Source: Desulfolutivibrio sulfoxidireducens (GTDB lineage: Bacteria; Desulfobacterota; Desulfovibrionia; Desulfovibrionales; Desulfovibrionaceae). From it: a DNA stretch of 64,000 bases. The stretch lies in assembly GCF_013376475.1 (NCBI RefSeq), contig NZ_CP045508.1, forward strand, positions 1,795,501-1,859,500. Direction: 5' to 3'. The notes beneath the pieces were generated by a model. That model made no database searches. It was not told the DNA's origin and worked only from the letters and a program-made list of their open reading frames with translations. The first letter of the stretch is position 1; each line of letters opens with the position of its first letter. Positions 1 to 64,000 of the stretch are shown in pieces. The position numbers and the translations under genes were made by a program.

Positions 1-1552
1 TGAGGCCGCCGGCCGCCGTTTCGCCATCGACTGCGGCATGCACCAGGGCAACGAGGCCATCGAGCGCAGAAACCAGGACATGACCGTCTACCGCCCGAAG
101 GAGATGGACTTTTTTATCGTCACCCACGCCCATATCGACCATTCCGGACTCTTGCCGCGCATGATCAAGACCGGTTTCTCCGGCCCCATCTACGTCACCC
201 CGCCTACCCGCGACCTTCTGGAGATCATGCTGGCCGACAGCGCCCATATCCAGGAGACCGAGGCCGAGTGGAGAAACCGCAGAAGCCGCCGCCGGGGAGG
301 CAAACGAGCCGAGCCCCTGTACACCATGGCCGACGCCGAGGCGGTCATGCCGCTGTTGCGCCCGGTGGAGTACGGCCGGGATTTCTCGCCCGCCCCGGGA
401 ATCACCGCGCGCTTCAACGATGCCGGCCATATCCTGGGGTCGGCCTTTGTGGAACTGTGGATCAAGGAGAACGGCCAGGACACCAAGCTGGTCTTTTCCG
501 GCGACCTCGGACGACCCAACCAGCTTCTGGTCAACGATCCGAGCACCGTGGCCCACGCCGACTACCTTTTTTTGGAGGGCACCTACGGCGACCGCAACCA
601 CAAAAACGAGACCCAGAGCCGGGCCGAACTGGCCGAGGCCATCGCTCGCAGCTACGCCTTGGGGGAGAAGGTCATCATCCCGGCCTTTGCCGTGGAGCGC
701 ACCCAGGAAGTCCTGTTTTGTCTGAACCTGCTGCGCACGGAGGGAAAGCTTCCGACGGACATGCCTGTTTTTGTGGACAGCCCCCTGGCCATCAAGGCCA
801 CGGAGATATTTCGCCGCCATCCCGAATACCTCGACCTCCAGACCCGGGAACTTCTGGACCGGGGGGAAGACCCCCTGGCCCTGCCCAACCTGCGCTACAC
901 CCAGACCTCCGAGCAGTCCCGGGCCATAAACGATCTTGACGGCCCGGCCGTGGTCATCTCCGCCAGCGGCATGTGCAACGCCGGGCGCATCAAGCACCAT
1001 CTGCGCCACAACCTGTGGAGGCCCGGGGCCAGCATCGTGTTCGTGGGCTATCAGGCCATGGGCACCCCGGGCCGCCGGATCGTGGACGGCGCGTCCATGA
1101 TCCGCATCTTCGGGGAGGACGTGACCGTGTCCGCCAAGATCTACACCATCGGCGGCTTTTCCTCCCATGCCGGGCAAAGCCAGATACTTCAGTGGCTCGA
1201 CCATCTCAAGGACGGGACCATGGAGGTCTTTTTGATCCACGGCGAAGAAAAGGCCCTGGCCACCCTGGCCGGGATCATTCGGGAGAAATATCGCCTGTCC
1301 GTGCGGGTCCCGGACTATCTCGACGAGTATACCCTGCGGCCCGGGGTGGAGCCCAAGGTGGCCGCCGATCCCGAAAAGGCCTGGCCGCGCATCGATTGGC
1401 CGTTTCTTCTGGATGACACGGAAGGCAAGTTCGCCGTGTTGCGGAAACGTTTGGACGCCTTGTCCACCAAGCCCTGGACGGATCAGACCGATCTGCGGCA
1501 GCGGCTTTTGGAGGTGAACAGGCACCTGACGGAGATGCTCTCGGAGATCTGA
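1..1552 (+). CDS. MBL-fold/beta-CASP RNA-processing hydrolase (5' partial)
   Basis: The open frame enters from the left edge (reading from base 2) and encodes about 516 residues. It is a metallo-beta-lactamase fold protein of the beta-CASP group (CPSF73/RNase J-like RNases, also annotated as YsfB-type exonucleases). The zinc motif THAHIDHSG lies near base 122. Later landmarks are FSGDLGR, the beta-CASP serine/Gly motif SASGMCNAGRIKHHL, FSSHAGQ, and the C-terminal LIHGEEKA histidine region. Together these supply the metal ligands expected of an active two-zinc hydrolase. The tail after about residue 430 is Asp/Arg-rich and looks like a C-terminal extension. The true start is outside the window. 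RNA substrate and processing role are inferred from the family. Confidence 0.93.
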   Translation, partial: EAAGRRFAIDCGMHQGNEAIERRNQDMTVYRPKEMDFFIVTHAHIDHSGLLPRMIKTGFSGPIYVTPPTRDLLEIMLADSAHIQETEAEWRNRRSRRRGGKRAEPLYTMADAEAVMPLLRPVEYGRDFSPAPGITARFNDAGHILGSAFVELWIKENGQDTKLVFSGDLGRPNQLLVNDPSTVAHADYLFLEGTYGDRNHKNETQSRAELAEAIARSYALGEKVIIPAFAVERTQEVLFCLNLLRTEGKLPTDMPVFVDSPLAIKATEIFRRHPEYLDLQTRELLDRGEDPLALPNLRYTQTSEQSRAINDLDGPAVVISASGMCNAGRIKHHLRHNLWRPGASIVFVGYQAMGTPGRRIVDGASMIRIFGEDVTVSAKIYTIGGFSSHAGQSQILQWLDHLKDGTMEVFLIHGEEKALATLAGIIREKYRLSVRVPDYLDEYTLRPGVEPKVAADPEKAWPRIDWPFLLDDTEGKFAVLRKRLDALSTKPWTDQTDLRQRLLEVNRHLTEMLSEI

Positions 1553-1630
1553 GGCGGGTATTCCGGAGTCGGGAAGCGCCCGATTCCGGCCCGGGTGTCC
1601 ATGAGGCGGCCAGGCCGCGCCGCACGACGG

Positions 1631-1849
1631 CTATTTGAGGCGGTAGGTGATCCGGCCCCGGGTGAGGTCGTAGGGGGACAGTTCGCACTTGACCCGGTCG
1701 CCGGGCAGGATGCGGATGTAGAACTTGCGCATCTTGCCGGAAATGTGGGCCAGCACCTCGTGTCCGTTCTCCAGCTTCACGCGGAACATGGCGTTGGGCA
1801 ACGCCTCCTCGACGATGCCGTCGACCTCGATCGCATCTTCCTTGGGCAT
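1631..1849 (-). CDS. infA: Translation initiation factor IF-1
   Basis: A 72-residue protein beginning [11 protein letters not shown] and ending RGRITYRLK, the normal length and sequence pattern of bacterial IF-1, an S1/OB-fold protein that binds the 30S A site during initiation. Motifs include [21 protein letters not shown] and [18 protein letters not shown]. The ATG at 1849 follows a good ribosome site (AGGGAGAGG on the minus strand). It is a single-gene unit facing left, convergent with the MBL hydrolase. A longer in-frame upstream extension exists but lacks IF-1 similarity. Confidence 0.98.
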
Positions 1850-1935
1850 ATCCTCTCCCTGTGGTGTGTGTCTTTCACTATCCCGGCGTGGCGTCGTGAA
1901 CCGAAAAAAGCCCACGCGACAGGCTCGAATCAGGT

Positions 1936-1963
1936 ATTATATACATTTGATGCCGGAATGCAA
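1936..1963 (-). promoter_or_regulatory. Putative sigma-70 promoter of infA
   Basis: On the minus strand a perfect -10 box TATAAT (1936-1941) is preceded by TTGCAT (1958-1963) with a 16-bp spacer, about 87 bases upstream of the infA start. The -35 match is weak, but the AT-rich box stands out in GC-rich surroundings. Confidence 0.5.
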
Positions 1964-2069
1964 GGGATGGCCGGAACGGAATACCCCGGCGGTCGCGCCG
2001 ACGGCGCAAAGGTGTCCGCCGGGTCCCCGCCGGCCGCCCGGGCCCGGCCAGGGACGGCCCGGGCGCGCG

Positions 2070-3191
2070 TCATCCGGGCCGGACATCCTCACCGGGGAAG
2101 CGGATGACCGCCGTCGTTCCGCCCCCGGGACGGTTCTTCAGGCGGATTTCCCCATCCATGGCCTCCAGGAGGCGTTTGGCCAGGCACAGGCCCATGCCCA
2201 CCCCCACGGCCTTGGTGGTGAAAAAGGGATCGAACAGGTACGGCGCGATCTCCGGGGGGATGCCCCGGCCCCTGTCCTTGACGGCGATCCGGATGCGTCC
2301 GGGGGGCTGGGCCTCCCCGGATTCACGGGAGATGTCCACGCGCATCCGGCCGCCGTCCGGAGAGGCCTCCTCGGCGTTTTCCAGAACCTCGTCCAGGACC
2401 CTTCCCAGAAGCGCGGCGTCCAGTCGCGGCCAGGGATCGTCCCCCTCCAGGACCCAGATGAGGCGTCGGCCGGTTTCGGCCCGGGCGGCCTGGAGCCGGG
2501 CGATGCGTTCCCTGACGAGTTCGCGCAGGGGAACCGGTTCCGGACGCGGGGCGATGGGCGCGGTCAGGTCGGCCACCGCGGCCACGATGGCCTCCAGGCG
2601 TCTGGACTGGTCCACCACGGCCTGGAGATGGGGGCGCCGGGGATCGTCCGGGGCGCACTTTCTGAGCATGAGGCCGGCCAGTCCACCGATGGAGGCGGCT
2701 GGATTGCGCAGTTGGTGGGCCACGGCCGAGGACAGCTTGGCCAGACCCTCCACCCGCTCGTGCTCGGCCCGGTATTTTTCCTTCAGGATGTGCCGTTCCC
2801 GTTCGTGCAGGGTGATGATTTCGGTGACGTCCGTGATCTGGAGCATGATGCCGAAGACCTTCTCGTTTTCGACAAGATGGGAGGAGGTCAGGGAGAAGTG
2901 GCGGATCCGGCCGCAGGGGGGCTGGAAGCGCAGCCTAAGCGGTGGTTGCGGCGCGGCGTGGCGCATGGCCGACCAGATGTGCCGGCGCAGGGCCCTGGGA
3001 TCGTCCGTGCGCCGAAAGATGTCCCGGACCGTGTCCGGGTCGGAGAGCAGGGCCTCGCGGGGGTGCCCGAGCAGGGAGGCGGCCGCGGCGTTGGTCGCGT
3101 AGATGCGGCCCCTGGTGTTGATGATGATCACGCCCAGGGCAAAATTGTCCAGCAGGTCGTGGAAGTATCCCGAATGGGCGAATACAAGCAT
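2070..3191 (-). CDS. PAS-domain sensor histidine kinase
   Basis: A 373-residue kinase without a membrane segment, so probably cytoplasmic. A PAS domain occupies about residues 10-125, with a typical NAAAASLLGHPREALL start and a PAC-like end. A short coiled linker leads to the HisKA dimerisation helix with the phospho-acceptor His near residue 159 (AVAHQLRNPAAS). The HATPase domain follows with N-box DEVLENAEEASPDGG, G1 DRGRGIPPE, F-box LFDPFFTTK and G2 GVGMGLCLAK. No response regulator lies beside it, so its partner is unknown. It resembles the second kinase at 45445-46578 in layout (PAS, HQLRNP or HQIRNP box, orphan), suggesting related signalling proteins. Confidence 0.9.
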   Translation of the reverse strand: MLVFAHSGYFHDLLDNFALGVIIINTRGRIYATNAAAASLLGHPREALLSDPDTVRDIFRRTDDPRALRRHIWSAMRHAAPQPPLRLRFQPPCGRIRHFSLTSSHLVENEKVFGIMLQITDVTEIITLHERERHILKEKYRAEHERVEGLAKLSSAVAHQLRNPAASIGGLAGLMLRKCAPDDPRRPHLQAVVDQSRRLEAIVAAVADLTAPIAPRPEPVPLRELVRERIARLQAARAETGRRLIWVLEGDDPWPRLDAALLGRVLDEVLENAEEASPDGGRMRVDISRESGEAQPPGRIRIAVKDRGRGIPPEIAPYLFDPFFTTKAVGVGMGLCLAKRLLEAMDGEIRLKNRPGGGTTAVIRFPGEDVRPG

Positions 3192-3367
3192 GGCGTCCTC
3201 GCCCGGTCCGGCGTCATTGTGGATCGTCCGGACCGTCCCGATGTTCTTCCCGCATCAGGGTTACGGACCTGTGACGATCATTGCGGAAATTCCGGCGAGT
3301 CGGCGGTCCGTACTCGGCCGGGCTCCCTTGCCGCCCGGGCGGGTTCGGGATATGACCGCCAGGAAAA

Positions 3368-4579
3368 ATGGAGACCAATGTGTTGACCCAGACCCAGATG
3401 GAAAAATACGCCGACGTGCTCATGTGGGGTCTCGACACCTCCCGGGCCGCCGGGTTTCACAAGGGCGACGTGATCCTCTTGCAATACGATCTGGCCGCCG
3501 TGCGCCTGGCCGAGGCCCTTTTTTCCCGGATCATGGACCGGGGCATGCATCCCGTGCCCCGGCTCATCCCCACCTGGCGCATGGAGCACGATTTCTACGC
3601 CAAGGCCGACGAGGGGCAGCTCGTTTTCCAGGTCCCCGGCCAAGCCACCTTGAACGAAAACCTCAACGGGGCCATGCATCTTCTGGCTCCCGAATCCCTG
3701 ACCCACTTAAGCGCCATCGACCCCAAGCGCATCGCCCAGGCCGCCGTGGCCCGCAAGCCCCTGCGCGACATCCTGGTCGCCCGCGAGGAGGCCGGGGACT
3801 TCGGCTGGACCCTGTGCATGTTCCCTACCCAGGAACTGGCGTCCAAGGCCGGACTGACCGTCAAACAGTACGCCGACCAGATCCGCAAGGCCTGCTTTCT
3901 CAAGGAGGCCGATCCGGTGGGCAAGTGGAAGGAGCTCTATGCCGAGGCCGGGGAAATCAAGAAATGGCTCAATTCCCTCATGCCCGTCCATTACCGCGTG
4001 GAATCCGAACACGTGGACCTGAAGGTCACCCCGGGGGACAAACGACGCTGGATCGGTATCTCCGGACACAATATCCCGAGCTTCGAGCTGTTTCTTTCGC
4101 CCGATTGGCGGGGGGTGGAGGGCGTGTACTACGCCGACCAGCCGTCCTACCGTAGCGGCAACTACGTGCGCGGGGTGCGCCTGGAGTTTCGAGCCGGAGA
4201 GGTGGTCAGGTCCGAGGCCGAGGAAGGGGCCGCCTTCGTGGCCAAACAGCTGGCCATGGACAAGGGGGCCTGCCGCGTCGGCGAGTTTTCCCTGACCGAC
4301 CGGCGGTTTTCGAAGATCGATCAATTCATGGCCAACACCCTTTTCGACGAGAATTTCGGGGGACAGTGGGGAAACTGCCACATCGCCGTGGGAAGCTCCT
4401 ATTCCGATACCTACGACGGGGACCCCGGAGAACTCGACTCCGAACGCAAGGCTGAATTGGGCTTCAACGATTCGGCCCTGCACTGGGACCTGGTCAATAC
4501 GGAAAAAAAGCGGGTGCGGGCGGTCATGGCCGACGGATCGGCGGTCACGGTGTATGAGGACGGCGTTTTTACGAATTGA
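3368..4579 (+). CDS. M29-family metallo-aminopeptidase
   Basis: A 403-residue cytosolic peptidase related to the thermophilic AmpS/AmpT aminopeptidases (family M29), which remove N-terminal residues using two metal ions. Family features include a central KVTPGDKRRWIGISGHNIPSFE block, EGVYYAD, a GACRVGEFSLTDRRFS segment carrying a metal-binding Glu, the FDENFGGQWGNCHIAVGSSYSD histidine region, and a C-terminal HWDL with DGVFTN. The ATG at 3368 has AGGAAA close upstream. An in-frame GTG at 3380 preceded by TGGAGA is an equally plausible start and would remove four residues. It stands divergent from the histidine kinase gene. Confidence 0.9.
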   Translation: METNVLTQTQMEKYADVLMWGLDTSRAAGFHKGDVILLQYDLAAVRLAEALFSRIMDRGMHPVPRLIPTWRMEHDFYAKADEGQLVFQVPGQATLNENLNGAMHLLAPESLTHLSAIDPKRIAQAAVARKPLRDILVAREEAGDFGWTLCMFPTQELASKAGLTVKQYADQIRKACFLKEADPVGKWKELYAEAGEIKKWLNSLMPVHYRVESEHVDLKVTPGDKRRWIGISGHNIPSFELFLSPDWRGVEGVYYADQPSYRSGNYVRGVRLEFRAGEVVRSEAEEGAAFVAKQLAMDKGACRVGEFSLTDRRFSKIDQFMANTLFDENFGGQWGNCHIAVGSSYSDTYDGDPGELDSERKAELGFNDSALHWDLVNTEKKRVRAVMADGSAVTVYEDGVFTN

Positions 4580-4671
4580 CAAGTCAAAGGCTTTTGTCTT
4601 TTCCTGGGTGCGCCGGGTGGAGAAACAGCAGGCGGCATGGAACGCGCGTCCGGCCGCGGGGGAGGTCACCG

Positions 4672-5151
4672 ATGTTTCGCAAGGCGATGTGCGGTTTCGC
4701 GGTCACGTGGTGTCTCTTGGTCGGGGCCATGGCCCACGCCGGGGACCCGGGGCTGGCCGGTTGGGAAAAGGGGGGGGCCTACGACAGGCTCTTCGATGTC
4801 AGCGAGTCCGATTCCTTCAAGGGCAAGGTGCTGGAGATCACCGAGATCACGCCCATGCCCGGCATGGCTCCGGGCATCGGGCTCGTCGTCGAGGACAAAA
4901 AGGACAAGCGCAAGGAGACCGTGCATCTGGGACCCAAGACGGCCGTTGATCTGGACGGCATCGCCCTCAAGGAGGGCGATATGGTCAAGGTCGTGGGCGC
5001 GTGGGCCGAGATCGACGGCAAGGACGTGATCATGGCCATCAAGGTCAAGAAGTCCGAAGATGTGGAACTCAAGGTGCGCCGGACCAAGGATGGATTTCCC
5101 TTTTGGGGCATGACCCCGGAGGAGCTTGCCAAGGAACGTTCAGGCCAGTGA
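4672..5151 (+). CDS. Secreted small protein, OB-like, unknown function
   Basis: A 159-residue protein with an N-terminal signal peptide (MFRKAMCGFAVTWCLLVGAM followed by AHA, a signal peptidase I site near residue 23), so it is exported to the periplasm. The mature part has a run of beta-strand-like segments (FKGKVLEITEI, GIGLVVEDKK, KETVHLGPKTAVDL, LKEGDMVKVVGAWAEIDGKDVIMAIKV), reminiscent of a small OB-fold or DUF5666-like protein. The ATG at 4672 has a strong GGAGGT at 4661-4666. It follows the aminopeptidase by about 90 bases and may share its transcript. No specific function can be assigned. Confidence 0.8.
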   Translation: MFRKAMCGFAVTWCLLVGAMAHAGDPGLAGWEKGGAYDRLFDVSESDSFKGKVLEITEITPMPGMAPGIGLVVEDKKDKRKETVHLGPKTAVDLDGIALKEGDMVKVVGAWAEIDGKDVIMAIKVKKSEDVELKVRRTKDGFPFWGMTPEELAKERSGQ

Positions 5152-5271
5152 TTTTTTGGAAGCAAGGATTGCCACGGCGCATGAAACGGTCTAGATTCAT
5201 GTGACTGAGGCCTCGGGGCGACTGTGAGCGCCATGCGCGCGGGCCGTCAATTCGGAGAAGGGGAAAGCCCA

Positions 5272-5748
5272 ATGGACGAAACCCAGAAGAAGCAGGACGC
5301 CGAGCTGATGCAACTGGTCACCTTCAGCATCGGCGAGGAAGAGTTCGGAGTGGATATCCTGAAGGTCCAGGAGATCATCCGAATGATGGAAATCACCAAG
5401 GTGCCCCGTGCCCCGGACTTCGTGGAGGGCGTCATCAACCTGCGCGGCAAGGTCATTCCCATCATCGACCTGCGCAAGCGTTTCGGGTTGAGCACCAGGG
5501 ACCACGACAAACATACCCGCATCATCGTCATCGAGATCAATAACATGATCGTGGGATTTGTGGTGGACTCGGTATCCGAGGTGCTGCGCATACCTTCCAA
5601 CACGGTGGAACCACCGCCACCGGTCGTGTCCGGGCTCGAGTCGGAATACATAAGCGGCGTGGGCAAGCTCGAGGATCGGCTGCTCATCCTGCTCGATCTG
5701 GACCGGCTTTTGTCCGGCGAGGAACGCGATGTTCTGACGGGCATTTAG
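5272..5748 (+). CDS. cheW: Chemotaxis adaptor CheW
   Basis: A 158-residue CheW that would couple chemoreceptors to CheA. It shows the full family signature: LVTFSIGEEEFGVDILKVQEI, TKVPRAPDFVEGVINLRGKVIPIIDLR, FVVDSVSEVLRIP and ISGVGKLEDRLLILLDLDRLL. The start at 5272 is chosen because GGAGAAGGGG lies just upstream and family similarity begins there; an in-frame ATG at 5224 would add 16 unconserved residues. It stands alone, far from the main che operon at 47.5-55 kb, which has its own CheW, so it may serve another receptor array or be a housekeeping adaptor. Confidence 0.96.
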   Translation: MDETQKKQDAELMQLVTFSIGEEEFGVDILKVQEIIRMMEITKVPRAPDFVEGVINLRGKVIPIIDLRKRFGLSTRDHDKHTRIIVIEINNMIVGFVVDSVSEVLRIPSNTVEPPPPVVSGLESEYISGVGKLEDRLLILLDLDRLLSGEERDVLTGI

Positions 5749-5812
5749 TGTGGCGTCCGGCGGCGATCGGCGGTGTTGAATGAACTCTAACCAGTAAAAG
5801 AGTATGGTTTTA

Positions 5813-5843
5813 TTCAAAAAATACATCCTGTGTATTTTTTGAA
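5813..5843. repeat. Perfect 13-bp AT-rich inverted repeat
   Basis: Left arm TTCAAAAAATACA (5813-5825) and right arm TGTATTTTTTGAA (5831-5843) flank the loop TCCTG. Because the right arm contains six T, it could act as a weak terminator of cheW. The symmetry and AT content also fit an operator for a dimeric regulator, or both. It lies about 45 bases upstream of the predicted mfd promoter. Confidence 0.7.
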
Positions 5844-5887
5844 CGTGACATGCGTGTCGCGTCCTTGGGAACGCAAGTCCTGTTTTT

Positions 5888-5916
5888 TTAAGAAAAAAGA
5901 GCATATCCGGTATATT
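5888..5916 (+). promoter_or_regulatory. Putative sigma-70 promoter of mfd
   Basis: TTAAGA (5888-5893), a 17-bp spacer and TATATT (5911-5916) lie about 200 bases before the mfd start. Four of six -35 positions and five of six -10 positions match consensus. Confidence 0.45.
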
Positions 5917-6113
5917 GCCTCGAGATCCGGGAGTCCGGATTCCGAGGACGCGGCCTTCGTGTCGCGTTCCCCACGCACGTCCGGACCGGTCGCGCGTGCC
6001 GCTTCGGTCCGGCATGATCCGGGGCGAAAGGCCGGCCGTCATTCTACTCCGGCCGCCGTCGCGCAAAGATGCGACGGCGGCTTTTCATCGTGTTCTCGAA
6101 GGAGCGTGCCGCA

Positions 6114-9100
6114 TTGGAGTATCCGTTCGAGGTCAAGGATTTCCTCAAAGGCCGGGGGGAGTCGATAGGCGTCTACAAAAGCGGCCCGGGAACCCTGGCC
6201 TTTCTGGCCGCCGAGATCCTGGCCTCGGGAACGTCCGTGGTGGTCGTGGTTCCCGGGGCGCCGGAGCTTTCCCGGCTGCGCGCCCTTTTCTCCCTGCTCT
6301 TGCCGTCCGACGCGGACCCCTCGCGGACGTCCCCCTGGCGAGCCCTGCCGGCCTATCCCTCGTCCGTCCCGTCGATCCAGGCCTGGGCCGCGCGTTTTTC
6401 CTTCCTGCATTTCGCCACGGCCACGTCCCGGCCGCGACTGTGCCTGTTTCCAGTGGACAACCTGCTTCCCAAATGGCCTCCCCGGAAGGTGATCGAGGAA
6501 AGTTCCTTCGAGCTTTCGGTCGGGGAGGAGATGTCCCGGGAGCTTCTCCTGGAACAGGCCGCCCTGTGGGGATACCGCCGTCTGCCCATGGTCGAATCCC
6601 CGGGCGAGGCGGCCGCCCGGGGCGACGTGGTGGACATCTTCGCCCCGGGCTACGCCTGGCCCCTGCGGTTCGAGTTTTTCGGGGACACCATCGAGCACAT
6701 CCGCTGCTTCGATCCGGCCACCCAGCGATCCCAGGCCGAACTTGCCCGGGTGGCGCTTTTGCCCGTGGCCCCGGCCGTCATTACCGACGCCTCGCGCCGG
6801 GACGCCATGGAGCTCTGGGAGTCCATGGCCATGACCGGGGAACTGCGCCGGGAGGCCCAGTCAGCCCTGATCCGCAAGATCGAGGCCGGGGACGGGGGCA
6901 TCTGGCCCGGACTTTTCTACGAGAAGCCCACGGCCCTGACCGACCATCTGCCCAAGGACGCGGTCTATATCCTGTATGAGGCCTCGCGGCTGCGCTCCCG
7001 CCTCGAAGAGGTGGAATTCGGCTGGAGGCGGTTCCTGGACGCCGAGGCCCAGGCCCAGGGCTTCGGCTGGCCCGGCCCGAGACTGTGCTGGCCCGGGGGC
7101 ATGGCCCGCAAGATGTGGCTGGCCGGTCGGCAGATTCTTTTCGAGGAGTTGGTGCTCGGGCACGGCAAGCATGGCCCGGACATGCCCGAGAAGGCTGTGG
7201 AACGCTTTTCGGACCTTTTCTGGAAACCCGGGGAGGACAAGCGCCCCTGGTCCGCGCTCATGGCCGGGCTTCGGGACTGGGCCGTGTCCAGGCGACAGGT
7301 GGTGCTTTCCTTTCACGGGGAGCGCTCGCGCACGAAATTTCTGAAGATGATCGACCATGAGGGGATTTTTCCCTCCACGCGGTATCATCCCGACGCGAGC
7401 GGTCTTTTTGCCCTGGTCTCGCCCCTGCGCCAGGGCATGGATCTGGCCTGGAACCGCACCCTGATCCTGGCCGAGGACGTGCTGCGCCCCGAGTCCGAGG
7501 AGGATTCCGGCCGGTCGGCGCGCCTGCGCGGGTTTCAGGGCGTCGCCTCCCAGGACGAGATCGCCATGGGGGATCTGGTGGTGCACCGGGACTACGGGCT
7601 GGCCCGGTTCGACGGACTGGCCCGGATGACCGTGGACAGCGCGGGCGGGGACTACCTGCTGTTGCATTTCGACGGCGAGGACCGTTTGTACGTGCCCGTG
7701 GACCGGCTTTCCCTGATCCAGAAATTCAAGGGTCCCGAGGGGCTCGATCCGGCCCTGGACCGTCTGGGCGGCAATCGTTGGAAAATGGGTCGGGAAAAGG
7801 CCCAAAAGGCCATCGAGAAAATCGCCCGGGATCTGGTGGAGATGTACGCCTACCGCAAGGTGGCCAAGGGCTATGCATACGGGCCGCTCAACGAGCTGTA
7901 CTGGGAATTCGAGGCCGGATTCGGCTTCGAGGAGACCCCGGACCAGGAAAAGGCCATCGCCGAGGTCCTGGCGGACATGGAACGCCCCGAGCCCATGGAT
8001 CGTCTGGTGTGCGGCGACGTGGGCTTCGGCAAGACCGAGGTGGCCTTGCGCGCGGCCTTTCGGGCCGTGCTCGACGGCAAGCAGGTGGTCATGATGTGCC
8101 CGACCACGGTTTTGGCCGAGCAGCACTTTCAGAATTTCTCCAAGCGGCTGGACGACTTTCCGGTCCGGGTGGGGATGTTAAGCCGCTTCGTGCCGCCTAG
8201 GCGGCAGAAAATGGTCACCGAGGGGGTGCGCAAGGGGGAGATCGACATCCTGATCGGCACCCATCGCCTGCTCTCCAAGGACGTGGAGGCCCCGCGCCTG
8301 GGGCTTCTGATCCTGGACGAGGAGCAGCGCTTCGGGGTCAAGCACAAGGAAAAGCTCAAGGCCCTGCGAAAAAACATCGACGTGTTGACGCTTACGGCCA
8401 CGCCCATCCCGCGTACCCTGCAACTGTCCCTGTCCGGCATCCGGGGCTTAAGCGTCATCGAGACCCCGCCGCCCGAGCGCAAGGCCGTGGAGACGGTTCT
8501 GGTGGAACGCGACCCGGACTTTCTGCGCTCGGTGCTGCGCCGGGAGTTGGAGCGCCAGGGCCAGGTGTTCTGGGTGCACAACCGGGTGCGGGGGCTGGAG
8601 GAGACGACGGCCTTTGTCAAAAGGCTCGTGCCCGAGGCCAGGGTGGCCATGGCCCACGGCCAGATGCCCGAAACCGCCCTGGAAAAGGCCATGCACGAGT
8701 TCTGGCACGGCGAGATCGACGTCCTGGTGTGCACGGCCATCATCGAATCGGGTCTGGATTTCCCCCGGGCCAACACCCTGGTGGTGGACCAGGCCCAGAT
8801 GTTCGGACTTGGCCAACTCTACCAGCTCCGCGGCCGGGTGGGCCGGTCGTCGCTTCAGGCCTTTGCCTATTTTGTGGTCCCCTCCCTGGACGGCATCCCG
8901 GAACTGGCCCGCAAACGCCTGCGCGTCGTCCAGGACATGGACTATCTGGGCGCGGGATTCCAGGTGGCCATGGAGGATCTGCGGCTGCGCGGCGCGGGGA
9001 ACATCCTGGGCGAGGTCCAGTCCGGGCACATCTCGCGCATCGGACTGGACATGTTTCTGGAGATGCTCGACGAGGAGGTCCGCAGGCTTCGCGGCGAGCC

Positions 9101-9572
9101 GCCGAGCGAGCGTTCGGATCCGGAGTTGTCCATCGCCGTGCCGGCCCGGATACCGGAAGGCTACGTGGCCGACCCCAAGGATCGCCTGCGGCTTTACAAA
9201 GCCCTGTCCTCGGCTCACAATGAATCGGACCTGGCGGAACGTGCCGCCGAGATACGGGACCGGTACGGCGCCTTGCCCGAGGAACTGGAGAATTTCATCT
9301 CGGTGTTGGCCCTCAAGCAGGTTTTGGCCAGACTCCAGGTGGCCAAGGCCGACGTGACCGCCGCCAAGCTCTCCCTTTCCTGGGAGGGGCGTCCCGGGGT
9401 GGTGACTCCGGAAAGCCTGGTGGCCTTTGTGGGCACCCGGGGGGACCGGGCCAAGCTGGTGCCTCCGGCCAGGCTGGAGATGCGTCTTTGCGGGGAGGGC
9501 CTTCGCGCCGGACTTGCCGGCGCGGCGGCGGAACTGTCGCTTTTGAGCCAGACAAGCCCTGGGTCACTGTGA
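6114..9572 (+). CDS. mfd: Transcription-repair coupling factor Mfd
   Basis: About 1,152 residues, the normal length for Mfd, the ATP-driven translocase that removes stalled RNA polymerase from DNA lesions and recruits UvrA. The order is N-terminal UvrB-like region (YKSGPGTLAFLAAEIL), polymerase-interacting domain (DLVVHRDYGLARFDGL), then SF2 motor with Walker A GDVGFGKTE, DEEQ box (LILDEEQRFG), TATPIPRTL, and the TRG motif region (VFWVHNRVRG, VAMAHGQM). The C-terminal autoinhibitory domain is present. A TTG at 6114 with GAAGGAG ending at 6104 is the preferred start; an in-frame ATG at 6069 adds 15 basic residues without a good ribosome site. The stop overlaps the next gene's start, implying co-expression with the folding-factor genes. 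Confidence 0.97.
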   Translation: MEYPFEVKDFLKGRGESIGVYKSGPGTLAFLAAEILASGTSVVVVVPGAPELSRLRALFSLLLPSDADPSRTSPWRALPAYPSSVPSIQAWAARFSFLHFATATSRPRLCLFPVDNLLPKWPPRKVIEESSFELSVGEEMSRELLLEQAALWGYRRLPMVESPGEAAARGDVVDIFAPGYAWPLRFEFFGDTIEHIRCFDPATQRSQAELARVALLPVAPAVITDASRRDAMELWESMAMTGELRREAQSALIRKIEAGDGGIWPGLFYEKPTALTDHLPKDAVYILYEASRLRSRLEEVEFGWRRFLDAEAQAQGFGWPGPRLCWPGGMARKMWLAGRQILFEELVLGHGKHGPDMPEKAVERFSDLFWKPGEDKRPWSALMAGLRDWAVSRRQVVLSFHGERSRTKFLKMIDHEGIFPSTRYHPDASGLFALVSPLRQGMDLAWNRTLILAEDVLRPESEEDSGRSARLRGFQGVASQDEIAMGDLVVHRDYGLARFDGLARMTVDSAGGDYLLLHFDGEDRLYVPVDRLSLIQKFKGPEGLDPALDRLGGNRWKMGREKAQKAIEKIARDLVEMYAYRKVAKGYAYGPLNELYWEFEAGFGFEETPDQEKAIAEVLADMERPEPMDRLVCGDVGFGKTEVALRAAFRAVLDGKQVVMMCPTTVLAEQHFQNFSKRLDDFPVRVGMLSRFVPPRRQKMVTEGVRKGEIDILIGTHRLLSKDVEAPRLGLLILDEEQRFGVKHKEKLKALRKNIDVLTLTATPIPRTLQLSLSGIRGLSVIETPPPERKAVETVLVERDPDFLRSVLRRELERQGQVFWVHNRVRGLEETTAFVKRLVPEARVAMAHGQMPETALEKAMHEFWHGEIDVLVCTAIIESGLDFPRANTLVVDQAQMFGLGQLYQLRGRVGRSSLQAFAYFVVPSLDGIPELARKRLRVVQDMDYLGAGFQVAMEDLRLRGAGNILGEVQSGHISRIGLDMFLEMLDEEVRRLRGEPPSERSDPELSIAVPARIPEGYVADPKDRLRLYKALSSAHNESDLAERAAEIRDRYGALPEELENFISVLALKQVLARLQVAKADVTAAKLSLSWEGRPGVVTPESLVAFVGTRGDRAKLVPPARLEMRLCGEGLRAGLAGAAAELSLLSQTSPGSL

Positions 9573-11224
9573 GAACGATGATCTTTTTGACGCGGTTGTT
9601 CCTGTCGGTGGCGGTCTTATGGGCCGCGACCCTGGTTGGCGGCTGCGACCGGCCCAAGGACGAGCCCGGAGTGGTGGCCACGGTCAACGGCCGTCCCGTG
9701 ACCCTGGGCCAACTCGAGTTTCACCAGGACCTGCGCGGCATGGGCCTGGTGGCCACGGAGAACCCCACCGTGGACAGGCTCAGACGGGATTACGGCCGGA
9801 TCATGGCCGACCTGATCATTCAGGAACTGGTGCTTGAGGACCTGGCCAAGGCCGGACTCGGGGTGTCCGAGGCCGACGTGGCCGGGCTCGAGGCCCGGGT
9901 CCGGGCCGACTATCCCGGGGATGCCTTCGACCGCATGCTTTTCGAGGAGAATATCGATCCCGCCCAGTGGCGGAAAAGCCTGGTGTCCCGGATCGCCCTG
10001 GAGAAATTCGTCTCAAGCATCCTCAATGATCGGGTCAAGGTCGACGTCCAGGAGGCCGCCGACTATTACAAGGAGCATGTGGCCGACTTCAAAAGACCGG
10101 CCATGGTGACGTTTCGTCTGGTGCGTGGTCCGGACAAGAAACAGGTGGAGCGGGCGTTGCGGGACTGGGAGGCGGGCGGGACGGCCTCCGGCCAAGCCGC
10201 GCCGGATGCGGCCGTAGTCCGCGAGGTGCGCCTTCCCCGGGACGATGTGCCCGGGCCGTGGCGGGACATCCTGGGAAAATTGCGGCCCGGCCAGACCAGT
10301 CCCGTCATGGAAGGGAAAAAGGAGGCCGTGGCCCTGGTCCTTGTCGGGGAGACTCCGGCCATGGTACTCGACCCGGCTGCGGCCTATCCGTTGGTGGAAA
10401 GGGTTCTTTTGGAAAAAAAACGCAACGAGGCCTTTGCCGCGTGGTTGGCCGGGGCCGTGTCCGCGGCCGACGTCAGGGTGAGTTCGCATCTTTTACGGGC
10501 CGACGCGGGCCTGGACTCGGAGGTTCCGTCGCCGGACATCCTGGAAAAGGAGTTCCCCGGCGTGGGCGACATGGATGGTGAACATGCCGCCAGGCTGGCT
10601 GTTTCCGATCAGATGTCCAAGAAATTCGTCGAGCGCTTTCCCGAACGTTCCGGACAGGCGGCGCGGGAGGGGAGCGGCCCGCCTGTGGCGGCCACAGCCG
10701 GGGACGGCGGGGCGCCGCCCGCCTCCCAGGCGCTCGTTCCCGACATGGCGCCTGTCTTGGATCAACGGATTCTGCCGGACCCCGGTCAATCCGCGTCCGA
10801 CCCGGACCAGGCCGCCTCCCGGCCCGGGAACGGCCCGGTGGTCGAGGTCCCGGATCACGTTTCGGACGCGATCCCACAGCCGGCGGAGACGGCGAATCCG
10901 TCCCCGCCGAACGTCCCGCCCCCCGCCACGGCGGGGAGCCCTGTCCAGCCGTCGCGGACCGGGGCGACGCCGTCGCCGGCCGCGTCGGTCGGACCGGGAA
11001 AGGTGGAATTTCTGGCCAACAAGGCCAGTTGGATCATCTTCAAGGTGGACGACGGGCAGGAAGAGCGGGTGTACGTCAAGGGCGGAAAGGCCCATACTGT
11101 GGCCTTCAAGGAAAAGCTCGCGGTTCGTCTGGGCAGCCCGAGTGATATTACCTACCGCTACGACGGTCGGGAACAGCGGGTGGAATCGTCCTCCCGGGAC
11201 GTGAAGACCCTGGAGTTTCCCTGA
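9569..11224 (+). CDS. SurA-like lipoprotein fused to RodZ-type C-terminal domain
   Basis: A 551-residue predicted lipoprotein. The signal segment ends in a lipobox (TLVGGC), followed by CDRPKDEPG. Residues about 35-200 match the SurA/PrsA-type chaperone N domain (VATVNGRPVTLGQLEF, a long helical region, VQEAADYYKEHVADF). The following PpiC-like stretch (VTFRLVRGPD) lacks the GGDLG signature, so isomerase activity is doubtful. A long Pro/Ala/Ser linker then leads to a C-terminal domain (VEFLANKASWIIFKVDDG ... VKTLEFP) that closely resembles the two extracytoplasmic domains of the RodZ-like protein at 12543-13928. GTG at 9569 overlaps the mfd stop; ATG at 9578 is the alternative start. Confidence 0.85.
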   Translation: MRTMIFLTRLFLSVAVLWAATLVGGCDRPKDEPGVVATVNGRPVTLGQLEFHQDLRGMGLVATENPTVDRLRRDYGRIMADLIIQELVLEDLAKAGLGVSEADVAGLEARVRADYPGDAFDRMLFEENIDPAQWRKSLVSRIALEKFVSSILNDRVKVDVQEAADYYKEHVADFKRPAMVTFRLVRGPDKKQVERALRDWEAGGTASGQAAPDAAVVREVRLPRDDVPGPWRDILGKLRPGQTSPVMEGKKEAVALVLVGETPAMVLDPAAAYPLVERVLLEKKRNEAFAAWLAGAVSAADVRVSSHLLRADAGLDSEVPSPDILEKEFPGVGDMDGEHAARLAVSDQMSKKFVERFPERSGQAAREGSGPPVAATAGDGGAPPASQALVPDMAPVLDQRILPDPGQSASDPDQAASRPGNGPVVEVPDHVSDAIPQPAETANPSPPNVPPPATAGSPVQPSRTGATPSPAASVGPGKVEFLANKASWIIFKVDDGQEERVYVKGGKAHTVAFKEKLAVRLGSPSDITYRYDGREQRVESSSRDVKTLEFP

Positions 11225-11257
11225 GGTGAAGGCGGGTTCAGGCCCAAGCCGGCGAGA

Positions 11258-11286
11258 TTGCCTGCGTGACCGAAAGCGTCTATAAA
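11258..11286 (+). promoter_or_regulatory. Putative sigma-70 promoter of the surA-rodZ unit
   Basis: TTGCCT (11258-11263), a 17-bp spacer and TATAAA (11281-11286) lie about 125 bases upstream of the SurA-type gene. Spacing is ideal and the -10 box is five of six. Confidence 0.55.
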
Positions 11287-11413
11287 CACCCGGATGTCTC
11301 TTCACGGATGTGAAGCGGCGACGAGGCACGGGGCGCAACGGCATCGCCCGATTTCGGAGAACACTCGAACAGAAGCGGTCGCGCCAACATGGTCCGGCCT
11401 GTCGGAGGATATA

Positions 11414-12403
11414 GTGTCCCGCGTCTTTTTCCCCCTCGTCCTGGTGGTGTTGGTTCTGGCCTTTTCGACGCAGGCCCGTTCCGTGGAACTGGTGGACAAA
11501 GTGGTGGCCATGGTCAATGGCCAGATCATCACCTTGTTCGAGCTTAATTCCAAGGTGGAAAAGCTGCTGTCGAAGACCGAAGGAATAAGCCTCTCGCCCA
11601 AGGATCCGGAATACGCGGAACTGCAGCGCCGCATTCTGGATTCCATGATCAATGACATATTGCTGAAGCAGGCCGCCGCTAAATTGAAAATAACCGTTTC
11701 CGAAACTGAAATTTCGGCCAAGATTAATGAAATAAAGAAAGACAACAAGATGACGGAGACGCAATTTCGAGAACAATTGGCCAAGGAAGGCCTGACGCGA
11801 AAGGAGTTCGAACAGAGTCTCGAGACGGAAGCCATAAAACACCAGATTGTCGGGTACATGGTCAATAAGCGGATCCTTGTGACGGATGACGAGTTGCGCG
11901 CGTATTATGACCAGATGGGCGGCGATATTCCGGAAGCCAGGGAGACCTTGACGCGCAAGACGCCGGGGACTATCGGGTTTCTCATGGTCGCCTCGGCGAC
12001 CGAGGCCGAGGCCTTGCGGAAAAAGATCGCCGCCGGGCAGATCAGCTTCGCCGATGCGGCCCGCAAGTTCTCCATTGGTCCGGGAAAGGACCAGGGCGGC
12101 GACCTGGGCGACGTGTCCATCGAAGATTTGGCGCCGCCCCTGCGCCAGGCCCTTCAGGCCGTGCCCGCCGGCGAGGTCACCAAGCCGGTGTCCCTCGACG
12201 GCAAGGCGGTTCTTCTGGTCCGCAAGACCGGCGGCGATGCCCCGCCTGTCGCGGCCGAACCCGTTGCCGCTCGCGGTTCCCAGTCGTTTGAGCAGGCTCG
12301 GGACAGGGTGTACGACATGCTCTACCGCGAAAAGTTCGAGAAGCTTTTTCAGGAATACATGGCGACGTTGCGAGCCAAAGCGGTCGTGGACGTCCGGCTG
12401 TAA
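11414..12403 (+). CDS. surA: SurA-type periplasmic peptidyl-prolyl isomerase
   Basis: A 329-residue exported chaperone/isomerase. A signal peptide (FPLVLVVLVLAFSTQARS) precedes the SurA N domain (VELVDKVVAMVNGQIITLFEL), a helical substrate-binding region, and one parvulin (PpiC) domain with the intact signature SFADAARKFSIGPG followed by GGDLG and a closing LLVRK strand. Canonical E. coli SurA has two parvulin domains, so this is a shorter single-parvulin version. GTG at 11414 is chosen because GGAGG lies at 11404-11408 and the signal peptide starts there. It probably helps outer-membrane proteins fold, working with the preceding lipoprotein. Confidence 0.92.
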   Translation: MSRVFFPLVLVVLVLAFSTQARSVELVDKVVAMVNGQIITLFELNSKVEKLLSKTEGISLSPKDPEYAELQRRILDSMINDILLKQAAAKLKITVSETEISAKINEIKKDNKMTETQFREQLAKEGLTRKEFEQSLETEAIKHQIVGYMVNKRILVTDDELRAYYDQMGGDIPEARETLTRKTPGTIGFLMVASATEAEALRKKIAAGQISFADAARKFSIGPGKDQGGDLGDVSIEDLAPPLRQALQAVPAGEVTKPVSLDGKAVLLVRKTGGDAPPVAAEPVAARGSQSFEQARDRVYDMLYREKFEKLFQEYMATLRAKAVVDVRL

Positions 12404-12542
12404 CGTCGAGCGCCTCTCCCCGGAGAGGCGGACCGTGAGGCCTGTCGTTACGGTCTGTCCGTGACGGCTGGCGCAACGACATGACGCCGGGATGAAGCGG
12501 CCTTTCGTCACGCACGCTTTCACCTTCGGGGAGTAATCGGAT

Positions 12543-13928
12543 ATGGATTTACGCGAATTGGGTGCCTTGTTCAAAGAGGAACGGGAACGTCGCGGGCTTT
12601 CGCACAACGACGTCATCGATAAAATCAAGATCGGTCGGGCCTGTCTCCTGGCCATCGAAGAAGGCGACGAGAGCGGCATGCCACATCCGGTCTACGCCAA
12701 GGGGTTCATCAAAAACTACGCGAAGTTGCTTGATCTCGACCCGGAAGAGGTCGGAGACGCCTTTTCCAGATCCCTCGGAACAATCCCGGAATCCAGGATC
12801 GCCACGCAGCATGAACTGAGCGAACCGGTGTCCGCGCCCAGAGGCTTTTCATTTGGCGGCGGTCCGTTTCGGTATGTCCTGGTTGGCCTTGTTCTTCTTT
12901 TGGTCGTGGCCGGCGTGCTCTGGTCTTTTTCCCTGCCGCCCTTTGAATTTTCCGCCTTCCTGGCGCCCTCGCCGGCGGTCGGACCGGCCAGTTCCGGAGA
13001 CGCCGGTTCGCCCGTTCCGGAGACGCCGCCATCCTCGCCCCAGGCGGGCAAGTCCGGAGGGGGCGCTCCGTTGGCCGGCGGTTCGGAACAGACAGGTTCG
13101 GCCGGCATCCTGCCTGTGGTCGAACCGGCCCCGCCTGTTCCCATAAAGCCCCTGCAACCGGCCCCGGAAGCGGCGCAATCCGCCCCGCCCGTCCCCGAGA
13201 CCACCGCCCAGGCCAGGACCGCGGTCACTTCCCCGGACGCCGAGGAGCCGGCCGATCCGTCGTTGCTCCCGGATGTCGTGCATGGGGAAACCGGCGCCCA
13301 CAGCGTGTCCATCGTCGCCACCGAGGAATCCTGGATTGATGTCGCGGCGGACGGAGGTCCCCCCAAGGGGGTCATGCTGACCAAGGGCAAGCGGTTCATT
13401 GGCCGGTTCAACGAATCGCTTCTGGTGCGTCTGGGCAATGCCGCCGGGGTGAAAATCCAGTACGACGACAAGGACTATCCCCTGCAGGCGAATCCGGGGG
13501 AGGTCAAGACGCTCAAGTTCGTGGCCAAGCAGAACGCCGCGCCAGCCACGTCCACGCCCCAGGCGAACCAGACCGCCTCCTCCACCGCGCCGGCGAAGTC
13601 TCCCGCGGCCCCGGCCGCGCCGAAGACGGAACCGACGATGCCCGCCTCGACACCGGCCGCCGCCCCGGAGGCCGCCGCGCGTCCCGACGGCATGCGTCAG
13701 GTCGAGATCGTCGGCACGGACGGCAGTTGGGTCATCGTCATTCCCGACGGCGGCAAGCCCAGGGAGATCTTCGTCAAAAAGGGCCAGACCATCACCGAGC
13801 CCTACAAGGACACCATCGAGATCAAGCTCGGCAATCCAAGCAGCGTGCTCTTCCGTCACGAGGGCCAGGAATATCCCATGAGCACCCAGCAGGGTGAGAA
13901 AAAGTCCGTGCGTTTTCCCAACCCCTGA
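12543..13928 (+). CDS. RodZ-like HTH membrane protein with two C-terminal domains
   Basis: A 461-residue single-pass membrane protein. Residues 1-80 form a RodZ-type cytoplasmic helix-turn-helix (LGALFKEERERRGLSHNDV ... YAKGFIKNYAKLLDLDPEEV), which in RodZ binds MreB. A transmembrane helix (YVLVGLVLLLVVAGVLWSF) lies near residues 105-123, followed by a Pro/Ala-rich linker. Two tandem copies of the RodZ C-terminal domain (DUF4115-like) follow: one starting SVSIVATEESWIDV and ending VKTLKF, the other starting QVEIVGTDGSWVIV and ending KSVRFP. Most RodZ proteins have one, so the duplication is notable. Role in rod shape and elongasome assembly is inferred. Confidence 0.88.
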   Translation: MDLRELGALFKEERERRGLSHNDVIDKIKIGRACLLAIEEGDESGMPHPVYAKGFIKNYAKLLDLDPEEVGDAFSRSLGTIPESRIATQHELSEPVSAPRGFSFGGGPFRYVLVGLVLLLVVAGVLWSFSLPPFEFSAFLAPSPAVGPASSGDAGSPVPETPPSSPQAGKSGGGAPLAGGSEQTGSAGILPVVEPAPPVPIKPLQPAPEAAQSAPPVPETTAQARTAVTSPDAEEPADPSLLPDVVHGETGAHSVSIVATEESWIDVAADGGPPKGVMLTKGKRFIGRFNESLLVRLGNAAGVKIQYDDKDYPLQANPGEVKTLKFVAKQNAAPATSTPQANQTASSTAPAKSPAAPAAPKTEPTMPASTPAAAPEAAARPDGMRQVEIVGTDGSWVIVIPDGGKPREIFVKKGQTITEPYKDTIEIKLGNPSSVLFRHEGQEYPMSTQQGEKKSVRFPNP

Positions 13929-14053
13929 CCCGGGAGCCTCACCGGGATGGATGGGCGCGCGGTGGCGGGCATGGAGTGGATGAGCGGGCGAGATGCCGCG
14001 ATATTTCGCGGGCCGGAGCGGGCTTCGGTTTGCGGGGGCGCAAGGAGCGGGGA

Positions 14054-14797
14054 ATGGAGTTTTCCGAAAAGGCTCTCGTTCTGAGGGTGGGCCGTTTTCG
14101 GGAAATAGACGCCTGGGTGCGCCTTTTTTCCCCGTCGCGCGGAATGTACACCGCGTTCGCCTTCGGCGGGTGCCGGAGCCGCAGGCGGTTTTGCGGCTGT
14201 CTGGACGTCTTTAATCACGTCCACTTCAAGGTCAAAACCGGGCGCGCCTACCATACCCTGCTTGAAGGACGGTTGGTCAACGGCCATGGACGCCTGCGCG
14301 CCGAACCCGGCCGCCTGGGCATGGCCGTGAATTGCCTGAAGTTTTTCGAGGCTGTGGAGGTCGGTCCGCACGGGGCCCGGGCGGCCCATGACCTGCTGTT
14401 GGAGGCCCTGGCGACGCTTACGGCCGAGACCGCGCCGTCCCGGCTTTTTCCCCTCTATTTTCGGGCGAAGGTGGCCTGCGATCAGGGTTTTTTCCCGCCG
14501 CTCGCGGCGTGTCACGGCTGTGGCGCGCCCAGCGAGGATATTCCCTGGGCCGTGTTCCACGTGGAAGAGGGGCGGCTTTTGTGTCCCGCCTGTCCGCGTC
14601 CGGTCCGGGGCACGTTCGTGCGGCTTGGCCGGGACGCCATGAGGCTTCTTTCGGATGTGCGGAGCGCGGGGCCGGCCGACTGGGGCGGGTTCGAGCCGTC
14701 CCCCGGCGCGGCGGGGGAGTTCTCCCGACTGCTGGATCGTTTTGTGACCTACCACCTGGGGCTTTCCTGGGAGCATGGAACCTTCGTTAAAAACTGA
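14054..14797 (+). CDS. recO: DNA repair protein RecO
   Basis: A 247-residue RecO, the RecA-loading mediator of the RecFOR pathway. The N-terminal OB fold ([33 protein letters not shown]) is followed by the helical domain and a zinc finger of two CxxC pairs (CHGCG and CPAC, near residues 156 and 180). ATG at 14054 is preceded by AAGGAG at 14042-14047 and matches the family start. It lies just upstream of glyQ, with about 135 bases between. Confidence 0.93.
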
Positions 14798-14933
14798 CGC
14801 TTCGAGGCCCGGGCACGAAAATACCTGTTTTTGGGATGAACGGACCGTGACGTGGCGCGCGCCACCCACGTTTCCCTTTGCGGCGAACGTCACGCGAGCC
14901 CTGGGCTTTTGCCCGGGGACCATGGAGAACAGA

Positions 14934-15809
14934 ATGCATTTTCAGGACGTCATCTTGACCTTGCAGCGCTTTTGGGCCGACGCCGGGTGCGTGATCGCCC
15001 AGCCCTACGACATCGAGGTCGGGGCCGGGACCTTCAATCCGGCCACGTTTTTCCGGGTCATCGGTCCCGAACCCTGGCGGACGGCCTATGTCGAGCCCTC
15101 CAGACGGCCCACGGACGGCCGTTACGGCGAAAATCCCAACCGGCTTCAAAACTTCTACCAGTTCCAGGTCATCCTCAAACCCTCCCCGGACAACGTCCAG
15201 GAGATGTACCTGCACAGTCTCAAGGCCTTGGGAATCGACCCCGCGCGCCACGACGTCCGCTTCGTGGAGGACGACTGGGAATCCCCCACCCTGGGGGCCA
15301 GCGGTCTTGGCTGGGAGGTCTGGCTCAACGGCATGGAGGTCACCCAGTTCACCTATTTCCAGCAGGTAGGCGGTATCGACCTGGCGCCGGTGAGCGTGGA
15401 GCTGACCTATGGCCTGGAACGGCTGTCCATGTATCTTCAGGAAAAGGAGTCGGTGTACGACCTGTCATGGAATGGGAAGGTGACGTACGGCCATGTGCAT
15501 CACCAGGGCGAATACGAGCATTCAAAGTACAACTTCGAGGAAAGCGACGCCGACATGCTGCTTTCCTTTTTCAATGCCTGCGAGGCCGAGTGCCGCAGGC
15601 TGTGCGAACTCGACCTGCCCTGGCCAGCCTACGACTATTGCCTCAAATGCTCCCATGCCTTCAATATGCTCCAGGCCCGGGGGGCCATCTCCATCACCGA
15701 ACGCACGGGGTACATCGCCCGGGTGCGCGCCCTGGCCTCCACCCTGGCCCGGCTCTACGCGGCCCAGCGCGAAAGACTCGGCTATCCCATGCTCGACGCC
15801 AAAAAATAA
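14934..15809 (+). CDS. glyQ: Glycyl-tRNA synthetase alpha subunit
   Basis: A 291-residue class II synthetase alpha chain, near family length, that holds the aminoacylation active site of the alpha2beta2 enzyme. It begins [19 protein letters not shown] and contains [56 protein letters not shown] and [13 protein letters not shown] at 14934 is supported by GGAG at 14924-14927. In-frame ATGs further upstream (14775, 14922) would add sequence not seen in the family. It is directly followed by glyS. Confidence 0.98.
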
Positions 15810-15818
15810 GGACCGGTT

Positions 15819-17912
15819 ATGCCCCATTTTCTGCTCGAGATCGGTTTTGAGGAGATGCCTGCCCGATTTCTGTCCGGGCTTTCCTCGGAGATCGAAACGC
15901 TTTTTTCCGAACGACTTGCCCAGGCCAAAATCGGTTTCGGCCGCATTCGTCCCTTTGTCACCCCCAGGCGGCTTGGGGTGTCGGTCACGGACATGGACGC
16001 CGTGACCCGCCGCGAGGAAGAGGTGGTCGCCGGGCCGCCCGAAAAGGTGGCCTTCTCCCCTGACGGCGCACCCACCAAGGCCGCCCAGGGGTTTGCCCGC
16101 ACCCAGGGTGTGGACATGGCCGATACCTTCGTTCTGGAAACGGACAAGGGCCGCTACCTGGCCGTGCGCAAGACCACCGGCGGGGAACCGTCCATCACCG
16201 TCTTGTCCGGCGTCTGCGCGGAATGCGTCAAGCGGCTGTCCTTCCCCAAAAAGATGCGGTGGGGCGAGGGCGATTTCGCCTTCGGCCGTCCCATCCACTG
16301 GTTTTTGGCCCTTCTGGACGACGTCGTGGTCCCCTTCGAGGTCGCCGGCATCTTTTCGGGCCGGGCCACCTTCGGCCACCGCATCATGGGCCCCGGGCCC
16401 TTTGTCGTGCCCCATGCCGACGCCTACGCCGGGATCATCGGCGGGCAGGGCGGGGTGGTCATCGATCCGGCCGAGCGCGAGGCCGTGATCCGCTCCCAGG
16501 CCGAGGCCCTGGCCGGCCAGGCCGGGGGCCGGGCAATCGTCAAGCCCGCGCTTCTGGCCGAGGTCACGGGACTGACGGAACATCCGGTCGTGGCCCTGGG
16601 CCGCTTCCACGAAAAATTCCTGGAGGTTCCCAAGGAAGTCCTGTTGACCAGCATGGAGAGCCACCAGAAAAGCTTCGGGGTCGAGGACGCCGACGGACGG
16701 CTTTTGCCCTGTTTCCTGACCACCCTGGGCCTTGACCCCGGCGAAAGCCTGGATCTGGTGCGCAAGGGCTGGGAGCGGGTGCTGCGGGCCAGGCTGGAGG
16801 ACGCCCGGTTTTTCTGGGAAGCGGACCTGGCCGCGGATTCCGGGGCCTGGCTGGCCAGACTGGAGAGTGTGATCTTTCTGGCCGGGCTTGGCAGCATGGG
16901 CGAAAAATCCCGGCGGCTCGAGGCCCTGTGCGCCAGGTTGGCCGAACAGGCCGCACCGGGGTTGGCGGCCGAGGCCGCCCGGGCCGGACGCCTGGCCAAG
17001 GCCGATCTGGTCTCGGAGATGGTGGGGGAGTTCGCCGAGTTGCAAGGGGTGATGGGCGGCATCTACGCCCGCAACAAAGGGGAATCCGAGGTCGTGGCCC
17101 AGGCCGTGGCCGAGCAGTACCTGCCGGCCGGGCCGGACAGCCCGGTGCCCGCCACCCCGTGCGGGGCGATCCTGGCCGTCGCCGACAAGCTCGACACCCT
17201 GGCCGGATGCTTCGGCCTGGACATGGCCCCGACCGGCGCGGCCGATCCGTACGCTCTGCGCCGTCAGGCCCTGGGCATCTGCCGCATCGTCATCGAGCAC
17301 GGGTGGCGTCTGAATCTCCCGGAACTGATCCAGGCCGCTTTCGAGGGCTACCGCGAGGTGTCCCTCAAGGTCACGCCGACCCACGCCCTGGCCCGGCTGC
17401 TGGATTTTTTCGGCCAGAGGCTTCGGGCCTACTTCACGGGCCTTGGCCGGGACACCCTGGTCGTCGAGGCGGCCGTGGGGGCCGGGTTCGAGGATATCTG
17501 GGCGCTTTCGGCGCGCATCGAAGCCCTTGCCGCCTTCGCCGCCCGGCCCGATTTCGGGCGGGCCGTCCTGACCTTCAAGCGGGCCGCCAACATCATCCGC
17601 AAGCAGGGCTCGCAGGCCGGGCATCCCCTGACCGGCCGGGTGGACCCGGGGCTTCTGGCCGAGGAGGCCGAGAGGCGTCTTCATGAGAAGTTCGTCGAGG
17701 TCTTCCCGCGCATGGACGCGCTCTTCGCCGCCGATGATTTCGCGGCCCTTTTCGATCTGCTGCACGAACTGCGGCCCTTTGTGGACGCCTTTTTCGATTC
17801 GGTGATGGTCATGTGCGACGACCCGGCGCTGCGCACGAACCGCCTGAACCTGCTGGTGTCCCTGGTGGCCAGGTTGTCGCGTCTGGCGGATTTCGCCGCG
17901 TTGCAGGTGTGA
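15819..17912 (+). CDS. glyS: Glycyl-tRNA synthetase beta subunit
   Basis: A 697-residue beta subunit beginning MPHFLLEIGFEEMPARFL. It contains RPIHWFLALLDDVVVPFEV, the MESHQKSFGVED block, ARLEDARFFWEADL, and the C-terminal anticodon-binding region (DFFGQRLRAYF, MVMCDDPALRTNRLNLL). It binds tRNA-Gly and contributes to charging together with GlyQ. Only nine bases separate it from glyQ, so the two are co-translated in fixed ratio. Confidence 0.98.
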   Translation: MPHFLLEIGFEEMPARFLSGLSSEIETLFSERLAQAKIGFGRIRPFVTPRRLGVSVTDMDAVTRREEEVVAGPPEKVAFSPDGAPTKAAQGFARTQGVDMADTFVLETDKGRYLAVRKTTGGEPSITVLSGVCAECVKRLSFPKKMRWGEGDFAFGRPIHWFLALLDDVVVPFEVAGIFSGRATFGHRIMGPGPFVVPHADAYAGIIGGQGGVVIDPAEREAVIRSQAEALAGQAGGRAIVKPALLAEVTGLTEHPVVALGRFHEKFLEVPKEVLLTSMESHQKSFGVEDADGRLLPCFLTTLGLDPGESLDLVRKGWERVLRARLEDARFFWEADLAADSGAWLARLESVIFLAGLGSMGEKSRRLEALCARLAEQAAPGLAAEAARAGRLAKADLVSEMVGEFAELQGVMGGIYARNKGESEVVAQAVAEQYLPAGPDSPVPATPCGAILAVADKLDTLAGCFGLDMAPTGAADPYALRRQALGICRIVIEHGWRLNLPELIQAAFEGYREVSLKVTPTHALARLLDFFGQRLRAYFTGLGRDTLVVEAAVGAGFEDIWALSARIEALAAFAARPDFGRAVLTFKRAANIIRKQGSQAGHPLTGRVDPGLLAEEAERRLHEKFVEVFPRMDALFAADDFAALFDLLHELRPFVDAFFDSVMVMCDDPALRTNRLNLLVSLVARLSRLADFAALQV

Positions 17913-17960
17913 GGCGGGTGGAAAAAGGTGTTGCCCGGGAGAATTTTCGAGGCATGCCTC

Positions 17961-17989
17961 TTGACAGTGAAAGCTGTTTTTTCTTAAGT
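17961..17989 (+). promoter_or_regulatory. Possible promoter of rpsT
   Basis: A consensus TTGACA at 17961-17966 is followed after 17 bases by TTAAGT, in an AT-rich pocket between glyS and rpsT. The -35 is perfect and the -10 is weak. Confidence 0.4.
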
Positions 17990-18026
17990 AACCGTTTTCA
18001 GCACGAAATGAATGGAGGAGACATCC

Positions 18027-18296
18027 TTGGCCAACCATACGTCAGCGATCAAAAGACATAAGCAGAATCTCAAGGCCCGCGAGCGCAACCGCAGGGTCAA
18101 GACCCGGGTCAAAAACGCCATCAAGGCCGTGCGTCAGGCCGTATCCGGAAAGGACCCGGCCGCCGCCGAACAGGCCCTGGTGTCCGCCTCCTCGGTGCTG
18201 GACAGGGCCGCCACAAAAAAGGTCATCCACTGGAAAAAGGCGGCTCGCAACATCTCCCGCCTGACCCTGGCCGTCAACGCCCTCAAGACGGCCTAA
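18027..18296 (+). CDS. rpsT: 30S ribosomal protein S20
   Basis: An 89-residue basic protein reading (M)[20 protein letters not shown] at its N-terminus and ending [11 protein letters not shown], a standard S20. The start is a TTG at 18027 placed seven bases after a strong GGAGGAG (18014-18020). The ATG at 18012 lies inside that ribosome site and would add five non-family residues. A TTG start on a ribosomal protein may tune its level, since S20 is translationally autoregulated in other bacteria. Confidence 0.96.
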
Positions 18297-18313
18297 CGAC
18301 CTTTTTTTCGATG

Positions 18314-18351
18314 AAAAAAAGAGCCTGCCGCGTGCGTCGTGGCAGGCTCTT
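18314..18351 (-). terminator. Rho-independent terminator for tatA
   Basis: An 11-bp perfect stem (18319-18329 with 18341-18351, core GAGCCTGCC) is followed on the minus strand by seven T (18314-18320). It ends minus-strand transcription from tatA. Just left of it, 18301-18321 forms a second T-tract/A-tract dyad. Confidence 0.85.
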
Positions 18352-18542
18352 CGTGTTGGTGCGTCGGTCCGGGCGCGCCAACTCCCGCCTGAGCCGCGAT
18401 TGCCTATGGACGTGTGTCGGCGGGTCGTCAACGCCGCGGGGTGCGGCTGGGGCGGGAACCTCCGGGCGCCTGGGGCGCATGCCCGGTGGCGTGGCCGAAC
18501 GAGGGACGTGCGGCGTCTTTTCCCCGGCGGGTGTCGGGCAGG

Positions 18543-18734
18543 CTATTTTTTCTCGGCCGGTTCATCGTCTTTTTTGGGGGTCACGTCGATCTCTTCGGGT
18601 TCGTTGGTGGCCCTCTTGAAATTCTTGATGGCCTTGCCCATGCCCGCCCCGATCTCCGGCAGCTTGTTCGCCCCGAAAATAACCAGTATGATGACCAAAA
18701 TGATGAGCAATTCGGGAATCCCAATTCCAAACAT
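18543..18734 (-). CDS. tatA: Sec-independent translocase subunit TatA/TatE
   Basis: A 63-residue protein with one N-terminal membrane helix ([16 protein letters not shown]), the family motif [18 protein letters not shown] as the amphipathic helix, and a charged, disordered tail rich in Glu and Lys. TatA oligomers form the pore for folded proteins carrying twin-arginine signals. ATG at 18734 has TGGAGG upstream on the minus strand; longer in-frame starts lack similarity. TatB and TatC are not in the window. Confidence 0.95.
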
Positions 18735-18862
18735 GAGGCGCCTCCAGCGTGTGACGTGAGGCAGGCTATACACATGCCGTTCCGGCAGGTCAAGGAATCC
18801 GCCTTGGCCCCGGGCCCGGCCCATGGGGCCTGACCCGGCCGACACTTTTTTTCGGAGGTCCC

Positions 18863-19249
18863 ATGCCCGGCGTGGTGCGCAAACTCCCCGGGCGACACTG
18901 CCGCCATTTCGTCCGGGGGCGCTGTTTCCTTGAGGAGCATCGCAACCCCGGGCTTGACCGGAAGATTCGTTGCGGGGTTTTCATAGGTCTGGCCGAGGCC
19001 TTCGACGCCCATTGGAGGCGCTTTGAGGCCTTCGGGCTGGACGAGGCGGCGGCCGCCCGTATCTGGAACGAGCGGTTTCCAGATCTGTTGGACCGGCAAA
19101 GCTGTTGCCGGCATTACCTTCCAGGTGATAATGAAAATTTTCTCGGGTGCGTGCACGCCGAGGGGGACATCTGCCTCAGGGCCATGCCCGTGTGCCCGGG
19201 ACAATGTCCTTTTTACGTCCTGTCCCGTGAACCCTCGACCAATGGATGA
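18863..19249 (+). CDS. Cysteine-rich protein of unknown function
   Basis: A 128-residue soluble protein with ten Cys and several His spaced as if for metal or Fe-S binding ([28 protein letters not shown] and PVCPGQC). ATG at 18863 follows a good CGGAGG. The first half resembles a zinc-finger-like RHCRHF...GRCF motif. The next gene starts three bases after its stop, so they are coupled. I do not recognise a named family. Confidence 0.75.
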
Positions 19250-19252
19250 GCC

Positions 19253-20104
19253 GTGCCAAGCCAACACACGAACGCCCCCGCCAGGTGCGTGTTTTTCCCC
19301 TGCATGCACGCCGAACTGCTTCCGCCGCGCCTTGTGGGCGCGGCGGTTTTTTTCGATCCCGGACTGGCCGCCGCCCCGGGCGGGGCCGGGTATTACCGGC
19401 CCGGGGACCTGCCCCTTGACGCGGCCGCGGTCAGGGACGCCGTCCGGCAGTACGAGAGCCTGGAACGCGAGGTCAAGGACCCCCGGGAACTCGACGCCTT
19501 TTTCGCCGCCCGTTTCGAGGATCTGTTTCCTGAAAGCTCCCACGGCATACAGGACGCCCTGCGGGACCGGATGACCCCGGGCCGTCCCCGGGCCGAAAAG
19601 GCCCGGGCCGTGAAGGCCCAGCTTGGGCTGTGCCTGGCCTGGCGGCTTGAGGAAAAGCTGGTGGAATTGTCCGGCCTGGAGCGGGGTTTTGACCACGCGT
19701 TCAAGGCCCTGGTCGAAAATCTGGGGATTTCCGGGGAGGATGAGGAGGAATTGCCGCCTGGACTGCTGGGCGCGACCGCCGTGCCCGATCCGAGAACCCT
19801 GGCCCTGGAATACAAAAGCTCCTGGAGGCAGCTTCTTACGGCCATGCTGCGCTTCGTGCCGCCACAGACCGGCCTGCTGATCGCCGATGCTGCCGTGGTT
19901 GAGGCCTGGACCGAGGCCGGCCTTTTGTCCGAAGACACGCCCCGCCCGGATGTCTCGGCCTTCGTTCCCTCCGAGTTTTCAGGCGTCTTGTCCGCGATGT
20001 CCCTGCCCGGCTGGCGGCTTCTGCTGGCGGGCAGGCCCCGGCCCGAGTCCCCGTGGCTTGACGCGACGCGGGTCGTGCTTTTCCCCGCCACCCCGGAGGA
20101 ATGA
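19253..20104 (+). CDS. Conserved-type protein of unknown function
   Basis: A 283-residue soluble protein starting at GTG 19253, three bases after the upstream stop, and overlapping the following HAD gene by four bases (ATGA). Early Cys and His (RCVFFPCMHAEL) are followed by a helical, charged middle (KARAVKAQLGLCLAWRLEEKLVEL). No catalytic motif or membrane segment is visible. The overlap on both sides makes it part of a three-gene unit with the Cys-rich protein and the phosphatase, but function is unknown. Confidence 0.75.
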   Translation: MPSQHTNAPARCVFFPCMHAELLPPRLVGAAVFFDPGLAAAPGGAGYYRPGDLPLDAAAVRDAVRQYESLEREVKDPRELDAFFAARFEDLFPESSHGIQDALRDRMTPGRPRAEKARAVKAQLGLCLAWRLEEKLVELSGLERGFDHAFKALVENLGISGEDEEELPPGLLGATAVPDPRTLALEYKSSWRQLLTAMLRFVPPQTGLLIADAAVVEAWTEAGLLSEDTPRPDVSAFVPSEFSGVLSAMSLPGWRLLLAGRPRPESPWLDATRVVLFPATPEE

Positions 20105-20784
20105 TCGTGCGCTACGTCTGTTCCCCCCTGGTCGTCCCGGCCGAGCTGTCGGCCATTCGTGGCGTCATCTTCGATTGCGACGGCGTGCTCGTGGATTCCC
20201 GGGACGCCAACCGCATGTATTACAACCTCATCCGGGAACGCCTGGGCCTTTTGTCCATGACCCCGGAGGAGGAGGACTATGTCCATGCCCATTCCGTGAT
20301 TCAGTCCCTGGCCCGGGTCATTCCCCCGGAGCGCCTGGAGGAGGCCCATGCCGTGCGGCGCGGATTCGATTACCGGGACATCATGCCCTACGTGTATCTC
20401 GAACCCGGGCTGCGCGAACTCCTGGTCCTTTTGCGTCAGAAAAACGTGCGCCTGGGGGTATTGACCAACCGGACCGACACCATGGATTTGATTTTGGAAA
20501 CCTTCGACCTGGGACTTTTTTTCTCCCCGGTGATCACCGCCGGACGTTTGAGCCATCCCAAACCCAGCCCCGAGGGGCTGCACAGGATCATGGCCGCGTG
20601 GGGCCTTGATCGCGCCCAGGTGGCCTACATCGGGGATTCGGCCCTGGATGAGCGCTCCGCCCGTTCGGCCGGGGTGGCCTTTTGGGCCTACAAGAATCCG
20701 GCCCTTCTGGCCGCCATGCATATTCCCGATTTCGAGAAACTCCGCCTGTGCCTGCGCACGGCCCTCCCGGATCCGGGGGCCTGA
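20101..20784 (+). CDS. HAD-superfamily phosphatase
   Basis: A 227-residue haloacid-dehalogenase-type hydrolase resembling phosphoglycolate phosphatases. Motif I is VIFDCDGVLVDS (nucleophile Asp near residue 25), motif II LGVLTNRTD, motif III KPSPEGL, and motif IV AYIGDSALDERSA. The helical cap between motifs I and II marks subclass I. Substrate cannot be deduced. Its start overlaps the stop of the preceding gene. Confidence 0.9.
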   Translation: MIVRYVCSPLVVPAELSAIRGVIFDCDGVLVDSRDANRMYYNLIRERLGLLSMTPEEEDYVHAHSVIQSLARVIPPERLEEAHAVRRGFDYRDIMPYVYLEPGLRELLVLLRQKNVRLGVLTNRTDTMDLILETFDLGLFFSPVITAGRLSHPKPSPEGLHRIMAAWGLDRAQVAYIGDSALDERSARSAGVAFWAYKNPALLAAMHIPDFEKLRLCLRTALPDPGA

Positions 20785-21025
20785 CCGCGGCCGGATGGCC
20801 TCATCGAGGCTTTGGCGACAATCCGGGCCAGGGGGAGGACCGGGGCGGCGAGGCGCGGGCCTCGGCATGGCCATGACCGGCTTTCATCGCCCGGCGCGGG
20901 GCGGTGGGCGGTTGCCCGCCGCGACTGGAGCCGGGTGAAAAATCCCCTTGATTTGCCGTGGGTGGTGTGCCACCTTTCAGGCAGAGGACGCGTTCGATTC
21001 AAGACGCGTGACTGAAGGAGCGGCA

Positions 21026-21331
21026 ATGCAGATCGTTGGTCTTTTCTTCCGGGCGGTGGCGCTTATCCTGGACACCGTCCTTATGCTCTATTTCTGGGTG
21101 GTGATCATCTCCGCGCTTCTCACCTGGGTCAGGCCCGATCCCTACAATCCCATCGTACGCTTCCTCATGGCCGTCACCGAACCGGTCTATTACCGCATCA
21201 GGCGGCTCGCCCCCTTCCTCGTGATCGGAGGATTCGACCTTACGCCCATCGTGGTGCTGCTGGCCATCCAGTTCTTGCGCAGTTTCCTGGTGCCGGCCCT
21301 GATGGTCGTGGGGACGCCCGGGCTCATGTAA
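21026..21331 (+). CDS. YggT-family membrane protein
   Basis: A 101-residue protein with two hydrophobic stretches (residues about 8-30 and 65-90) and the YggT motif RPDPYNPIVRFLMAVTEPVYYRIRRLAP, abbreviated here as its conserved NPIVRFL...TEP core. ATG at 21026 has AAGGAG immediately before. YggT proteins usually sit near cell-division or proC/yggS genes; here the next gene encodes a DivIVA-like protein, which fits that pattern. Molecular role is poorly known. Confidence 0.9.
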   Translation: MQIVGLFFRAVALILDTVLMLYFWVVIISALLTWVRPDPYNPIVRFLMAVTEPVYYRIRRLAPFLVIGGFDLTPIVVLLAIQFLRSFLVPALMVVGTPGLM

Positions 21332-21345
21332 GGGACACATGCGAC

Positions 21346-21888
21346 GTGGCCATTTCCAAAAGTGACCTGCTTACGCATACATTTTCGAAAAAAATCCTCG
21401 GTTACCGGCCTTCGGAGGTCGACGCGACCCTTCGCGAGGCTGCCGAGACCCTGGGCCGTCTGGCCGAGGAACGCGCCGAACTGCAACGCAGGCTTGGCGA
21501 GATGGAACGGGACCTGCGGGAATACAAACAGCGCGAGGCCACCTTGCGCGATACCCTTTTGACCACCCAGGCCATTGTGGTGGACATGAAGGAGAAGGCC
21601 CGGATCGAGGCCGAGGGGCTGGTGGACGAGGCCAGGCGGCGGGCCGAGGCCCTGTTCGAGGAGGCCCGGGCCCGGGTGGCCGGGGAAAAGGCCAGGCTCG
21701 AGTCCCTGGCCAGACAGCGGGAGCGTTTCGAGCAGCGGATGCGCGATCTGCTTTTGGCCCACGCCCGGCTTTTAAACGCCCCGGAAGATTCCCGGGAGCT
21801 TGACGGGACTGGCGGTCGGGCCATCGCGGGCGGGCAGCCCGGCGACGAGGCCGGAGGGGATTTCGTGTTCGGCGAGGATACGGCGTGA
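21346..21888 (+). CDS. DivIVA-domain coiled-coil protein
   Basis: A 180-residue cytoplasmic protein whose N-terminus (DLLTHTFSKKILGYRPSEVD) matches the DivIVA/GpsB membrane-curvature motif, followed by a long coiled coil (about residues 25-140, heavy in Glu, Arg, Ala and Leu) and a Gly-rich tail. It begins at GTG 21346, 14 bases after yggT, and its stop overlaps the next start. A role at the pole or septum is inferred from the family. Confidence 0.85.
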   Translation: MAISKSDLLTHTFSKKILGYRPSEVDATLREAAETLGRLAEERAELQRRLGEMERDLREYKQREATLRDTLLTTQAIVVDMKEKARIEAEGLVDEARRRAEALFEEARARVAGEKARLESLARQRERFEQRMRDLLLAHARLLNAPEDSRELDGTGGRAIAGGQPGDEAGGDFVFGEDTA

Positions 21889-22202
21889 GCGGCAACGCGC
21901 CGGTTTTCGTTTCCCGGCAGGGGCCGGAGACATGGACCGTCCTGGTCTGGGCCAAGCCTGGCGGGGCGGTGGATGCCGTGGACGGCGTCATGGACGGACG
22001 GCTGACGGTCAAGGTTCGGGCCAAGGCCGTGGACAACAAGGCCAACGAGGCCATCGCGGCCTTTTTGGCCGGCCGCCTGGGACTGAAGGCCAGGCAGGTG
22101 GAGGTGGTGGCGGGACGGACAGGCCGGCGCAAGACGGTTGTGGTCACGGCCCAAAGTGAACCCGATTGGAGCGCCCTCGCCTTTGCGGGAAGCGCCCCGT
22201 AA
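21885..22202 (+). CDS. DUF167 (YggU) family protein
   Basis: A 105-residue protein with the DUF167 pattern: VLVWAKPGGAVDAV, LTVKVRAKAVDNKANEAIAAFLA, a RQVEVVAGRTGRRKTVVV ending. GTG at 21885 overlaps the DivIVA-like stop (GTGA). YggU often co-occurs with YggT, as here. Its function is unknown. Confidence 0.9.
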   Translation: MSGNAPVFVSRQGPETWTVLVWAKPGGAVDAVDGVMDGRLTVKVRAKAVDNKANEAIAAFLAGRLGLKARQVEVVAGRTGRRKTVVVTAQSEPDWSALAFAGSAP

Positions 22203-22228
22203 CTTCAAGCGGAAAGGGAGACAGGACC

Positions 22229-22462
22229 ATGGAAGCGCGCGATCTGGAACTCATTTCCACGTACGGCGAAAAGGACGCGGAACTCAAGGCCCTGTACGAG
22301 GAGCACGTATCGTACGAGAAGATTCTGGAAAAAATGGAAAACAAGCCCTTCCTCACCCCGGCCGAGGACCTCGAGGTCAAGGAGATCAAAAAGAAGAAGC
22401 TGGCCGGGAAGACCAAGATGGAAACCATCCTCACGAAATACAGAAAGTCCGAGGAGAACTGA
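22229..22462 (+). CDS. DUF465 small coiled protein
   Basis: A 77-residue, highly charged, helical protein ([39 protein letters not shown]) that fits the DUF465 family, whose members are small antiparallel coiled hairpins. ATG at 22229 has AAAGGGAGACAGG upstream. It ends one base before ilvB and is likely co-transcribed with it. Function unknown. Confidence 0.85.
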
Positions 22463-22463
22463 C

Positions 22464-24155
22464 ATGGAATTGAGCGGGGCTCAAATCCTTTTGGAGTCTT
22501 TACGCAGGGAAGGAGTGGACGTTGTTTTCGGGTTTCCCGGCGGCGCGGTGATCGATATCTACAACCAGTTGCCAAACTATCCGATCAAACACGTGCTGGT
22601 GCGCCACGAGCAGGGGGCCATCCATGCCGCCGACGGATACGCCCGGGCCTCGGGCAAGGTCGGGGTATGCCTGGTGACCTCGGGCCCGGGGGCCACCAAC
22701 ACCGTGACCGGCATCGCCACCGCGTATATGGACTCCATTCCGGTGGTTATTTTCACCGGACAGGTACCCACCCCGCTTATCGGCAACGACGCCTTCCAGG
22801 AAGTGGACATCGTGGGCATCACCCGCTCCTGTACCAAGCACAACTACCTGGTCAAGGATGTGGCCAAGCTGGCCTACACCATCAAGGAGGCCTTTTATCT
22901 GGCCGCCTCGGGACGGCCGGGGCCGGTTTTAGTGGATATCCCGAAAGACGTGCAGCAGGCCGTGACCGAATACAAGTATCCCAAGACCATCAAGATGCGC
23001 AGCTACAATCCCACCTTCGAGCCCAACATCAAGCAGGTGCGCAAGGTGGCCGATCTTATCGCCAAGGCCAAAAAACCCCTTATCTACGCCGGCGGCGGCG
23101 TCATCTCCTCCAATGCCCACGAGGAATTGACGTGGTTCGCCCGCACCTTGAAGATTCCGGTCACGGCCACGCTCATGGCCCTTGGCTGCTTCCCCGGCGA
23201 CGATCCGTTGTGGTTGGGCATGCTCGGCATGCACGGCACGTTCGCGGCCAACCACGCCGTCAACAACGCCGATCTCATTCTGGCCATCGGTTCGCGCTTC
23301 GACGACCGGGTCACGGGCAAGGTCAGCGAGTTCGCCAAGAAGGCCACCATCGTGCACATCGACATCGACCCCACGTCCATCCAGAAAAACGTCCTGGTGC
23401 ACGTTCCCGTTGTCGCGGACTGCCGGGCCTTTCTTTTGGCGCTCAACCGGGAGTTGGCTCCCCGGTTGGAAGAGGGCACGGCCGCGCCCTCCCACGAGAA
23501 GTGGCTGACGCAGGTGGCCGAATGGGCCGACGAGCATCCTGTGGGCTATTCCCGGGAGGGCTCCGCGATCAAACCCCAGGCCGTGGTGGAGACCATCTAC
23601 CGGCTCACCAAAGGCGATGCCATCATCACCACGGAGGTGGGCCAGAACCAGATGTGGGCCGCCCAGTTCTACCGGTACCATACCCCGCGCACGTTTTTGA
23701 GCTCCGGGGGCCTGGGGACCATGGGCTACGGCTTCCCGGCGGCCATCGGGGCCCAGATGGCCTTCCCGAAAAAGCTGGTCATCGACGTGGCCGGGGATGG
23801 CTCCATCCAGATGTGCATCCAGGAACTGGCCACGGCCGTGTGCTACGAACTGCCGGTCAAGATCGTGATCCTAAACAACGGCTATCTGGGCATGGTCCGG
23901 CAGTGGCAGGAGCTTTTTTACGCCAAGAATTACTGCTCCACCTGCCTGGACGTGGCCCCGGACTTCGTCAAGCTGGCCGAGGCGTACGGCGCCGTGGGCT
24001 ACCGGGTCACCGACCCGGCCCTGGTGGAAACGACCCTCAAGGAGGCCTTCGCGCTGCCCCGGCCGGTCATCGTGGACGTCATCGTCGACCGTGAGGAGAA
24101 CGTCTATCCCATGGTCCCGGCCGGCAAACCCATCACCGAAATGCTTCTGGTCTAG
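22464..24155 (+). CDS. ilvB: Acetolactate synthase, large (catalytic) subunit
   Basis: A 563-residue thiamine-diphosphate enzyme that condenses pyruvate (or pyruvate with 2-ketobutyrate) in valine, leucine and isoleucine synthesis. Motifs: [15 protein letters not shown], the catalytic Glu in [35 protein letters not shown]-region sequences, and the ThDP-binding [12 protein letters not shown] ... [14 protein letters not shown]. Length is normal. It forms an operon with ilvN, 13 bases downstream. Confidence 0.98.
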
Positions 24156-24168
24156 GGGGGCACGCGTC

Positions 24169-24647
24169 ATGCGCCATATCATATCCATCCTCGTGGAAAA
24201 CGAGCCTGGCGTCCTGTCCAGGGTGGCCGGCCTGTTCAGCGGCCGGGGGTTCAACATCGAGACCCTCAACGTGGCCCCCACGCTCACGCCCGGGCTGTCC
24301 ATCATGACCATCACCACCCATGGCGACGAGCAGATCATCGAACAGATCATCAAGCAGTTGCGCAAGCTGGTAACCACGCTGAAGGTGGTCGATCTGACCG
24401 ATTCGAGTTCCGTGGAACGCGAGATGATGCTTTTGCGGGTGGACGCCGAGGGGACCAAGCGGGCCGAGATCCTGCGCATCGTGGACATCTTTCGGTGCAA
24501 GGTGGTGGACGTCAGCCCCGACGAGCTGATCATCGAGGTCACCGGGGAGCAGGGCAAGCTCACGGCCCTGATCAACCTGCTGCAACGCTACGGCATCAAG
24601 GAAGTGGCTCGCACAGGGGCAGTGGCCCTGCGCCGGGGAATGCAGGC

Positions 24648-24651
<4 letters not shown>
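24169..24651 (+). CDS. ilvN: Acetolactate synthase, small (regulatory) subunit
   Basis: A 160-residue regulatory subunit with an N-terminal ACT domain (HIISILVENEPGVLSRVAGLFSGRGFNIETL) and the C-terminal ACT-like domain (DEL IIEVTGEQGKLTALINLL). It binds branched-chain amino acids for feedback inhibition and activates IlvB. An AGGGGGG ribosome site precedes ATG 24169. Its TAG stop coincides with the left end of the repeated intergenic element at 24648-24756. The symbol ilvH is used for some orthologues. Confidence 0.97.
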
Positions 24652-25847
<1,196 letters not shown>

Positions 25848-25898
25848 TCGAAACGACAAATGCCGGGCCGCGCCCGCCGCGCGGCCCTGGAGGCAGGC

Positions 25899-26471
25899 AT
25901 GTCGCATCCGGCCCGTACGTGTGGCGTCGCGGCCCTGGTGACGATCCTGGCCGTGGCCGCTCTGGCCGTGGCTCCCATGGATCCGTGGACCATGCGCGAG
26001 GCAAAGGCCCTGGCCATGTCGCCCGAACCGTCGCCGACGGAGCGCACGGATGTCGAGCCCGCTCCGTATGTGGAGCCGAGTTTCGCCGAGTGGATGCAAA
26101 AGGCCAGGGAGGGGAACCTGGAGGCCCAGTGCAACGTGGGCGTGTGTTACGTCAACGGGCAGGGCGTTCCCCGGGATTATGCCGAGGGGCTCGCCTGGCT
26201 GTACACGTCCGCGAACAGCGGCTTTCCCCACGCCCAGTTCGTGCTGGGTCTCATGTACGGCCAGGGATTCGGGAGCACCCCGTCGGATCCCTTCCGGTCC
26301 TGGTTCTGGTCTTCCCTGGCGGCCGCGAGCACCGATCTGCCGCCGTCGGAAACCCAACAGGCCGAAAAGTTGCGTGACGCCGCGGAGGATATCCTGTCCC
26401 TCGCGGAATTGGACAGAGCCCAGGCCATGGCCCGGGATTGGTGGGCGGGCCGCGTTGCCGGGCCACGATAG
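25899..26471 (+). CDS. Exported Sel1-repeat protein
   Basis: A 190-residue protein with an N-terminal hydrophobic anchor or signal (GVAALVTILAVAALAVAP) and a Sel1-like repeat region: EWMQKAREGNLEAQCNVGVCYVNGQGVP, DYAEGLAWLYTSANSGFPHAQFVLGLMYGQGFG, here quoted as its AGxxxAQ-type cores. Sel1 repeats are TPR-like helices for protein contacts. ATG at 25899 has GGAGG at 25888-25892; the ATG at 25860 is less likely. It probably acts in the periplasm. Specific role unknown. Confidence 0.85.
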   Translation: MSHPARTCGVAALVTILAVAALAVAPMDPWTMREAKALAMSPEPSPTERTDVEPAPYVEPSFAEWMQKAREGNLEAQCNVGVCYVNGQGVPRDYAEGLAWLYTSANSGFPHAQFVLGLMYGQGFGSTPSDPFRSWFWSSLAAASTDLPPSETQQAEKLRDAAEDILSLAELDRAQAMARDWWAGRVAGPR

Positions 26472-26637
26472 GTCTGAGGGCGGTTCCCGCATGCCATCCC
26501 GCGCCGGGCGTTTCGCCCGCGGCCGCGAGGGGGCTTTTTGCCAGGGAACAGGTGTGGCGTCGCGGCCAGCGTCCGGGGTTGATCCGCTCTTTTCCCCGGC
26601 GCACCCCCCGGCGGACCGGAGGCGACAATGGCTGCGG

Positions 26638-27282
26638 ATGGCCCAGGCCGTTGCGGCCTTGATTCTTGTGTTGGCGATTCCCCGGCTGGTCGACGCCGCC
26701 GGGAAGCTCGACACCTCCGCCTTCAACACCTACTACGCGGCCCAGAGCCGGAAGCTGCATGGACACATGGCCAACGTCGTCGCGGCCTACTCGGATCTGG
26801 CCAGGCGCGGCGCGGTCGGTCCGATGAAGGACGTCCTGGCCGTGCGCGGCGCCCTTTCCGCCTGCTGGGAGCTTTTTTTGAACGCCGGGGACATGGTCTA
26901 CATGTACGACCGCATCGATCCTTTGTGCGAGAAAACCGTGAAAGAGGTGGGCGAGTTGATGCGTAGCGGCCTTTCCGTGGTGGCCGGAAAGCTGGAGAAG
27001 GAACTGCAATGGTTCGCCATATCGGCCAAAAATCTCGAGGGCCAGCCCATCTCCGGGGAACTTGCCGCGGCCGAAAAGGATTTCCGGGACGCGGCCACGG
27101 CGTTTCGCACGTTTGCCGTGGAATTCGCCAAGCCGGTCGTGGCCCAACCCGGCGGCACGGGACAGGGGGCCCAGGCGGGGCAGCCGGCCCTTTTGGGCCC
27201 GACGTCCCCCCGGGTTGCCGCCCCGGCGCCTGTTTTTCCCGGGGGAACACCCGGGAAAGGCCTCCCCAATGGCCGCCCCTGA
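26638..27282 (+). CDS. Secreted protein of unknown function
   Basis: A 214-residue protein with a signal peptide (AQAVAALILVLAIPRLVDAA) and a helical mature part (YYAAQSRKLHGHMANVVAAYSDLARR ... LQWFAISAKNLE, cores given) ending in a Pro/Gly/Ala-rich tail. The in-frame ATG at 26638 is selected because the signal peptide begins there; the ribosome site is weak, so a start as far up as 26491 cannot be excluded. It overlaps the next gene by 14 bases. I do not recognise its family. Confidence 0.65.
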   Translation: MAQAVAALILVLAIPRLVDAAGKLDTSAFNTYYAAQSRKLHGHMANVVAAYSDLARRGAVGPMKDVLAVRGALSACWELFLNAGDMVYMYDRIDPLCEKTVKEVGELMRSGLSVVAGKLEKELQWFAISAKNLEGQPISGELAAAEKDFRDAATAFRTFAVEFAKPVVAQPGGTGQGAQAGQPALLGPTSPRVAAPAPVFPGGTPGKGLPNGRP

Positions 27283-27553
27283 TCCTTTTTTTTCGGATTT
27301 GACCGGATATGCCGCCGGCGTTCTGACCACAGTGGCGTTTTTGCCCCAGGTGATCAAGACCTACGCCACCCGGTCCGCCCGGGATATCTCCCTGACCATG
27401 TACCTCATTTTCACGGCGGGCATCGTCCTGTGGCTCATTCACGGTCTGACCGTGGGGTCGGGACCCATTGTGGCCGCCAACAGCGTGGGCCTCGTCTTGT
27501 CCGGGGCCATGGTGGTCATGAAGCTGGTGTTCCGATCGCCCCCAGGGGCTTGA
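27269..27553 (+). CDS. SemiSWEET/PQ-loop transporter
   Basis: A 94-residue three-helix membrane protein. The first helix contains the PQ motif (GVLTTVAFLPQVIKTYATRSARDIS, core FLPQVIKTY), and helices two and three are MYLIFTAGIVLWLIHGL and IVAANSVGLVLSGAMVVMKL. This is the bacterial half-size SWEET layout, which dimerises to move sugars or related small molecules. Substrate unknown. The start overlaps the end of the upstream secreted protein. Confidence 0.88.
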   Translation: MAAPDPFFSDLTGYAAGVLTTVAFLPQVIKTYATRSARDISLTMYLIFTAGIVLWLIHGLTVGSGPIVAANSVGLVLSGAMVVMKLVFRSPPGA

Positions 27554-27585
27554 TGGCTGTCGATCCGGCCGGGTGCTTGTTCTTC

Positions 27586-27614
27586 TTGCCGGTATATCTT
27601 TGAAGTGATATCGT
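27586..27614 (+). promoter_or_regulatory. Putative promoter of the methyltransferase gene with palindrome
   Basis: TTGCCG (27586-27591), a 17-bp spacer and TATCGT (27609-27614). A perfect 14-bp palindrome ATCGTTAAAACGAT (27610-27623) overlaps the -10 box and could be an operator. Confidence 0.4.
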
Positions 27615-27666
27615 TAAAACGATGTAAGGCCGCATCCAACCCCTTTTACCGCGCACGGGAGTCTCC

Positions 27667-28353
27667 ATGTCCCTTGTCGAGCAAATACGCGAGATTGCCG
27701 CTCAGATCGGGCGGGAACACGTCTACCGAACCGTCTATGACGAGCGGCTCAACGTGCTCGTGCCGGGAAAGGAAGACATCAACGGTGAGATCCTGGACAC
27801 GTTTGCCCGGATCGACTTCGCGGGAAAAAGCGTGGTCGACGTGGGATGCAATTTCGGTTTTTTCACCTTTTTCGCGGCCAGGCTCGGGGCTCGCGAGGTG
27901 GTGGGGGTCGACCGCGAGGCCGGCGTGCTTCGAGGATGCGAGATCCTCAAGCGGCATTTCAATTCCCCGGTCTCCTTCGAGGCCCACGACATCGAAGACC
28001 CGTGCTGCGCCTTGCTGGAACGGACCTATGACATCGCCATGCTGGTGGAATTCATCGGCAAGACGTTCGTTCTGGAAAACAGGATCGCGTCCACCCTGGC
28101 GTTTTTGGAGAGATTGTCCGAACGGGAACTGATTGTATCGGTCCAAAAGGTCTATTGGATCAGAAAGGAACTGGGGACGTCGGCGGAGACGCTCCATGCG
28201 CTGTATCCCGAAAGATACGTGCGCGACGGTTCGTTCCACCTCCTGGAGTATGTCCGGGATTTCTACGCGCCCCGGTGGCGCATGGAGCCGATTTCCGACA
28301 TGCGGGAGGGCTACGAGAAGCCCCGAAAGCTCATCCGATTCTTGAAGATGTAA
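27667..28353 (+). CDS. Class I SAM-dependent methyltransferase
   Basis: A 228-residue protein with the SAM-binding motif VVDVGCNFGFFTFFAARLGA and the following acidic strand VVGVDRE. A DIEDPCCALLERTYDIAMLVEFIGKT segment carries motifs II-III (core YDIAMLVEF). The organisation resembles CmoB/UbiE-type small-molecule or tRNA methyltransferases, but no substrate signature is decisive. It has its own likely promoter and converges on the minus-strand ubiX cluster. Confidence 0.85.
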   Translation: MSLVEQIREIAAQIGREHVYRTVYDERLNVLVPGKEDINGEILDTFARIDFAGKSVVDVGCNFGFFTFFAARLGAREVVGVDREAGVLRGCEILKRHFNSPVSFEAHDIEDPCCALLERTYDIAMLVEFIGKTFVLENRIASTLAFLERLSERELIVSVQKVYWIRKELGTSAETLHALYPERYVRDGSFHLLEYVRDFYAPRWRMEPISDMREGYEKPRKLIRFLKM

Positions 28354-28369
28354 CCTCGTTCACGGTTTT

Positions 28370-28621
28370 TTATTCCGCTCGCCACAAGGTCTGCACCGGG
28401 GTGAAGGCCGCTTCCAATTCCGGGCTTATGGAGATAACCGCCGTCACCCCGTCCCGGTCAAGGCGCACATGCGCGACCGGATCGAGTCCGGCCCGACTGG
28501 CCTCGTCTCCCCACCGGGCCATCTCCCGGAGCAGCATGTCCTCGAACTCCGGACGCGGTTCGCTCGGTCCGTCGAAGCTGGCCATGGCCACCCAGCCGTT
28601 TCCGTCAGTGTCTGCACTCAT
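28370..28621 (-). CDS. Small hypothetical protein after ubiX
   Basis: An 83-residue acidic protein (WVAMASFDGPSEPRPEFEDM, HVRLDRDGVTAVISIS) with no membrane helix or recognised motif. Its ATG overlaps the ubiX stop (ATGA), so it is co-translated as the last gene of the ubiD-hicA-hicB-ubiX unit. Function unknown. Confidence 0.65.
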   Translation of the reverse strand: MSADTDGNGWVAMASFDGPSEPRPEFEDMLLREMARWGDEASRAGLDPVAHVRLDRDGVTAVISISPELEAAFTPVQTLWRAE

Positions 28622-29190
28622 TTTTCCTCCTCTTTCCAGCCCGTCATGAGGGTGTGCGCGATGCCCAGGCGGTCAAGGATCCGGGCCACCACAAAGGCCA
28701 CCAGGTCGTCGATGGTTTCGGGCCGGTGATAGAAGCCCGGGCAGGCCGGGATGATCTCGGCCCCGGCCTCGTGCGCCGCCAGCATGTTTGTAAGGTGCGT
28801 CCGGTTCAGAGGGGTCTCCCGGGGGACAAGGATCAGGGGGCGGCGTTCCTTCAGCGTCACGTCCGCGGCCCGGTGGATGAGGTTCGAGCCCAGGCCCGAG
28901 GCGATGGCCGCCAGGGAGGCCATGGAGCAGGGGCACACCACCATGCCCGCATGCCGCCAGGAGCCGCTGGCCGGCGGGGCGTCCAGGTCTTTTTGCCCGT
29001 AGCTGGCGTGGGCCATGGACGCGAGTTCGTCGGCCGTGACCTCGGACTCCAGGGACAGCACCAGCTTCGCCGCGTCGGACAGGATCAGGTGCGGCTCAAC
29101 GTCCGGGGCCCGGGCCAGTTCCCGGGCCAGGGCCACGGCGTAGGGCATGCCGCTGGCCCCGGTTACGGCCAGGACCACGCGGCGGGTCAT
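28618..29190 (-). CDS. ubiX: Flavin prenyltransferase UbiX
   Basis: A 190-residue flavoprotein that attaches a prenyl group to FMN, giving the prenyl-FMN cofactor of UbiD decarboxylases. Motifs: VLAVTGASGMPYAVALAREL, the CPCSMASLAAIASG loop that binds FMN and phosphate, RAADVTLKERRPLILVPRETP and an IIPACPGFYHRPETIDDLV tail (cores cited). ATG at 29190 is chosen; upstream in-frame codons would run into hicB. It lies two genes downstream of ubiD, with hicA and hicB between. Confidence 0.95.
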   Translation of the reverse strand: MTRRVVLAVTGASGMPYAVALARELARAPDVEPHLILSDAAKLVLSLESEVTADELASMAHASYGQKDLDAPPASGSWRHAGMVVCPCSMASLAAIASGLGSNLIHRAADVTLKERRPLILVPRETPLNRTHLTNMLAAHEAGAEIIPACPGFYHRPETIDDLVAFVVARILDRLGIAHTLMTGWKEEEK

Positions 29191-29236
29191 GGCCGCCGCC
29201 CCCATACGGCGGGAATGGCCAGGGAGTGCGGGCTCC

Positions 29237-29458
29237 TCACGCGCAGCCTCCAACCCATTCGGGCATGGGGATGTCGATGGTGGTCATCTGTCCGCCGGGC
29301 TCGAAGGGCACATCCAGGCTGAGCATGTCCCTGGCGCCCTGGCGCAGGGATTCAAGCAGTTCCTCCCTGGTCCGTTCCTGGGCGTTGACGCCGGGCAGGT
29401 CCACCAGCCAGCCGATCCACCAGCCGTCCGTTTTTTTGATGATTGCACGGTACTTCAT
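29237..29458 (-). CDS. hicB: HicB-family antitoxin
   Basis: A 73-residue protein of the short HicB type: a partial RNase H-like fold (YRAIIKKTDGWWIGWLVDLPG, ARDMLSLDVP) in which VDLPGVNAQERTREELLESL is typical. HicB neutralises HicA. It begins three bases after the hicA stop. The C-terminus lacks an evident DNA-binding HTH, so autoregulation would have to occur in another way. Confidence 0.85.
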   Translation of the reverse strand: MKYRAIIKKTDGWWIGWLVDLPGVNAQERTREELLESLRQGARDMLSLDVPFEPGGQMTTIDIPMPEWVGGCA

Positions 29459-29461
29459 AGC

Positions 29462-29644
29462 TTACCTCGGGAAATCGATGTCCAGATCCCTGCAAATTTT
29501 ACGTGCCAGTTCATCCACGATTTCCGTATGTCGTGGAATCTGGGTCCGAAACCGGCCGCGAGCGAAGATGCTGTGCCGTCCGCCTTCACGAACAAGGGCC
29601 GCACCCTGGCGAAGCAGGTATTGTATGAGCTCACGGCGCTTCAC
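29462..29644 (-). CDS. hicA: HicA-family mRNA interferase toxin
   Basis: A 60-residue double-stranded-RNA-binding-fold toxin: (M)KRRELIQYLLRQGAALVREG, the catalytic GGRHSIFARG (family GSHxxF-type His), and a C-terminal IPRHTEIVDELARKICRDL. GTG at 29644 is the only start compatible with HicA length; it lies eight bases from the ubiD stop. HicA cleaves mRNA when unneutralised. The position between ubiD and ubiX, on the same strand, means the toxin is read through from ubiD. Confidence 0.85.
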   Translation of the reverse strand: MKRRELIQYLLRQGAALVREGGRHSIFARGRFRTQIPRHTEIVDELARKICRDLDIDFPR

Positions 29645-29652
29645 GGCAACCT

Positions 29653-31098
29653 CTACAACCCCAATTCGCCCCACACCGCGTCGATGCGGGCCACAACCTC
29701 GGGGGACATGCGCAAGGACGCCGGCCAGGGCCGGTGATGCCCGTCCTCGGGACCCTTCTTGGTGGCGTCGATGCCCATCTTGCCGCCGTAGAAGGCCAGG
29801 GGCGAGGCGTGGTCCAGGGCGTCCAGGGGGCCATCCACCATGACCACGTCGCGCCTGGGGTCCACATTGTTGCCAAGCCGCCACAACACTTCAGAGGTAT
29901 TCTGCACGTTGACGTTTTTGTCCACGACCACGATGATCTTGGTGAACATCATCTGGCCCATGCCCCACAGGGCGTACATGACCTTCTTGGCCTGCCCCGG
30001 ATAGCGCTTGTCGATGGAGACGAAGCACAGGTTGTGGAAGACCCCCTCAAGGGGCAGGCTCATGTCCATGATTTCCGGCAACTGCTTTTTTATCAGGGGC
30101 AGGAAGAGCCGCTCCGTGGTCTTGCCCATGAAGCAGTCCTCCATGGGCGGCGGGCCGACCAGGGTGGCCGGATAGATGGCGTCCCGGCGGTGGGTAAGCG
30201 CGGTCACGTGGAAGACCGGATAGTCGTCGGCCAGGGAATAGTAGCCCGTGTGGTCGCCGAAGGGACCCTCGCGGCGACGTTCTTTGGGCTCCACATACCC
30301 CTCCAGCACGAACTGGGCATTGGCCGGGACCTCGATGTCCACGGTCTTGCATTTGACCAGCTCCACCGGAGAGCGGCGCAGAAACCCGGCGAAGAGCATC
30401 TCGTCCAGTTCGTCGGGCAGGGGGGCCGTGGCCGCATAGGTCACGGCCGGGTCCGGGCCGATGCACACGGCCATCTCCAGGCGTTTGCCCAGCTTTTCGG
30501 CCAGGTGGTAGTGGTAGGCCCCGCCCTTGTGCCGGTGCCAGTGCATGCCCGTGGTCTTTTTGTCGAAGACCTGCATGCGGTACATGCCCAGGTTGCGTTT
30601 GCCGGTCTCGGGGTTCTTGGTGATGACGCCGGGAAGGGTGATGAACGGTCCGGCGTCCCCGGGCCAGGTGGTCAGGACGGGCATGATGGACAGGTCCACG
30701 TCGTCGCCCGTGAGCACCACCTCCTGGCACGGCCCCGAGCCCACCTCCTTGGGAAAGATGTTGGCCATGCGGGCCAGCTTGGGCAACAGCTTGAGCTTTT
30801 TAATGATCCCGGTGGGCTTTTCGATCTCCAAAAACTCGGTGATCTCGCTGGCCAAAGCCTCCAGGCTCTCGCACGACAGGGCCATGTGCATGCGCGTGTA
30901 GGACCCAAACGCGTTGGTCAGCACCGGAAACCGGCTGTTCCCGACGTTTTCGAACAACAGGGCCGGGCCGAATTTCTTGCTGACCCGGTCCGTGATCTCG
31001 GCCACCTCCAGGTAGGGGTCGAGCCTGGTTGCGATGCGCCGCAGTTCGCCCTTTTTTTCCAGTTCCCGGAGAAATTCCTGCAAGTCCTTGTATGCCAT
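29653..31098 (-). CDS. ubiD: UbiD-family prenyl-FMN-dependent decarboxylase
   Basis: A 481-residue decarboxylase, normal UbiD length, that uses prenyl-FMN, Mn and K. It starts MAYKDLQEFLRELEKKGELR and contains PVLTTWPGDAGPFITLP, GMYRMQVFDKKTTGMHWHRHKGG (prFMN/metal His region), EGPFGDHTGYYS with the catalytic Glu nearby, and KNVNVQNTSEVLWRLGNNVDPRRD (core). ATG at 31098 has GAGG upstream. In Desulfovibrio-type organisms a UbiD is expected in the futalosine menaquinone route; that assignment is inference. Confidence 0.95.
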   Translation of the reverse strand: MAYKDLQEFLRELEKKGELRRIATRLDPYLEVAEITDRVSKKFGPALLFENVGNSRFPVLTNAFGSYTRMHMALSCESLEALASEITEFLEIEKPTGIIKKLKLLPKLARMANIFPKEVGSGPCQEVVLTGDDVDLSIMPVLTTWPGDAGPFITLPGVITKNPETGKRNLGMYRMQVFDKKTTGMHWHRHKGGAYHYHLAEKLGKRLEMAVCIGPDPAVTYAATAPLPDELDEMLFAGFLRRSPVELVKCKTVDIEVPANAQFVLEGYVEPKERRREGPFGDHTGYYSLADDYPVFHVTALTHRRDAIYPATLVGPPPMEDCFMGKTTERLFLPLIKKQLPEIMDMSLPLEGVFHNLCFVSIDKRYPGQAKKVMYALWGMGQMMFTKIIVVVDKNVNVQNTSEVLWRLGNNVDPRRDVVMVDGPLDALDHASPLAFYGGKMGIDATKKGPEDGHHRPWPASLRMSPEVVARIDAVWGELGL

Positions 31099-31207
31099 GC
31101 GATTATGCCTCGAAAAGATGGTTGCGCGAAAAAGGGAAGGGCCGGGCTGGACCCGTCTCTTCCTGGAAACAGGTATGTTTTTTCGGGAAAAAAGGAAATA
31201 TTCCCGC

Positions 31208-31223
31208 CCGTGGCGCGCCACGG
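31208..31223. promoter_or_regulatory. 16-bp perfect palindrome upstream of ubiD
   Basis: CCGTGGCGCGCCACGG is fully self-complementary and lies in the 154-base gap between the cNMP-binding gene and ubiD, about 110 bases before the ubiD start. It could be an operator for a symmetric regulator or a hairpin. Confidence 0.4.
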
Positions 31224-31252
31224 AAACATGAAACGACTTCCGAATCCGGCCG

Positions 31253-31750
31253 CTACAGATACCGCAAAAGCCTGGAACTGGTGTGGCGCAGTCGAAAACT
31301 GATGAGCCGGGCGATGTTCATGGCCATCTTGAGCGCCAGGGACTTGTTTTCGCGGCTTAAGCGGTCGAAGGCCTCCCGGCTGAGGACCAGGAGTCGGGTA
31401 TCCTCGGCGGCCAGGGCCGTGGCCGATCTCGGGCGTCCCTCCACCAGGGCCATCTCCCCGAAGGCCCGCCCCGGGCCCAGCCGGACCAGGAACTTGGTGG
31501 AATACTCGTCGTCGTGTTCGTGCTTGACGATCTCCACCACGCCGTCAAGGACCACTGTCATGTAGTCGCTGGTGTCGCCCTCGCTGAAAATGGTCGCGTG
31601 TTTCGGGAACTCGAGGATGGTCATGTAGTCGGACAGGGCCTGAATGTCCGGCCAGGTCAGGTCCCTGGCCCAGGCTGATTCGTCGAGCATCTCGCAGATC
31701 CTGCGGCCGATCTCGGGCGTAAGAAGCAGTTCGCCGACGGCTTCCGGCAT
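31253..31750 (-). CDS. Cyclic-nucleotide-binding domain protein without DNA-binding domain
   Basis: A 165-residue protein. Residues about 30-150 form a Crp-like cNMP-binding beta-roll, with the phosphate-binding cassette GPGRAFGEMALVEGRPRSATALA and LVLSREAFDRL. After the C helix (NKSLALKMAMNIARLISFRLR) the protein ends, so the Crp helix-turn-helix is missing. It would act as a nucleotide-sensing regulator of protein partners, not as a transcription factor. It lies downstream of the flagellar genes on the same strand. Confidence 0.85.
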   Translation of the reverse strand: MPEAVGELLLTPEIGRRICEMLDESAWARDLTWPDIQALSDYMTILEFPKHATIFSEGDTSDYMTVVLDGVVEIVKHEHDDEYSTKFLVRLGPGRAFGEMALVEGRPRSATALAAEDTRLLVLSREAFDRLSRENKSLALKMAMNIARLISFRLRHTSSRLLRYL

Positions 31751-31797
31751 GGTGGCGTTCCTTCGCGTCCGGACGGCACGCGTGTTTGCGTTTTTCA

Positions 31798-32643
31798 CTA
31801 CACCCGAAGGTTCACCCCCGTAAAGCTTCCGGGCCTCGGGGCCACAAGCCCGGCCAGAAGGGAGGGCTCGCCCGGATCCAGAACGCGTGGCCTGGCCAGG
31901 AGTTCCAGGCGGACCCTTTTTCGACCCATGGCCAGGCTGTCCGGGAGAAGGCCGTCCCGGGGCAGTTCCCCGGGGTATTGGGCGGACACCAGGCACCGGG
32001 CGGTTCCCCCGGCCACGAGGGCCTTGACCCGAACCAGCTCCGGACCGGCCAGCCGGAAGGCCAGGAGGATTTCCCGGATCCCCCCCGCCTCCTCGACGCC
32101 CAGAAACAGCTCGTGTTCCGTGGCCCCTGGCGGATACCACGGGGCATACAGAAAGCGGCCGGTCGTCCGGATCACGGCCAGGGTGTTGATGTCCCGGACC
32201 AGGCGCGCCACACGGGAAAAGGCGGCCCAGGCCGGGGCGTCTTTCCGCAATCGGGACAGGAAACTGGCCTTGAGCGCGGCCAGATTGTCCCCGGGAGGCC
32301 AGGAGTGGGGGGGGAGGCCGACCAGGTCGGGCGGACGCGCCTCCAACTCCGCCCGAGCGGCCCGGAAGCCGCGGGTGAGGATGTCCGCCTGGCGGGGGTC
32401 CGTTTCCGGCGAGGCCTGTCCCGGTCGCGGAAGTTCGCGCAGGACCACCACCGGGGAGAGCTGCGCGATGAAAAAGGAAAGGACGGTCCCGGGCTGGGGA
32501 TCGGTGTCCGTCCTGGCCAACAGCTCATATCCGGAGATGTTCACCCAGGCGTGCTGGGCGTCGGGCCTGGAGAGCACCTTTCCGGCCACCCTCTCGCCGG
32601 CCCGAAAGGCCCGGCGGAACTGCTCCAAATCGCGGCTGGCCAT
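31798..32643 (-). CDS. Unknown protein in flagellar gene cluster
   Basis: A 281-residue protein with no membrane segment. The N-terminus (FRAGERVAGKVLSRPDAQHAWVNISGYEL, core GKVLSRPDAQHAWV) forms a beta-rich stretch somewhat like the FliK-associated or PilZ-like beta domains; the rest is Leu/Arg/Pro-rich without known motifs. Its position after flagellar genes suggests motility, but I cannot name it. Confidence 0.65.
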   Translation of the reverse strand: MASRDLEQFRRAFRAGERVAGKVLSRPDAQHAWVNISGYELLARTDTDPQPGTVLSFFIAQLSPVVVLRELPRPGQASPETDPRQADILTRGFRAARAELEARPPDLVGLPPHSWPPGDNLAALKASFLSRLRKDAPAWAAFSRVARLVRDINTLAVIRTTGRFLYAPWYPPGATEHELFLGVEEAGGIREILLAFRLAGPELVRVKALVAGGTARCLVSAQYPGELPRDGLLPDSLAMGRKRVRLELLARPRVLDPGEPSLLAGLVAPRPGSFTGVNLRV

Positions 32644-32733
32644 GGGTATGGCTTACGACGGCGGGGTGTTGTCGGGACAATGGGCGTGCTGCATCCGGGC
32701 TCTCCAGAATGGGGCGTGGCGAACCTCGCGGGG

Positions 32734-33153
32734 TCAGGATCCGGACTGCTCCAGGATCAGGCGTACCTCGTCCGGCGACAGGCCCGTGGATGTGGCCAGG
32801 GCGTCGATGGATTGCCCCTTTTTGTGGCCGTTGACAATGACCTGGCGCAAGAACTGCGGGGAACGGGAGATGTCTCTGGCCTGGCGCAGCAGTTTTTCCA
32901 GGTTCGCGCGGCGCTCTTCGAGTTTTTCGTCGAGTTTGATCAATTCGGCCTGGCGGCGTTTGAAGCTCGACACCAGTTCCTGTTCGAGCTGGGCATTGAC
33001 CCGAAGTTTTTCCAAAAGCTGTTCCTGGTTGTATTGCATCTTGTGCAACAGGCCCTCGGACCGGCGCAACCTGGAGAAGAAAAGGACCACGAGCGCCACA
33101 AGCGCCAGTTCGCTTACGGTGAGGAAGACAATCAGAAATTGTTCGGCGCTCAT
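32734..33153 (-). CDS. Membrane-anchored coiled-coil protein
   Basis: A 139-residue protein: N-terminal membrane helix (FLIVFLTVSELALVALVVLFF), a coiled coil from about residue 30 to 95, and a C-terminal small helical domain (KKGQSIDALATSTGLSPDEV) that resembles a helix-turn-helix of the kind found after coiled coils in flagellar-cluster proteins. ATG at 33153 is chosen at the membrane helix. Role unknown, likely motility because of its neighbours. Confidence 0.75.
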   Translation of the reverse strand: MSAEQFLIVFLTVSELALVALVVLFFSRLRRSEGLLHKMQYNQEQLLEKLRVNAQLEQELVSSFKRRQAELIKLDEKLEERRANLEKLLRQARDISRSPQFLRQVIVNGHKKGQSIDALATSTGLSPDEVRLILEQSGS

Positions 33154-33204
33154 GGGCGAACCTTGCGATGCGATCCCGGGATTCGTGGCGGAAGCGGGCG
33201 GGAT

Positions 33205-33309
33205 CCAGTGTCGTGTCCTCGAAATTCGGGCATGGGAATCTTGATGGCAATGCTGAAAAATAATAACTTCTTTAAAGAAATCGCTAAGTTCAAAGGAACG
33301 CAACCCTAG
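33205..33309 (-). repeat. Intergenic TIR element, copy C (flagellar cluster)
   Basis: A 105-bp member of the dispersed family. Plus-strand start CCAGTGTCGTGTCCTCGAAA is nearly identical to copy B. The other end, CTAGGGTTGCGTTCC on the minus strand, overlaps the TAG stop of the 105-residue gene at 33306. The core carries the palindrome TTCTTTAAAGAA and is AT-rich. Confidence 0.75.
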
Positions 33310-33623
33310 ATCTTGGCATCGATGATGTTCCCGGTCCAGGGGGTGACGTGGGTCGGGGCGGTCTCTTCCTCTTCCGGACGGGCCTGGGCGTGACGTTTGG
33401 GAAGGGGATGCCGCTGCCGACGGTCCTGGTGGTTTTCGTCCTTGATGGACTCCGCCCCATCCTGTTCCTCGACCTTCGGGACCTGCGTCTGCTCCTCGCG
33501 CATGGCTATCTGGGCCAGGTCCGTGGCCGCGGCCTGCTGGACCGTGGGTTGGATCACCTCGGCATGGGCCACGTTTTGGGCATAGGGCATGACCTGGATG
33601 ATGGTGGTCAGATTGATGGACAT
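33306..33623 (-). CDS. Small charged protein downstream of fliL
   Basis: A 105-residue hydrophilic protein (MSINLTTIIQVMPYAQNVAH start, then Gln/Glu/Asp-rich, then a His/Arg-rich stretch). It starts one base from the fliL stop on the same strand, so it is translated with fliL. The sequence looks largely disordered. No family recognised. Its stop lies in repeat copy C. Confidence 0.7.
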   Translation of the reverse strand: MSINLTTIIQVMPYAQNVAHAEVIQPTVQQAAATDLAQIAMREEQTQVPKVEEQDGAESIKDENHQDRRQRHPLPKRHAQARPEEEETAPTHVTPWTGNIIDAKI

Positions 33624-33624
33624 G

Positions 33625-34353
33625 TCATTTCACCACATATTCCTCGATGAGCAGGTTCTGGATCTGTTCCTCCCCCAAGAACTGGTTCATCACCGACATG
33701 AGGTCCTGCTTGAGGGCCTCGGCGTTTTTCTTGTCGTCCAGATAGATTAGTTGTTTGTTTTTGAGATAATAATACACGGCATCCCTGAGCGCCACCGCAT
33801 TCCGCTTGAGTTCCTTTTCGAGCTCCTCGCTTTTGGCCACGGTGGAAAATTTGAGGGAGAGCAGGAATGCCTCGCCTTTTTCATTCGTTTGTTCGACGAG
33901 AAAGTGGTCCAGGACCACGACGGCCTCTTTTTCCTCCGCTGGTGGAGGGGAGTGTTCCGGCTCCGGCGCTTCTTCCTCGGCCGTTTCCTCCACAGGCGGG
34001 GGGAGAGCTTCCTCCTTGGAAATAAGCAAGAAATAGGCCGCCAAACCCAGAATCAGAAGCAGAATCCCGGCCCCGCCGAAAATGACTATTTTTTTCTTCC
34101 ACCAGACCGTCGCGGGCAAGCCAGTGGCCGGCGGAGGGGGGGCCTCGGGGGCCGGGGGGGGCGCCTCCTCCTTCTCGTCCTCGAGAAACGGGGCATCGTC
34201 GAGGTCAAGTTCGACCTTTTGCAGGGCCTTGGGCAGTTCGTCGCTCAGTTCGCTGTCGTCGAGCTTGGCTTTGGTCTGCAGATCCTCCGGATCGCCCGGG
34301 ACGGAACCGGACGATCCCGGGGGGGAGGGTTTGGTCTCGGATTTCTTGCTCAT
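33625..34353 (-). CDS. fliL: Flagellar basal-body protein FliL
   Basis: A 242-residue FliL with an unusually long acidic, Pro-rich cytoplasmic N-terminus (about 95 residues), a membrane helix (IVIFGGAGILLLILGLAAYFLL), a second Glu/Pro linker and a C-terminal periplasmic domain (FLLSLKFSTVAKSEELEKEL, ALRDAVYYYLKNKQ, ending EEYVVK). FliL surrounds the stator and supports torque. The extended linkers are distinctive; E. coli FliL is about 154 residues. Confidence 0.88.
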   Translation of the reverse strand: MSKKSETKPSPPGSSGSVPGDPEDLQTKAKLDDSELSDELPKALQKVELDLDDAPFLEDEKEEAPPPAPEAPPPPATGLPATVWWKKKIVIFGGAGILLLILGLAAYFLLISKEEALPPPVEETAEEEAPEPEHSPPPAEEKEAVVVLDHFLVEQTNEKGEAFLLSLKFSTVAKSEELEKELKRNAVALRDAVYYYLKNKQLIYLDDKKNAEALKQDLMSVMNQFLGEEQIQNLLIEEYVVK

Positions 34354-34362
34354 GGCCCGTCG

Positions 34363-34461
34363 CTCATGTCGTGTCCTTGAAAAACATGGTCGAATTCTTT
34401 TCCAAAAAGGAATGGAGAGTCTTCAAGTTCCGGAATGCGGATATCACGGACGCGACACTAG
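34363..34461 (-). repeat. Intergenic TIR element, copy D (fliA-fliL)
   Basis: A 99-bp copy. On the minus strand it opens CTAGTGTCGCGTCC and closes GGACACGACATGAG, matching inverted ends. The opening CTAG contains the fliA stop codon, and fliL starts ten bases beyond the other end. The interior includes TTCCTTTTTGGAA, a small dyad. Confidence 0.75.
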
Positions 34462-35252
34462 GATTCCTCGATGTCGAATTCGGATTTGAATTTGTGACGC
34501 AGCCGGGCCAGTGCCTGGGAATGCAACTGAGAGACCCGGCCCTCGGTGATGCCCATGACCTCCGAGGTCTCGCGCATGTTCAATTCCTCGCCGTAATACA
34601 GGGAGAGCACCAGCTTTTCCCGCGGCGTCAGATCGTCGATAAGCTTGGCCAGTTTGTCCACCAGTTCCTTGAATTCGGTGGACTTGTAGGGTTCGTTCTC
34701 GATCTGGTTTTTTTTGAACGAGGACAGGTTTTCCGTGATGGCGTCAAGGCTTATGCACAACTGGTTTTGCAGGGCCTCCAGGCTCAGGGAGACCTCCTGG
34801 ATGGTCAGTCCCGAGGCGTCGGCCAGGGTCTCGATGGAGGGCGACTCGCCATGCTCATGCTCCAGGCGGCGGATGACCTCTTCCAGGGCTCGGATGCGGT
34901 GGCGTTGCCCGCGGGAGAAACGGTCCATGCGCCGCAGCTCGTCGAGCATGGCCCCCTTGATGCGGTTCTCGGCGTAGGTGTCGAATTTGATGTTCAGTTC
35001 CGGGCGGAACCGTCCCAGGGCCTCGATGAGGCCCAGGGCCCCGGCGCTGATGAGTTCGCCGAGTTCCACGCTCTGGGGCAGCTTGGCCTTGAGCCGGAGC
35101 GCCAGAATCTTGATTTTGGGCGAAAAATGCTTGACGATCTCCTCGCGAGCGTGGAGATCGAAATCTTCCCAGGCGGTTTCCCCGGCCTCCAGCCTAAGCC
35201 ACGGGCTGTTCCTGGAAGAGGAGCTTTTTCCAGAAGAATTTGATGTTTCCAT
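34458..35252 (-). CDS. fliA: Flagellar sigma factor FliA (sigma-28)
   Basis: A 264-residue sigma-28 family factor with region 2 (AGALGLIEALGRFRPELNIKFDTYAENRIKGAMLDELRR, core IKFDTYAENRIKGAMLDELR), region 3, and region 4 HTH (LTPREKLVLSLYYGEEL ... ETSEVMGITEGRVSQLHSQA). It directs late flagellar and chemotaxis promoters. Its ATG lies 59 bases inside flhG; no internal alternative start fits, so translation is probably coupled. Its stop coincides with repeat copy D. Confidence 0.95.
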   Translation of the reverse strand: METSNSSGKSSSSRNSPWLRLEAGETAWEDFDLHAREEIVKHFSPKIKILALRLKAKLPQSVELGELISAGALGLIEALGRFRPELNIKFDTYAENRIKGAMLDELRRMDRFSRGQRHRIRALEEVIRRLEHEHGESPSIETLADASGLTIQEVSLSLEALQNQLCISLDAITENLSSFKKNQIENEPYKSTEFKELVDKLAKLIDDLTPREKLVLSLYYGEELNMRETSEVMGITEGRVSQLHSQALARLRHKFKSEFDIEES

Positions 35253-36051
35253 CGAGCGTGGCCGGGATGTCCCAGGTGGTTATGGTCCGGGCGATTTCCT
35301 CGATCTTTTTGCTGGCCGGGGCCTCGGGGCTCTCGGCGCAAAAGGGCTTTTGCCGGATGACAGCGGCCTTGACCGCCGGATCCTGGGGCACATATCCCGT
35401 AAAATCGAGGGAGATGCCGCGCAGGAAGTGGTCGCAGGCCTGGTAGAGTTTTTCGTAGACCATCTTTGCCGCCTTGACGCTTGGGGCCATGTTCACCACC
35501 ACCCGGAAGCGGTTCACGGCATGGTTGACATGCATGACCTTGATCAGGGCGTAGGCGTCGGTCAGGGATGTGGGCTCCGTGGTCAGGATCACCAGCCGCT
35601 CCCTGGCCGCCAGGTTGAAATAGATGACATTGTCGCTTATCCCCGCACCCGTGTCCACGATGAGATAGTCGATGCGGTTTTCCAGATAGTCCATGGCCTC
35701 GAGAAGCTCCAGCTTCTGCCCCGTGGACAGGGTCAGCATCTCGCTGACCCCGGAGGAGGCGGGCAGGATGGAAAATCCGTAGGGCGTCTGGCACAAAACG
35801 CGTTTGAGCGTCACGCCCTCGTGGAAGAGATGGAAGAGATTGAGCTTGGGGGACAGTCCCAAAAGCACGTCCACGTTGGCCAGCCCCAGATCCGCATCCA
35901 TGATCACCGTGCGCTTGCCCATGCGGCTTAGGCAATAGGCCAGATTGACCGAGATGTTGGTCTTGCCCACCCCCCCCTTGCCGGAGGTGACCGAAAAGAC
36001 CAGGGGAAGATCCGTACGTGTCGTCACGACCCGCACTCCACGCCGCGCCAA
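35194..36051 (-). CDS. flhG: Flagellar number regulator FlhG (FleN, MinD-like ATPase)
   Basis: A 285-residue MinD/ParA ATPase with the deviant Walker A GKGGVGKTNISVNLAY, MDADLGLANVDVLLGL, and IVDTGAGISDNV. FlhG counters FlhF and limits flagellar number. The last 59 bases overlap fliA. Upstream flhF is 88 bases away on the same strand. Together with FlhF it suggests polar flagellation. Confidence 0.93.
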   Translation of the reverse strand: MARRGVRVVTTRTDLPLVFSVTSGKGGVGKTNISVNLAYCLSRMGKRTVIMDADLGLANVDVLLGLSPKLNLFHLFHEGVTLKRVLCQTPYGFSILPASSGVSEMLTLSTGQKLELLEAMDYLENRIDYLIVDTGAGISDNVIYFNLAARERLVILTTEPTSLTDAYALIKVMHVNHAVNRFRVVVNMAPSVKAAKMVYEKLYQACDHFLRGISLDFTGYVPQDPAVKAAVIRQKPFCAESPEAPASKKIEEIARTITTWDIPATLDGNIKFFWKKLLFQEQPVA

Positions 36052-36139
36052 GCGACCTGCCTGATTTCGGAATCTCGAGCCTTTTTCATGACATCCTTCC
36101 CAAGGGGGCCACAGTGCTTTTTCTCATAACCGTCGCCAG

Positions 36140-37291
36140 TCAGGCCGCGTTTTTCGCCGTGTCCCGGGCCGTGTCGCCGGCGTCCGCCTCTTCCCGGCTG
36201 TCCCCGGGAAGCTGGTGTTTGAAGACGAGCTTCCACACGGCGTTGGCCGATGCCGGGACCAGGCTCCTGGTCAGGTCCGGACCGTGGGACAGGGCGGAGA
36301 CCGGCAGCCTCGCGATGTAGGCCATATTGACCAGGCCTGCGAAATTACAGGCTTCATCAAGCTTCGTCCAGATAATACTACCGGGCGCGGCCACCCGGTA
36401 GCGCCCGGCAAAGGCCTTGAGTTGCGAGGTCGAGCAGGTTGGGCTCACCACCAGATGCACGGCCACCTCGGGACTGCCGGCCATGCCCAGGGCTCGCAGG
36501 CGTTCGTCCATGTTTTCCCCTGGCCGCAGGGAGGGCATTTCCGCGAAGACAAAGCCGTTGCGCCCGAGCGACGCGCACAGTTCCCGGTATTTTTCGGCCC
36601 CCGAGACGCTGTGGAAGGCGATGCCCGAGAGTTCGGCGTATCGTTTGAGCATGGACCCGTCCCCGCCGCCGTCCAAAAGGGTCGCCACATGCACCGGGGT
36701 CTCGGGATGTTCGCGTTTTTTTGCCAGGGCCAGCCGCAAAACCGCCGTGGTCTTGCCCGCGCCGTTTGGCCCGGCCAGCACATGGATGCGCTGGTTCCAC
36801 TCTCCGGAGGGCAGGGGCTTGACCGTGACCACGCGGGAGAGGGCCGGCAAAACGGTTTTTTCCCCGCATTTGGTGATGGACCGAAAGACCGTCAGTAAAA
36901 CGGCGTCCTCCACACCCTCGCGCTCCAGGTAGTGCATGGCCAGCCGCTGCCTTGGGTCGAGTTTGTCCAGGGCAAGCCCCGGTTTCATGAGGGCCAGCAT
37001 GTGCCCCCTGATCTCCTCCCACTCCCTGCGCCAGTCCCCGTCCGGCACGCCGGCGGCCGGCCCTGGCGCGGCCGGGGCGACGGTATTTTGAGGGATGGTC
37101 AAAATTTTGTTTTCGACCCCGGCCTGGGGCGACCCCTCGTCCGTGTCCACGGCGGCCATGATCTCGCACAGGCACTGCCCGTTTTCACGCACGGTCTGGT
37201 TGCTCAGGATGACCGCGTCAGGCCCCAGTTCGCTCTTGATCCTGGCCAGAACCCTGCCCATGTTCTTGTCGCGAAAGGTTTTAACCCGCAT
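36140..37291 (-). CDS. flhF: Flagellar SRP-like GTPase FlhF
   Basis: A 383-residue protein beginning MRVKTFRDKNMGRVLARIKS, the FlhF N-terminal signature. The NG domain carries the P-loop LAGPNGAGKTTAVLRLAL, and later ILDKLDEAC-type NKxD-like motif WTKLDEACNFAGLVN. FlhF sets the site of flagellar assembly at the pole. The start overlaps the flhA stop by 11 bases. P-loop GPNGAGKT is closer to ABC-type than the usual GPTGVGKT, a minor oddity. Confidence 0.93.
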   Translation of the reverse strand: MRVKTFRDKNMGRVLARIKSELGPDAVILSNQTVRENGQCLCEIMAAVDTDEGSPQAGVENKILTIPQNTVAPAAPGPAAGVPDGDWRREWEEIRGHMLALMKPGLALDKLDPRQRLAMHYLEREGVEDAVLLTVFRSITKCGEKTVLPALSRVVTVKPLPSGEWNQRIHVLAGPNGAGKTTAVLRLALAKKREHPETPVHVATLLDGGGDGSMLKRYAELSGIAFHSVSGAEKYRELCASLGRNGFVFAEMPSLRPGENMDERLRALGMAGSPEVAVHLVVSPTCSTSQLKAFAGRYRVAAPGSIIWTKLDEACNFAGLVNMAYIARLPVSALSHGPDLTRSLVPASANAVWKLVFKHQLPGDSREEADAGDTARDTAKNAA

Positions 37292-39386
37292 TGTTGATTC
37301 CTATGGTGGCAAGGGATTGCAGCTTGATCTCCCCGGGTATTTCCGCCTGGGAGACGACGGGGAGGTTGGGGACGAAACGCATGAGCAACTGCGACAGATG
37401 GGGCCTGGACATGGGCGAGGCCAGAAGCACGGGCTGGCCTTCGGCGGACAGGGCCTTGTCCATGGCCTTCTTGATGGACTGGATGATCTTTTGGGCCATG
37501 GCCGGCTCCATGGCCAGGTAGGTCCCATGGTCGGTCTTGCGCAGGCTTTCCTGAATGATTCCTTCCACCTTGGGCGCCAGATTGAAGATGGGCAGATTGC
37601 CTCCGGGCGACAGGTAGGGCTTGACGATGGTCCGGCCCATGCGCGAGCGCACGTATTCCGTGAGCTGGTCCGGATCCTTGATGGCATGGCCGTAGTCGGA
37701 CAGGGTCTCCACGATGGTCAACAGGTCGCGGATGGACACGTTTTCCCTGATCAGATTCTGCAGGACCTTTTGCACCGCGCCCAGGGTGAGCATACCGGGC
37801 ACCAGTTCCTCCACGGCCTTGGGGGCGCGTTTGGCCAGGTTGTCGAGAAGGTTCTGGGTCTCCTGGCGGCTTAAGAATTCGTGCAGGTGGCGCCTGAACA
37901 CCTCGGTCAGGTGGGTGGCGATGACCGTGGCCGGATCGACCACCGTGTACCCGGCGAGCATGGCATCCTCCTTCTTGGTCGCGGGAATCCACAGGGCCGG
38001 AAGGTTGAAGGCCGGTTCGCGAGTCTCCACGCCCCGGATGCGATGCTTGGCGTCGCCCGGGTCCATGGCCAGGTAGTGGTCGATGAGGATCTCGGCCGAG
38101 GCCACCTCGTTGCCCTTGATGAGCACCACATATTGACCGGGCTTGATCTGGAGGTTGTCACGCAGGTGTAGCGAGGGGATGACCAACCCCATGTCCAGGG
38201 CGAACTGGCGGCGGATGGACCGGATGCGGGCCAGGAGGTTGCCGCTTTGCTCCTCGTCCACCAGGGGGATCAGACCATAGCCGACCTCGAGTTCCAGGAT
38301 GTCCAGGGGCAAAAGGGACTGCACCTCCTCGGGGGTCTCCAGTTCCTTCTTCTTGGCCTTGCCCTGGGTATCCTTTTCCTTGCCGCTTAAAAGCTCCCGC
38401 TGCCGGGCGCTGGCCACGGAGACCCCGTAGATCAGGGCGGCCAGGGACAGAAAGGGCAGGGTGGGCATGCCCGGGACAATGCCGAAGACGCACAGGATGC
38501 CGCTGACCAGTCGAAGCGCCCTGGGGTGGTAGGTGAGCTGGGCGATGAATTCCTCGCCCATCTTGGCCTCGGAGGCGGCCCGGCTGACGATGAGGCCGGC
38601 GGAGGTGGAGATGATGATGGAGGGGATGATCGACACCAGACCGTCGCCGATGGTCAGGATGGTGTAGGTCTGGGCCGCGTCGGCCCAGTTCATGCCCTTC
38701 TGGAAGACCCCGATGCAGAATCCGCCCACGATGTTGATGGCGGTGATGATAAGGGTGGCGGTGACGTCCCCCTGGACGAACTTCCCCGCGCCGTCCATGG
38801 CCCCGTAGAAGTCGGCCTCCTTGCGGATGGCGTCGCGGCGGGCGTTGGCCTCGTCCTCCTTGATCAGTCCGGCGTTTAAGTCCGCCTCGATGGCCATCTG
38901 CTTGCCGGGCATGGCGTCCAGGGTGAACCGGGCGGCCACCTCGGCGATGCGGGTGGTGCCCTGGACGATGACCTTCTTGTTGAGGGCGAAAAGGATCAGA
39001 AAGATGACGATGCCCACGAAGTAGTTGCCGCCGACCACGAACTGGCCGAAGGCCTCGATGACCTTGCCCGCCGCCGAGGTGCCCTCGTCGCCGTGCAGGA
39101 GGATGAGCCGGGTGGAGGCCACGTTCATGGACAGCCGCAGCAGGGTAGTCACCAGAAGCAGGGACGGATAGATGGAGAATTCCAGGGGCGAGGTCATGAA
39201 CATGGTGGTGACCAGGACCACGAGGCTCACGGAGATGGACAGGGTGAGCATCAGGTCGATGAACATGGGCGGAACGGGCACCAGCATGACGAAAAGGATG
39301 ATCACCACGCCGCCGGCAAGAAGGAAGTCGCCCTGGCGGGTGAACTTTTCGTAGTCGAATTTGACCGTCGTCAGTGCTTTGGCCAT
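37281..39386 (-). CDS. flhA: Flagellar export gate protein FlhA
   Basis: A 701-residue export gate subunit with eight N-terminal membrane helices (from [24 protein letters not shown], core [13 protein letters not shown]) including the FHIPEP-type region [47 protein letters not shown]-like stretch with [10 protein letters not shown], and a large cytosolic domain ending near [11 protein letters not shown]. Length is normal. It lies between flhB and flhF. Confidence 0.97.
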   Translation of the reverse strand: [701 protein letters not shown]

Positions 39387-39422
39387 GATTTTGACACCCT
39401 TTGCGAGGCTTCCGCCAGCGCG

Positions 39423-40493
39423 CTAGCGGCGTTTGCCCCGGAACTTGTCGAGTTGGGCCAGCATGGTGGCCACGGCCTGGTACAGTTCCAGGGGGATGGT
39501 CTGCCCGATCTCGACGGACTTATACAAGGCCTGTGCCAGAGGCTTGTTCTCCCGGATGGGAATCTTATGCTCCCTGGCGATTTCCTTGATTTTTTCCGCC
39601 AGGTGATCCAGGCCCTTGGCCACCAGGATGGGAGCCGGCGACAGCACGGGGTCGTAGCGCAGGGCGCAGGCGATGTGCGTGGGGTTGGTGATGACCACGT
39701 CGGCCTTGGGCACGTCGGCCATCATGCGCTGTTTCATCACCTCGAACATTTTTTTGCGCTGCTGCTGCTTGACGCGCGGATCGCCCTCGGACTGCCGGCG
39801 CTCGTCCTTGATTTCGTCTTTGCTCATCTTCATGTTCTCGGCGTAGGTCCACCGGGAATACCACACGTCGACAAGGGCGATGATGGCCATGGGAACCAGG
39901 GCGTAGAGCACCATGGTCATGCCCGTGCCCAGGATATAGGCCGCAAGTCCGTGGGGCGTCTGGTAGAACAGGGGCAGGAAGTTGGAGAATTCCTTTTTGA
40001 GCACCAGATAGGGGGCCACGGCGATGGCCGCGGCCTGGGCCACCTGTTTGCCCAGGTTGAACAGGGTCTGGGGGCTGATGAGAAGGCGTTGCAGTCCGCC
40101 CAGGGGATTGAAGATGTGGCTGAAATCCGGGTTGAAGAGCCGTGAATACCAGATCTTGCCGACCTGAAGGCGCTGGGTGATAAAGGCCACGACGCACAGC
40201 ACGAACATGATGGGCAGGAGCATCACCGCCAGTTTTTTTGAGAGCATGAACATGATCTCATAGACGCCGCCGGAAGTGATGGTTGTGGTGAAACCGTTTT
40301 TGAAAGACCAGATGTAGATGTCTTTGAGTTCATGGCTCAGATTTCCGATCAGAAAATACAAGAGCACGACCCCGGTGAAAAGGACGATGATCTTCGGCAA
40401 CTCCTGGCTCTTTGCGACGGACCCCTTGTTTCGGGCCTTGTCCAGGCGCTTTTTTGTCGCTTTTTCCGTCTTGCTCGGATCTTTCTGGGCCAT
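39423..40493 (-). CDS. flhB: Flagellar export switch protein FlhB
   Basis: A 356-residue protein with four membrane helices and the autocleavage motif NPTH (DVVITNPTHIACALRYDP), which lets FlhB switch export from rod/hook to filament substrates. N-terminus EKATKKRLDKARNKGSVAKS is typical. It follows fliR by about 40 bases and precedes flhA by 37. Confidence 0.97.
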   Translation of the reverse strand: MAQKDPSKTEKATKKRLDKARNKGSVAKSQELPKIIVLFTGVVLLYFLIGNLSHELKDIYIWSFKNGFTTTITSGGVYEIMFMLSKKLAVMLLPIMFVLCVVAFITQRLQVGKIWYSRLFNPDFSHIFNPLGGLQRLLISPQTLFNLGKQVAQAAAIAVAPYLVLKKEFSNFLPLFYQTPHGLAAYILGTGMTMVLYALVPMAIIALVDVWYSRWTYAENMKMSKDEIKDERRQSEGDPRVKQQQRKKMFEVMKQRMMADVPKADVVITNPTHIACALRYDPVLSPAPILVAKGLDHLAEKIKEIAREHKIPIRENKPLAQALYKSVEIGQTIPLELYQAVATMLAQLDKFRGKRR

Positions 40494-40532
40494 GGCGGTC
40501 TTCTTCCGGTCATGCGGTTTGTGAACGAGACG

Positions 40533-41312
40533 CTAGCTTACGCCCTTGAGCACGGCCCGGAAGATGGCGTCCATCTCGATGATGTATTCGCCCACGTACC
40601 GGGCCAGGGCGGTCAGCACCAGGGTCATGAACACAAATCCCACGCCTATTTTGAGCGGAAATCCGATGAACAGGACGTTCATCTGCGGGGCGGCCCGGGA
40701 GATGAGCGCCAGGGCCAGATCCACCAGGAAAAGCGAGGCGATCACCGGGGCCGCGATCTTGGCCGCCAGGACAAAGATATTTCCGGAGAACGCCAGCAGA
40801 TGTTCGCCGAGTTCCGGATTGATGAGCAGGCCGCCCGGGGGCACCAGATGGAAGCTGTCGGCCAGCCCCTGGAGCAAAAAGAGATGGCCGTTTAGGGACA
40901 GGAAGATGAGCATGGTGGTCTGATACAGGACGTGCCCGGTGATGGGTTCCTGCGCGCCCGACAAGGGGTCGACGACGTTCATGATGGCGAATCCCATGGC
41001 GAAGCCCACGTAGTGGCCGGCGGTCTGCACCGCGGCGAAGAGAAAGCGGACGATGACGTCCAGCAAAAGGCCCATGATGACCTCGCCGAAAAGCATCAGG
41101 GCGATCATCCACGGGGACGCCGGCATGATCGCGCCGGGGAAGGACAGCCTGGGCCAGATGGCCAGGGAAAGCACGAGGCACAGGGCCGCCTTGATGGGGT
41201 TGGGCAGCACCGAGCCCCCGAAAAAGGGCATGAGAAACAGGATCAGGCTGACGCGCATGAGCGTCAGAAAGAAACTGAAGATGGTCGCGGGATCGAGGTT
41301 GAAAAGATCCAT
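40533..41312 (-). CDS. fliR: Flagellar export gate protein FliR
   Basis: A 259-residue membrane protein with several hydrophobic helices (FSFFLTLMRVSLILFLMPFFGG, core LMRVSLILFLMPFF; TMLIFLSLNGHLFLLQGLADSF; PVIASLFLVDLALALISRAAPQMNVLFIGFPLKI, core LVDLALALISRAAPQ). It is part of the FliPQR export gate. fliP and fliQ are not in this window, so the gate genes are split. Upstream on the same strand is the tandem-repeat region and the M23 peptidase. Confidence 0.95.
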   Translation of the reverse strand: MDLFNLDPATIFSFFLTLMRVSLILFLMPFFGGSVLPNPIKAALCLVLSLAIWPRLSFPGAIMPASPWMIALMLFGEVIMGLLLDVIVRFLFAAVQTAGHYVGFAMGFAIMNVVDPLSGAQEPITGHVLYQTTMLIFLSLNGHLFLLQGLADSFHLVPPGGLLINPELGEHLLAFSGNIFVLAAKIAAPVIASLFLVDLALALISRAAPQMNVLFIGFPLKIGVGFVFMTLVLTALARYVGEYIIEMDAIFRAVLKGVS

Positions 41313-41658
41313 GACGCGGCGGCAGCAAGAACCGGACCAGCGCCGGGGACAGGAGGGAGTCCCGGGAACGGGCGTGGTCCGGGGATGCCGGCGGGTATCG
41401 CGGTCGCGACCCGGGTGGGAGCCGGGGGCCGGGGACGTCTCCGGAAAGGGACGGGTTCAGTCGAGAATGTAGTGCATGGGGTTGACCGGGACGCCGTTTA
41501 CCCGAATCTCGGAGTGTCGAAGCCGGGTGCCGGGGACGTCTCCGGAAAGAGACGGGTTCAGTCGAGGATGTAGTGCATGGGGTTGACCGGGACGCCGTTT
41601 ACCCGAATCTCGGAGTGTCGAAGCCGGGTGCCGGGGACGTCTCCGGAAAGAGACGGGT
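41313..41658. other. Gene-free gap filled by degenerate 3'-end copies
   Basis: The 346 bases between fliR and the M23 peptidase hold the 101-bp tandem array and, nearer fliR, a GC-rich stretch without ORF evidence. No gene can be supported here. Confidence 0.6.
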
Positions 41659-41713
41659 TCAGTCGAGGATGTAGTGCATGGGGTTGACCGGGACGCCGTT
41701 TACCCGAATCTCG
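41420..41713 (-). repeat. 101-bp tandem repeat copying an M23 gene 3' end
   Basis: Three head-to-tail units at 101-bp spacing (starts 41431, 41532, 41633; third unit runs to about 41713). Each unit contains the coding tail for RVNGVPVNPMHYILD plus stop, and a 3' flank with the hairpin CGTCTCTTTCCGGAGACG. The third unit is the real gene end; units one and two are downstream copies whose upstream residues differ (RHSE for HYE). Confidence 0.9.
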
Positions 41714-42558
41714 TAGTGCAGGTGCGGCCCGGTGCTGCGCCCGGCGTCGCCCACGGAGCCGATGACGTCCCCGCGGGACACGCTCTGGCCCCCGGCCACG
41801 GTGAAGTCCCGCAGATGGCTGTAGCTTGTGGAGATGCCGCCGTGATGTTCGATGGTCACGGTTGGTCCGGCGCCCTGGCCCTCCCCGGCGAAGACCACGG
41901 TTCCGGCCGCGGTGGCGTGCACCGGCGTGCCCAGGGAGGTGCTGATGTCCATTCCCTTGTGGAACTCCTTGCGGTTGGTGAACGGCGAGAGACGCTCGCC
42001 GAATTCCGAGGAGATCCAGCCCCGGGTGGGCCAGATGCTCGGCGTCGAGCTCAGATAATCCTTCCTTTCATTGAACAGAGACAACAGTTGTTCCTGGCTG
42101 GCCTGCTCGAGTTGGGCCTGAGTGCTCAAGGTGTGAAGAAACTTGTGCAGGTTGCGGGCCAGCATCTCCTGGCGGTACAGGGGAAGATACTTCTTCGAAA
42201 AGTCCTGATCCCTTTCGTCTGATTGCGTGCCGGCGTGTATCGGCTCCTGATCGAGATTGATCATCATCCGGAGCTTGGCGTCGAAATTCCGGATACGGGC
42301 CAGGTCCGTCTCGATGTCCTTGACTTTTTCCGAGAGGCTTAAGAGTTGCGTTTTCTGTTCCTGGACGGTCTTTTCCGAGGCGGCCAATTCGTTCTTATTG
42401 ATCGTGTAGTCCGCGTAATACGAGAGAAGGGCCACGCTGGCCGCGACCATTCCCGCAAGGGCGATCAGGATCACGACAAAAAGCCAGCCGTGAAACCGCA
42501 ATTTGCGGTACACGCCGTGCTGGTCCTTGAAGATGACGATTTGATACTCGCGAAGCAT
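41659..42558 (-). CDS. Membrane-anchored M23 peptidoglycan endopeptidase
   Basis: A 299-residue protein. A membrane helix (WLFVVILIALAGMVAASVALLSYY, core FVVILIALAGMVAASVAL) near residues 25-50 is followed by a coiled coil (TVQEQKTQLLSLSEKVKDIE) and a C-terminal LytM domain with EFGERLSPFTNRKEFHKGMDIS (metal HxxxD) and GPHLHYEIRVNG (HxH). All zinc ligands appear present, so it should cut peptidoglycan cross-links. It may open the wall for flagellar assembly, judged from location. ATG at 42558 has a weak ribosome site. Confidence 0.9.
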   Translation of the reverse strand: MLREYQIVIFKDQHGVYRKLRFHGWLFVVILIALAGMVAASVALLSYYADYTINKNELAASEKTVQEQKTQLLSLSEKVKDIETDLARIRNFDAKLRMMINLDQEPIHAGTQSDERDQDFSKKYLPLYRQEMLARNLHKFLHTLSTQAQLEQASQEQLLSLFNERKDYLSSTPSIWPTRGWISSEFGERLSPFTNRKEFHKGMDISTSLGTPVHATAAGTVVFAGEGQGAGPTVTIEHHGGISTSYSHLRDFTVAGGQSVSRGDVIGSVGDAGRSTGPHLHYEIRVNGVPVNPMHYILD

Positions 42559-42672
42559 GATTGGTCGCTTTGCGCGGACACTCCGCGCAGGTCGCGGGCA
42601 ACAGGCGAACATGGTTGAATTTTATACAAACATAACCGGGAGTCCCGTTCGAACCGATCCAAACGCAAAACG

Positions 42673-43452
42673 CTACCGGCCGGCCGAGTCCTTGTCAAGT
42701 TGCCAGCGGCGCAGGGCATTTAGGACGTTGGTGCGGGTTTTTCTGTCTCCCGCGAACCGCTCTTCCAGCCAGGAGGTGATTTCCAGGCGTCTGGAGCGCT
42801 TGGAGTGGGGGCAGGGATTGTCCCACACGGGAAGCTCCCAGTCGCGGCAGGCCCTGGAAATCTGTTTCTTGTCCACCAGAAGAAGGGGCCGGATGACCAG
42901 AAGCCGTCCCTCGAAAAAGGACTCCCGCGCGGACATGCCGTCCACCCGGCCGCCCTGGAACAGGTTCAGGAAAAAGGTCGAGGCCAGGTCGTCGGCGGTG
43001 TGGCCGAAGGCCAGATGGGTCAGCCTGTAGTGGCGGCACAACTCGAAAAGCCGCTTGCGGCGAAGCCAGGCGCAATAAAAACACGGAGAGTTCTTGCGAT
43101 TTTCCGGAGAGTGGGCGCGCGGGCCATGGTCGGTGACCTCGATATGCGCGCCGATGCCCATCCGCGCGCAGAACCCGGCCAGGGGGGCGTGATTTGTCGG
43201 GTCGAAGCCGGGGTTGAGATGCAGGACCAGAAGTTCCGTGGAAAAGGGCATGATGCGCTGGCGCGCCCGCATGACCCGGAGCAGGACCAGACTGTCCATG
43301 CCCCCCGAGACGGCCACGCCGATCCTGGCCCCGGGCGCGAGCCCGCCGGTGCGCATCAAGAGCTTTCCCGCCTTGGCCACGCAGCACTTCTGGGCGTAGG
43401 ACAGGTGCTTGTCCCGGTTCGGGGGCGCGATGGGGCAAAGGGCGTCGTTCAT
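42673..43452 (-). CDS. PP-loop ATPase, TtcA/TilS-like tRNA thiolase family
   Basis: A 259-residue N-type ATP pyrophosphatase with SGGMDSLVLL as PP-loop, a CxxC pair (SPCFYCAWLRRKRLF), and LAFGHTADDLASTFFLNLFQGG, as in TtcA 2-thiocytidine enzymes that use an Fe-S cluster. A further upstream CC (QKCCVAKAGKL) may supply the third ligand. It is translation-coupled to the HDOD gene (ATGA). It may modify tRNA-C32; substrate is inference. The family is diverse. Confidence 0.85.
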   Translation of the reverse strand: MNDALCPIAPPNRDKHLSYAQKCCVAKAGKLLMRTGGLAPGARIGVAVSGGMDSLVLLRVMRARQRIMPFSTELLVLHLNPGFDPTNHAPLAGFCARMGIGAHIEVTDHGPRAHSPENRKNSPCFYCAWLRRKRLFELCRHYRLTHLAFGHTADDLASTFFLNLFQGGRVDGMSARESFFEGRLLVIRPLLLVDKKQISRACRDWELPVWDNPCPHSKRSRRLEITSWLEERFAGDRKTRTNVLNALRRWQLDKDSAGR

Positions 43453-44300
43453 CCGGCCTCGGCCAGGATGTCGCGGATTTCGAAGAAATGCTCGATGGCG
43501 TCCTCCAGGGCTCGCTCCAGATGTTCCGGGGTCAGGCCCAGCCGGGTGAAGACCGTTTCGCTCGGGGCGTAATGCATGCCGTCGAATCCAAGGCCGATGC
43601 CGCTCATCTTGGCCACGACGTCCCCGACGTGGACAAGATCCAGGGCCACGTCCCTGGCCGGGGCGCTTTCGGGGTCGAACCTGTGGCGGACCACGAGAAC
43701 GATGGGCGCGGGAAGGTTCCAGTGCTCCAGGATCATGGCCCCGATTTCGGCGTGATCGATGCCAAGCACGGCCCGCTCGGCCTGTTCGAAGGGAATGTCC
43801 CGGGAATAGGCCAACTCCAGGATGGGGTCGGCGTCCACCTCCACGAAGGCCCCGAGCACGACCTTGCCGATGTTCACCAAAAGGCCCGAGGTGAAGGTGT
43901 GGGGCGGGGCGGTGATTCCCAACTCCACGGCCAGGCGTTCCGAGGCCACGGCCACGGCCGCGGAATGTTCCAGAAGTTGTCCGGGGGGCAGGCCGTAGCC
44001 CTTGATTTCGTATTTGGCGAACGGAATGACGCCCGAGGCCAAAACCATCTGGAATACCCGCTGCATGCCCAGGCGCATGATGGCGTCCTTGACCGTGCTC
44101 ACCGCGCCGTGGCCGCCAAAAAACGCGGAATTGGCCATGCGCAGGATGTTCACGGTCAGTCCGGGTTCGTATTCGATGAGCCGGGCCAACTGGGTCATGG
44201 TCGCGCCGGGGTCGTTTAAAATGGACATGACCTTCTGTACCGGCATGGGCATTTGCGGCACGGCCAAAGCCTTGGAGATGATTTCGTCGCGTCGGTTCAT
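43449..44300 (-). CDS. HDOD-domain signalling protein
   Basis: A 283-residue HDOD protein (LPAP... type: AVPQMPMPVQKVMSILNDPGATMTQLARLIEYEPGLTVNILRMANSAFFG, core LTVNILRMANSAFFG). HDOD domains are HD-like but usually lack the metal His-Asp and serve as signalling hubs. It overlaps CheD upstream and the PP-loop gene downstream by four bases each, which suggests linked expression with chemotaxis. Confidence 0.88.
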   Translation of the reverse strand: MNRRDEIISKALAVPQMPMPVQKVMSILNDPGATMTQLARLIEYEPGLTVNILRMANSAFFGGHGAVSTVKDAIMRLGMQRVFQMVLASGVIPFAKYEIKGYGLPPGQLLEHSAAVAVASERLAVELGITAPPHTFTSGLLVNIGKVVLGAFVEVDADPILELAYSRDIPFEQAERAVLGIDHAEIGAMILEHWNLPAPIVLVVRHRFDPESAPARDVALDLVHVGDVVAKMSGIGLGFDGMHYAPSETVFTRLGLTPEHLERALEDAIEHFFEIRDILAEAG

Positions 44301-44773
44301 ATGTCCCAGCTTTTCCCGCAGGAACTGACCACCACCCGTCCGGTTTCCAGGTGCAGGCGGACCGTCCGCGGGATGGAGCCGCCCGTGTCCGAACCCGAAA
44401 GTCGCAGATCGTTAAGTCCCAGGAGTTTGGCAAGGGCCGTGAGATTGGCCGCCCCTGTGTCGAATACATTGGAAATGTTCATCATCCGTCCGCAGCCAGC
44501 CGCCTTGATGACCAGGCGTTCCTTGCGTGCGCCCTTGGCGTACATGGATTTGATCATGTGCGGCACGCCGGTGTTGACGTACATGCAGGGATTGGTCTCG
44601 TGGCTCTTCCGGCTTTCGCGGGCCATGGGCAGCAGGCAGTGGATGAGCCCCCCCACGCCGGCCTCGTGATCATAGACGGCAAGGCCCAGGCACGAGCCCA
44701 GGGAGTGGGTGACCAGAATCTGGTTTTTGCGATTGCCGATGCGCATGTCCGATATGCCAACGATGATTTCCAT
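44297..44773 (-). CDS. cheD: Chemoreceptor deamidase CheD
   Basis: A 158-residue CheD. Motifs: the catalytic Cys in THSLGSCLGLAVYD, GGLIHCLLPMA, with a His (LIHCLLP) and Thr positioned as in the CheD triad; also GSDTGGSIPRTVRLHLETG. CheD deamidates receptor Gln residues and interacts with CheC/CheY in other species. It lies apart from the main che operon and is coupled to HDOD. Confidence 0.93.
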   Translation of the reverse strand: MEIIVGISDMRIGNRKNQILVTHSLGSCLGLAVYDHEAGVGGLIHCLLPMARESRKSHETNPCMYVNTGVPHMIKSMYAKGARKERLVIKAAGCGRMMNISNVFDTGAANLTALAKLLGLNDLRLSGSDTGGSIPRTVRLHLETGRVVVSSCGKSWDI

Positions 44774-44899
44774 AGCTGTATGGGGAGCCGGTTTTCTGGC
44801 ACGGTGTTGCGGCAACGTCCCAGGTTGATGACATCTAACCGGAAACATGCCGGAAAACAAGGACCGGGTCGGGTTGCGAGGTTTCGCGACAGGCCGGGG

Positions 44900-45199
44900 T
44901 CAAGGTCTTTGAACCAGCATTTTGACGAAAAAAAAGAATCCGCCAACGAAAACCAGGAAAAAAATCATGTTGTAGACATGATATCTGTTCTTGCACCGGA
45001 CCCGCTCGCGCAGATAGTCGTCGATCTCCTCGTCGGTCATGTGGGATTTCCCGCGAAGCGACGTCCGTTCATACTCGATATAGTCCCGGTCGTCGTATTT
45101 GACCAGAAACCGGTGGCGGTTGACGAAAAAAGCGTAATAGAAAAGATAGATGATTAAAAAAAGGCCGAGCAGGTAGTGCAGGTCGTCATAGAGGATCAT
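44900..45199 (-). CDS. Small two-helix membrane protein
   Basis: A 99-residue protein with hydrophobic segments near residues 8-28 (HYLLGLFLIIYLFYYAFFV) and 77-95 (MIFFLVFVGGFFFFVKML), and a charged middle rich in Asp, Glu and Arg. No known domain. It overlaps the 67-residue gene upstream by 14 bases. Function unknown. Confidence 0.6.
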   Translation of the reverse strand: MILYDDLHYLLGLFLIIYLFYYAFFVNRHRFLVKYDDRDYIEYERTSLRGKSHMTDEEIDDYLRERVRCKNRYHVYNMIFFLVFVGGFFFFVKMLVQRP

Positions 45200-45389
45200 G
45201 GTCAGGCACTGGCGGCGTCCGGGTGGCTGGTGGTTGAGGTCCGTCTCGGGGGAATTCGGGCCGGCCGCGTTTGCTCGTGTCTGGCCTCGTTTCGCCCTGG
45301 TGGTCGATGCGTAGCCGAATGCCCAGAAGAATCAAGGCGAAAACAGCGAAAATGGTTCCGAAAACCAGGCATCCGAGCCAATTGTCCAT
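45186..45389 (-). CDS. Small single-helix membrane protein
   Basis: A 67-residue protein with one membrane helix (LGCLVFGTIFAVFALILLGI) and a Pro/Arg/Asp-rich tail. It overlaps the following small membrane gene by 14 bases and lies 55 bases after the histidine kinase, so all three may be one unit. Weakly supported; unrecognised. Confidence 0.5.
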   Translation of the reverse strand: MDNWLGCLVFGTIFAVFALILLGIRLRIDHQGETRPDTSKRGRPEFPRDGPQPPATRTPPVPDHDPL

Positions 45390-45444
45390 GCCTTCTCCCC
45401 GCAGTGGGGGCTCGCCGGGGCGGCGGCCCCGGGCCTCGGCCGGT

Positions 45445-46578
45445 TCATCGCGATGGCGGCGGGACGGGCAGGGTCACGGCGACTGTCGTGCCGCCGACCG
45501 TGCTTTCGCGTAGGGCGATATTCCCGCCATGCTCCACGATGACCTCCCTGGCCAGGGCCAGCCCCATGCCGCTGCCGTCGGGACGGGTGGAAAAAAACGG
45601 ATCGAAGACGTAGGGCCGGTGTTCGTCGGCAACCCCGGGTCCCAGGTCCTCCACGAGGATTTGCGCCCATCCCTCCGCAGTCGACGCCTTCACGGCGATA
45701 TCTACCCCCGGGGACGGGGAAAAGTCCACGGAATTGGAGAAGATTTCCTCGAAGGCCATGGTCAAAAGCTCGGGGTCGGCCAGGACCTGGACATCGGCGA
45801 TCTCCATATCCCAGCGGACCTTTTTGGCCGATCCGGCGGCCCGGGCGTCGGTCTTGCCCCTGGCCGCGTCCAGGATGTCGCCAAGCCTGGTCGGCTCGGG
45901 GACGATGGACGGGATCCTCGACATCTTGTTGACGGCCTTGACGATGCCTTCCAGTCGGGCGGCCTCCTCCAGGATGATGCCCGGATAGTCTGACTCGATG
46001 CCGTGCTTGCGCAAAAGCGTGTCCAGCCTCGCGGCAAAACCGCCGATGGCCAGGGTGGGGTTTCTGATCTGATGGGCCACGGACCGGGCCAGGGTGTCGA
46101 GGGCCCGGATCTTGTCCTCCTGGATGCGGTTTTTTTCGCGCAGAAGTTCGTTTTCCCGGCGCTGGGCGGCGAAAAGCCCGGTATTGTCCTGGATGATGAG
46201 CACCACGCCCGCGATCTCGGACATGTGGCGCAGAAACGAACCGACAAGCGACAGGTGCAGGGTCTCGCCGGCGGGGGTGACGTAAGGCGCCTCCCGACGA
46301 AGGCCCACCACCTCGTTGTGGATGATGTCCACGATGATCTGGTTGAAGAGACGATTGGCATCGTTTTCGAAAAAGAGTTGCCCGAACCCCTTTCCCTCCA
46401 ACTCCGAGGCCGGAAAGCCAAGGATTGCCACCGCCGCCGGGTTGGCCACGGTGATCGATCCGGTGCGGTCCACCAAAAGCAGGCCGATGGGTATGCTTTC
46501 CAGGACATTCTGGGAGATCAGGTCCCGTATGTCGCCGGGTGCGGGCGTATCCTCTCGGGCACGATCATTTCTTTCCAT
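45445..46578 (-). CDS. PAS-domain sensor histidine kinase
   Basis: A 377-residue soluble kinase. PAS about residues 20-130 (LESIPIGLLLVDRTGSITVA), HisKA with phospho-acceptor in VAHQIRNPTLAIGGFAARL, HATPase with EEIFSNSVDFSPSPG, EDLGPGVADE, YVFDPFFSTR and GSGMGLALAREVI. It resembles the kinase at 2070-3191. ATG at 46578 was chosen for family fit. No partner regulator adjacent. Downstream are two small membrane genes. Confidence 0.9.
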   Translation of the reverse strand: MERNDRAREDTPAPGDIRDLISQNVLESIPIGLLLVDRTGSITVANPAAVAILGFPASELEGKGFGQLFFENDANRLFNQIIVDIIHNEVVGLRREAPYVTPAGETLHLSLVGSFLRHMSEIAGVVLIIQDNTGLFAAQRRENELLREKNRIQEDKIRALDTLARSVAHQIRNPTLAIGGFAARLDTLLRKHGIESDYPGIILEEAARLEGIVKAVNKMSRIPSIVPEPTRLGDILDAARGKTDARAAGSAKKVRWDMEIADVQVLADPELLTMAFEEIFSNSVDFSPSPGVDIAVKASTAEGWAQILVEDLGPGVADEHRPYVFDPFFSTRPDGSGMGLALAREVIVEHGGNIALRESTVGGTTVAVTLPVPPPSR

Positions 46579-46796
46579 TATGGGAGTGTGCCAAAGGACT
46601 GTTCCAAGCGCAACCGGTGCGGGCGTTTCTGTGCGGGCGTTTCGCAAAACCGGGCGGCGGCGTGGCCGTCGCGGGCCCGTTTCGTGACCTGGACGTCACC
46701 TTCCCGAGGTGGACAGGATTCCGGGAAGGGCTTAAGCGGAACGGGCATCCAAGCCATTTCGCCGCCAGCGGGCGGTCCGCGGAGACAAATCTGCCC

Positions 46797-47375
46797 ATGT
46801 CGCTTGATTTTTTACAGGAAGTCATTCGTGATTACGGCTACCTGGCACTTTTTATCGGAACCTTCCTGGAAGGGGAGACCATCCTCCTCTTGGCGGGCTT
46901 CGCCGTGCAGACCGGAAAGTTCGGCCTTGAACTGCCGTACATCATTCTGACCGCCTTTGTGGGCTCCCTGGCCGGGGATCAGACGGCGTTTTACATCGGC
47001 CGGTACCTGGGAAACCGTTTCATCAAACGCAACGAGAAATGGCGGGCCCGGGCCGAACGGGTTCACACGCTGCTCGAACGATACCACGGAGTGCTCATTT
47101 TGAGCTTCCGGTTCTTTTACGGTTTGCGTAACCTGACGCCCTTCACCCTGGGCACGACGAATATTTCCGCAAAGAAATTTTTTGTCTTAAACGCCATCGG
47201 CGCCCTGGTCTGGGCCGTGGTCTTCGGCTGCATCGGCTATCTGTTCGGCGACCTGCTGGAAAACGTGCTCGAAAAGGCGCTCAAAGACGTCCATAACATA
47301 GAGCTTTTCGCCCTGGGCATCATCGCCTTGATTTTTCTGCTGCTTTGGATACGGAAAATATGCCGCAAAAAATGA
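46797..47375 (+). CDS. DedA-family membrane protein
   Basis: A 192-residue membrane protein of the DedA/SNARE-associated family: ALFIGTFLEGETILLLAGF (EGE motif), GDQTAFYIGRYLGNRF, and FRFFYGLRNLTPFTLGTTN (conserved Arg/Gly region), plus several helices. DedA proteins help lipid scrambling and membrane homeostasis. GGAGA precedes ATG 46797. It is divergent from the histidine kinase. Confidence 0.93.
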   Translation: MSLDFLQEVIRDYGYLALFIGTFLEGETILLLAGFAVQTGKFGLELPYIILTAFVGSLAGDQTAFYIGRYLGNRFIKRNEKWRARAERVHTLLERYHGVLILSFRFFYGLRNLTPFTLGTTNISAKKFFVLNAIGALVWAVVFGCIGYLFGDLLENVLEKALKDVHNIELFALGIIALIFLLLWIRKICRKK

Positions 47376-47382
47376 TCCATCC

Positions 47383-47411
47383 TTGACTATTTGCTCCCAT
47401 CGGGTTGATAT
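47383..47411 (+). promoter_or_regulatory. Possible promoter of the che operon
   Basis: TTGACT (47383-47388), 17-bp spacer and TGATAT (47406-47411), directly after dedA and upstream of the MCP-like gene. The -10 is weak; no clear sigma-28 or sigma-54 site was found. Confidence 0.35.
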
Positions 47412-47525
47412 AGAAAGCGAACATCCCTGGCGTCCGAGGTTTTCGGGCGGATGGGGCCGGGGCGTCCGGCGGGACTCGCCGGTGGGATGCGTTCCGATAC
47501 GCCTCGAACCAACAAACGGGCGGCC

Positions 47526-49376
47526 ATGGCCCGGAGGTTCCAGCGGTTTTCCATGCCACATACGCAATGCGACGCTCCACAGCCGGATCGAACCACGTTT
47601 TTTCGTGATTGCCGTGATATTCTGCTTTCCTCCGTGCGGAGGTTGGCCGGTGAGGTGGGGTCCCGGGAACGGGATTTTCTGTCGTTGGGCGAGCGGCTGC
47701 ATCATCTGCGCGAGCGCTCCGAGGAGTTGGCCGAACGGGCGGCCGATCTCGTCGGGATGACCTCCGGACAGGCCATGAACGAGGTGTTGGGACGGCTGTC
47801 GGGCGAACTGGAACACATGACCGGCATCTGCGAAATGGACACCAGCCGGGAGAGTCTGTCCGAACTTGGCGTGGTGACCGGCATCGTGGCCGATCTGGAA
47901 AAGATAACCGGCGAGTTCGGCCGCGTCGTGAAAAAGCTGTCCATGCTCGGCATCTCCACCCGCATCGAAAGCGCCCGCCTGGGCTCCAAGGGTCTTGGCT
48001 TCAGCACCCTGGCCGACGACGTGGAAAAGCTGGCCGCCACCATCGTGGCCCATGCCTCGCAGATCGGCGACCGCAACCGGGATTTGCGCGGCTTTGTGGC
48101 CTCGGCGGAACAGAAGACCCAAAGCATCATCGCCACCCAGCAAAACTGCTCCCAGAGCATTTTCGGAGGCATCAAGGAAAATATTCAGGCCCTGTCCGCC
48201 CTTTCCGTCGCATCCATCGAACTCTCCGGCCGCATCTCCGAGAAGATCGGGGAGGTGTCCGAGAACGTCTCCAGCGCGGTCTTGTCCATGCAATTTCACG
48301 ACATCGTCCGGCAGCAGGTGGAGCATGTCGAACAGGCCATGGATGACGTGCGCCAGGTGGTGGAAGGACGCCTGAACGCGGCCGGTTCCTCCCGGCGCGC
48401 CGAGGAGGACCGGGAGATCGTGGCCTGGGTGGGTGACGTCCTGGACCTGCAATGCTCCCAACTCGGCAATTCCCGGGAACGCTTCGTGGACGCCGTGGAG
48501 ACGCTGGTTGGAAACCTGCGCGGCATCGCCGCCGGCATCCTGTCCATGGGCGAGGAAATCATGGCCCCATCCCGCGATTCCCGGGGCGGGACCCAGGGGG
48601 AACTGCACCGGGTGAGCGAGGGGATAGGCCACGTCAAGACCACGCTACGCAACTTCGCGGCCCAGGGCGAGGAACTGGCCGACATCATGACCTCGGTGGC
48701 CGAGACCATCTCCGAAATGAGCGCCTATGTGGGCAAGATCGAGGACGTGGGCTCGGAAATCGAGCTCATCGCCATAAACGCAAGCATCAAGGCCGCGCAT
48801 ACCGGCGAGGAAGGGGCCGCGCTTGGGGTGTTGGCCTCGGCCATTCAGGGGTTGTCCGTGGAGGCCAGGAAACAGACCGACGAGGTGTCCCGAATCCTGC
48901 GGGAGGTGGCCAAGTCCTCGAACATTCTCCAGGACAACGCGCATGTGTATTACGACACCTCCCAGGTGGAGAGCGTGTCCAAAAACATGGACGGCTTTTT
49001 GGAACAGATTCGGGAGATGGATCGTCGCGGCGAGCGGATGTTTGCCGAGATAGCCGGAAAAAGCGCGGAGCTTGGCGAGGCTGTGCGGGAATTGGCCTCC
49101 GGGGTGCGTTTTCACGACGAGGTGGCTGAACGTCTGGACGCCACCCGGGCTTCCCTGGAAAAGCTCAGCCTGGCGGCCAGGAAGCTCGTGCCCCTGGACC
49201 AGGATATCCGGCGTCCCGAGCGCCTGCGCGAGCTTTTCGGGAGATATACCATGGAGGTCGAGCGGGACGTTCATGACTCCGTGTTGGGCGGTGTGGCGAA
49301 ACGTGATCCGGCCATGGGCCGGCAGCGGACCGTTCGGGATGAGACGGGGCTTGGGGACAACGTGGAGCTCTTCTAG
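47526..49376 (+). CDS. Soluble MCP-like signalling protein heading the che operon
   Basis: About 616 residues, largely helical, without a membrane segment. Two stretches resemble the MCP signalling hairpin: residues near 120-170 (VVKKLSMLGISTRIESARLG) and near 400-450 (IAINASIKAAHTGEEGAALGVLASAIQ). The second is the better match. No HAMP or known sensor domain precedes them, so the input is unclear. The start is uncertain (ATG 47487, 47526 or 47553 are in frame; none has a strong ribosome site). Its TAG stop coincides with repeat copy B. Confidence 0.8.
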   Translation: MARRFQRFSMPHTQCDAPQPDRTTFFRDCRDILLSSVRRLAGEVGSRERDFLSLGERLHHLRERSEELAERAADLVGMTSGQAMNEVLGRLSGELEHMTGICEMDTSRESLSELGVVTGIVADLEKITGEFGRVVKKLSMLGISTRIESARLGSKGLGFSTLADDVEKLAATIVAHASQIGDRNRDLRGFVASAEQKTQSIIATQQNCSQSIFGGIKENIQALSALSVASIELSGRISEKIGEVSENVSSAVLSMQFHDIVRQQVEHVEQAMDDVRQVVEGRLNAAGSSRRAEEDREIVAWVGDVLDLQCSQLGNSRERFVDAVETLVGNLRGIAAGILSMGEEIMAPSRDSRGGTQGELHRVSEGIGHVKTTLRNFAAQGEELADIMTSVAETISEMSAYVGKIEDVGSEIELIAINASIKAAHTGEEGAALGVLASAIQGLSVEARKQTDEVSRILREVAKSSNILQDNAHVYYDTSQVESVSKNMDGFLEQIREMDRRGERMFAEIAGKSAELGEAVRELASGVRFHDEVAERLDATRASLEKLSLAARKLVPLDQDIRRPERLRELFGRYTMEVERDVHDSVLGGVAKRDPAMGRQRTVRDETGLGDNVELF

Positions 49377-49477
49377 TGTCGTGTCCTCGAAATCCGTGCT
49401 CACGAATGTTAAAATAAAAAATTGAAACAATTTTTCTCAAAGAAATACCGGTGCTTTTTTTAGGGATGCGGCACGAG
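49373..49477 (+). repeat. Intergenic TIR element, copy B (che operon)
   Basis: A 105-bp copy opening CTAGTGTCGTGTCCTCGAAA and closing GGATGCGGCACGAG. CTAG includes the TAG stop of the MCP-like gene. Core is strongly AT-rich (AAAATAAAAAATTGAAACAA). It resembles copy A over most of its length. Confidence 0.75.
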
Positions 49478-49585
49478 TCGGGAGAGGTTCTCCTTCTTGC
49501 CGTTTGACGTGACCTGGAATAGAAACATGGGCATCGATCATGAGAGGCGGTTCGCGCATGGTGCGAAGGCCTGCGGGAAAGAGCC

Positions 49586-49942
49586 ATGGGAACGCATGAC
49601 CTGATTCGTGACGACGTCGGCGTTACGTTGCGCCTTGAGGGCGACTGGACCGTGCGGGGGGCGGCGGCCCTGCGTGAGGCGCTTTTGTCCGCCCTGTCCG
49701 CTGACGCCCTGGTCCGGGTGGATCTTTCCGACGTCACGGCCGTGGATATGAGCATGTTCGAGGTGTTGCACGCCGCCTGCCAAAGCGCCGCGAGGGACGC
49801 CAGGCGGTTCGAACGGACGGGGGTCTTGTCCGAGACCGTGCGCAAGGCCGCGACGTTGTCTGGTTTCACCGACTACGCGCCATTTCGGGACTTTTGGAAA
49901 AATGAGGAGCGCAATGTCCAAGACGATCATGACCGTGGATGA
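49586..49942 (+). CDS. STAS-domain protein
   Basis: A 118-residue protein with a STAS-type fold: LRLEGDWTVRGAAALREALL and the conserved VRVDLSDVTAVDMSMFEVLHAA, where the Asp-x-Ser segment is the phosphorylatable-type site (here DMSM). Such proteins act as small signalling switches. It overlaps cheY by 29 bases and belongs to the che operon. Confidence 0.85.
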   Translation: MGTHDLIRDDVGVTLRLEGDWTVRGAAALREALLSALSADALVRVDLSDVTAVDMSMFEVLHAACQSAARDARRFERTGVLSETVRKAATLSGFTDYAPFRDFWKNEERNVQDDHDRG

Positions 49943-50276
49943 TTCGGCAAGCGTTCGACAGATGGTTGGATTCACCCTCAAAAAAGAGGGCTATTCGATC
50001 ATCGAGGCCTCTGACGGCAAGGATGCCCTGGGCAAGCTCAAGGGGGTCGTGCACATGGTGATCACCGATCTGAACATGCCCAACATGGACGGCATCGAAC
50101 TGATAAAAAACATCCGCTCGCAGGCGTCCTACAAATTCATTCCCATCGTCATGCTCACCACGGAATCCCAGGCGGCCAAGAAGCAGGAGGGAAAAACCGC
50201 CGGGGCCACGGGTTGGATCGTCAAACCGTTCACCCCTGAGCAGCTTTTGGCTGTGGTGAAGAAGGTGCTCAGATAA
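49914..50276 (+). CDS. cheY: Chemotaxis response regulator CheY
   Basis: A 120-residue single receiver domain: MTVDDSASVRQMV acidic pocket, phospho-acceptor Asp in MVITDLNMPNMDG, switch Thr in MLTTES, and the conserved Lys in WIVKPFTPEQL. It carries the signal to the motor. ATG at 49914 has GAGGAG upstream; it overlaps the STAS gene. Confidence 0.97.
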   Translation: MSKTIMTVDDSASVRQMVGFTLKKEGYSIIEASDGKDALGKLKGVVHMVITDLNMPNMDGIELIKNIRSQASYKFIPIVMLTTESQAAKKQEGKTAGATGWIVKPFTPEQLLAVVKKVLR

Positions 50277-50323
50277 TTTCGCTCCCGCCACGGCGGGATG
50301 TTCATGATCGGGAGGACGGCCAG

Positions 50324-52429
50324 ATGTCGCAGGACGACATGCACCGCGTGGCCTTCAAGGAAGAGGCCGTCGAGCTTTTGGGAGAACTCGAGGCCTCGCT
50401 TCTGGCCCTGGAGGACCAACCCGAGGACCAGGATCTCATCAACCGCGTCTTTCGGGCCATGCACACCATCAAGGGTTCCGGGGCGATGTTCGGATTCGAC
50501 GACATCGCCGCTTTCACCCACGAGGTGGAAACCGTCTTCGACATGGTTCGAAACGGGCTGTTCGCCGTCACCAAGCCCCTGCTCGATCTCACCTTGGCGG
50601 CCAGGGATCACATCAAGCGCCTGCTCGACGTCTCGGACTCCGCCGAGGCCGGCGACAGTACGATCCAAGACCAGGGACGGGCCATCCTCGACAGGCTGCG
50701 GGAGTTCAACCCCGAGGCCGAAGCCGAGGCCGAGCCCGTGCCCGGTGCGGTCGCGCCCGGGTCCGATGCGCCCCGGGGAATGGCCACCTATCGCATCCGC
50801 TTCCGGCCAGCCCCGGTTTTTTACGCCACGGGAAGCAACCCCTTGCATTTTCTCGAAGACCTCGCCGAGTTGGGCATCCTCAGGTGCTATCCGCATACCG
50901 AGGACATCCCCTGCCTGGAGGACATCGACCCCGAGGTCTGCCACGCCTGGTGGGACATCATCCTGGGCGCCCGGGCCGACCTGGGGCAGGTCCAGGACGT
51001 GTTCGTCTTCGTCGAGGACGAGTGCGGGCTGTCCATCGAACTGATCGACCAGGGAGATGCCGGGTCCGAAGCCGGAGTATACAAGAAACTCGGCGAGATT
51101 CTGGTCGAACGCGGGGATCTGACCCCCGAGGACCTGGCCCAGGCCCTGGCCGTCCAGAAACGACTGGGAGCGCTTTTGACCGATTCCGGCGTCGTGACCC
51201 AGCCCAGGGTGGAGGCGGCCCTGGCCGAGCAGGAGGCCGTGCGCGACATCCGCAAGGCCCGCGAGCCCGCCGTCGAGACCGCCGCCAGCATCCGGGTGGC
51301 CGCGGACAAGCTCGACGGCCTGGTAGACCTGGTGGGGGAACTGGTCATCGTCCAGGCCCAGATCAAGCAGGTCGTGTCCGGGTCCGGCGACGTCATTCTC
51401 AAGGCCCTCTCGGAACACCTCGAACGCTTAAGCGACGACCTGCGCGATTCCACCCTGGGCATCCGCATGCTGCCCATCGGCACCACCTTCAACAAATATC
51501 GCCGCCTGGTCAGGGACCTCTCCGCCGAACTCGGCAAACAGATCGATCTGGTCACCTCCGGCGAGGAGACCGAACTGGACAAGACGGTCATCGAGCGCCT
51601 GGGCGATCCGTTGGTGCATCTGTTGCGCAACAGCATCGACCACGGGGTGGAGACCCCGCCGGAACGGCTGGCCGCGGGCAAGCCGCCCCGGGGGACCGTG
51701 ACGCTGACGGCCGAGCATTCCGGCGGGGCCGTGGTCATCCGCATCACGGACGACGGCCGGGGGCTCAATGCCCGGGCCATCCGGGCCAAGGCCGTGGAAC
51801 GCGGCCTGGCGTCCCCGGACGCCGAGCTTTCCGAAAAGGAACTCTACAACCTCATTTTCCAGCCTGGATTCTCCACGGCCAGGGCCGTAACCAGCGTTTC
51901 CGGCCGGGGTGTGGGCATGGACGTGGTCAAACGCGGCATCGAATCCCTGCGCGGGGCTGTGGAGATCGACAGCCAACCGGGCCAAGGGACCATGATCACC
52001 GTGCGCCTGCCCCTGACCCTGGCCATCATCGACGGGCTTCAGGTCCAGGCCGGGCGGGAATTCTTCGTGGCCCCCCTGTCCAATGTGGAGGAGTGCGTGG
52101 ATCTGCCGCGATCCGAAAAGACCGACAGGGATCGCCTCGTCAATCTGCGGGGGGAGATCGTGCCCTATATCCGGCTGCGGGACTTTTTTTCCATAGACGG
52201 ACGGGCTCCTGACGTGGAACAAGTGGTGGTGTCAAGCGTGGAAGGTTCGCGGGTGGGCATCGTGGTGGACCGGGTCATAGGCGAACACCAGACGGTCATC
52301 AAGAGCCTGGGACGCATCTATCGAGACGTGGAGGGGCTTTCCGGCGCAACCATAAAAGGCGACGGAACCATGGCCCTTATTCTCGACGTGCCGGGGCTTC
52401 TGCGCGCGGCGGTCGAATCCGGAAACTGA
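50324..52429 (+). CDS. cheA: Chemotaxis histidine kinase CheA
   Basis: A 701-residue CheA. P1 Hpt domain has the phospho-acceptor His47 (RAMHTIKGSGAMFGF). A middle P2-like domain (FYATGSNPLHFLEDLAELG ... DVFVFVED) is followed near residues 252-310 by two GspE-N/MshEN-like motifs (LGEILVERGDLTPEDLAQAL and LGALLTDSGVVTQPRVEAAL). P3 begins IRVAADKLDGLVDLVGELVI, then P4 with LLRNSIDHGVETP, DDGRGLNARAI, GRGVGMDVVK, and P5 ends the protein. It lies inside a complete che operon. Confidence 0.96.
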   Translation: MSQDDMHRVAFKEEAVELLGELEASLLALEDQPEDQDLINRVFRAMHTIKGSGAMFGFDDIAAFTHEVETVFDMVRNGLFAVTKPLLDLTLAARDHIKRLLDVSDSAEAGDSTIQDQGRAILDRLREFNPEAEAEAEPVPGAVAPGSDAPRGMATYRIRFRPAPVFYATGSNPLHFLEDLAELGILRCYPHTEDIPCLEDIDPEVCHAWWDIILGARADLGQVQDVFVFVEDECGLSIELIDQGDAGSEAGVYKKLGEILVERGDLTPEDLAQALAVQKRLGALLTDSGVVTQPRVEAALAEQEAVRDIRKAREPAVETAASIRVAADKLDGLVDLVGELVIVQAQIKQVVSGSGDVILKALSEHLERLSDDLRDSTLGIRMLPIGTTFNKYRRLVRDLSAELGKQIDLVTSGEETELDKTVIERLGDPLVHLLRNSIDHGVETPPERLAAGKPPRGTVTLTAEHSGGAVVIRITDDGRGLNARAIRAKAVERGLASPDAELSEKELYNLIFQPGFSTARAVTSVSGRGVGMDVVKRGIESLRGAVEIDSQPGQGTMITVRLPLTLAIIDGLQVQAGREFFVAPLSNVEECVDLPRSEKTDRDRLVNLRGEIVPYIRLRDFFSIDGRAPDVEQVVVSSVEGSRVGIVVDRVIGEHQTVIKSLGRIYRDVEGLSGATIKGDGTMALILDVPGLLRAAVESGN

Positions 52430-52445
52430 AAGGGGAGGAGTACGC

Positions 52446-52982
52446 ATGTCCACCGAGGAGAATTCCCTCAACGACAACCAATACCTGACCTTTGTCCTTG
52501 AAGACGAACTTTTCGCCTTGAATATCGGCACGGTGCGCGAGGTGCTGGAACTGGCCTCCATCACCAAGGTGCCGCGCACCCCGGAATTCATTCGGGGGGT
52601 CATCAATCTTCGGGGCCGGGCCGTGCCCGTGGTGGATCTGCGCATGAAGTTCGGCATGGGAGAGACTCGGCGCACGGTCAATACCTGCATCATCATCGTC
52701 GAGGTGGAACTCGATGGCGAGGCCACGGTGCTCGGGGCCCTGGCCGACTCGGTCCAGGAGGTCTACGAGATGGAGAGTTCCCAGATCGAGCCCCCGCCGC
52801 GCATGGGCACCCGCATCAAGTCCGAGTTTATCACCGGCATGGGCAAGAGCGGGGACCGGTTCATCGTCATCCTGGACATCAACAAGGTGTTCTCGGCGGA
52901 GGAATTGAGCCTGGCGGCCGACGCCATCGGGGCGCCCGGCACGACGGAGCGGTGCGAGGGAACCGCCGATGCCGGAGTCTAG
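52446..52982 (+). CDS. cheW: Chemotaxis adaptor CheW
   Basis: A 178-residue CheW: YLTFVLEDELFALNIGTVREVLEL, KVPRTPEFIRGVINLRGRAVPVVDLRMKF (core VINLRGRAVPVVDLR), ALADSVQEVYEMESSQIEPPP and ITGMGKSGDRFIVILDINKVF. The C-terminus is extended by about 15 residues compared with the stand-alone CheW. It overlaps cheR by 14 bases. Confidence 0.96.
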   Translation: MSTEENSLNDNQYLTFVLEDELFALNIGTVREVLELASITKVPRTPEFIRGVINLRGRAVPVVDLRMKFGMGETRRTVNTCIIIVEVELDGEATVLGALADSVQEVYEMESSQIEPPPRMGTRIKSEFITGMGKSGDRFIVILDINKVFSAEELSLAADAIGAPGTTERCEGTADAGV

Positions 52983-53838
52983 GGCGGCTCGCGACACGAC
53001 CAGGCCGTCGTCCATGGTCAGTATGAACGACAAGGACTTCAGACGGTTCAGCGAATTCATCCACGCCGAATGCGGCATCAAACTGCCGCCCTCGAAAAAG
53101 ACCATGGTCGAGGCCAGGCTGCAAAAACGCCTGCGTCAACTCGGCATGCCCACCTTTCGGGAATATAACGACTTTTTATTCAGTCCGGCCGGACTTTCCG
53201 AGGAGCTCGGACAACTCATCGACGCCATCACCACCAACACCACGGAGTTTTTTCGGGAGCCCAGACATTTCGACATCCTGCGCGAGACGGTGTTGCCCGG
53301 CTGGCTCAAGGCCCATGCCCATGATCGGAAACTGCGGCTGTGGAGCGCCGGATGCTCCTCCGGGGAGGAGCCGTACACCCTGGCCATGGTTTTAAGCGAG
53401 TTCGCCGAGGACCATCCCGGTTTCCGGTTCACCATCCTGGCCACGGACATCTCCATCCAGGTCTTGGAGAAGGCCCGCCGGGCCATCTATCCCGAGGACC
53501 GGGTGACCCAGATGAGCTTTGAGCTCAAACGCAAGTATCTGTTGCGCAGCAAGGACCGACAGCGAAAACTGGTGCGTATCGTGGCCGGGTTGCGCGATGC
53601 CGTGACCTTTTCCCGGCTGAACTTCATGACCGAATTTCGCTTCAACGAGCCCATGGACATCATTTTTTGCCGCAACGTGATGATCTATTTCGACCGGGCC
53701 ACCCAGGAGACGTTGCTTGGCAAGTTCTGCCGCCAGCTTCGCCAGGACGGACATCTGTTCATCGGGCATTCGGAAAGTCTGACCGGAATGGACCTGCCCC
53801 TGCGCCAGGTTGCGCCCACGGTCTACCGACGGGTGTAG
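52969..53838 (+). CDS. cheR: Chemoreceptor methyltransferase CheR
   Basis: A 289-residue SAM-dependent glutamate methyltransferase. N domain (FRRFSEFIHAECGIKLPPSKK) and C domain with LRLWSAGCSSGEEPYTLAM (SAM motif), ILATDIS, and FCRNVMIYFDRATQ. It methylates receptor Glu residues against CheB. Start at 52969 with GAGGGAA upstream; MVSMNDKD at 53014 is an alternative. Confidence 0.96.
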   Translation: MPESRAARDTTRPSSMVSMNDKDFRRFSEFIHAECGIKLPPSKKTMVEARLQKRLRQLGMPTFREYNDFLFSPAGLSEELGQLIDAITTNTTEFFREPRHFDILRETVLPGWLKAHAHDRKLRLWSAGCSSGEEPYTLAMVLSEFAEDHPGFRFTILATDISIQVLEKARRAIYPEDRVTQMSFELKRKYLLRSKDRQRKLVRIVAGLRDAVTFSRLNFMTEFRFNEPMDIIFCRNVMIYFDRATQETLLGKFCRQLRQDGHLFIGHSESLTGMDLPLRQVAPTVYRRV

Positions 53839-53900
53839 CCTGAGCCAAGAAAACAATGACACAATCGCACATCGGGATGTGAACCGCGAAAAGGTGGTAA

Positions 53901-54977
<1,077 letters not shown>

Positions 54978-55071
54978 GTCGGTCCGGGACCGGACCCGGC
55001 ACAGGCCAAAACCGTTTTTTTTGTGTTGACCCTCCCACGCCATGTCCGGCGCGTTTTTTCCAGGAGAGGCC

Positions 55072-55731
55072 ATGGCCCTGGAAGTCGAATTGAAGTATCC
55101 CGTTTTGGAGTTCGCGCCTGTGCGTCGCGCCCTGGCCGGGATCGGCGCGCAGTGTCTGGGCGCTGTTTTCGAACGCAACGAGGTTTTCGATTCCCCCGCC
55201 CCTGGTGGCGATGCCCAGGGGGCGAGCGGGCGGCTGCGGGATGCGGGGATGGTGTTGCGGCTGCGGCAAGACATTCCGGGAAAATCCGGAACGACCGGCG
55301 GTGCCGGGCATTGTGGCCTCCTGACCCTCAAGCTTCCGCCGCCCCCTGGCGCCCCCGAGGGATTCAAGGTCCGCCGGGAGATCGAAACCCGGGTGGAGGA
55401 TCTCGCGGCCATGCGGGACATCCTGTCGGGTCTCGGGTTCGCCGGGTCGCTTTGCTACGAGAAGGTGCGCGAGACCTGGAAGCTCGGCGAACTGAGCGTC
55501 TGTCTGGACCGTCTGCCCTTTGGCTGCTTCGTCGAGTTGGAAGGCCCGCCCGGGGACATCCTGGCCTGGGCGGACCGGCTGGGGCTTCAGGCCGCCTCGG
55601 CCAGCACCGCCACCTACCACGACCTGCACCTTGAACATCTGGATCGTTTGGGGCTGCCGCGCCGGGACAGCTTCGTCTTCGACCCGGACACGGCGGCCCT
55701 TCTGGTGGAAAATCCCGCTCTGGGCGCATAA
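55072..55731 (+). CDS. CYTH-domain (CyaB class IV cyclase-like) protein
   Basis: A 219-residue CYTH protein. It opens with the ExExK signature (ALEVELKYPV) and contains MVLRLRQD, LTLKLPPPP, KVRREIETR and CFVELEGP, the charged residues that line the tunnel and bind triphosphates and metal. CYTH proteins are class IV adenylate cyclases or triphosphatases; the activity here cannot be decided. ATG 55072 has AGGAGAGG close by. It follows cheB by 94 bases. Confidence 0.88.
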   Translation: MALEVELKYPVLEFAPVRRALAGIGAQCLGAVFERNEVFDSPAPGGDAQGASGRLRDAGMVLRLRQDIPGKSGTTGGAGHCGLLTLKLPPPPGAPEGFKVRREIETRVEDLAAMRDILSGLGFAGSLCYEKVRETWKLGELSVCLDRLPFGCFVELEGPPGDILAWADRLGLQAASASTATYHDLHLEHLDRLGLPRRDSFVFDPDTAALLVENPALGA

Positions 55732-55869
55732 CATTCACGATATCGGATAGTTATCTTTCTGTTGTAAGCCGCCGCTTTTTTTTTTACGGTGTGGTAACCG
55801 CTGGGGAGGCCCGAGCGGGTGTCCCGCTTGTGGTTTTGTGCGTCCATGGCCCGGGTTTTGGGCATGCCC

Positions 55870-55897
55870 TCGACAGAACCGCCCAGCGTCTTATTAT
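55870..55897 (+). promoter_or_regulatory. Putative sigma-70 promoter of clpS-clpA
   Basis: TCGACA (55870-55875, five of six), a 16-bp spacer and TATTAT (55892-55897) lie 67 bases before clpS. The 232-base gap holds no gene. Confidence 0.55.
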
Positions 55898-55963
55898 GAA
55901 ACCCAAGGCATGGCCAAACGGCGCCATGCGATCTCAAAATGATAGATTGCGATAAAACAAACC

Positions 55964-56278
55964 ATGAGTGAACCGATTAACGACGAAGAACGCGAATCAG
56001 GCGTGGGGCTGGCCGATGAGGCGCGGGAACCCAAACGGTTCAAGGTCCTTTTGCACAACGACAACTATACGACCATGGAATTCGTGGTCAAAGTGCTTAT
56101 GCAGGTCTTCCGCAGGACCGAGGCCGAGGCCGTCCAAATCATGCTGAGCGTCCACAACAAGGGCATCGGCGTGTGCGGCGTGTACACGGCGGAAGTTGCC
56201 GAACTCAAGGTTTCCCTGGTGCGCCGGCTGGCCCGCCAGAACGGATATCCGCTCAAATGCAGCATGGAAGAGGTCTAG
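55964..56278 (+). CDS. clpS: ATP-dependent Clp adaptor ClpS
   Basis: A 104-residue adaptor. Motifs FKVLLHNDNYTTMEFVVKVLMQVF (core LLHNDNYTTMEFV), the acidic and hydrophobic N-degron pocket, and KGIGVCGVYTAEVAE. ClpS feeds N-end-rule substrates to ClpAP. Its stop is adjacent to the clpA start, so they are co-translated. No strong ribosome site precedes it. Confidence 0.96.
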   Translation: MSEPINDEERESGVGLADEAREPKRFKVLLHNDNYTTMEFVVKVLMQVFRRTEAEAVQIMLSVHNKGIGVCGVYTAEVAELKVSLVRRLARQNGYPLKCSMEEV

Positions 56279-58591
56279 ATGCTCAGCAAAACACTGGAAA
56301 GGGTGCTGACCAACGCCGTCAAGGAAGTCAAGCGCCGCAGTCATGAATACCTGACCCTGGAGCACCTGCTTTACGCCGTTGTCCTGGACGACTCCGGAAA
56401 GGACATCCTGACCGGCTGCGGGGCCAATGTGGTGCGCCTCAAAAACCAGTTGGAACGGTTCTTCCTGGACCACATGGAGGTCCTGCCCAAGGATGCCGCC
56501 ACCGAGGTGGTCCAGACCCTGGGCGTGCAGCGGGTTTTGCAACGGGCCATCATGCAGATGCAAAACGCCGGCAAGAATCAGGTGGAGGTCGGGGACGTCC
56601 TGGCCGCCCTGTTCGACGAGGAGGATTCCTACGCCGTCTATTTCCTCAAGTCCCACGGCATAAACCGTCTGGACGTCCTGGAGAGCATCTCCCACGGCCA
56701 GGGCACCGAGCCGTGGCGTCAGGAGGGGCCGCCGCGCACAGGCGAGCCCCAGGAGGCCAAGTCCGGCGACACGGCCCTGGAACAGTTCACGGTCAATCTG
56801 GTCGCAAAGGCCCGGGAAGGACGCATCGATCCCCTGATCGGCCGGACCCCGGAACTCTCGCGGACCATCCAGGTGCTCATGCGCCGGCGAAAAAACAATC
56901 CCATCTATGTGGGCGATCCCGGTGTGGGCAAGACCGCCATCGCCGAGGGGCTGGCGCTGAAGATCGTCAAGGGCGAGGTGCCCGAGGTCTTTGCCAATAC
57001 AGAGATTTACGCCCTGGACATGGGCGCGCTTTTGGCCGGAACCAAGTACCGGGGGGATTTCGAGGCCCGGCTCAAAGGGGTTTTGTCCGAACTGACCCAA
57101 AAGCCCGAGGCCATCCTCTTCGTGGACGAGATCCACACCATCGTCGGGGCCGGGGCCACCAGCGGCGGCACCCTGGACGCCTCCAACATTCTCAAACCCG
57201 TCCTGGCCTCGGGGACGCTTCGTTGCATCGGTTCCACCACCTACGAGGAATACAAGAACCACTTCGAAAAGGATCGGGCCCTGTCCCGGCGCTTCCAGAA
57301 AATCGACATCCCCGAGCCCACCCGGGACGAGGCCGTGGAGATATTAAAGGGGCTTCGGTCCTATTACGAGGAGCACCACGGCGTGCATTACTCGGATACC
57401 GCCATCAAGGCCGCCGTGGACCTCTCGGCCCGGCACGTCAACGACCGCTACCTTCCGGACAAGGCCATCGACGTCATTGACGAGGCCGGGGCGGTCTATC
57501 GCATTTCGGGCAAGACCGGGCGCGGCGCCGTGGGCGTGACGGATGTGGAGAAGGTCGTGGCCAAAATGGCCAGGATCCCGGCCCAGCGCATCAGCGGATC
57601 GGACAAGACCCGCCTGGAGAACCTGGACCGCGACCTGAGGGCCGTCATTTTCGGCCAGGACAAGGCCATCGACACCGTGTCCAAGGCCATCAAGCGCTCC
57701 CGGGCCGGCCTTTGCCCGGACGGAAAACCCACCGGCTCCTTTTTGCTGGCCGGTCCCACAGGCGTGGGCAAGACCGAACTGGCCAGGCAACTGGCCCTGG
57801 TCCTCGGCATCAACTTCGTGCGCTTCGACATGAGCGAATACATGGAAAAGCATGCGGTTTCGCGGCTTATCGGCGCGCCCCCGGGATATGTGGGCTTCGA
57901 CCAGGGCGGCCTTCTGACCGACGCCATCCGCAAGCACCCCCACAGCGTGCTCCTTCTCGACGAGATCGAAAAGGCCCACCCGGACATGTTCAGCATCCTC
58001 TTGCAGGTCATGGACTACGCCACCCTGACCGACAACAACGGCCGCAAGGCCGACTTCTCCCACGTCATCCTGCTTATGACCACCAACGCCGGGGCCCGGG
58101 AGATGTCCGCGAAAAACATCGGGTTCGGCAACGCCGACACCCCCGACGACCGTTCCGACCAGGGCAAAAAGGCCCTGGATCGCCTGTTCAGCCCGGAATT
58201 TCGCAACCGCCTGGACGGCATCGTCACCTTCAAGTCCCTGACTCCGGAGGTCATGGACCGCATCGTCGCCAAATACCTGGGGGAATTAAACGACCAGATG
58301 CGCGACAGGAAGGTCGCCGTGACCCTGACCCCGGCCGCCGTCTCCCTCTTGGCCCACAAGGGGTTCGACGCGGTCTACGGCGCCCGGCCCCTGGCCCGGG
58401 TCATCCAGACCGAGATCAAGGACGTCCTGGCCCATGAACTGCTTTTCGGGCGGCTGCGCCAGGGCGGCGAGGCCATCGTGGACGCCCCGGACAAGGACGG
58501 CGATGTCGCCGGGGCGGAGGTTCCCGAGGGGTCGTCCTTCGCCTTCGCCTACGTCCCCCGCGAGCCGGGCCGCAAAAAGACCGTCCACTGA
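56279..58591 (+). CDS. clpA: ATP-dependent Clp protease ATPase subunit ClpA
   Basis: A 770-residue unfoldase with a double Clp-N domain (TNAVKEVKRRSHEYLTLEHLLY, core SHEYLTLEHLLYAV), D1 Walker A GDPGVGKTAIAEG with Walker B ILFVDEIHTI, and D2 Walker A GPTGVGKTELARQ with LLLDEIEKAHPD and the sensor region ending RNRLDG. It is the partner of ClpP and ClpS. It directly follows clpS. Confidence 0.97.
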   Translation: MLSKTLERVLTNAVKEVKRRSHEYLTLEHLLYAVVLDDSGKDILTGCGANVVRLKNQLERFFLDHMEVLPKDAATEVVQTLGVQRVLQRAIMQMQNAGKNQVEVGDVLAALFDEEDSYAVYFLKSHGINRLDVLESISHGQGTEPWRQEGPPRTGEPQEAKSGDTALEQFTVNLVAKAREGRIDPLIGRTPELSRTIQVLMRRRKNNPIYVGDPGVGKTAIAEGLALKIVKGEVPEVFANTEIYALDMGALLAGTKYRGDFEARLKGVLSELTQKPEAILFVDEIHTIVGAGATSGGTLDASNILKPVLASGTLRCIGSTTYEEYKNHFEKDRALSRRFQKIDIPEPTRDEAVEILKGLRSYYEEHHGVHYSDTAIKAAVDLSARHVNDRYLPDKAIDVIDEAGAVYRISGKTGRGAVGVTDVEKVVAKMARIPAQRISGSDKTRLENLDRDLRAVIFGQDKAIDTVSKAIKRSRAGLCPDGKPTGSFLLAGPTGVGKTELARQLALVLGINFVRFDMSEYMEKHAVSRLIGAPPGYVGFDQGGLLTDAIRKHPHSVLLLDEIEKAHPDMFSILLQVMDYATLTDNNGRKADFSHVILLMTTNAGAREMSAKNIGFGNADTPDDRSDQGKKALDRLFSPEFRNRLDGIVTFKSLTPEVMDRIVAKYLGELNDQMRDRKVAVTLTPAAVSLLAHKGFDAVYGARPLARVIQTEIKDVLAHELLFGRLRQGGEAIVDAPDKDGDVAGAEVPEGSSFAFAYVPREPGRKKTVH

Positions 58592-58669
58592 TTTCGGACG
58601 CACACCAGGGAACCGCTCCATCTCGCCCGCGGGGTCGTTTTTTCCGGCCTTGCGGGCGGCAAGCCCGAT

Positions 58670-59329
58670 ATGCCCATCTTCGCCCTCTCCGACGACCCCA
58701 ACGACCTGCGCTTCCCGCCGCCGTCCCTGGCCGGATCCGAAGGCCTTCTGGCCGTGGGCGGCGACCTGTCCGTACCGCGCCTGCTTACCGCCTATTCCCA
58801 GGGCATTTTCCCCTGGTACGACGCCGAAAGCCCCATCCTGTGGTGGTCTCCGGACCCGCGCCCCATCCTTTTTCCCGCCGAGCTGCACGTTCCCCGCCGC
58901 CTGGAACGCCTGTTGCGCCAGGATCGCTTCGACATCGCCTTTGATACCGATTTCCCCGCCGTCATCCGGGCCTGTTCCCGGGTGCGGCGGCCGGGGCAGG
59001 CCGGCACCTGGATCACCCGGGCCATGATCACGGCCTACATCAACCTCCACCGCGCCGGCTTCGCCCACAGCGTCGAGGCCCGCCTGGATGGCCGTCTCGT
59101 TGGCGGGGCCTACGGCGTGGCCATGGGCCGGGCCTTTTTCGGCGAATCCATGTTCCACCTGGAACCGGACGCCTCCAAGGTCGCCTTCGTGGCCCTGGTC
59201 CGCCGTCTCGACTCCCTGGGGTTTTCCTTCATCGATTGCCAGCAGACGACAGCCCACTTGGCCCGTTTCGGCAGTCGCGAGGTGCCGCGTGCCGCGTTCC
59301 TGGCCCTTCTGGGGCGGGCCCTGGAATGA
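58670..59329 (+). CDS. aat: Leucyl/phenylalanyl-tRNA-protein transferase
   Basis: A 219-residue transferase that adds Leu or Phe to proteins with N-terminal Lys or Arg, creating N-degrons. Motifs: FPPPSLAGSEGLLAVGGDLS, YSQGIFPWYD, WWSPDPRPILFP, TWITRAMITAYINLHRAGFAHSVEA (core), SMFHLEPDASKVAF and FIDCQQTT. With clpS and clpA it completes a local N-degron pathway. Confidence 0.97.
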   Translation: MPIFALSDDPNDLRFPPPSLAGSEGLLAVGGDLSVPRLLTAYSQGIFPWYDAESPILWWSPDPRPILFPAELHVPRRLERLLRQDRFDIAFDTDFPAVIRACSRVRRPGQAGTWITRAMITAYINLHRAGFAHSVEARLDGRLVGGAYGVAMGRAFFGESMFHLEPDASKVAFVALVRRLDSLGFSFIDCQQTTAHLARFGSREVPRAAFLALLGRALE

Positions 59330-59467
59330 GAGGGATGGAACCTTAGCGCGGTCTGCGATCCACAGCCAGCAGTTGGAAAGGAGCGTTTGCTTCGGATCGT
59401 TGATTCCACATGGGCCAGGGTTTCCTTGACCGTATGTCCTGAAGCGGGTGATCCGGTCGTGCGCACG

Positions 59468-59503
59468 AAAAAACGGGCACCACAGTTTTCTGTAAGTGCC
59501 CGT
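59468..59503 (-). terminator. Terminator after tRNA-Ser
   Basis: An 8-bp stem (59473-59480 ACGGGCAC with 59496-59503 GTGCCCGT) is followed on the minus strand by a T run (59468-59473). It lies about 13 bases beyond the tRNA 3' end. Confidence 0.9.
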
Positions 59504-59513
59504 AGGGAGTGAC

Positions 59514-59610
<97 letters not shown>

Positions 59611-59622
59611 GCGAAACACGTC

Positions 59623-59651
59623 TCCTATCCGAACCTGCCCGCGTCGGTCAA
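59623..59651 (-). promoter_or_regulatory. Possible promoter of tRNA-Ser
   Basis: On the minus strand TTGACC (59646-59651) and ATAGGA (59623-59628) are separated by 17 bases, just upstream of the tRNA. A 13-bp tandem repeat CCCCCGGATCATG (59652-59677) flanks it. Confidence 0.4.
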
Positions 59652-59739
59652 CCCCCGGATCATGCCCCCGGATCATGCCCGGGCGGCAGGCGTTCTTGCC
59701 TTGAATCGGGGAATTGGTTAATAAACGAGGTTCTGGCGT

Positions 59740-59816
59740 CGGGGCGTGGCGCAGACTGGTAGCGCGCGTGCTTTGGGAGCACGATGCCGGAGGTTCAAAT
59801 CCTCTCGCCCCGACCA
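59740..59816 (+). tRNA. tRNA-Pro (anticodon UGG)
   Basis: A 77-base tRNA with 7-bp acceptor CGGGGCG/CGCCCCG, anticodon stem CGTGC/GCACG with loop TTTGGGA (anticodon TGG), T-arm GGTTCAAATCC, discriminator A and encoded CCA. It reads CCN proline codons. Confidence 0.96.
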
Positions 59817-59828
59817 GATTTTTCAGGG

Positions 59829-59857
59829 GACGGTTCCAGGTGGGGCCGTCTTTTTTT
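59829..59857 (+). terminator. Terminator after tRNA-Pro
   Basis: GACGG (59829-59833) pairs with CCGTC (59846-59850), followed by seven T (59851-59857), 12 bases past the tRNA. Confidence 0.8.
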
Positions 59858-59952
59858 GCGTCCCGCGACGGGTGGGAAAGACCCGCCCCCTGTTGCGCGC
59901 GGTGTATCCGGAAAGGCCATGCCGCCGCTCTCGCGGGATTCCCCGGGGGGCG

Positions 59953-62331
59953 TCATTCCGACGAGGATTTTTCCTCCCTTGCGGCGGCCTCCTCCATTTC
60001 CCGTTCCACGGCCAAAGCCCCGGCCGCGGCCCCACTGACGGCCGCCCGTACGGCCTCCGATGACGCCGCGCCGCCCGAGCCGACCAAGGCCTGGACCTCC
60101 GGCGGAAAATACACGGTCACATTGCGGTGGGCGAAGTCGATGTTGTGCTCCCGGAAGGCCTCCTGAATACGACGGTACAGTTCCTTTTGCACCAGAAATT
60201 GATGCCCGGGTATGGTCTTGAACTTGATCCGAAGGATCATTGCCGAGTCTTCCATCTTGCGCACGCCCATGGATTTGATGTCGCTGAGCATTCCAGGACG
60301 CAGCTCCTCGTTGTTCATGAGCTCCTTGTTGATGCGCTTGATGATCTTCCGGATCTTGTCGATGTCGGCGTCATATTTCACCCGGAAATCCAGCTTGGAG
60401 ATGATGTAGTCGCGGCTGAAGTTCTGGATGATCTTGAGCCCCCCGTAGGGGATGGTGAAGACCATGCCGCGTGGATGCCTCAGTTTCATGGACCGAAGGG
60501 ATATCTGCTCCACAGTGCCCTTGGCCGTTCCGGCCTCCACGTAGTCTCCGACCCGGAAGGCGTCGTCGACCAGGAAAAAAACGCCGGAGATGATGTCCTT
60601 GACCAGGGTCTGAGCCCCGAAGCCGATGGCCAGTCCGACCACCCCGGCCCCGGCGATGAGCGGTCCGATGTCCACCCCCAGGGAGGACAGGACCACCAGG
60701 CCCCCCATGACCACAATGACGCACAGGAGGAACTTGCGCAGGAGCAGAAGCAGTGTGGCGCTGCGCGATCCGCCCGCGCCGCCGCCTTCCTCCATCTCCT
60801 CTCCGGTCAGCGACATCTCCTCTTTGAGCTTGCGATCGATGCGGATGCGGATGATCTCCCACATGAGAAGCCCGGCCACGACCACCAGCACGATGCTGGC
60901 CACGTTGCGCGCGAAAAGCCAGCCCAGGGGGATATCCACCCCCCACAGCCTGAGCATGACGAAGGCCGGGAGGATGATCAGGGCCGTGCGCAGGGTCTTT
61001 TTGATCAGGGGCAGATAGTGGCGGATGGTTTTTTTGGCCGGCGCGCCGGGCAGGGCGGTATGGCCGTCCGCGTCACTGCCCGGGGCCGGACCCTCGGCGG
61101 ACAGGGGGATGACCTGCTGGTCCTCGCCCGAGGCGATGATCAGTATGCGGCGTACCCACAGGTCGAGCCCGATGCAGGCCGGGATGAGGAAAAGGCTTAA
61201 GATCAGGCGCAGGATGGATATCTCCGCAATCAGGTCCTGGGCGGTCCAGTACAGGCCGATAAGCAGGGCGTAGGCCAGGGCCGGGATGTGCCAGAAACGG
61301 GCCATGATCGCGCGCGGGGCGTTCTCTCCCCCGGATGGATCGGCATCGCGTATGGCCCGGGACACCCGCCGTCTGTTGGACAGGATCATGGCTGCCAAAA
61401 GCCCTCCCGTGAAGACCCCGGCGCCGGCATGGGCCACGCGCGACAGGGCCGGGGCCAGGGCCACCTGATCCAGGACGGCGCTGCCCACGGCGCAGACGAG
61501 CCCGCCGTAGGCGATGGCCATGAGCCAGCCATACAGGGTCCGGGCCTGGGCGTCGGGGAGGGGCACCGGACGTCGGGACGCGATGTCCGGGGAGAGGATG
61601 CACAGGGCCAGCACCCGGATCAGAAGAAAATAGGTCGCGGCCACGACCACGATGACGGCCATGCCGTGTTCCGGGCCGTGGGAGGGAAAGACGGTCAGGA
61701 CCAGGATGAACCCGGCGGCGTAAAACACGACCGCCGCCACGGCCCGCAGGCAGGCATGCAGCAGGAAGGTCAAAAGCCGCCGGAATCTGGCCGGGTCACG
61801 CCCCTTGCGGTCGTCCCGCAACCACGGCCCGACCAGTTGTTGCGACATCCGGGCGGCCCACAGGCAGACCGCGAGCACGAGGCCCAGCTTCGCCAGGAAC
61901 ATGGCCAGGTGTCCAGTGCCCCGGCCATCCGTGAGACGGTTTGTGAGCCCATCGGTGTCCGAGAGTTCGGTCCGGGCCGAGTCGAAAAGCCCTCCTGCCC
62001 GGGCGGCGAACCCCCGTATCCCGGATTCGAGGTCCGCGAACAGGGTGAAAAGGGCCACCGGCTCCTGTCCCTGGGGAGCTTCGGCGGCGCCAGCGGCGCC
62101 CGCCTCGGCGGCCAGTTTTTCCCGAAGCAGCCTTCTGGCCTGGGCGTCGGTCATGGCCGCCAGGCGCGCATCCGGGGTCGTATCCTCCAGGGGCGGGGTC
62201 TCGGCCCCGCTTTCCTTTTTTTGGGCCTTGCCCGGAAAGCCGGTCGGCGAGGCCCCGGACGCCGCCTGACCCAGAGCCAGGGAGAGGGAGACGACAAGGA
62301 CGAGGACGGCGGTGGCAAGTGTTCGTTTCAT
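59953..62331 (-). CDS. Large MscS-family mechanosensitive channel
   Basis: A 792-residue channel with a signal peptide (TATAVLVLVVSLSLALG), a periplasmic domain of about 130 residues (including an Ala/Glu-rich helical part), about ten membrane helices, and the C-terminal MscS core: pore helix GPLIAGAGVVGLAIGFGAQTLVKDIISG (core GVVGLAIGFGAQTLV), SLRSMKLRHPRGMVFTIPYGG and the cytosolic vestibule. It is of the MscK/YbiO size class. Function is osmotic release by family. Confidence 0.92.
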   Translation of the reverse strand: MKRTLATAVLVLVVSLSLALGQAASGASPTGFPGKAQKKESGAETPPLEDTTPDARLAAMTDAQARRLLREKLAAEAGAAGAAEAPQGQEPVALFTLFADLESGIRGFAARAGGLFDSARTELSDTDGLTNRLTDGRGTGHLAMFLAKLGLVLAVCLWAARMSQQLVGPWLRDDRKGRDPARFRRLLTFLLHACLRAVAAVVFYAAGFILVLTVFPSHGPEHGMAVIVVVAATYFLLIRVLALCILSPDIASRRPVPLPDAQARTLYGWLMAIAYGGLVCAVGSAVLDQVALAPALSRVAHAGAGVFTGGLLAAMILSNRRRVSRAIRDADPSGGENAPRAIMARFWHIPALAYALLIGLYWTAQDLIAEISILRLILSLFLIPACIGLDLWVRRILIIASGEDQQVIPLSAEGPAPGSDADGHTALPGAPAKKTIRHYLPLIKKTLRTALIILPAFVMLRLWGVDIPLGWLFARNVASIVLVVVAGLLMWEIIRIRIDRKLKEEMSLTGEEMEEGGGAGGSRSATLLLLLRKFLLCVIVVMGGLVVLSSLGVDIGPLIAGAGVVGLAIGFGAQTLVKDIISGVFFLVDDAFRVGDYVEAGTAKGTVEQISLRSMKLRHPRGMVFTIPYGGLKIIQNFSRDYIISKLDFRVKYDADIDKIRKIIKRINKELMNNEELRPGMLSDIKSMGVRKMEDSAMILRIKFKTIPGHQFLVQKELYRRIQEAFREHNIDFAHRNVTVYFPPEVQALVGSGGAASSEAVRAAVSGAAAGALAVEREMEEAAAREEKSSSE

Positions 62332-62463
62332 GGCTTCCCCAGGCGATGTTCCCGGCAGGCGGGGAGGTCCTGGCATGGCCCGTGATCCATACCAGGTCAG
62401 GGCGTTGAGGTTGATGGGCGCGAACGTGCCCTGTTCGCGGTTGGCGGCAGGGGGCCTTTGCCT

Positions 62464-64000
62464 TCAGCCGCCTTTTTTGCCCGTGCCCCCAAGCCGCTCG
62501 CTCAGCCCCTGGATGGTCGTGTACAGCACCGGGATGATGACCAGGCCAAGCACCGTGGCCGCGATCATGCCGCCCATGACCGCCGTGCCCATGGTGCTGC
62601 GCGCCGCGCCCCCGGCCCCGGCCGCCACCGCCAGGGGGACAACGCCAAGAATGAACGCGAACGAGGTCATAAGGATCGGCCGCAGCCGCAGTCGTGAGGC
62701 CTCGATGGCCGCCTCGGCGATCCCTAACCCCTGCCCGTGTCGCATCTTGGCGAATTCCACGATCAAAATCGCGTTTTTGGCCGCAAGGCCGATAAGCACC
62801 ACAAGCCCGATCTGGGCGTAGACGTTGTTGTCGAACCCGCGCAGCATCTGGAATCCCATGGCCCCGAACACCGCGCAGGGGATGGAAAAGATCACCGCGA
62901 AGGGGATGGACCAGGATTCGTACTGCGCCGCCAGGACCAGAAAGACCAGAACCAGAGCCAGCCCGAACACCACCGCCGACTGGGCCCCGGCCTGTTTTTC
63001 CTGGAAGGCGATACCCGTCCATTCGTATCCATAGCCCTGGGGCAGTTCCCCGGCGGTCTTTTCCAGCCCGGCCATGAGTTGTCCCGAACTCATGCCCGGG
63101 GCCGTGGCCGAGCTGAATTCCACAGTGCGGTAGAGGTTGTAGCGCCGGATGTATTCCGGTCCCTTGATCTCCGACACCGTGCCAAGCGTGGACAGGGGCA
63201 GCATGCGGCCGTTGTCGCTACGCACGAAAAATCGGCCGATGTCCTCGGGTTTGGTGCGAAATTTCGGCTCGGCCTGGAGCATGACCCGGTAGGTGCGGCC
63301 GAACTTGTTGAAATCGTTGACGTAGAGACCGCCAAGATAGGACTGCATGGATTCGAAGACCTGGGCCAGGGGCACTCCCTGGGTTTTGACCTTGGAGCGG
63401 TCCACGTCGAAATACAGTTGCGGCACGTTGACGCTGAAATCTGTGAACAGGGAGCCCACGGCCGGATCGGCCGCGGCCGTGCCCCGGAAGCGGGCGGCGG
63501 CGGCGTCGAGAGCGGCCAGGGTGCCGCCGCCGCGGTTTTGCAGTTCAAAGGTATAGCCGCCTGTGGTGCCCATGCCCGGGATGGTCGGCGCGGCGATGAC
63601 GTTGATGCGTGCTTCGGGGATGGTGGCCAGTTCATTTTGCGCCCTGGACATGATGGCCTCGAGGGAGAGCTCCGGGGTGGCGCGTTTTTCCCAGGGGGTC
63701 AGGATGGGGATGATCATGGAGGTGTAGGAGGAATAGCCGCCGATGAGCACGTTGAAGCCGCCCAGGGTCAGCACGTCCGCAATCCCCGGGATGGCCATGA
63801 GCACGGCCTCGGCCTTGGCCGTGGCCGCGTCGTTGCGGCCCAGGGAGGCGGCCTCTGGCAGGCCCACATTGACGAAGAAATAGCCCATGTCCTCTTCGGG
63901 AACGAACCCGGTGGGCAGGGTTTTGAGGATGCCAGCCGTGCCCGCGTAAACCGCGAGCAGGATCGCCAGGGTGACGAGGGCCAGCCGGATGGCCCGACGC
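62464..64000 (-). CDS. RND-family (AcrB/HAE1) efflux pump, 3' part
   Basis: The C-terminal half of an inner-membrane RND transporter; its 5' end is beyond the right edge. Visible landmarks: PTGFVPEEDMGYFFVNVGLP (helix/periplasmic entry), the docking/porter region with SVNVPQLYFDVDRSKV, LAAQYESWSIPFAVI, and GLAAKNAILIVEFA, then helices 10-12 and a short Gly-rich end. This pattern is hydrophobe/amphiphile efflux-1. Partner genes lie outside the window. Confidence 0.95.
   Translation of the reverse strand, partial: RRAIRLALVTLAILLAVYAGTAGILKTLPTGFVPEEDMGYFFVNVGLPEAASLGRNDAATAKAEAVLMAIPGIADVLTLGGFNVLIGGYSSYTSMIIPILTPWEKRATPELSLEAIMSRAQNELATIPEARINVIAAPTIPGMGTTGGYTFELQNRGGGTLAALDAAAARFRGTAAADPAVGSLFTDFSVNVPQLYFDVDRSKVKTQGVPLAQVFESMQSYLGGLYVNDFNKFGRTYRVMLQAEPKFRTKPEDIGRFFVRSDNGRMLPLSTLGTVSEIKGPEYIRRYNLYRTVEFSSATAPGMSSGQLMAGLEKTAGELPQGYGYEWTGIAFQEKQAGAQSAVVFGLALVLVFLVLAAQYESWSIPFAVIFSIPCAVFGAMGFQMLRGFDNNVYAQIGLVVLIGLAAKNAILIVEFAKMRHGQGLGIAEAAIEASRLRLRPILMTSFAFILGVVPLAVAAGAGGAARSTMGTAVMGGMIAATVLGLVIIPVLYTTIQGLSERLGGTGKKGG

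Follow-up and report, generated by a model that had tools for sequence, protein, structure and literature searches.

In Desulfolutivibrio sulfoxidireducens, a foldase-like lipoprotein encoded two genes upstream of rodZ ends in RodZ_C, the domain that RodZ itself carries there in two copies. The cluster lies in a window of 64,000 nucleotides (contig NZ_CP045508.1, positions 1,795,501 to 1,859,500), by which we mean the whole stretch of DNA analysed; the features are listed in Table 1. Profile searches, a domain tree, structure models and a survey of related genomes support both the homology of the three domains and the view that this architecture is unusual. The RodZ_C domain is known. For the architecture, a foldase lipoprotein with a RodZ_C tail, no description was found among the matches listed in the open literature of PubMed Central, preprints excluded. 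The best explanation of the whole, to which we assign a probability of roughly 0.5, is that a RodZ_C domain of the type of the second RodZ copy (D2) was gained by the foldase lipoprotein and that RodZ_C was doubled in RodZ, the tail serving to dock the foldase at the Rod complex.

Table 1. Features of the lipoprotein-SurA-RodZ cluster in the window and of two comparable lipoproteins of genus g51 (locus coordinates)
Feature	Position	Strand	Basis and remarks
ORF upstream of the lipoprotein gene, 1167 aa	6069..9572	+	ORF list
Foldase-like lipoprotein, 548 aa	9578..11224	+	ORF list, Pfam, AF2 model
Lipoprotein signal peptide, lipobox LVGG↓C			by eye
Lipoprotein linker, disordered	10496..10990	+	pLDDT <50 almost throughout (AF2)
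Tail (RodZ_C of the lipoprotein)	10991..11221	+	PF13464, 25.6 bits scanned alone; eight strands in AF2 model
SurA-like chaperone gene	11414..12403	+	between lipoprotein gene and rodZ; start GTG 11414 after GGAGGA, by eye
rodZ	12543..13928	+	HTH_25 (residues 10-70), TM ~108-130 (by eye), Pro/Ala linkers, two RodZ_C
RodZ_C domain 1 (D1) of RodZ	13311..13514	+	47.3 bits scanned alone; in starred clade of 16 D1 copies
RodZ_C domain 2 (D2) of RodZ	13707..13895	+	31.8 bits scanned alone; nearest kin of the tail in the tree
g51 lipoprotein, terminal RodZ_C	L141:1486-2571	-	30.0 bits, over cut-off
g51 lipoprotein, terminal RodZ_C	L142:724-1710	+	23.2 bits, just below cut-off

The lipoprotein is composed, in this order, of a signal peptide, SurA_N-like helices, a Rotamase_2 domain, a disordered linker rich in proline and alanine and the C-terminal RodZ_C domain. 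Rotamase_2 covers residues 155-264 and scored 39.8 bits in Pfam against a cut-off of 27, while SurA_N_3 reached 18.5 bits, below its cut-off of 27.2, and the protein was not classed as SurA. It has the lipobox and the parvulin-type domain of a PrsA-like lipoprotein foldase, and its sequence suggests a putative foldase that probably helps other proteins to fold. The mean pLDDT of its AF2 model was 67.3, with values mostly between 83 and 94 in the foldase part, weaker ones in the loops and about 84 in the tail. Foldseek matched this model with 3rgc, an entry on the SurA-like PEB4/Cj1289 (E 1.6e-10), with SurA (about 1e-8) and with PrsA (about 2e-6), the whole-model TM-scores of these matches being low (TMq up to 0.30). 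An earlier note on this DNA, made from its letters alone, had described a SurA-like lipoprotein. The model has a SurA-like fold, but the lipoprotein is not the SurA of the cluster, which is the product of a separate, neighbouring gene. That product exceeded the Pfam cut-offs for SurA_N_3 (77.7 bits), SurA_N (68 bits) and Rotamase, gave no RodZ_C match in the Pfam scan, and scored 95.5 bits against an NCBIfam SurA cut-off of 394.

The ORF preceding the lipoprotein gene, which we take to be Mfd-like, stops 5 bases ahead of the lipoprotein start, and the two genes are therefore probably co-transcribed. Across positions 9300-14100, one promoter-like site (0.5 in shuffled sequences) and four terminator-like sites (5.1 in shuffled sequences) were found, none above chance. 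At the other end of the cluster, RodZ matched HTH_25 with 69.2 bits and RodZ_C with 69.6 bits in Pfam and has, with its transmembrane segment recognized by eye, the helix-turn-helix, membrane span and C-terminal RodZ_C of that family. Against the NCBIfam equivalog models it scored 40.9 of 375 bits (Streptococcus model) and 28.4 of 208 bits (PRK10856), models that serve lineage-specific naming and do not define RodZ as a whole.

The earlier note had claimed that the end of the lipoprotein and both extracytoplasmic domains of RodZ share one domain. A profile search, as proposed there, identified it as the already catalogued RodZ_C (Pfam PF13464, cut-off 23.9 bits), and scanned alone all three domains exceeded the cut-off. 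The tail reached 24.7 bits in a six-frame search of the genome and 23.2 bits, just below the cut-off, when the whole lipoprotein was scanned. Among 11 whole tailed lipoproteins, 10 matched RodZ_C at E ≤ 0.1, none with more than the 23.2 bits of the window's, and so none reached 23.9 bits. Going by these scores, Pfam sees the tail weakly, and the Pfam profile alone would leave it in doubt. In the whole genome, D1, D2 and the tail were the three matches over the cut-off; a fourth hit, at locus L008, stayed below it with 16.8 bits and is part of a small protein unrelated to these.

Direct comparison of the domains gave ungapped alignments over 72-74 residues, with 30% identity between tail and D2 (E 2e-17) and 33% between tail and D1 (E 2e-13). 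V5, S13, W14, D20, G22, G32, L47, G48, K72 and F76 are invariant in all three. Among the motifs that had been listed as common, SW[IV], a KG step (read VKGGK, with GG, in the tail) and LG[SN] do occur in each domain; the ending VK[TS]LxF is restricted to the tail and D1, with D2 ending in KKSVRF. The lipoprotein domain had been placed at 10990-11221, where it is indeed found, its in-frame start being one base further on. Where 40 of the 42 D1 and single-domain RodZ_C sequences carry a Cys ahead of the Trp, the D1 of the window reads SW (13329-13334).

In AF2 models of the lipoprotein and of the RodZ ectodomain, built from separate alignments of 5 and 7 sequences, tail and D2 each have eight strands in identical order, their starts offset by 310-312 residues. 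The mean pLDDT of the ectodomain model was 67.7, with about 80 in D1 and about 75 in D2. The tail is accordingly modelled, that is predicted, with the fold of RodZ's own copies, and the unrelated folds that would have spoken against the shared domain did not appear. Neither did the objection of low complexity apply: the aligned part is ungapped and modelled as folded, and the biased stretches sit in the linkers. A profile search found no solved RodZ_C structure. That unrelated small beta domains have come to look alike by chance or convergence is very improbable, even with identity this modest over so short a span and whole tailed lipoproteins below the Pfam cut-off. Against it stand the E-value of the ungapped alignment with D2, the match of the isolated tail to Pfam RodZ_C, the equal order and spacing of strands in separate models, and the supported position of the tail among RodZ_C domains in the tree.

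This tree comprised 77 domains and 78 columns (17 tails, 16 D1, 16 D2, 26 single copies and 2 domains of genus g51), with loci that duplicate already included genomes left out; its small number of columns and its long branches limit it. The tails made up one starred group, as did the D1 and the D2 copies, the tail fell among the RodZ_C domains, and tail and D2 together formed a clade with support of 99/94. AU tests did not reject other groupings: tail with D1 (p 0.083), D1 with D2 (p 0.081) and a joint clade of the three (p 0.238). Since these tests leave other placings within RodZ_C open, the case for a kinship of tail and D2 depends on the support values of a 78-column alignment. Five positions (S14, K31, P51, S52 and V65) set tail and D2 (33 rows) apart from D1 and the single-domain copies (42 rows), which have mostly C, other residues, A, G and L there; S14 replaces C before Trp, and P51 S52 gives PS for mostly AG after LG[NS]. 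The single-domain RodZ of genus g17 (L119) was considered as a direct source of the tail, being the top single copy listed against a tail/D2 profile (68.5 bits), and was rejected on account of its position outside the tail and D2 clade.

The lipoprotein family is present in 190 of 199 sampled genomes of the order, and 194 of the 199 have a RodZ_C match at E ≤ 0.01. Two or three matches were found in 12 genomes, all belonging to the genus of the window (g1) or to Solidesulfovibrio (g6). The statement that RodZ normally carries one such domain holds among the sampled genomes of the order. Second matches in eight further genomes were rejected as additional RodZ_C genes, all being below the cut-off (17.9-21.9 bits). 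Six of these eight loci (L111, L113, L114, L115, L117 and L118), like L008 of the genome under study, encode a small secreted protein with the signature CFDNGD...CEGGFSDGSS; none was obtained at L112 and L116. These proteins probably represent a different family of small beta domains.

The tail was found in all three genomes of the window's genus and in 13 of 14 Solidesulfovibrio genomes. The fourteenth, G201 (69% complete), gave one match with 42% identity in a frame of 67 residues, which may be tail or D2; it was neither read nor included in any tree. RodZ has two RodZ_C domains in each of the 16 tailed genomes read. The survey of Desulfovibrionales that the earlier note had suggested shows tail and doubled RodZ_C going together in all 16. 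In 18 genomes read from 16 other genera, RodZ has one RodZ_C and the lipoprotein none, without exception. The gene order lipoprotein-SurA-RodZ is constant in the clusters read, although contig ends truncate it in two genomes: the G182 contig starts inside the lipoprotein gene, and G200, a Solidesulfovibrio MAG that is 89% complete, has two diverged clusters of this kind on two cut contigs (L131 and L132), reflecting either a mixed bin or a true duplication. In a sample of the class, the tail/D2 profile found matches in 238 of 297 genomes (E ≤ 1e-4). Genomes with at least three matches all belonged to the window's genus or to Solidesulfovibrio, and those with two all to g51. In a sample of the phylum, 154 of 297 genomes had a RodZ_C match; the sole genomes with more than one were two members of the window's genus and G527, in which the two hits are on separate contigs.

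In a tree of SurA computed without the two G200 loci, 15 tailed genomes formed one clade against 18 untailed ones (95/96), which places the doubling of RodZ_C and the acquisition of the tail on a single branch. Copying of RodZ_C within the cluster onto the lipoprotein is well supported by these sequence comparisons, with survey and tree fixing neither the order nor the direction of events. In a comparison with loci L039-L058 and L119-L131, the SurA of the window shares 50-70% identity with its counterparts in the tailed clade, 29-38% with those of other relatives and 47% with that of genus g19, while the lipoprotein foldase domain is about equally distant from Solidesulfovibrio (41-46%) and from other genera (35-44%). 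By these figures the two neighbours seem to evolve at unequal rates.

Selection on the tail was assessed by dN/dS (NG86) in eight genome pairs. The ratios were 0.03-0.21 for the tail, 0.12-0.46 for the foldase domain and 0.30-0.63 for the linker, rough values because dS exceeds 1 in several comparisons, and the tail was lowest in all eight pairs, which share genomes and are not independent. Judged by these ratios, the tail is under purifying selection stronger than that on the foldase domain in every pair. This bears on the idea that recombination inside the cluster simply put the domain onto a neighbouring protein, where it was kept as a stable tail devoid of a specific partner. Recombination would be eased by the closeness of the genes within a single cluster and by the similar composition of their linkers, and the tail occurs in only two of the genera sampled. 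But its presence in 16 of the 17 genomes of both genera (the seventeenth being G201 with its single match), the stronger purifying selection and the retention of the diagnostic residues make such an incidental fusion unlikely.

A second lipoprotein with a terminal RodZ_C domain occurs in genus g51, at loci L141 and L142. It resembles that of the window in its lipobox (by eye), long linker and C-terminal RodZ_C, and differs from it in having no foldase domain found by Pfam and in lying outside the rodZ cluster. RodZ of g51 has one RodZ_C, and the second match was found in two g51 genomes. Since the g51 domain does not group with the window's tail in the domain tree, the combination of lipoprotein, linker and RodZ_C seems, from these sequences, to have had two or more origins within the family.

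The g51 protein is also relevant to what the tail may bind. Tail and D2 could recognize a cell-wall ligand, a glycan or lipid-linked precursor, in place of a protein of the Rod complex, and the tail would then be a wall anchor independent of shape control. A small, all-beta domain, as RodZ_C is in the AF2 models, and an unrelated lipoprotein that ends in it in a genus with single-copy RodZ are in keeping with a general anchoring module, and the five positions common to tail and D2 might serve a ligand that D1 does not bind. We nevertheless regard this as rather improbable, though worth keeping in mind: the tail co-occurs with the doubled RodZ, which points to a RodZ-linked role, and a Foldseek search of the PDB with the RodZ ectodomain model returned nothing at E ≤ 0.001 that would suggest a wall ligand, which is weak evidence. 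In addition, the contacts named for the corresponding E. coli region are proteins, an excerpt of one study (PMC10561026) listing RodZ itself, MreC, MreD and PBP2.

For docking at the Rod complex, the reading we prefer, the course of events may be pictured as follows. As survey and tree support, RodZ gained a second RodZ_C in the ancestor shared by the window's genus and Solidesulfovibrio, and a D2-type copy came to form the end of the PrsA/SurA-like lipoprotein encoded two genes upstream, separated from the foldase part by a long flexible linker. There it would act as a docking module. The lipid would anchor the foldase to a membrane, and the linker, which differs in length and sequence from genome to genome (about 130-215 residues), would give it reach. 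The tail would bind either RodZ's own D2 or the partner of D2, which by analogy with RodZ of E. coli would be MreC, MreD or PBP2, and the docked foldase would act on envelope proteins at sites of new wall. By that analogy the tail is probably a module that brings the foldase to the Rod complex, which suggests that protein folding may be tied to the machine of cell-wall growth. Presence of the Rod machinery fits, since the genome has two MreB matches above 450 bits (PF06723). The tie between lipoprotein and elongasome drawn in the earlier note is a reasonable one; its further link from outer-membrane folding to cell shape goes beyond the evidence, a PrsA-like role for cell-wall enzymes fitting equally well. 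The residue that follows the lipid Cys varies, being D in all three proteins of the window's genus and G, K, L or R in those read from Solidesulfovibrio, so that the lipoprotein may belong to either membrane.

The role of the periplasmic domain of RodZ is poorly settled: as far as an excerpt of one E. coli study (PMC6946637) goes, rod shape can largely be kept without the domain, whose self-contact maps to the disordered part, and both points count against docking. A RodZ_C domain on another envelope protein, kept under selection, offers an approach, in that the binding target of the tail should reveal that of RodZ_C. If docking is true, it puts a foldase at the site of the elongation machinery. 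Until now such a connection has been hinted at for PrsA of Gram-positive bacteria: in an excerpt of the source (PMC12826049), Listeria prsA mutants differ in cell length and in their release of MreC and DivIB. Tentatively, the RodZ ectodomain might be regarded as a portable targeting tag, a D2-type tail bringing the foldase to the Rod complex and coupling the folding of cell-wall enzymes in space to elongation, with g51 as a second, independent use.

Compared with the PrsA lipoproteins, PEB4/Cj1289 and SurA, the lipoprotein of the window has a lipobox as in PrsA (by eye), a SurA_N-like part and one parvulin-type domain, and it departs from them in its long disordered linker, its C-terminal RodZ_C and a SurA_N_3 score below the cut-off. 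Its RodZ, like those of E. coli and B. subtilis with their order HTH_25, TM and RodZ_C, has HTH_25 and RodZ_C over the cut-off and one transmembrane segment (by eye), but it differs from them in carrying two RodZ_C domains instead of one and in scoring far below the lineage-specific NCBIfam cut-offs.
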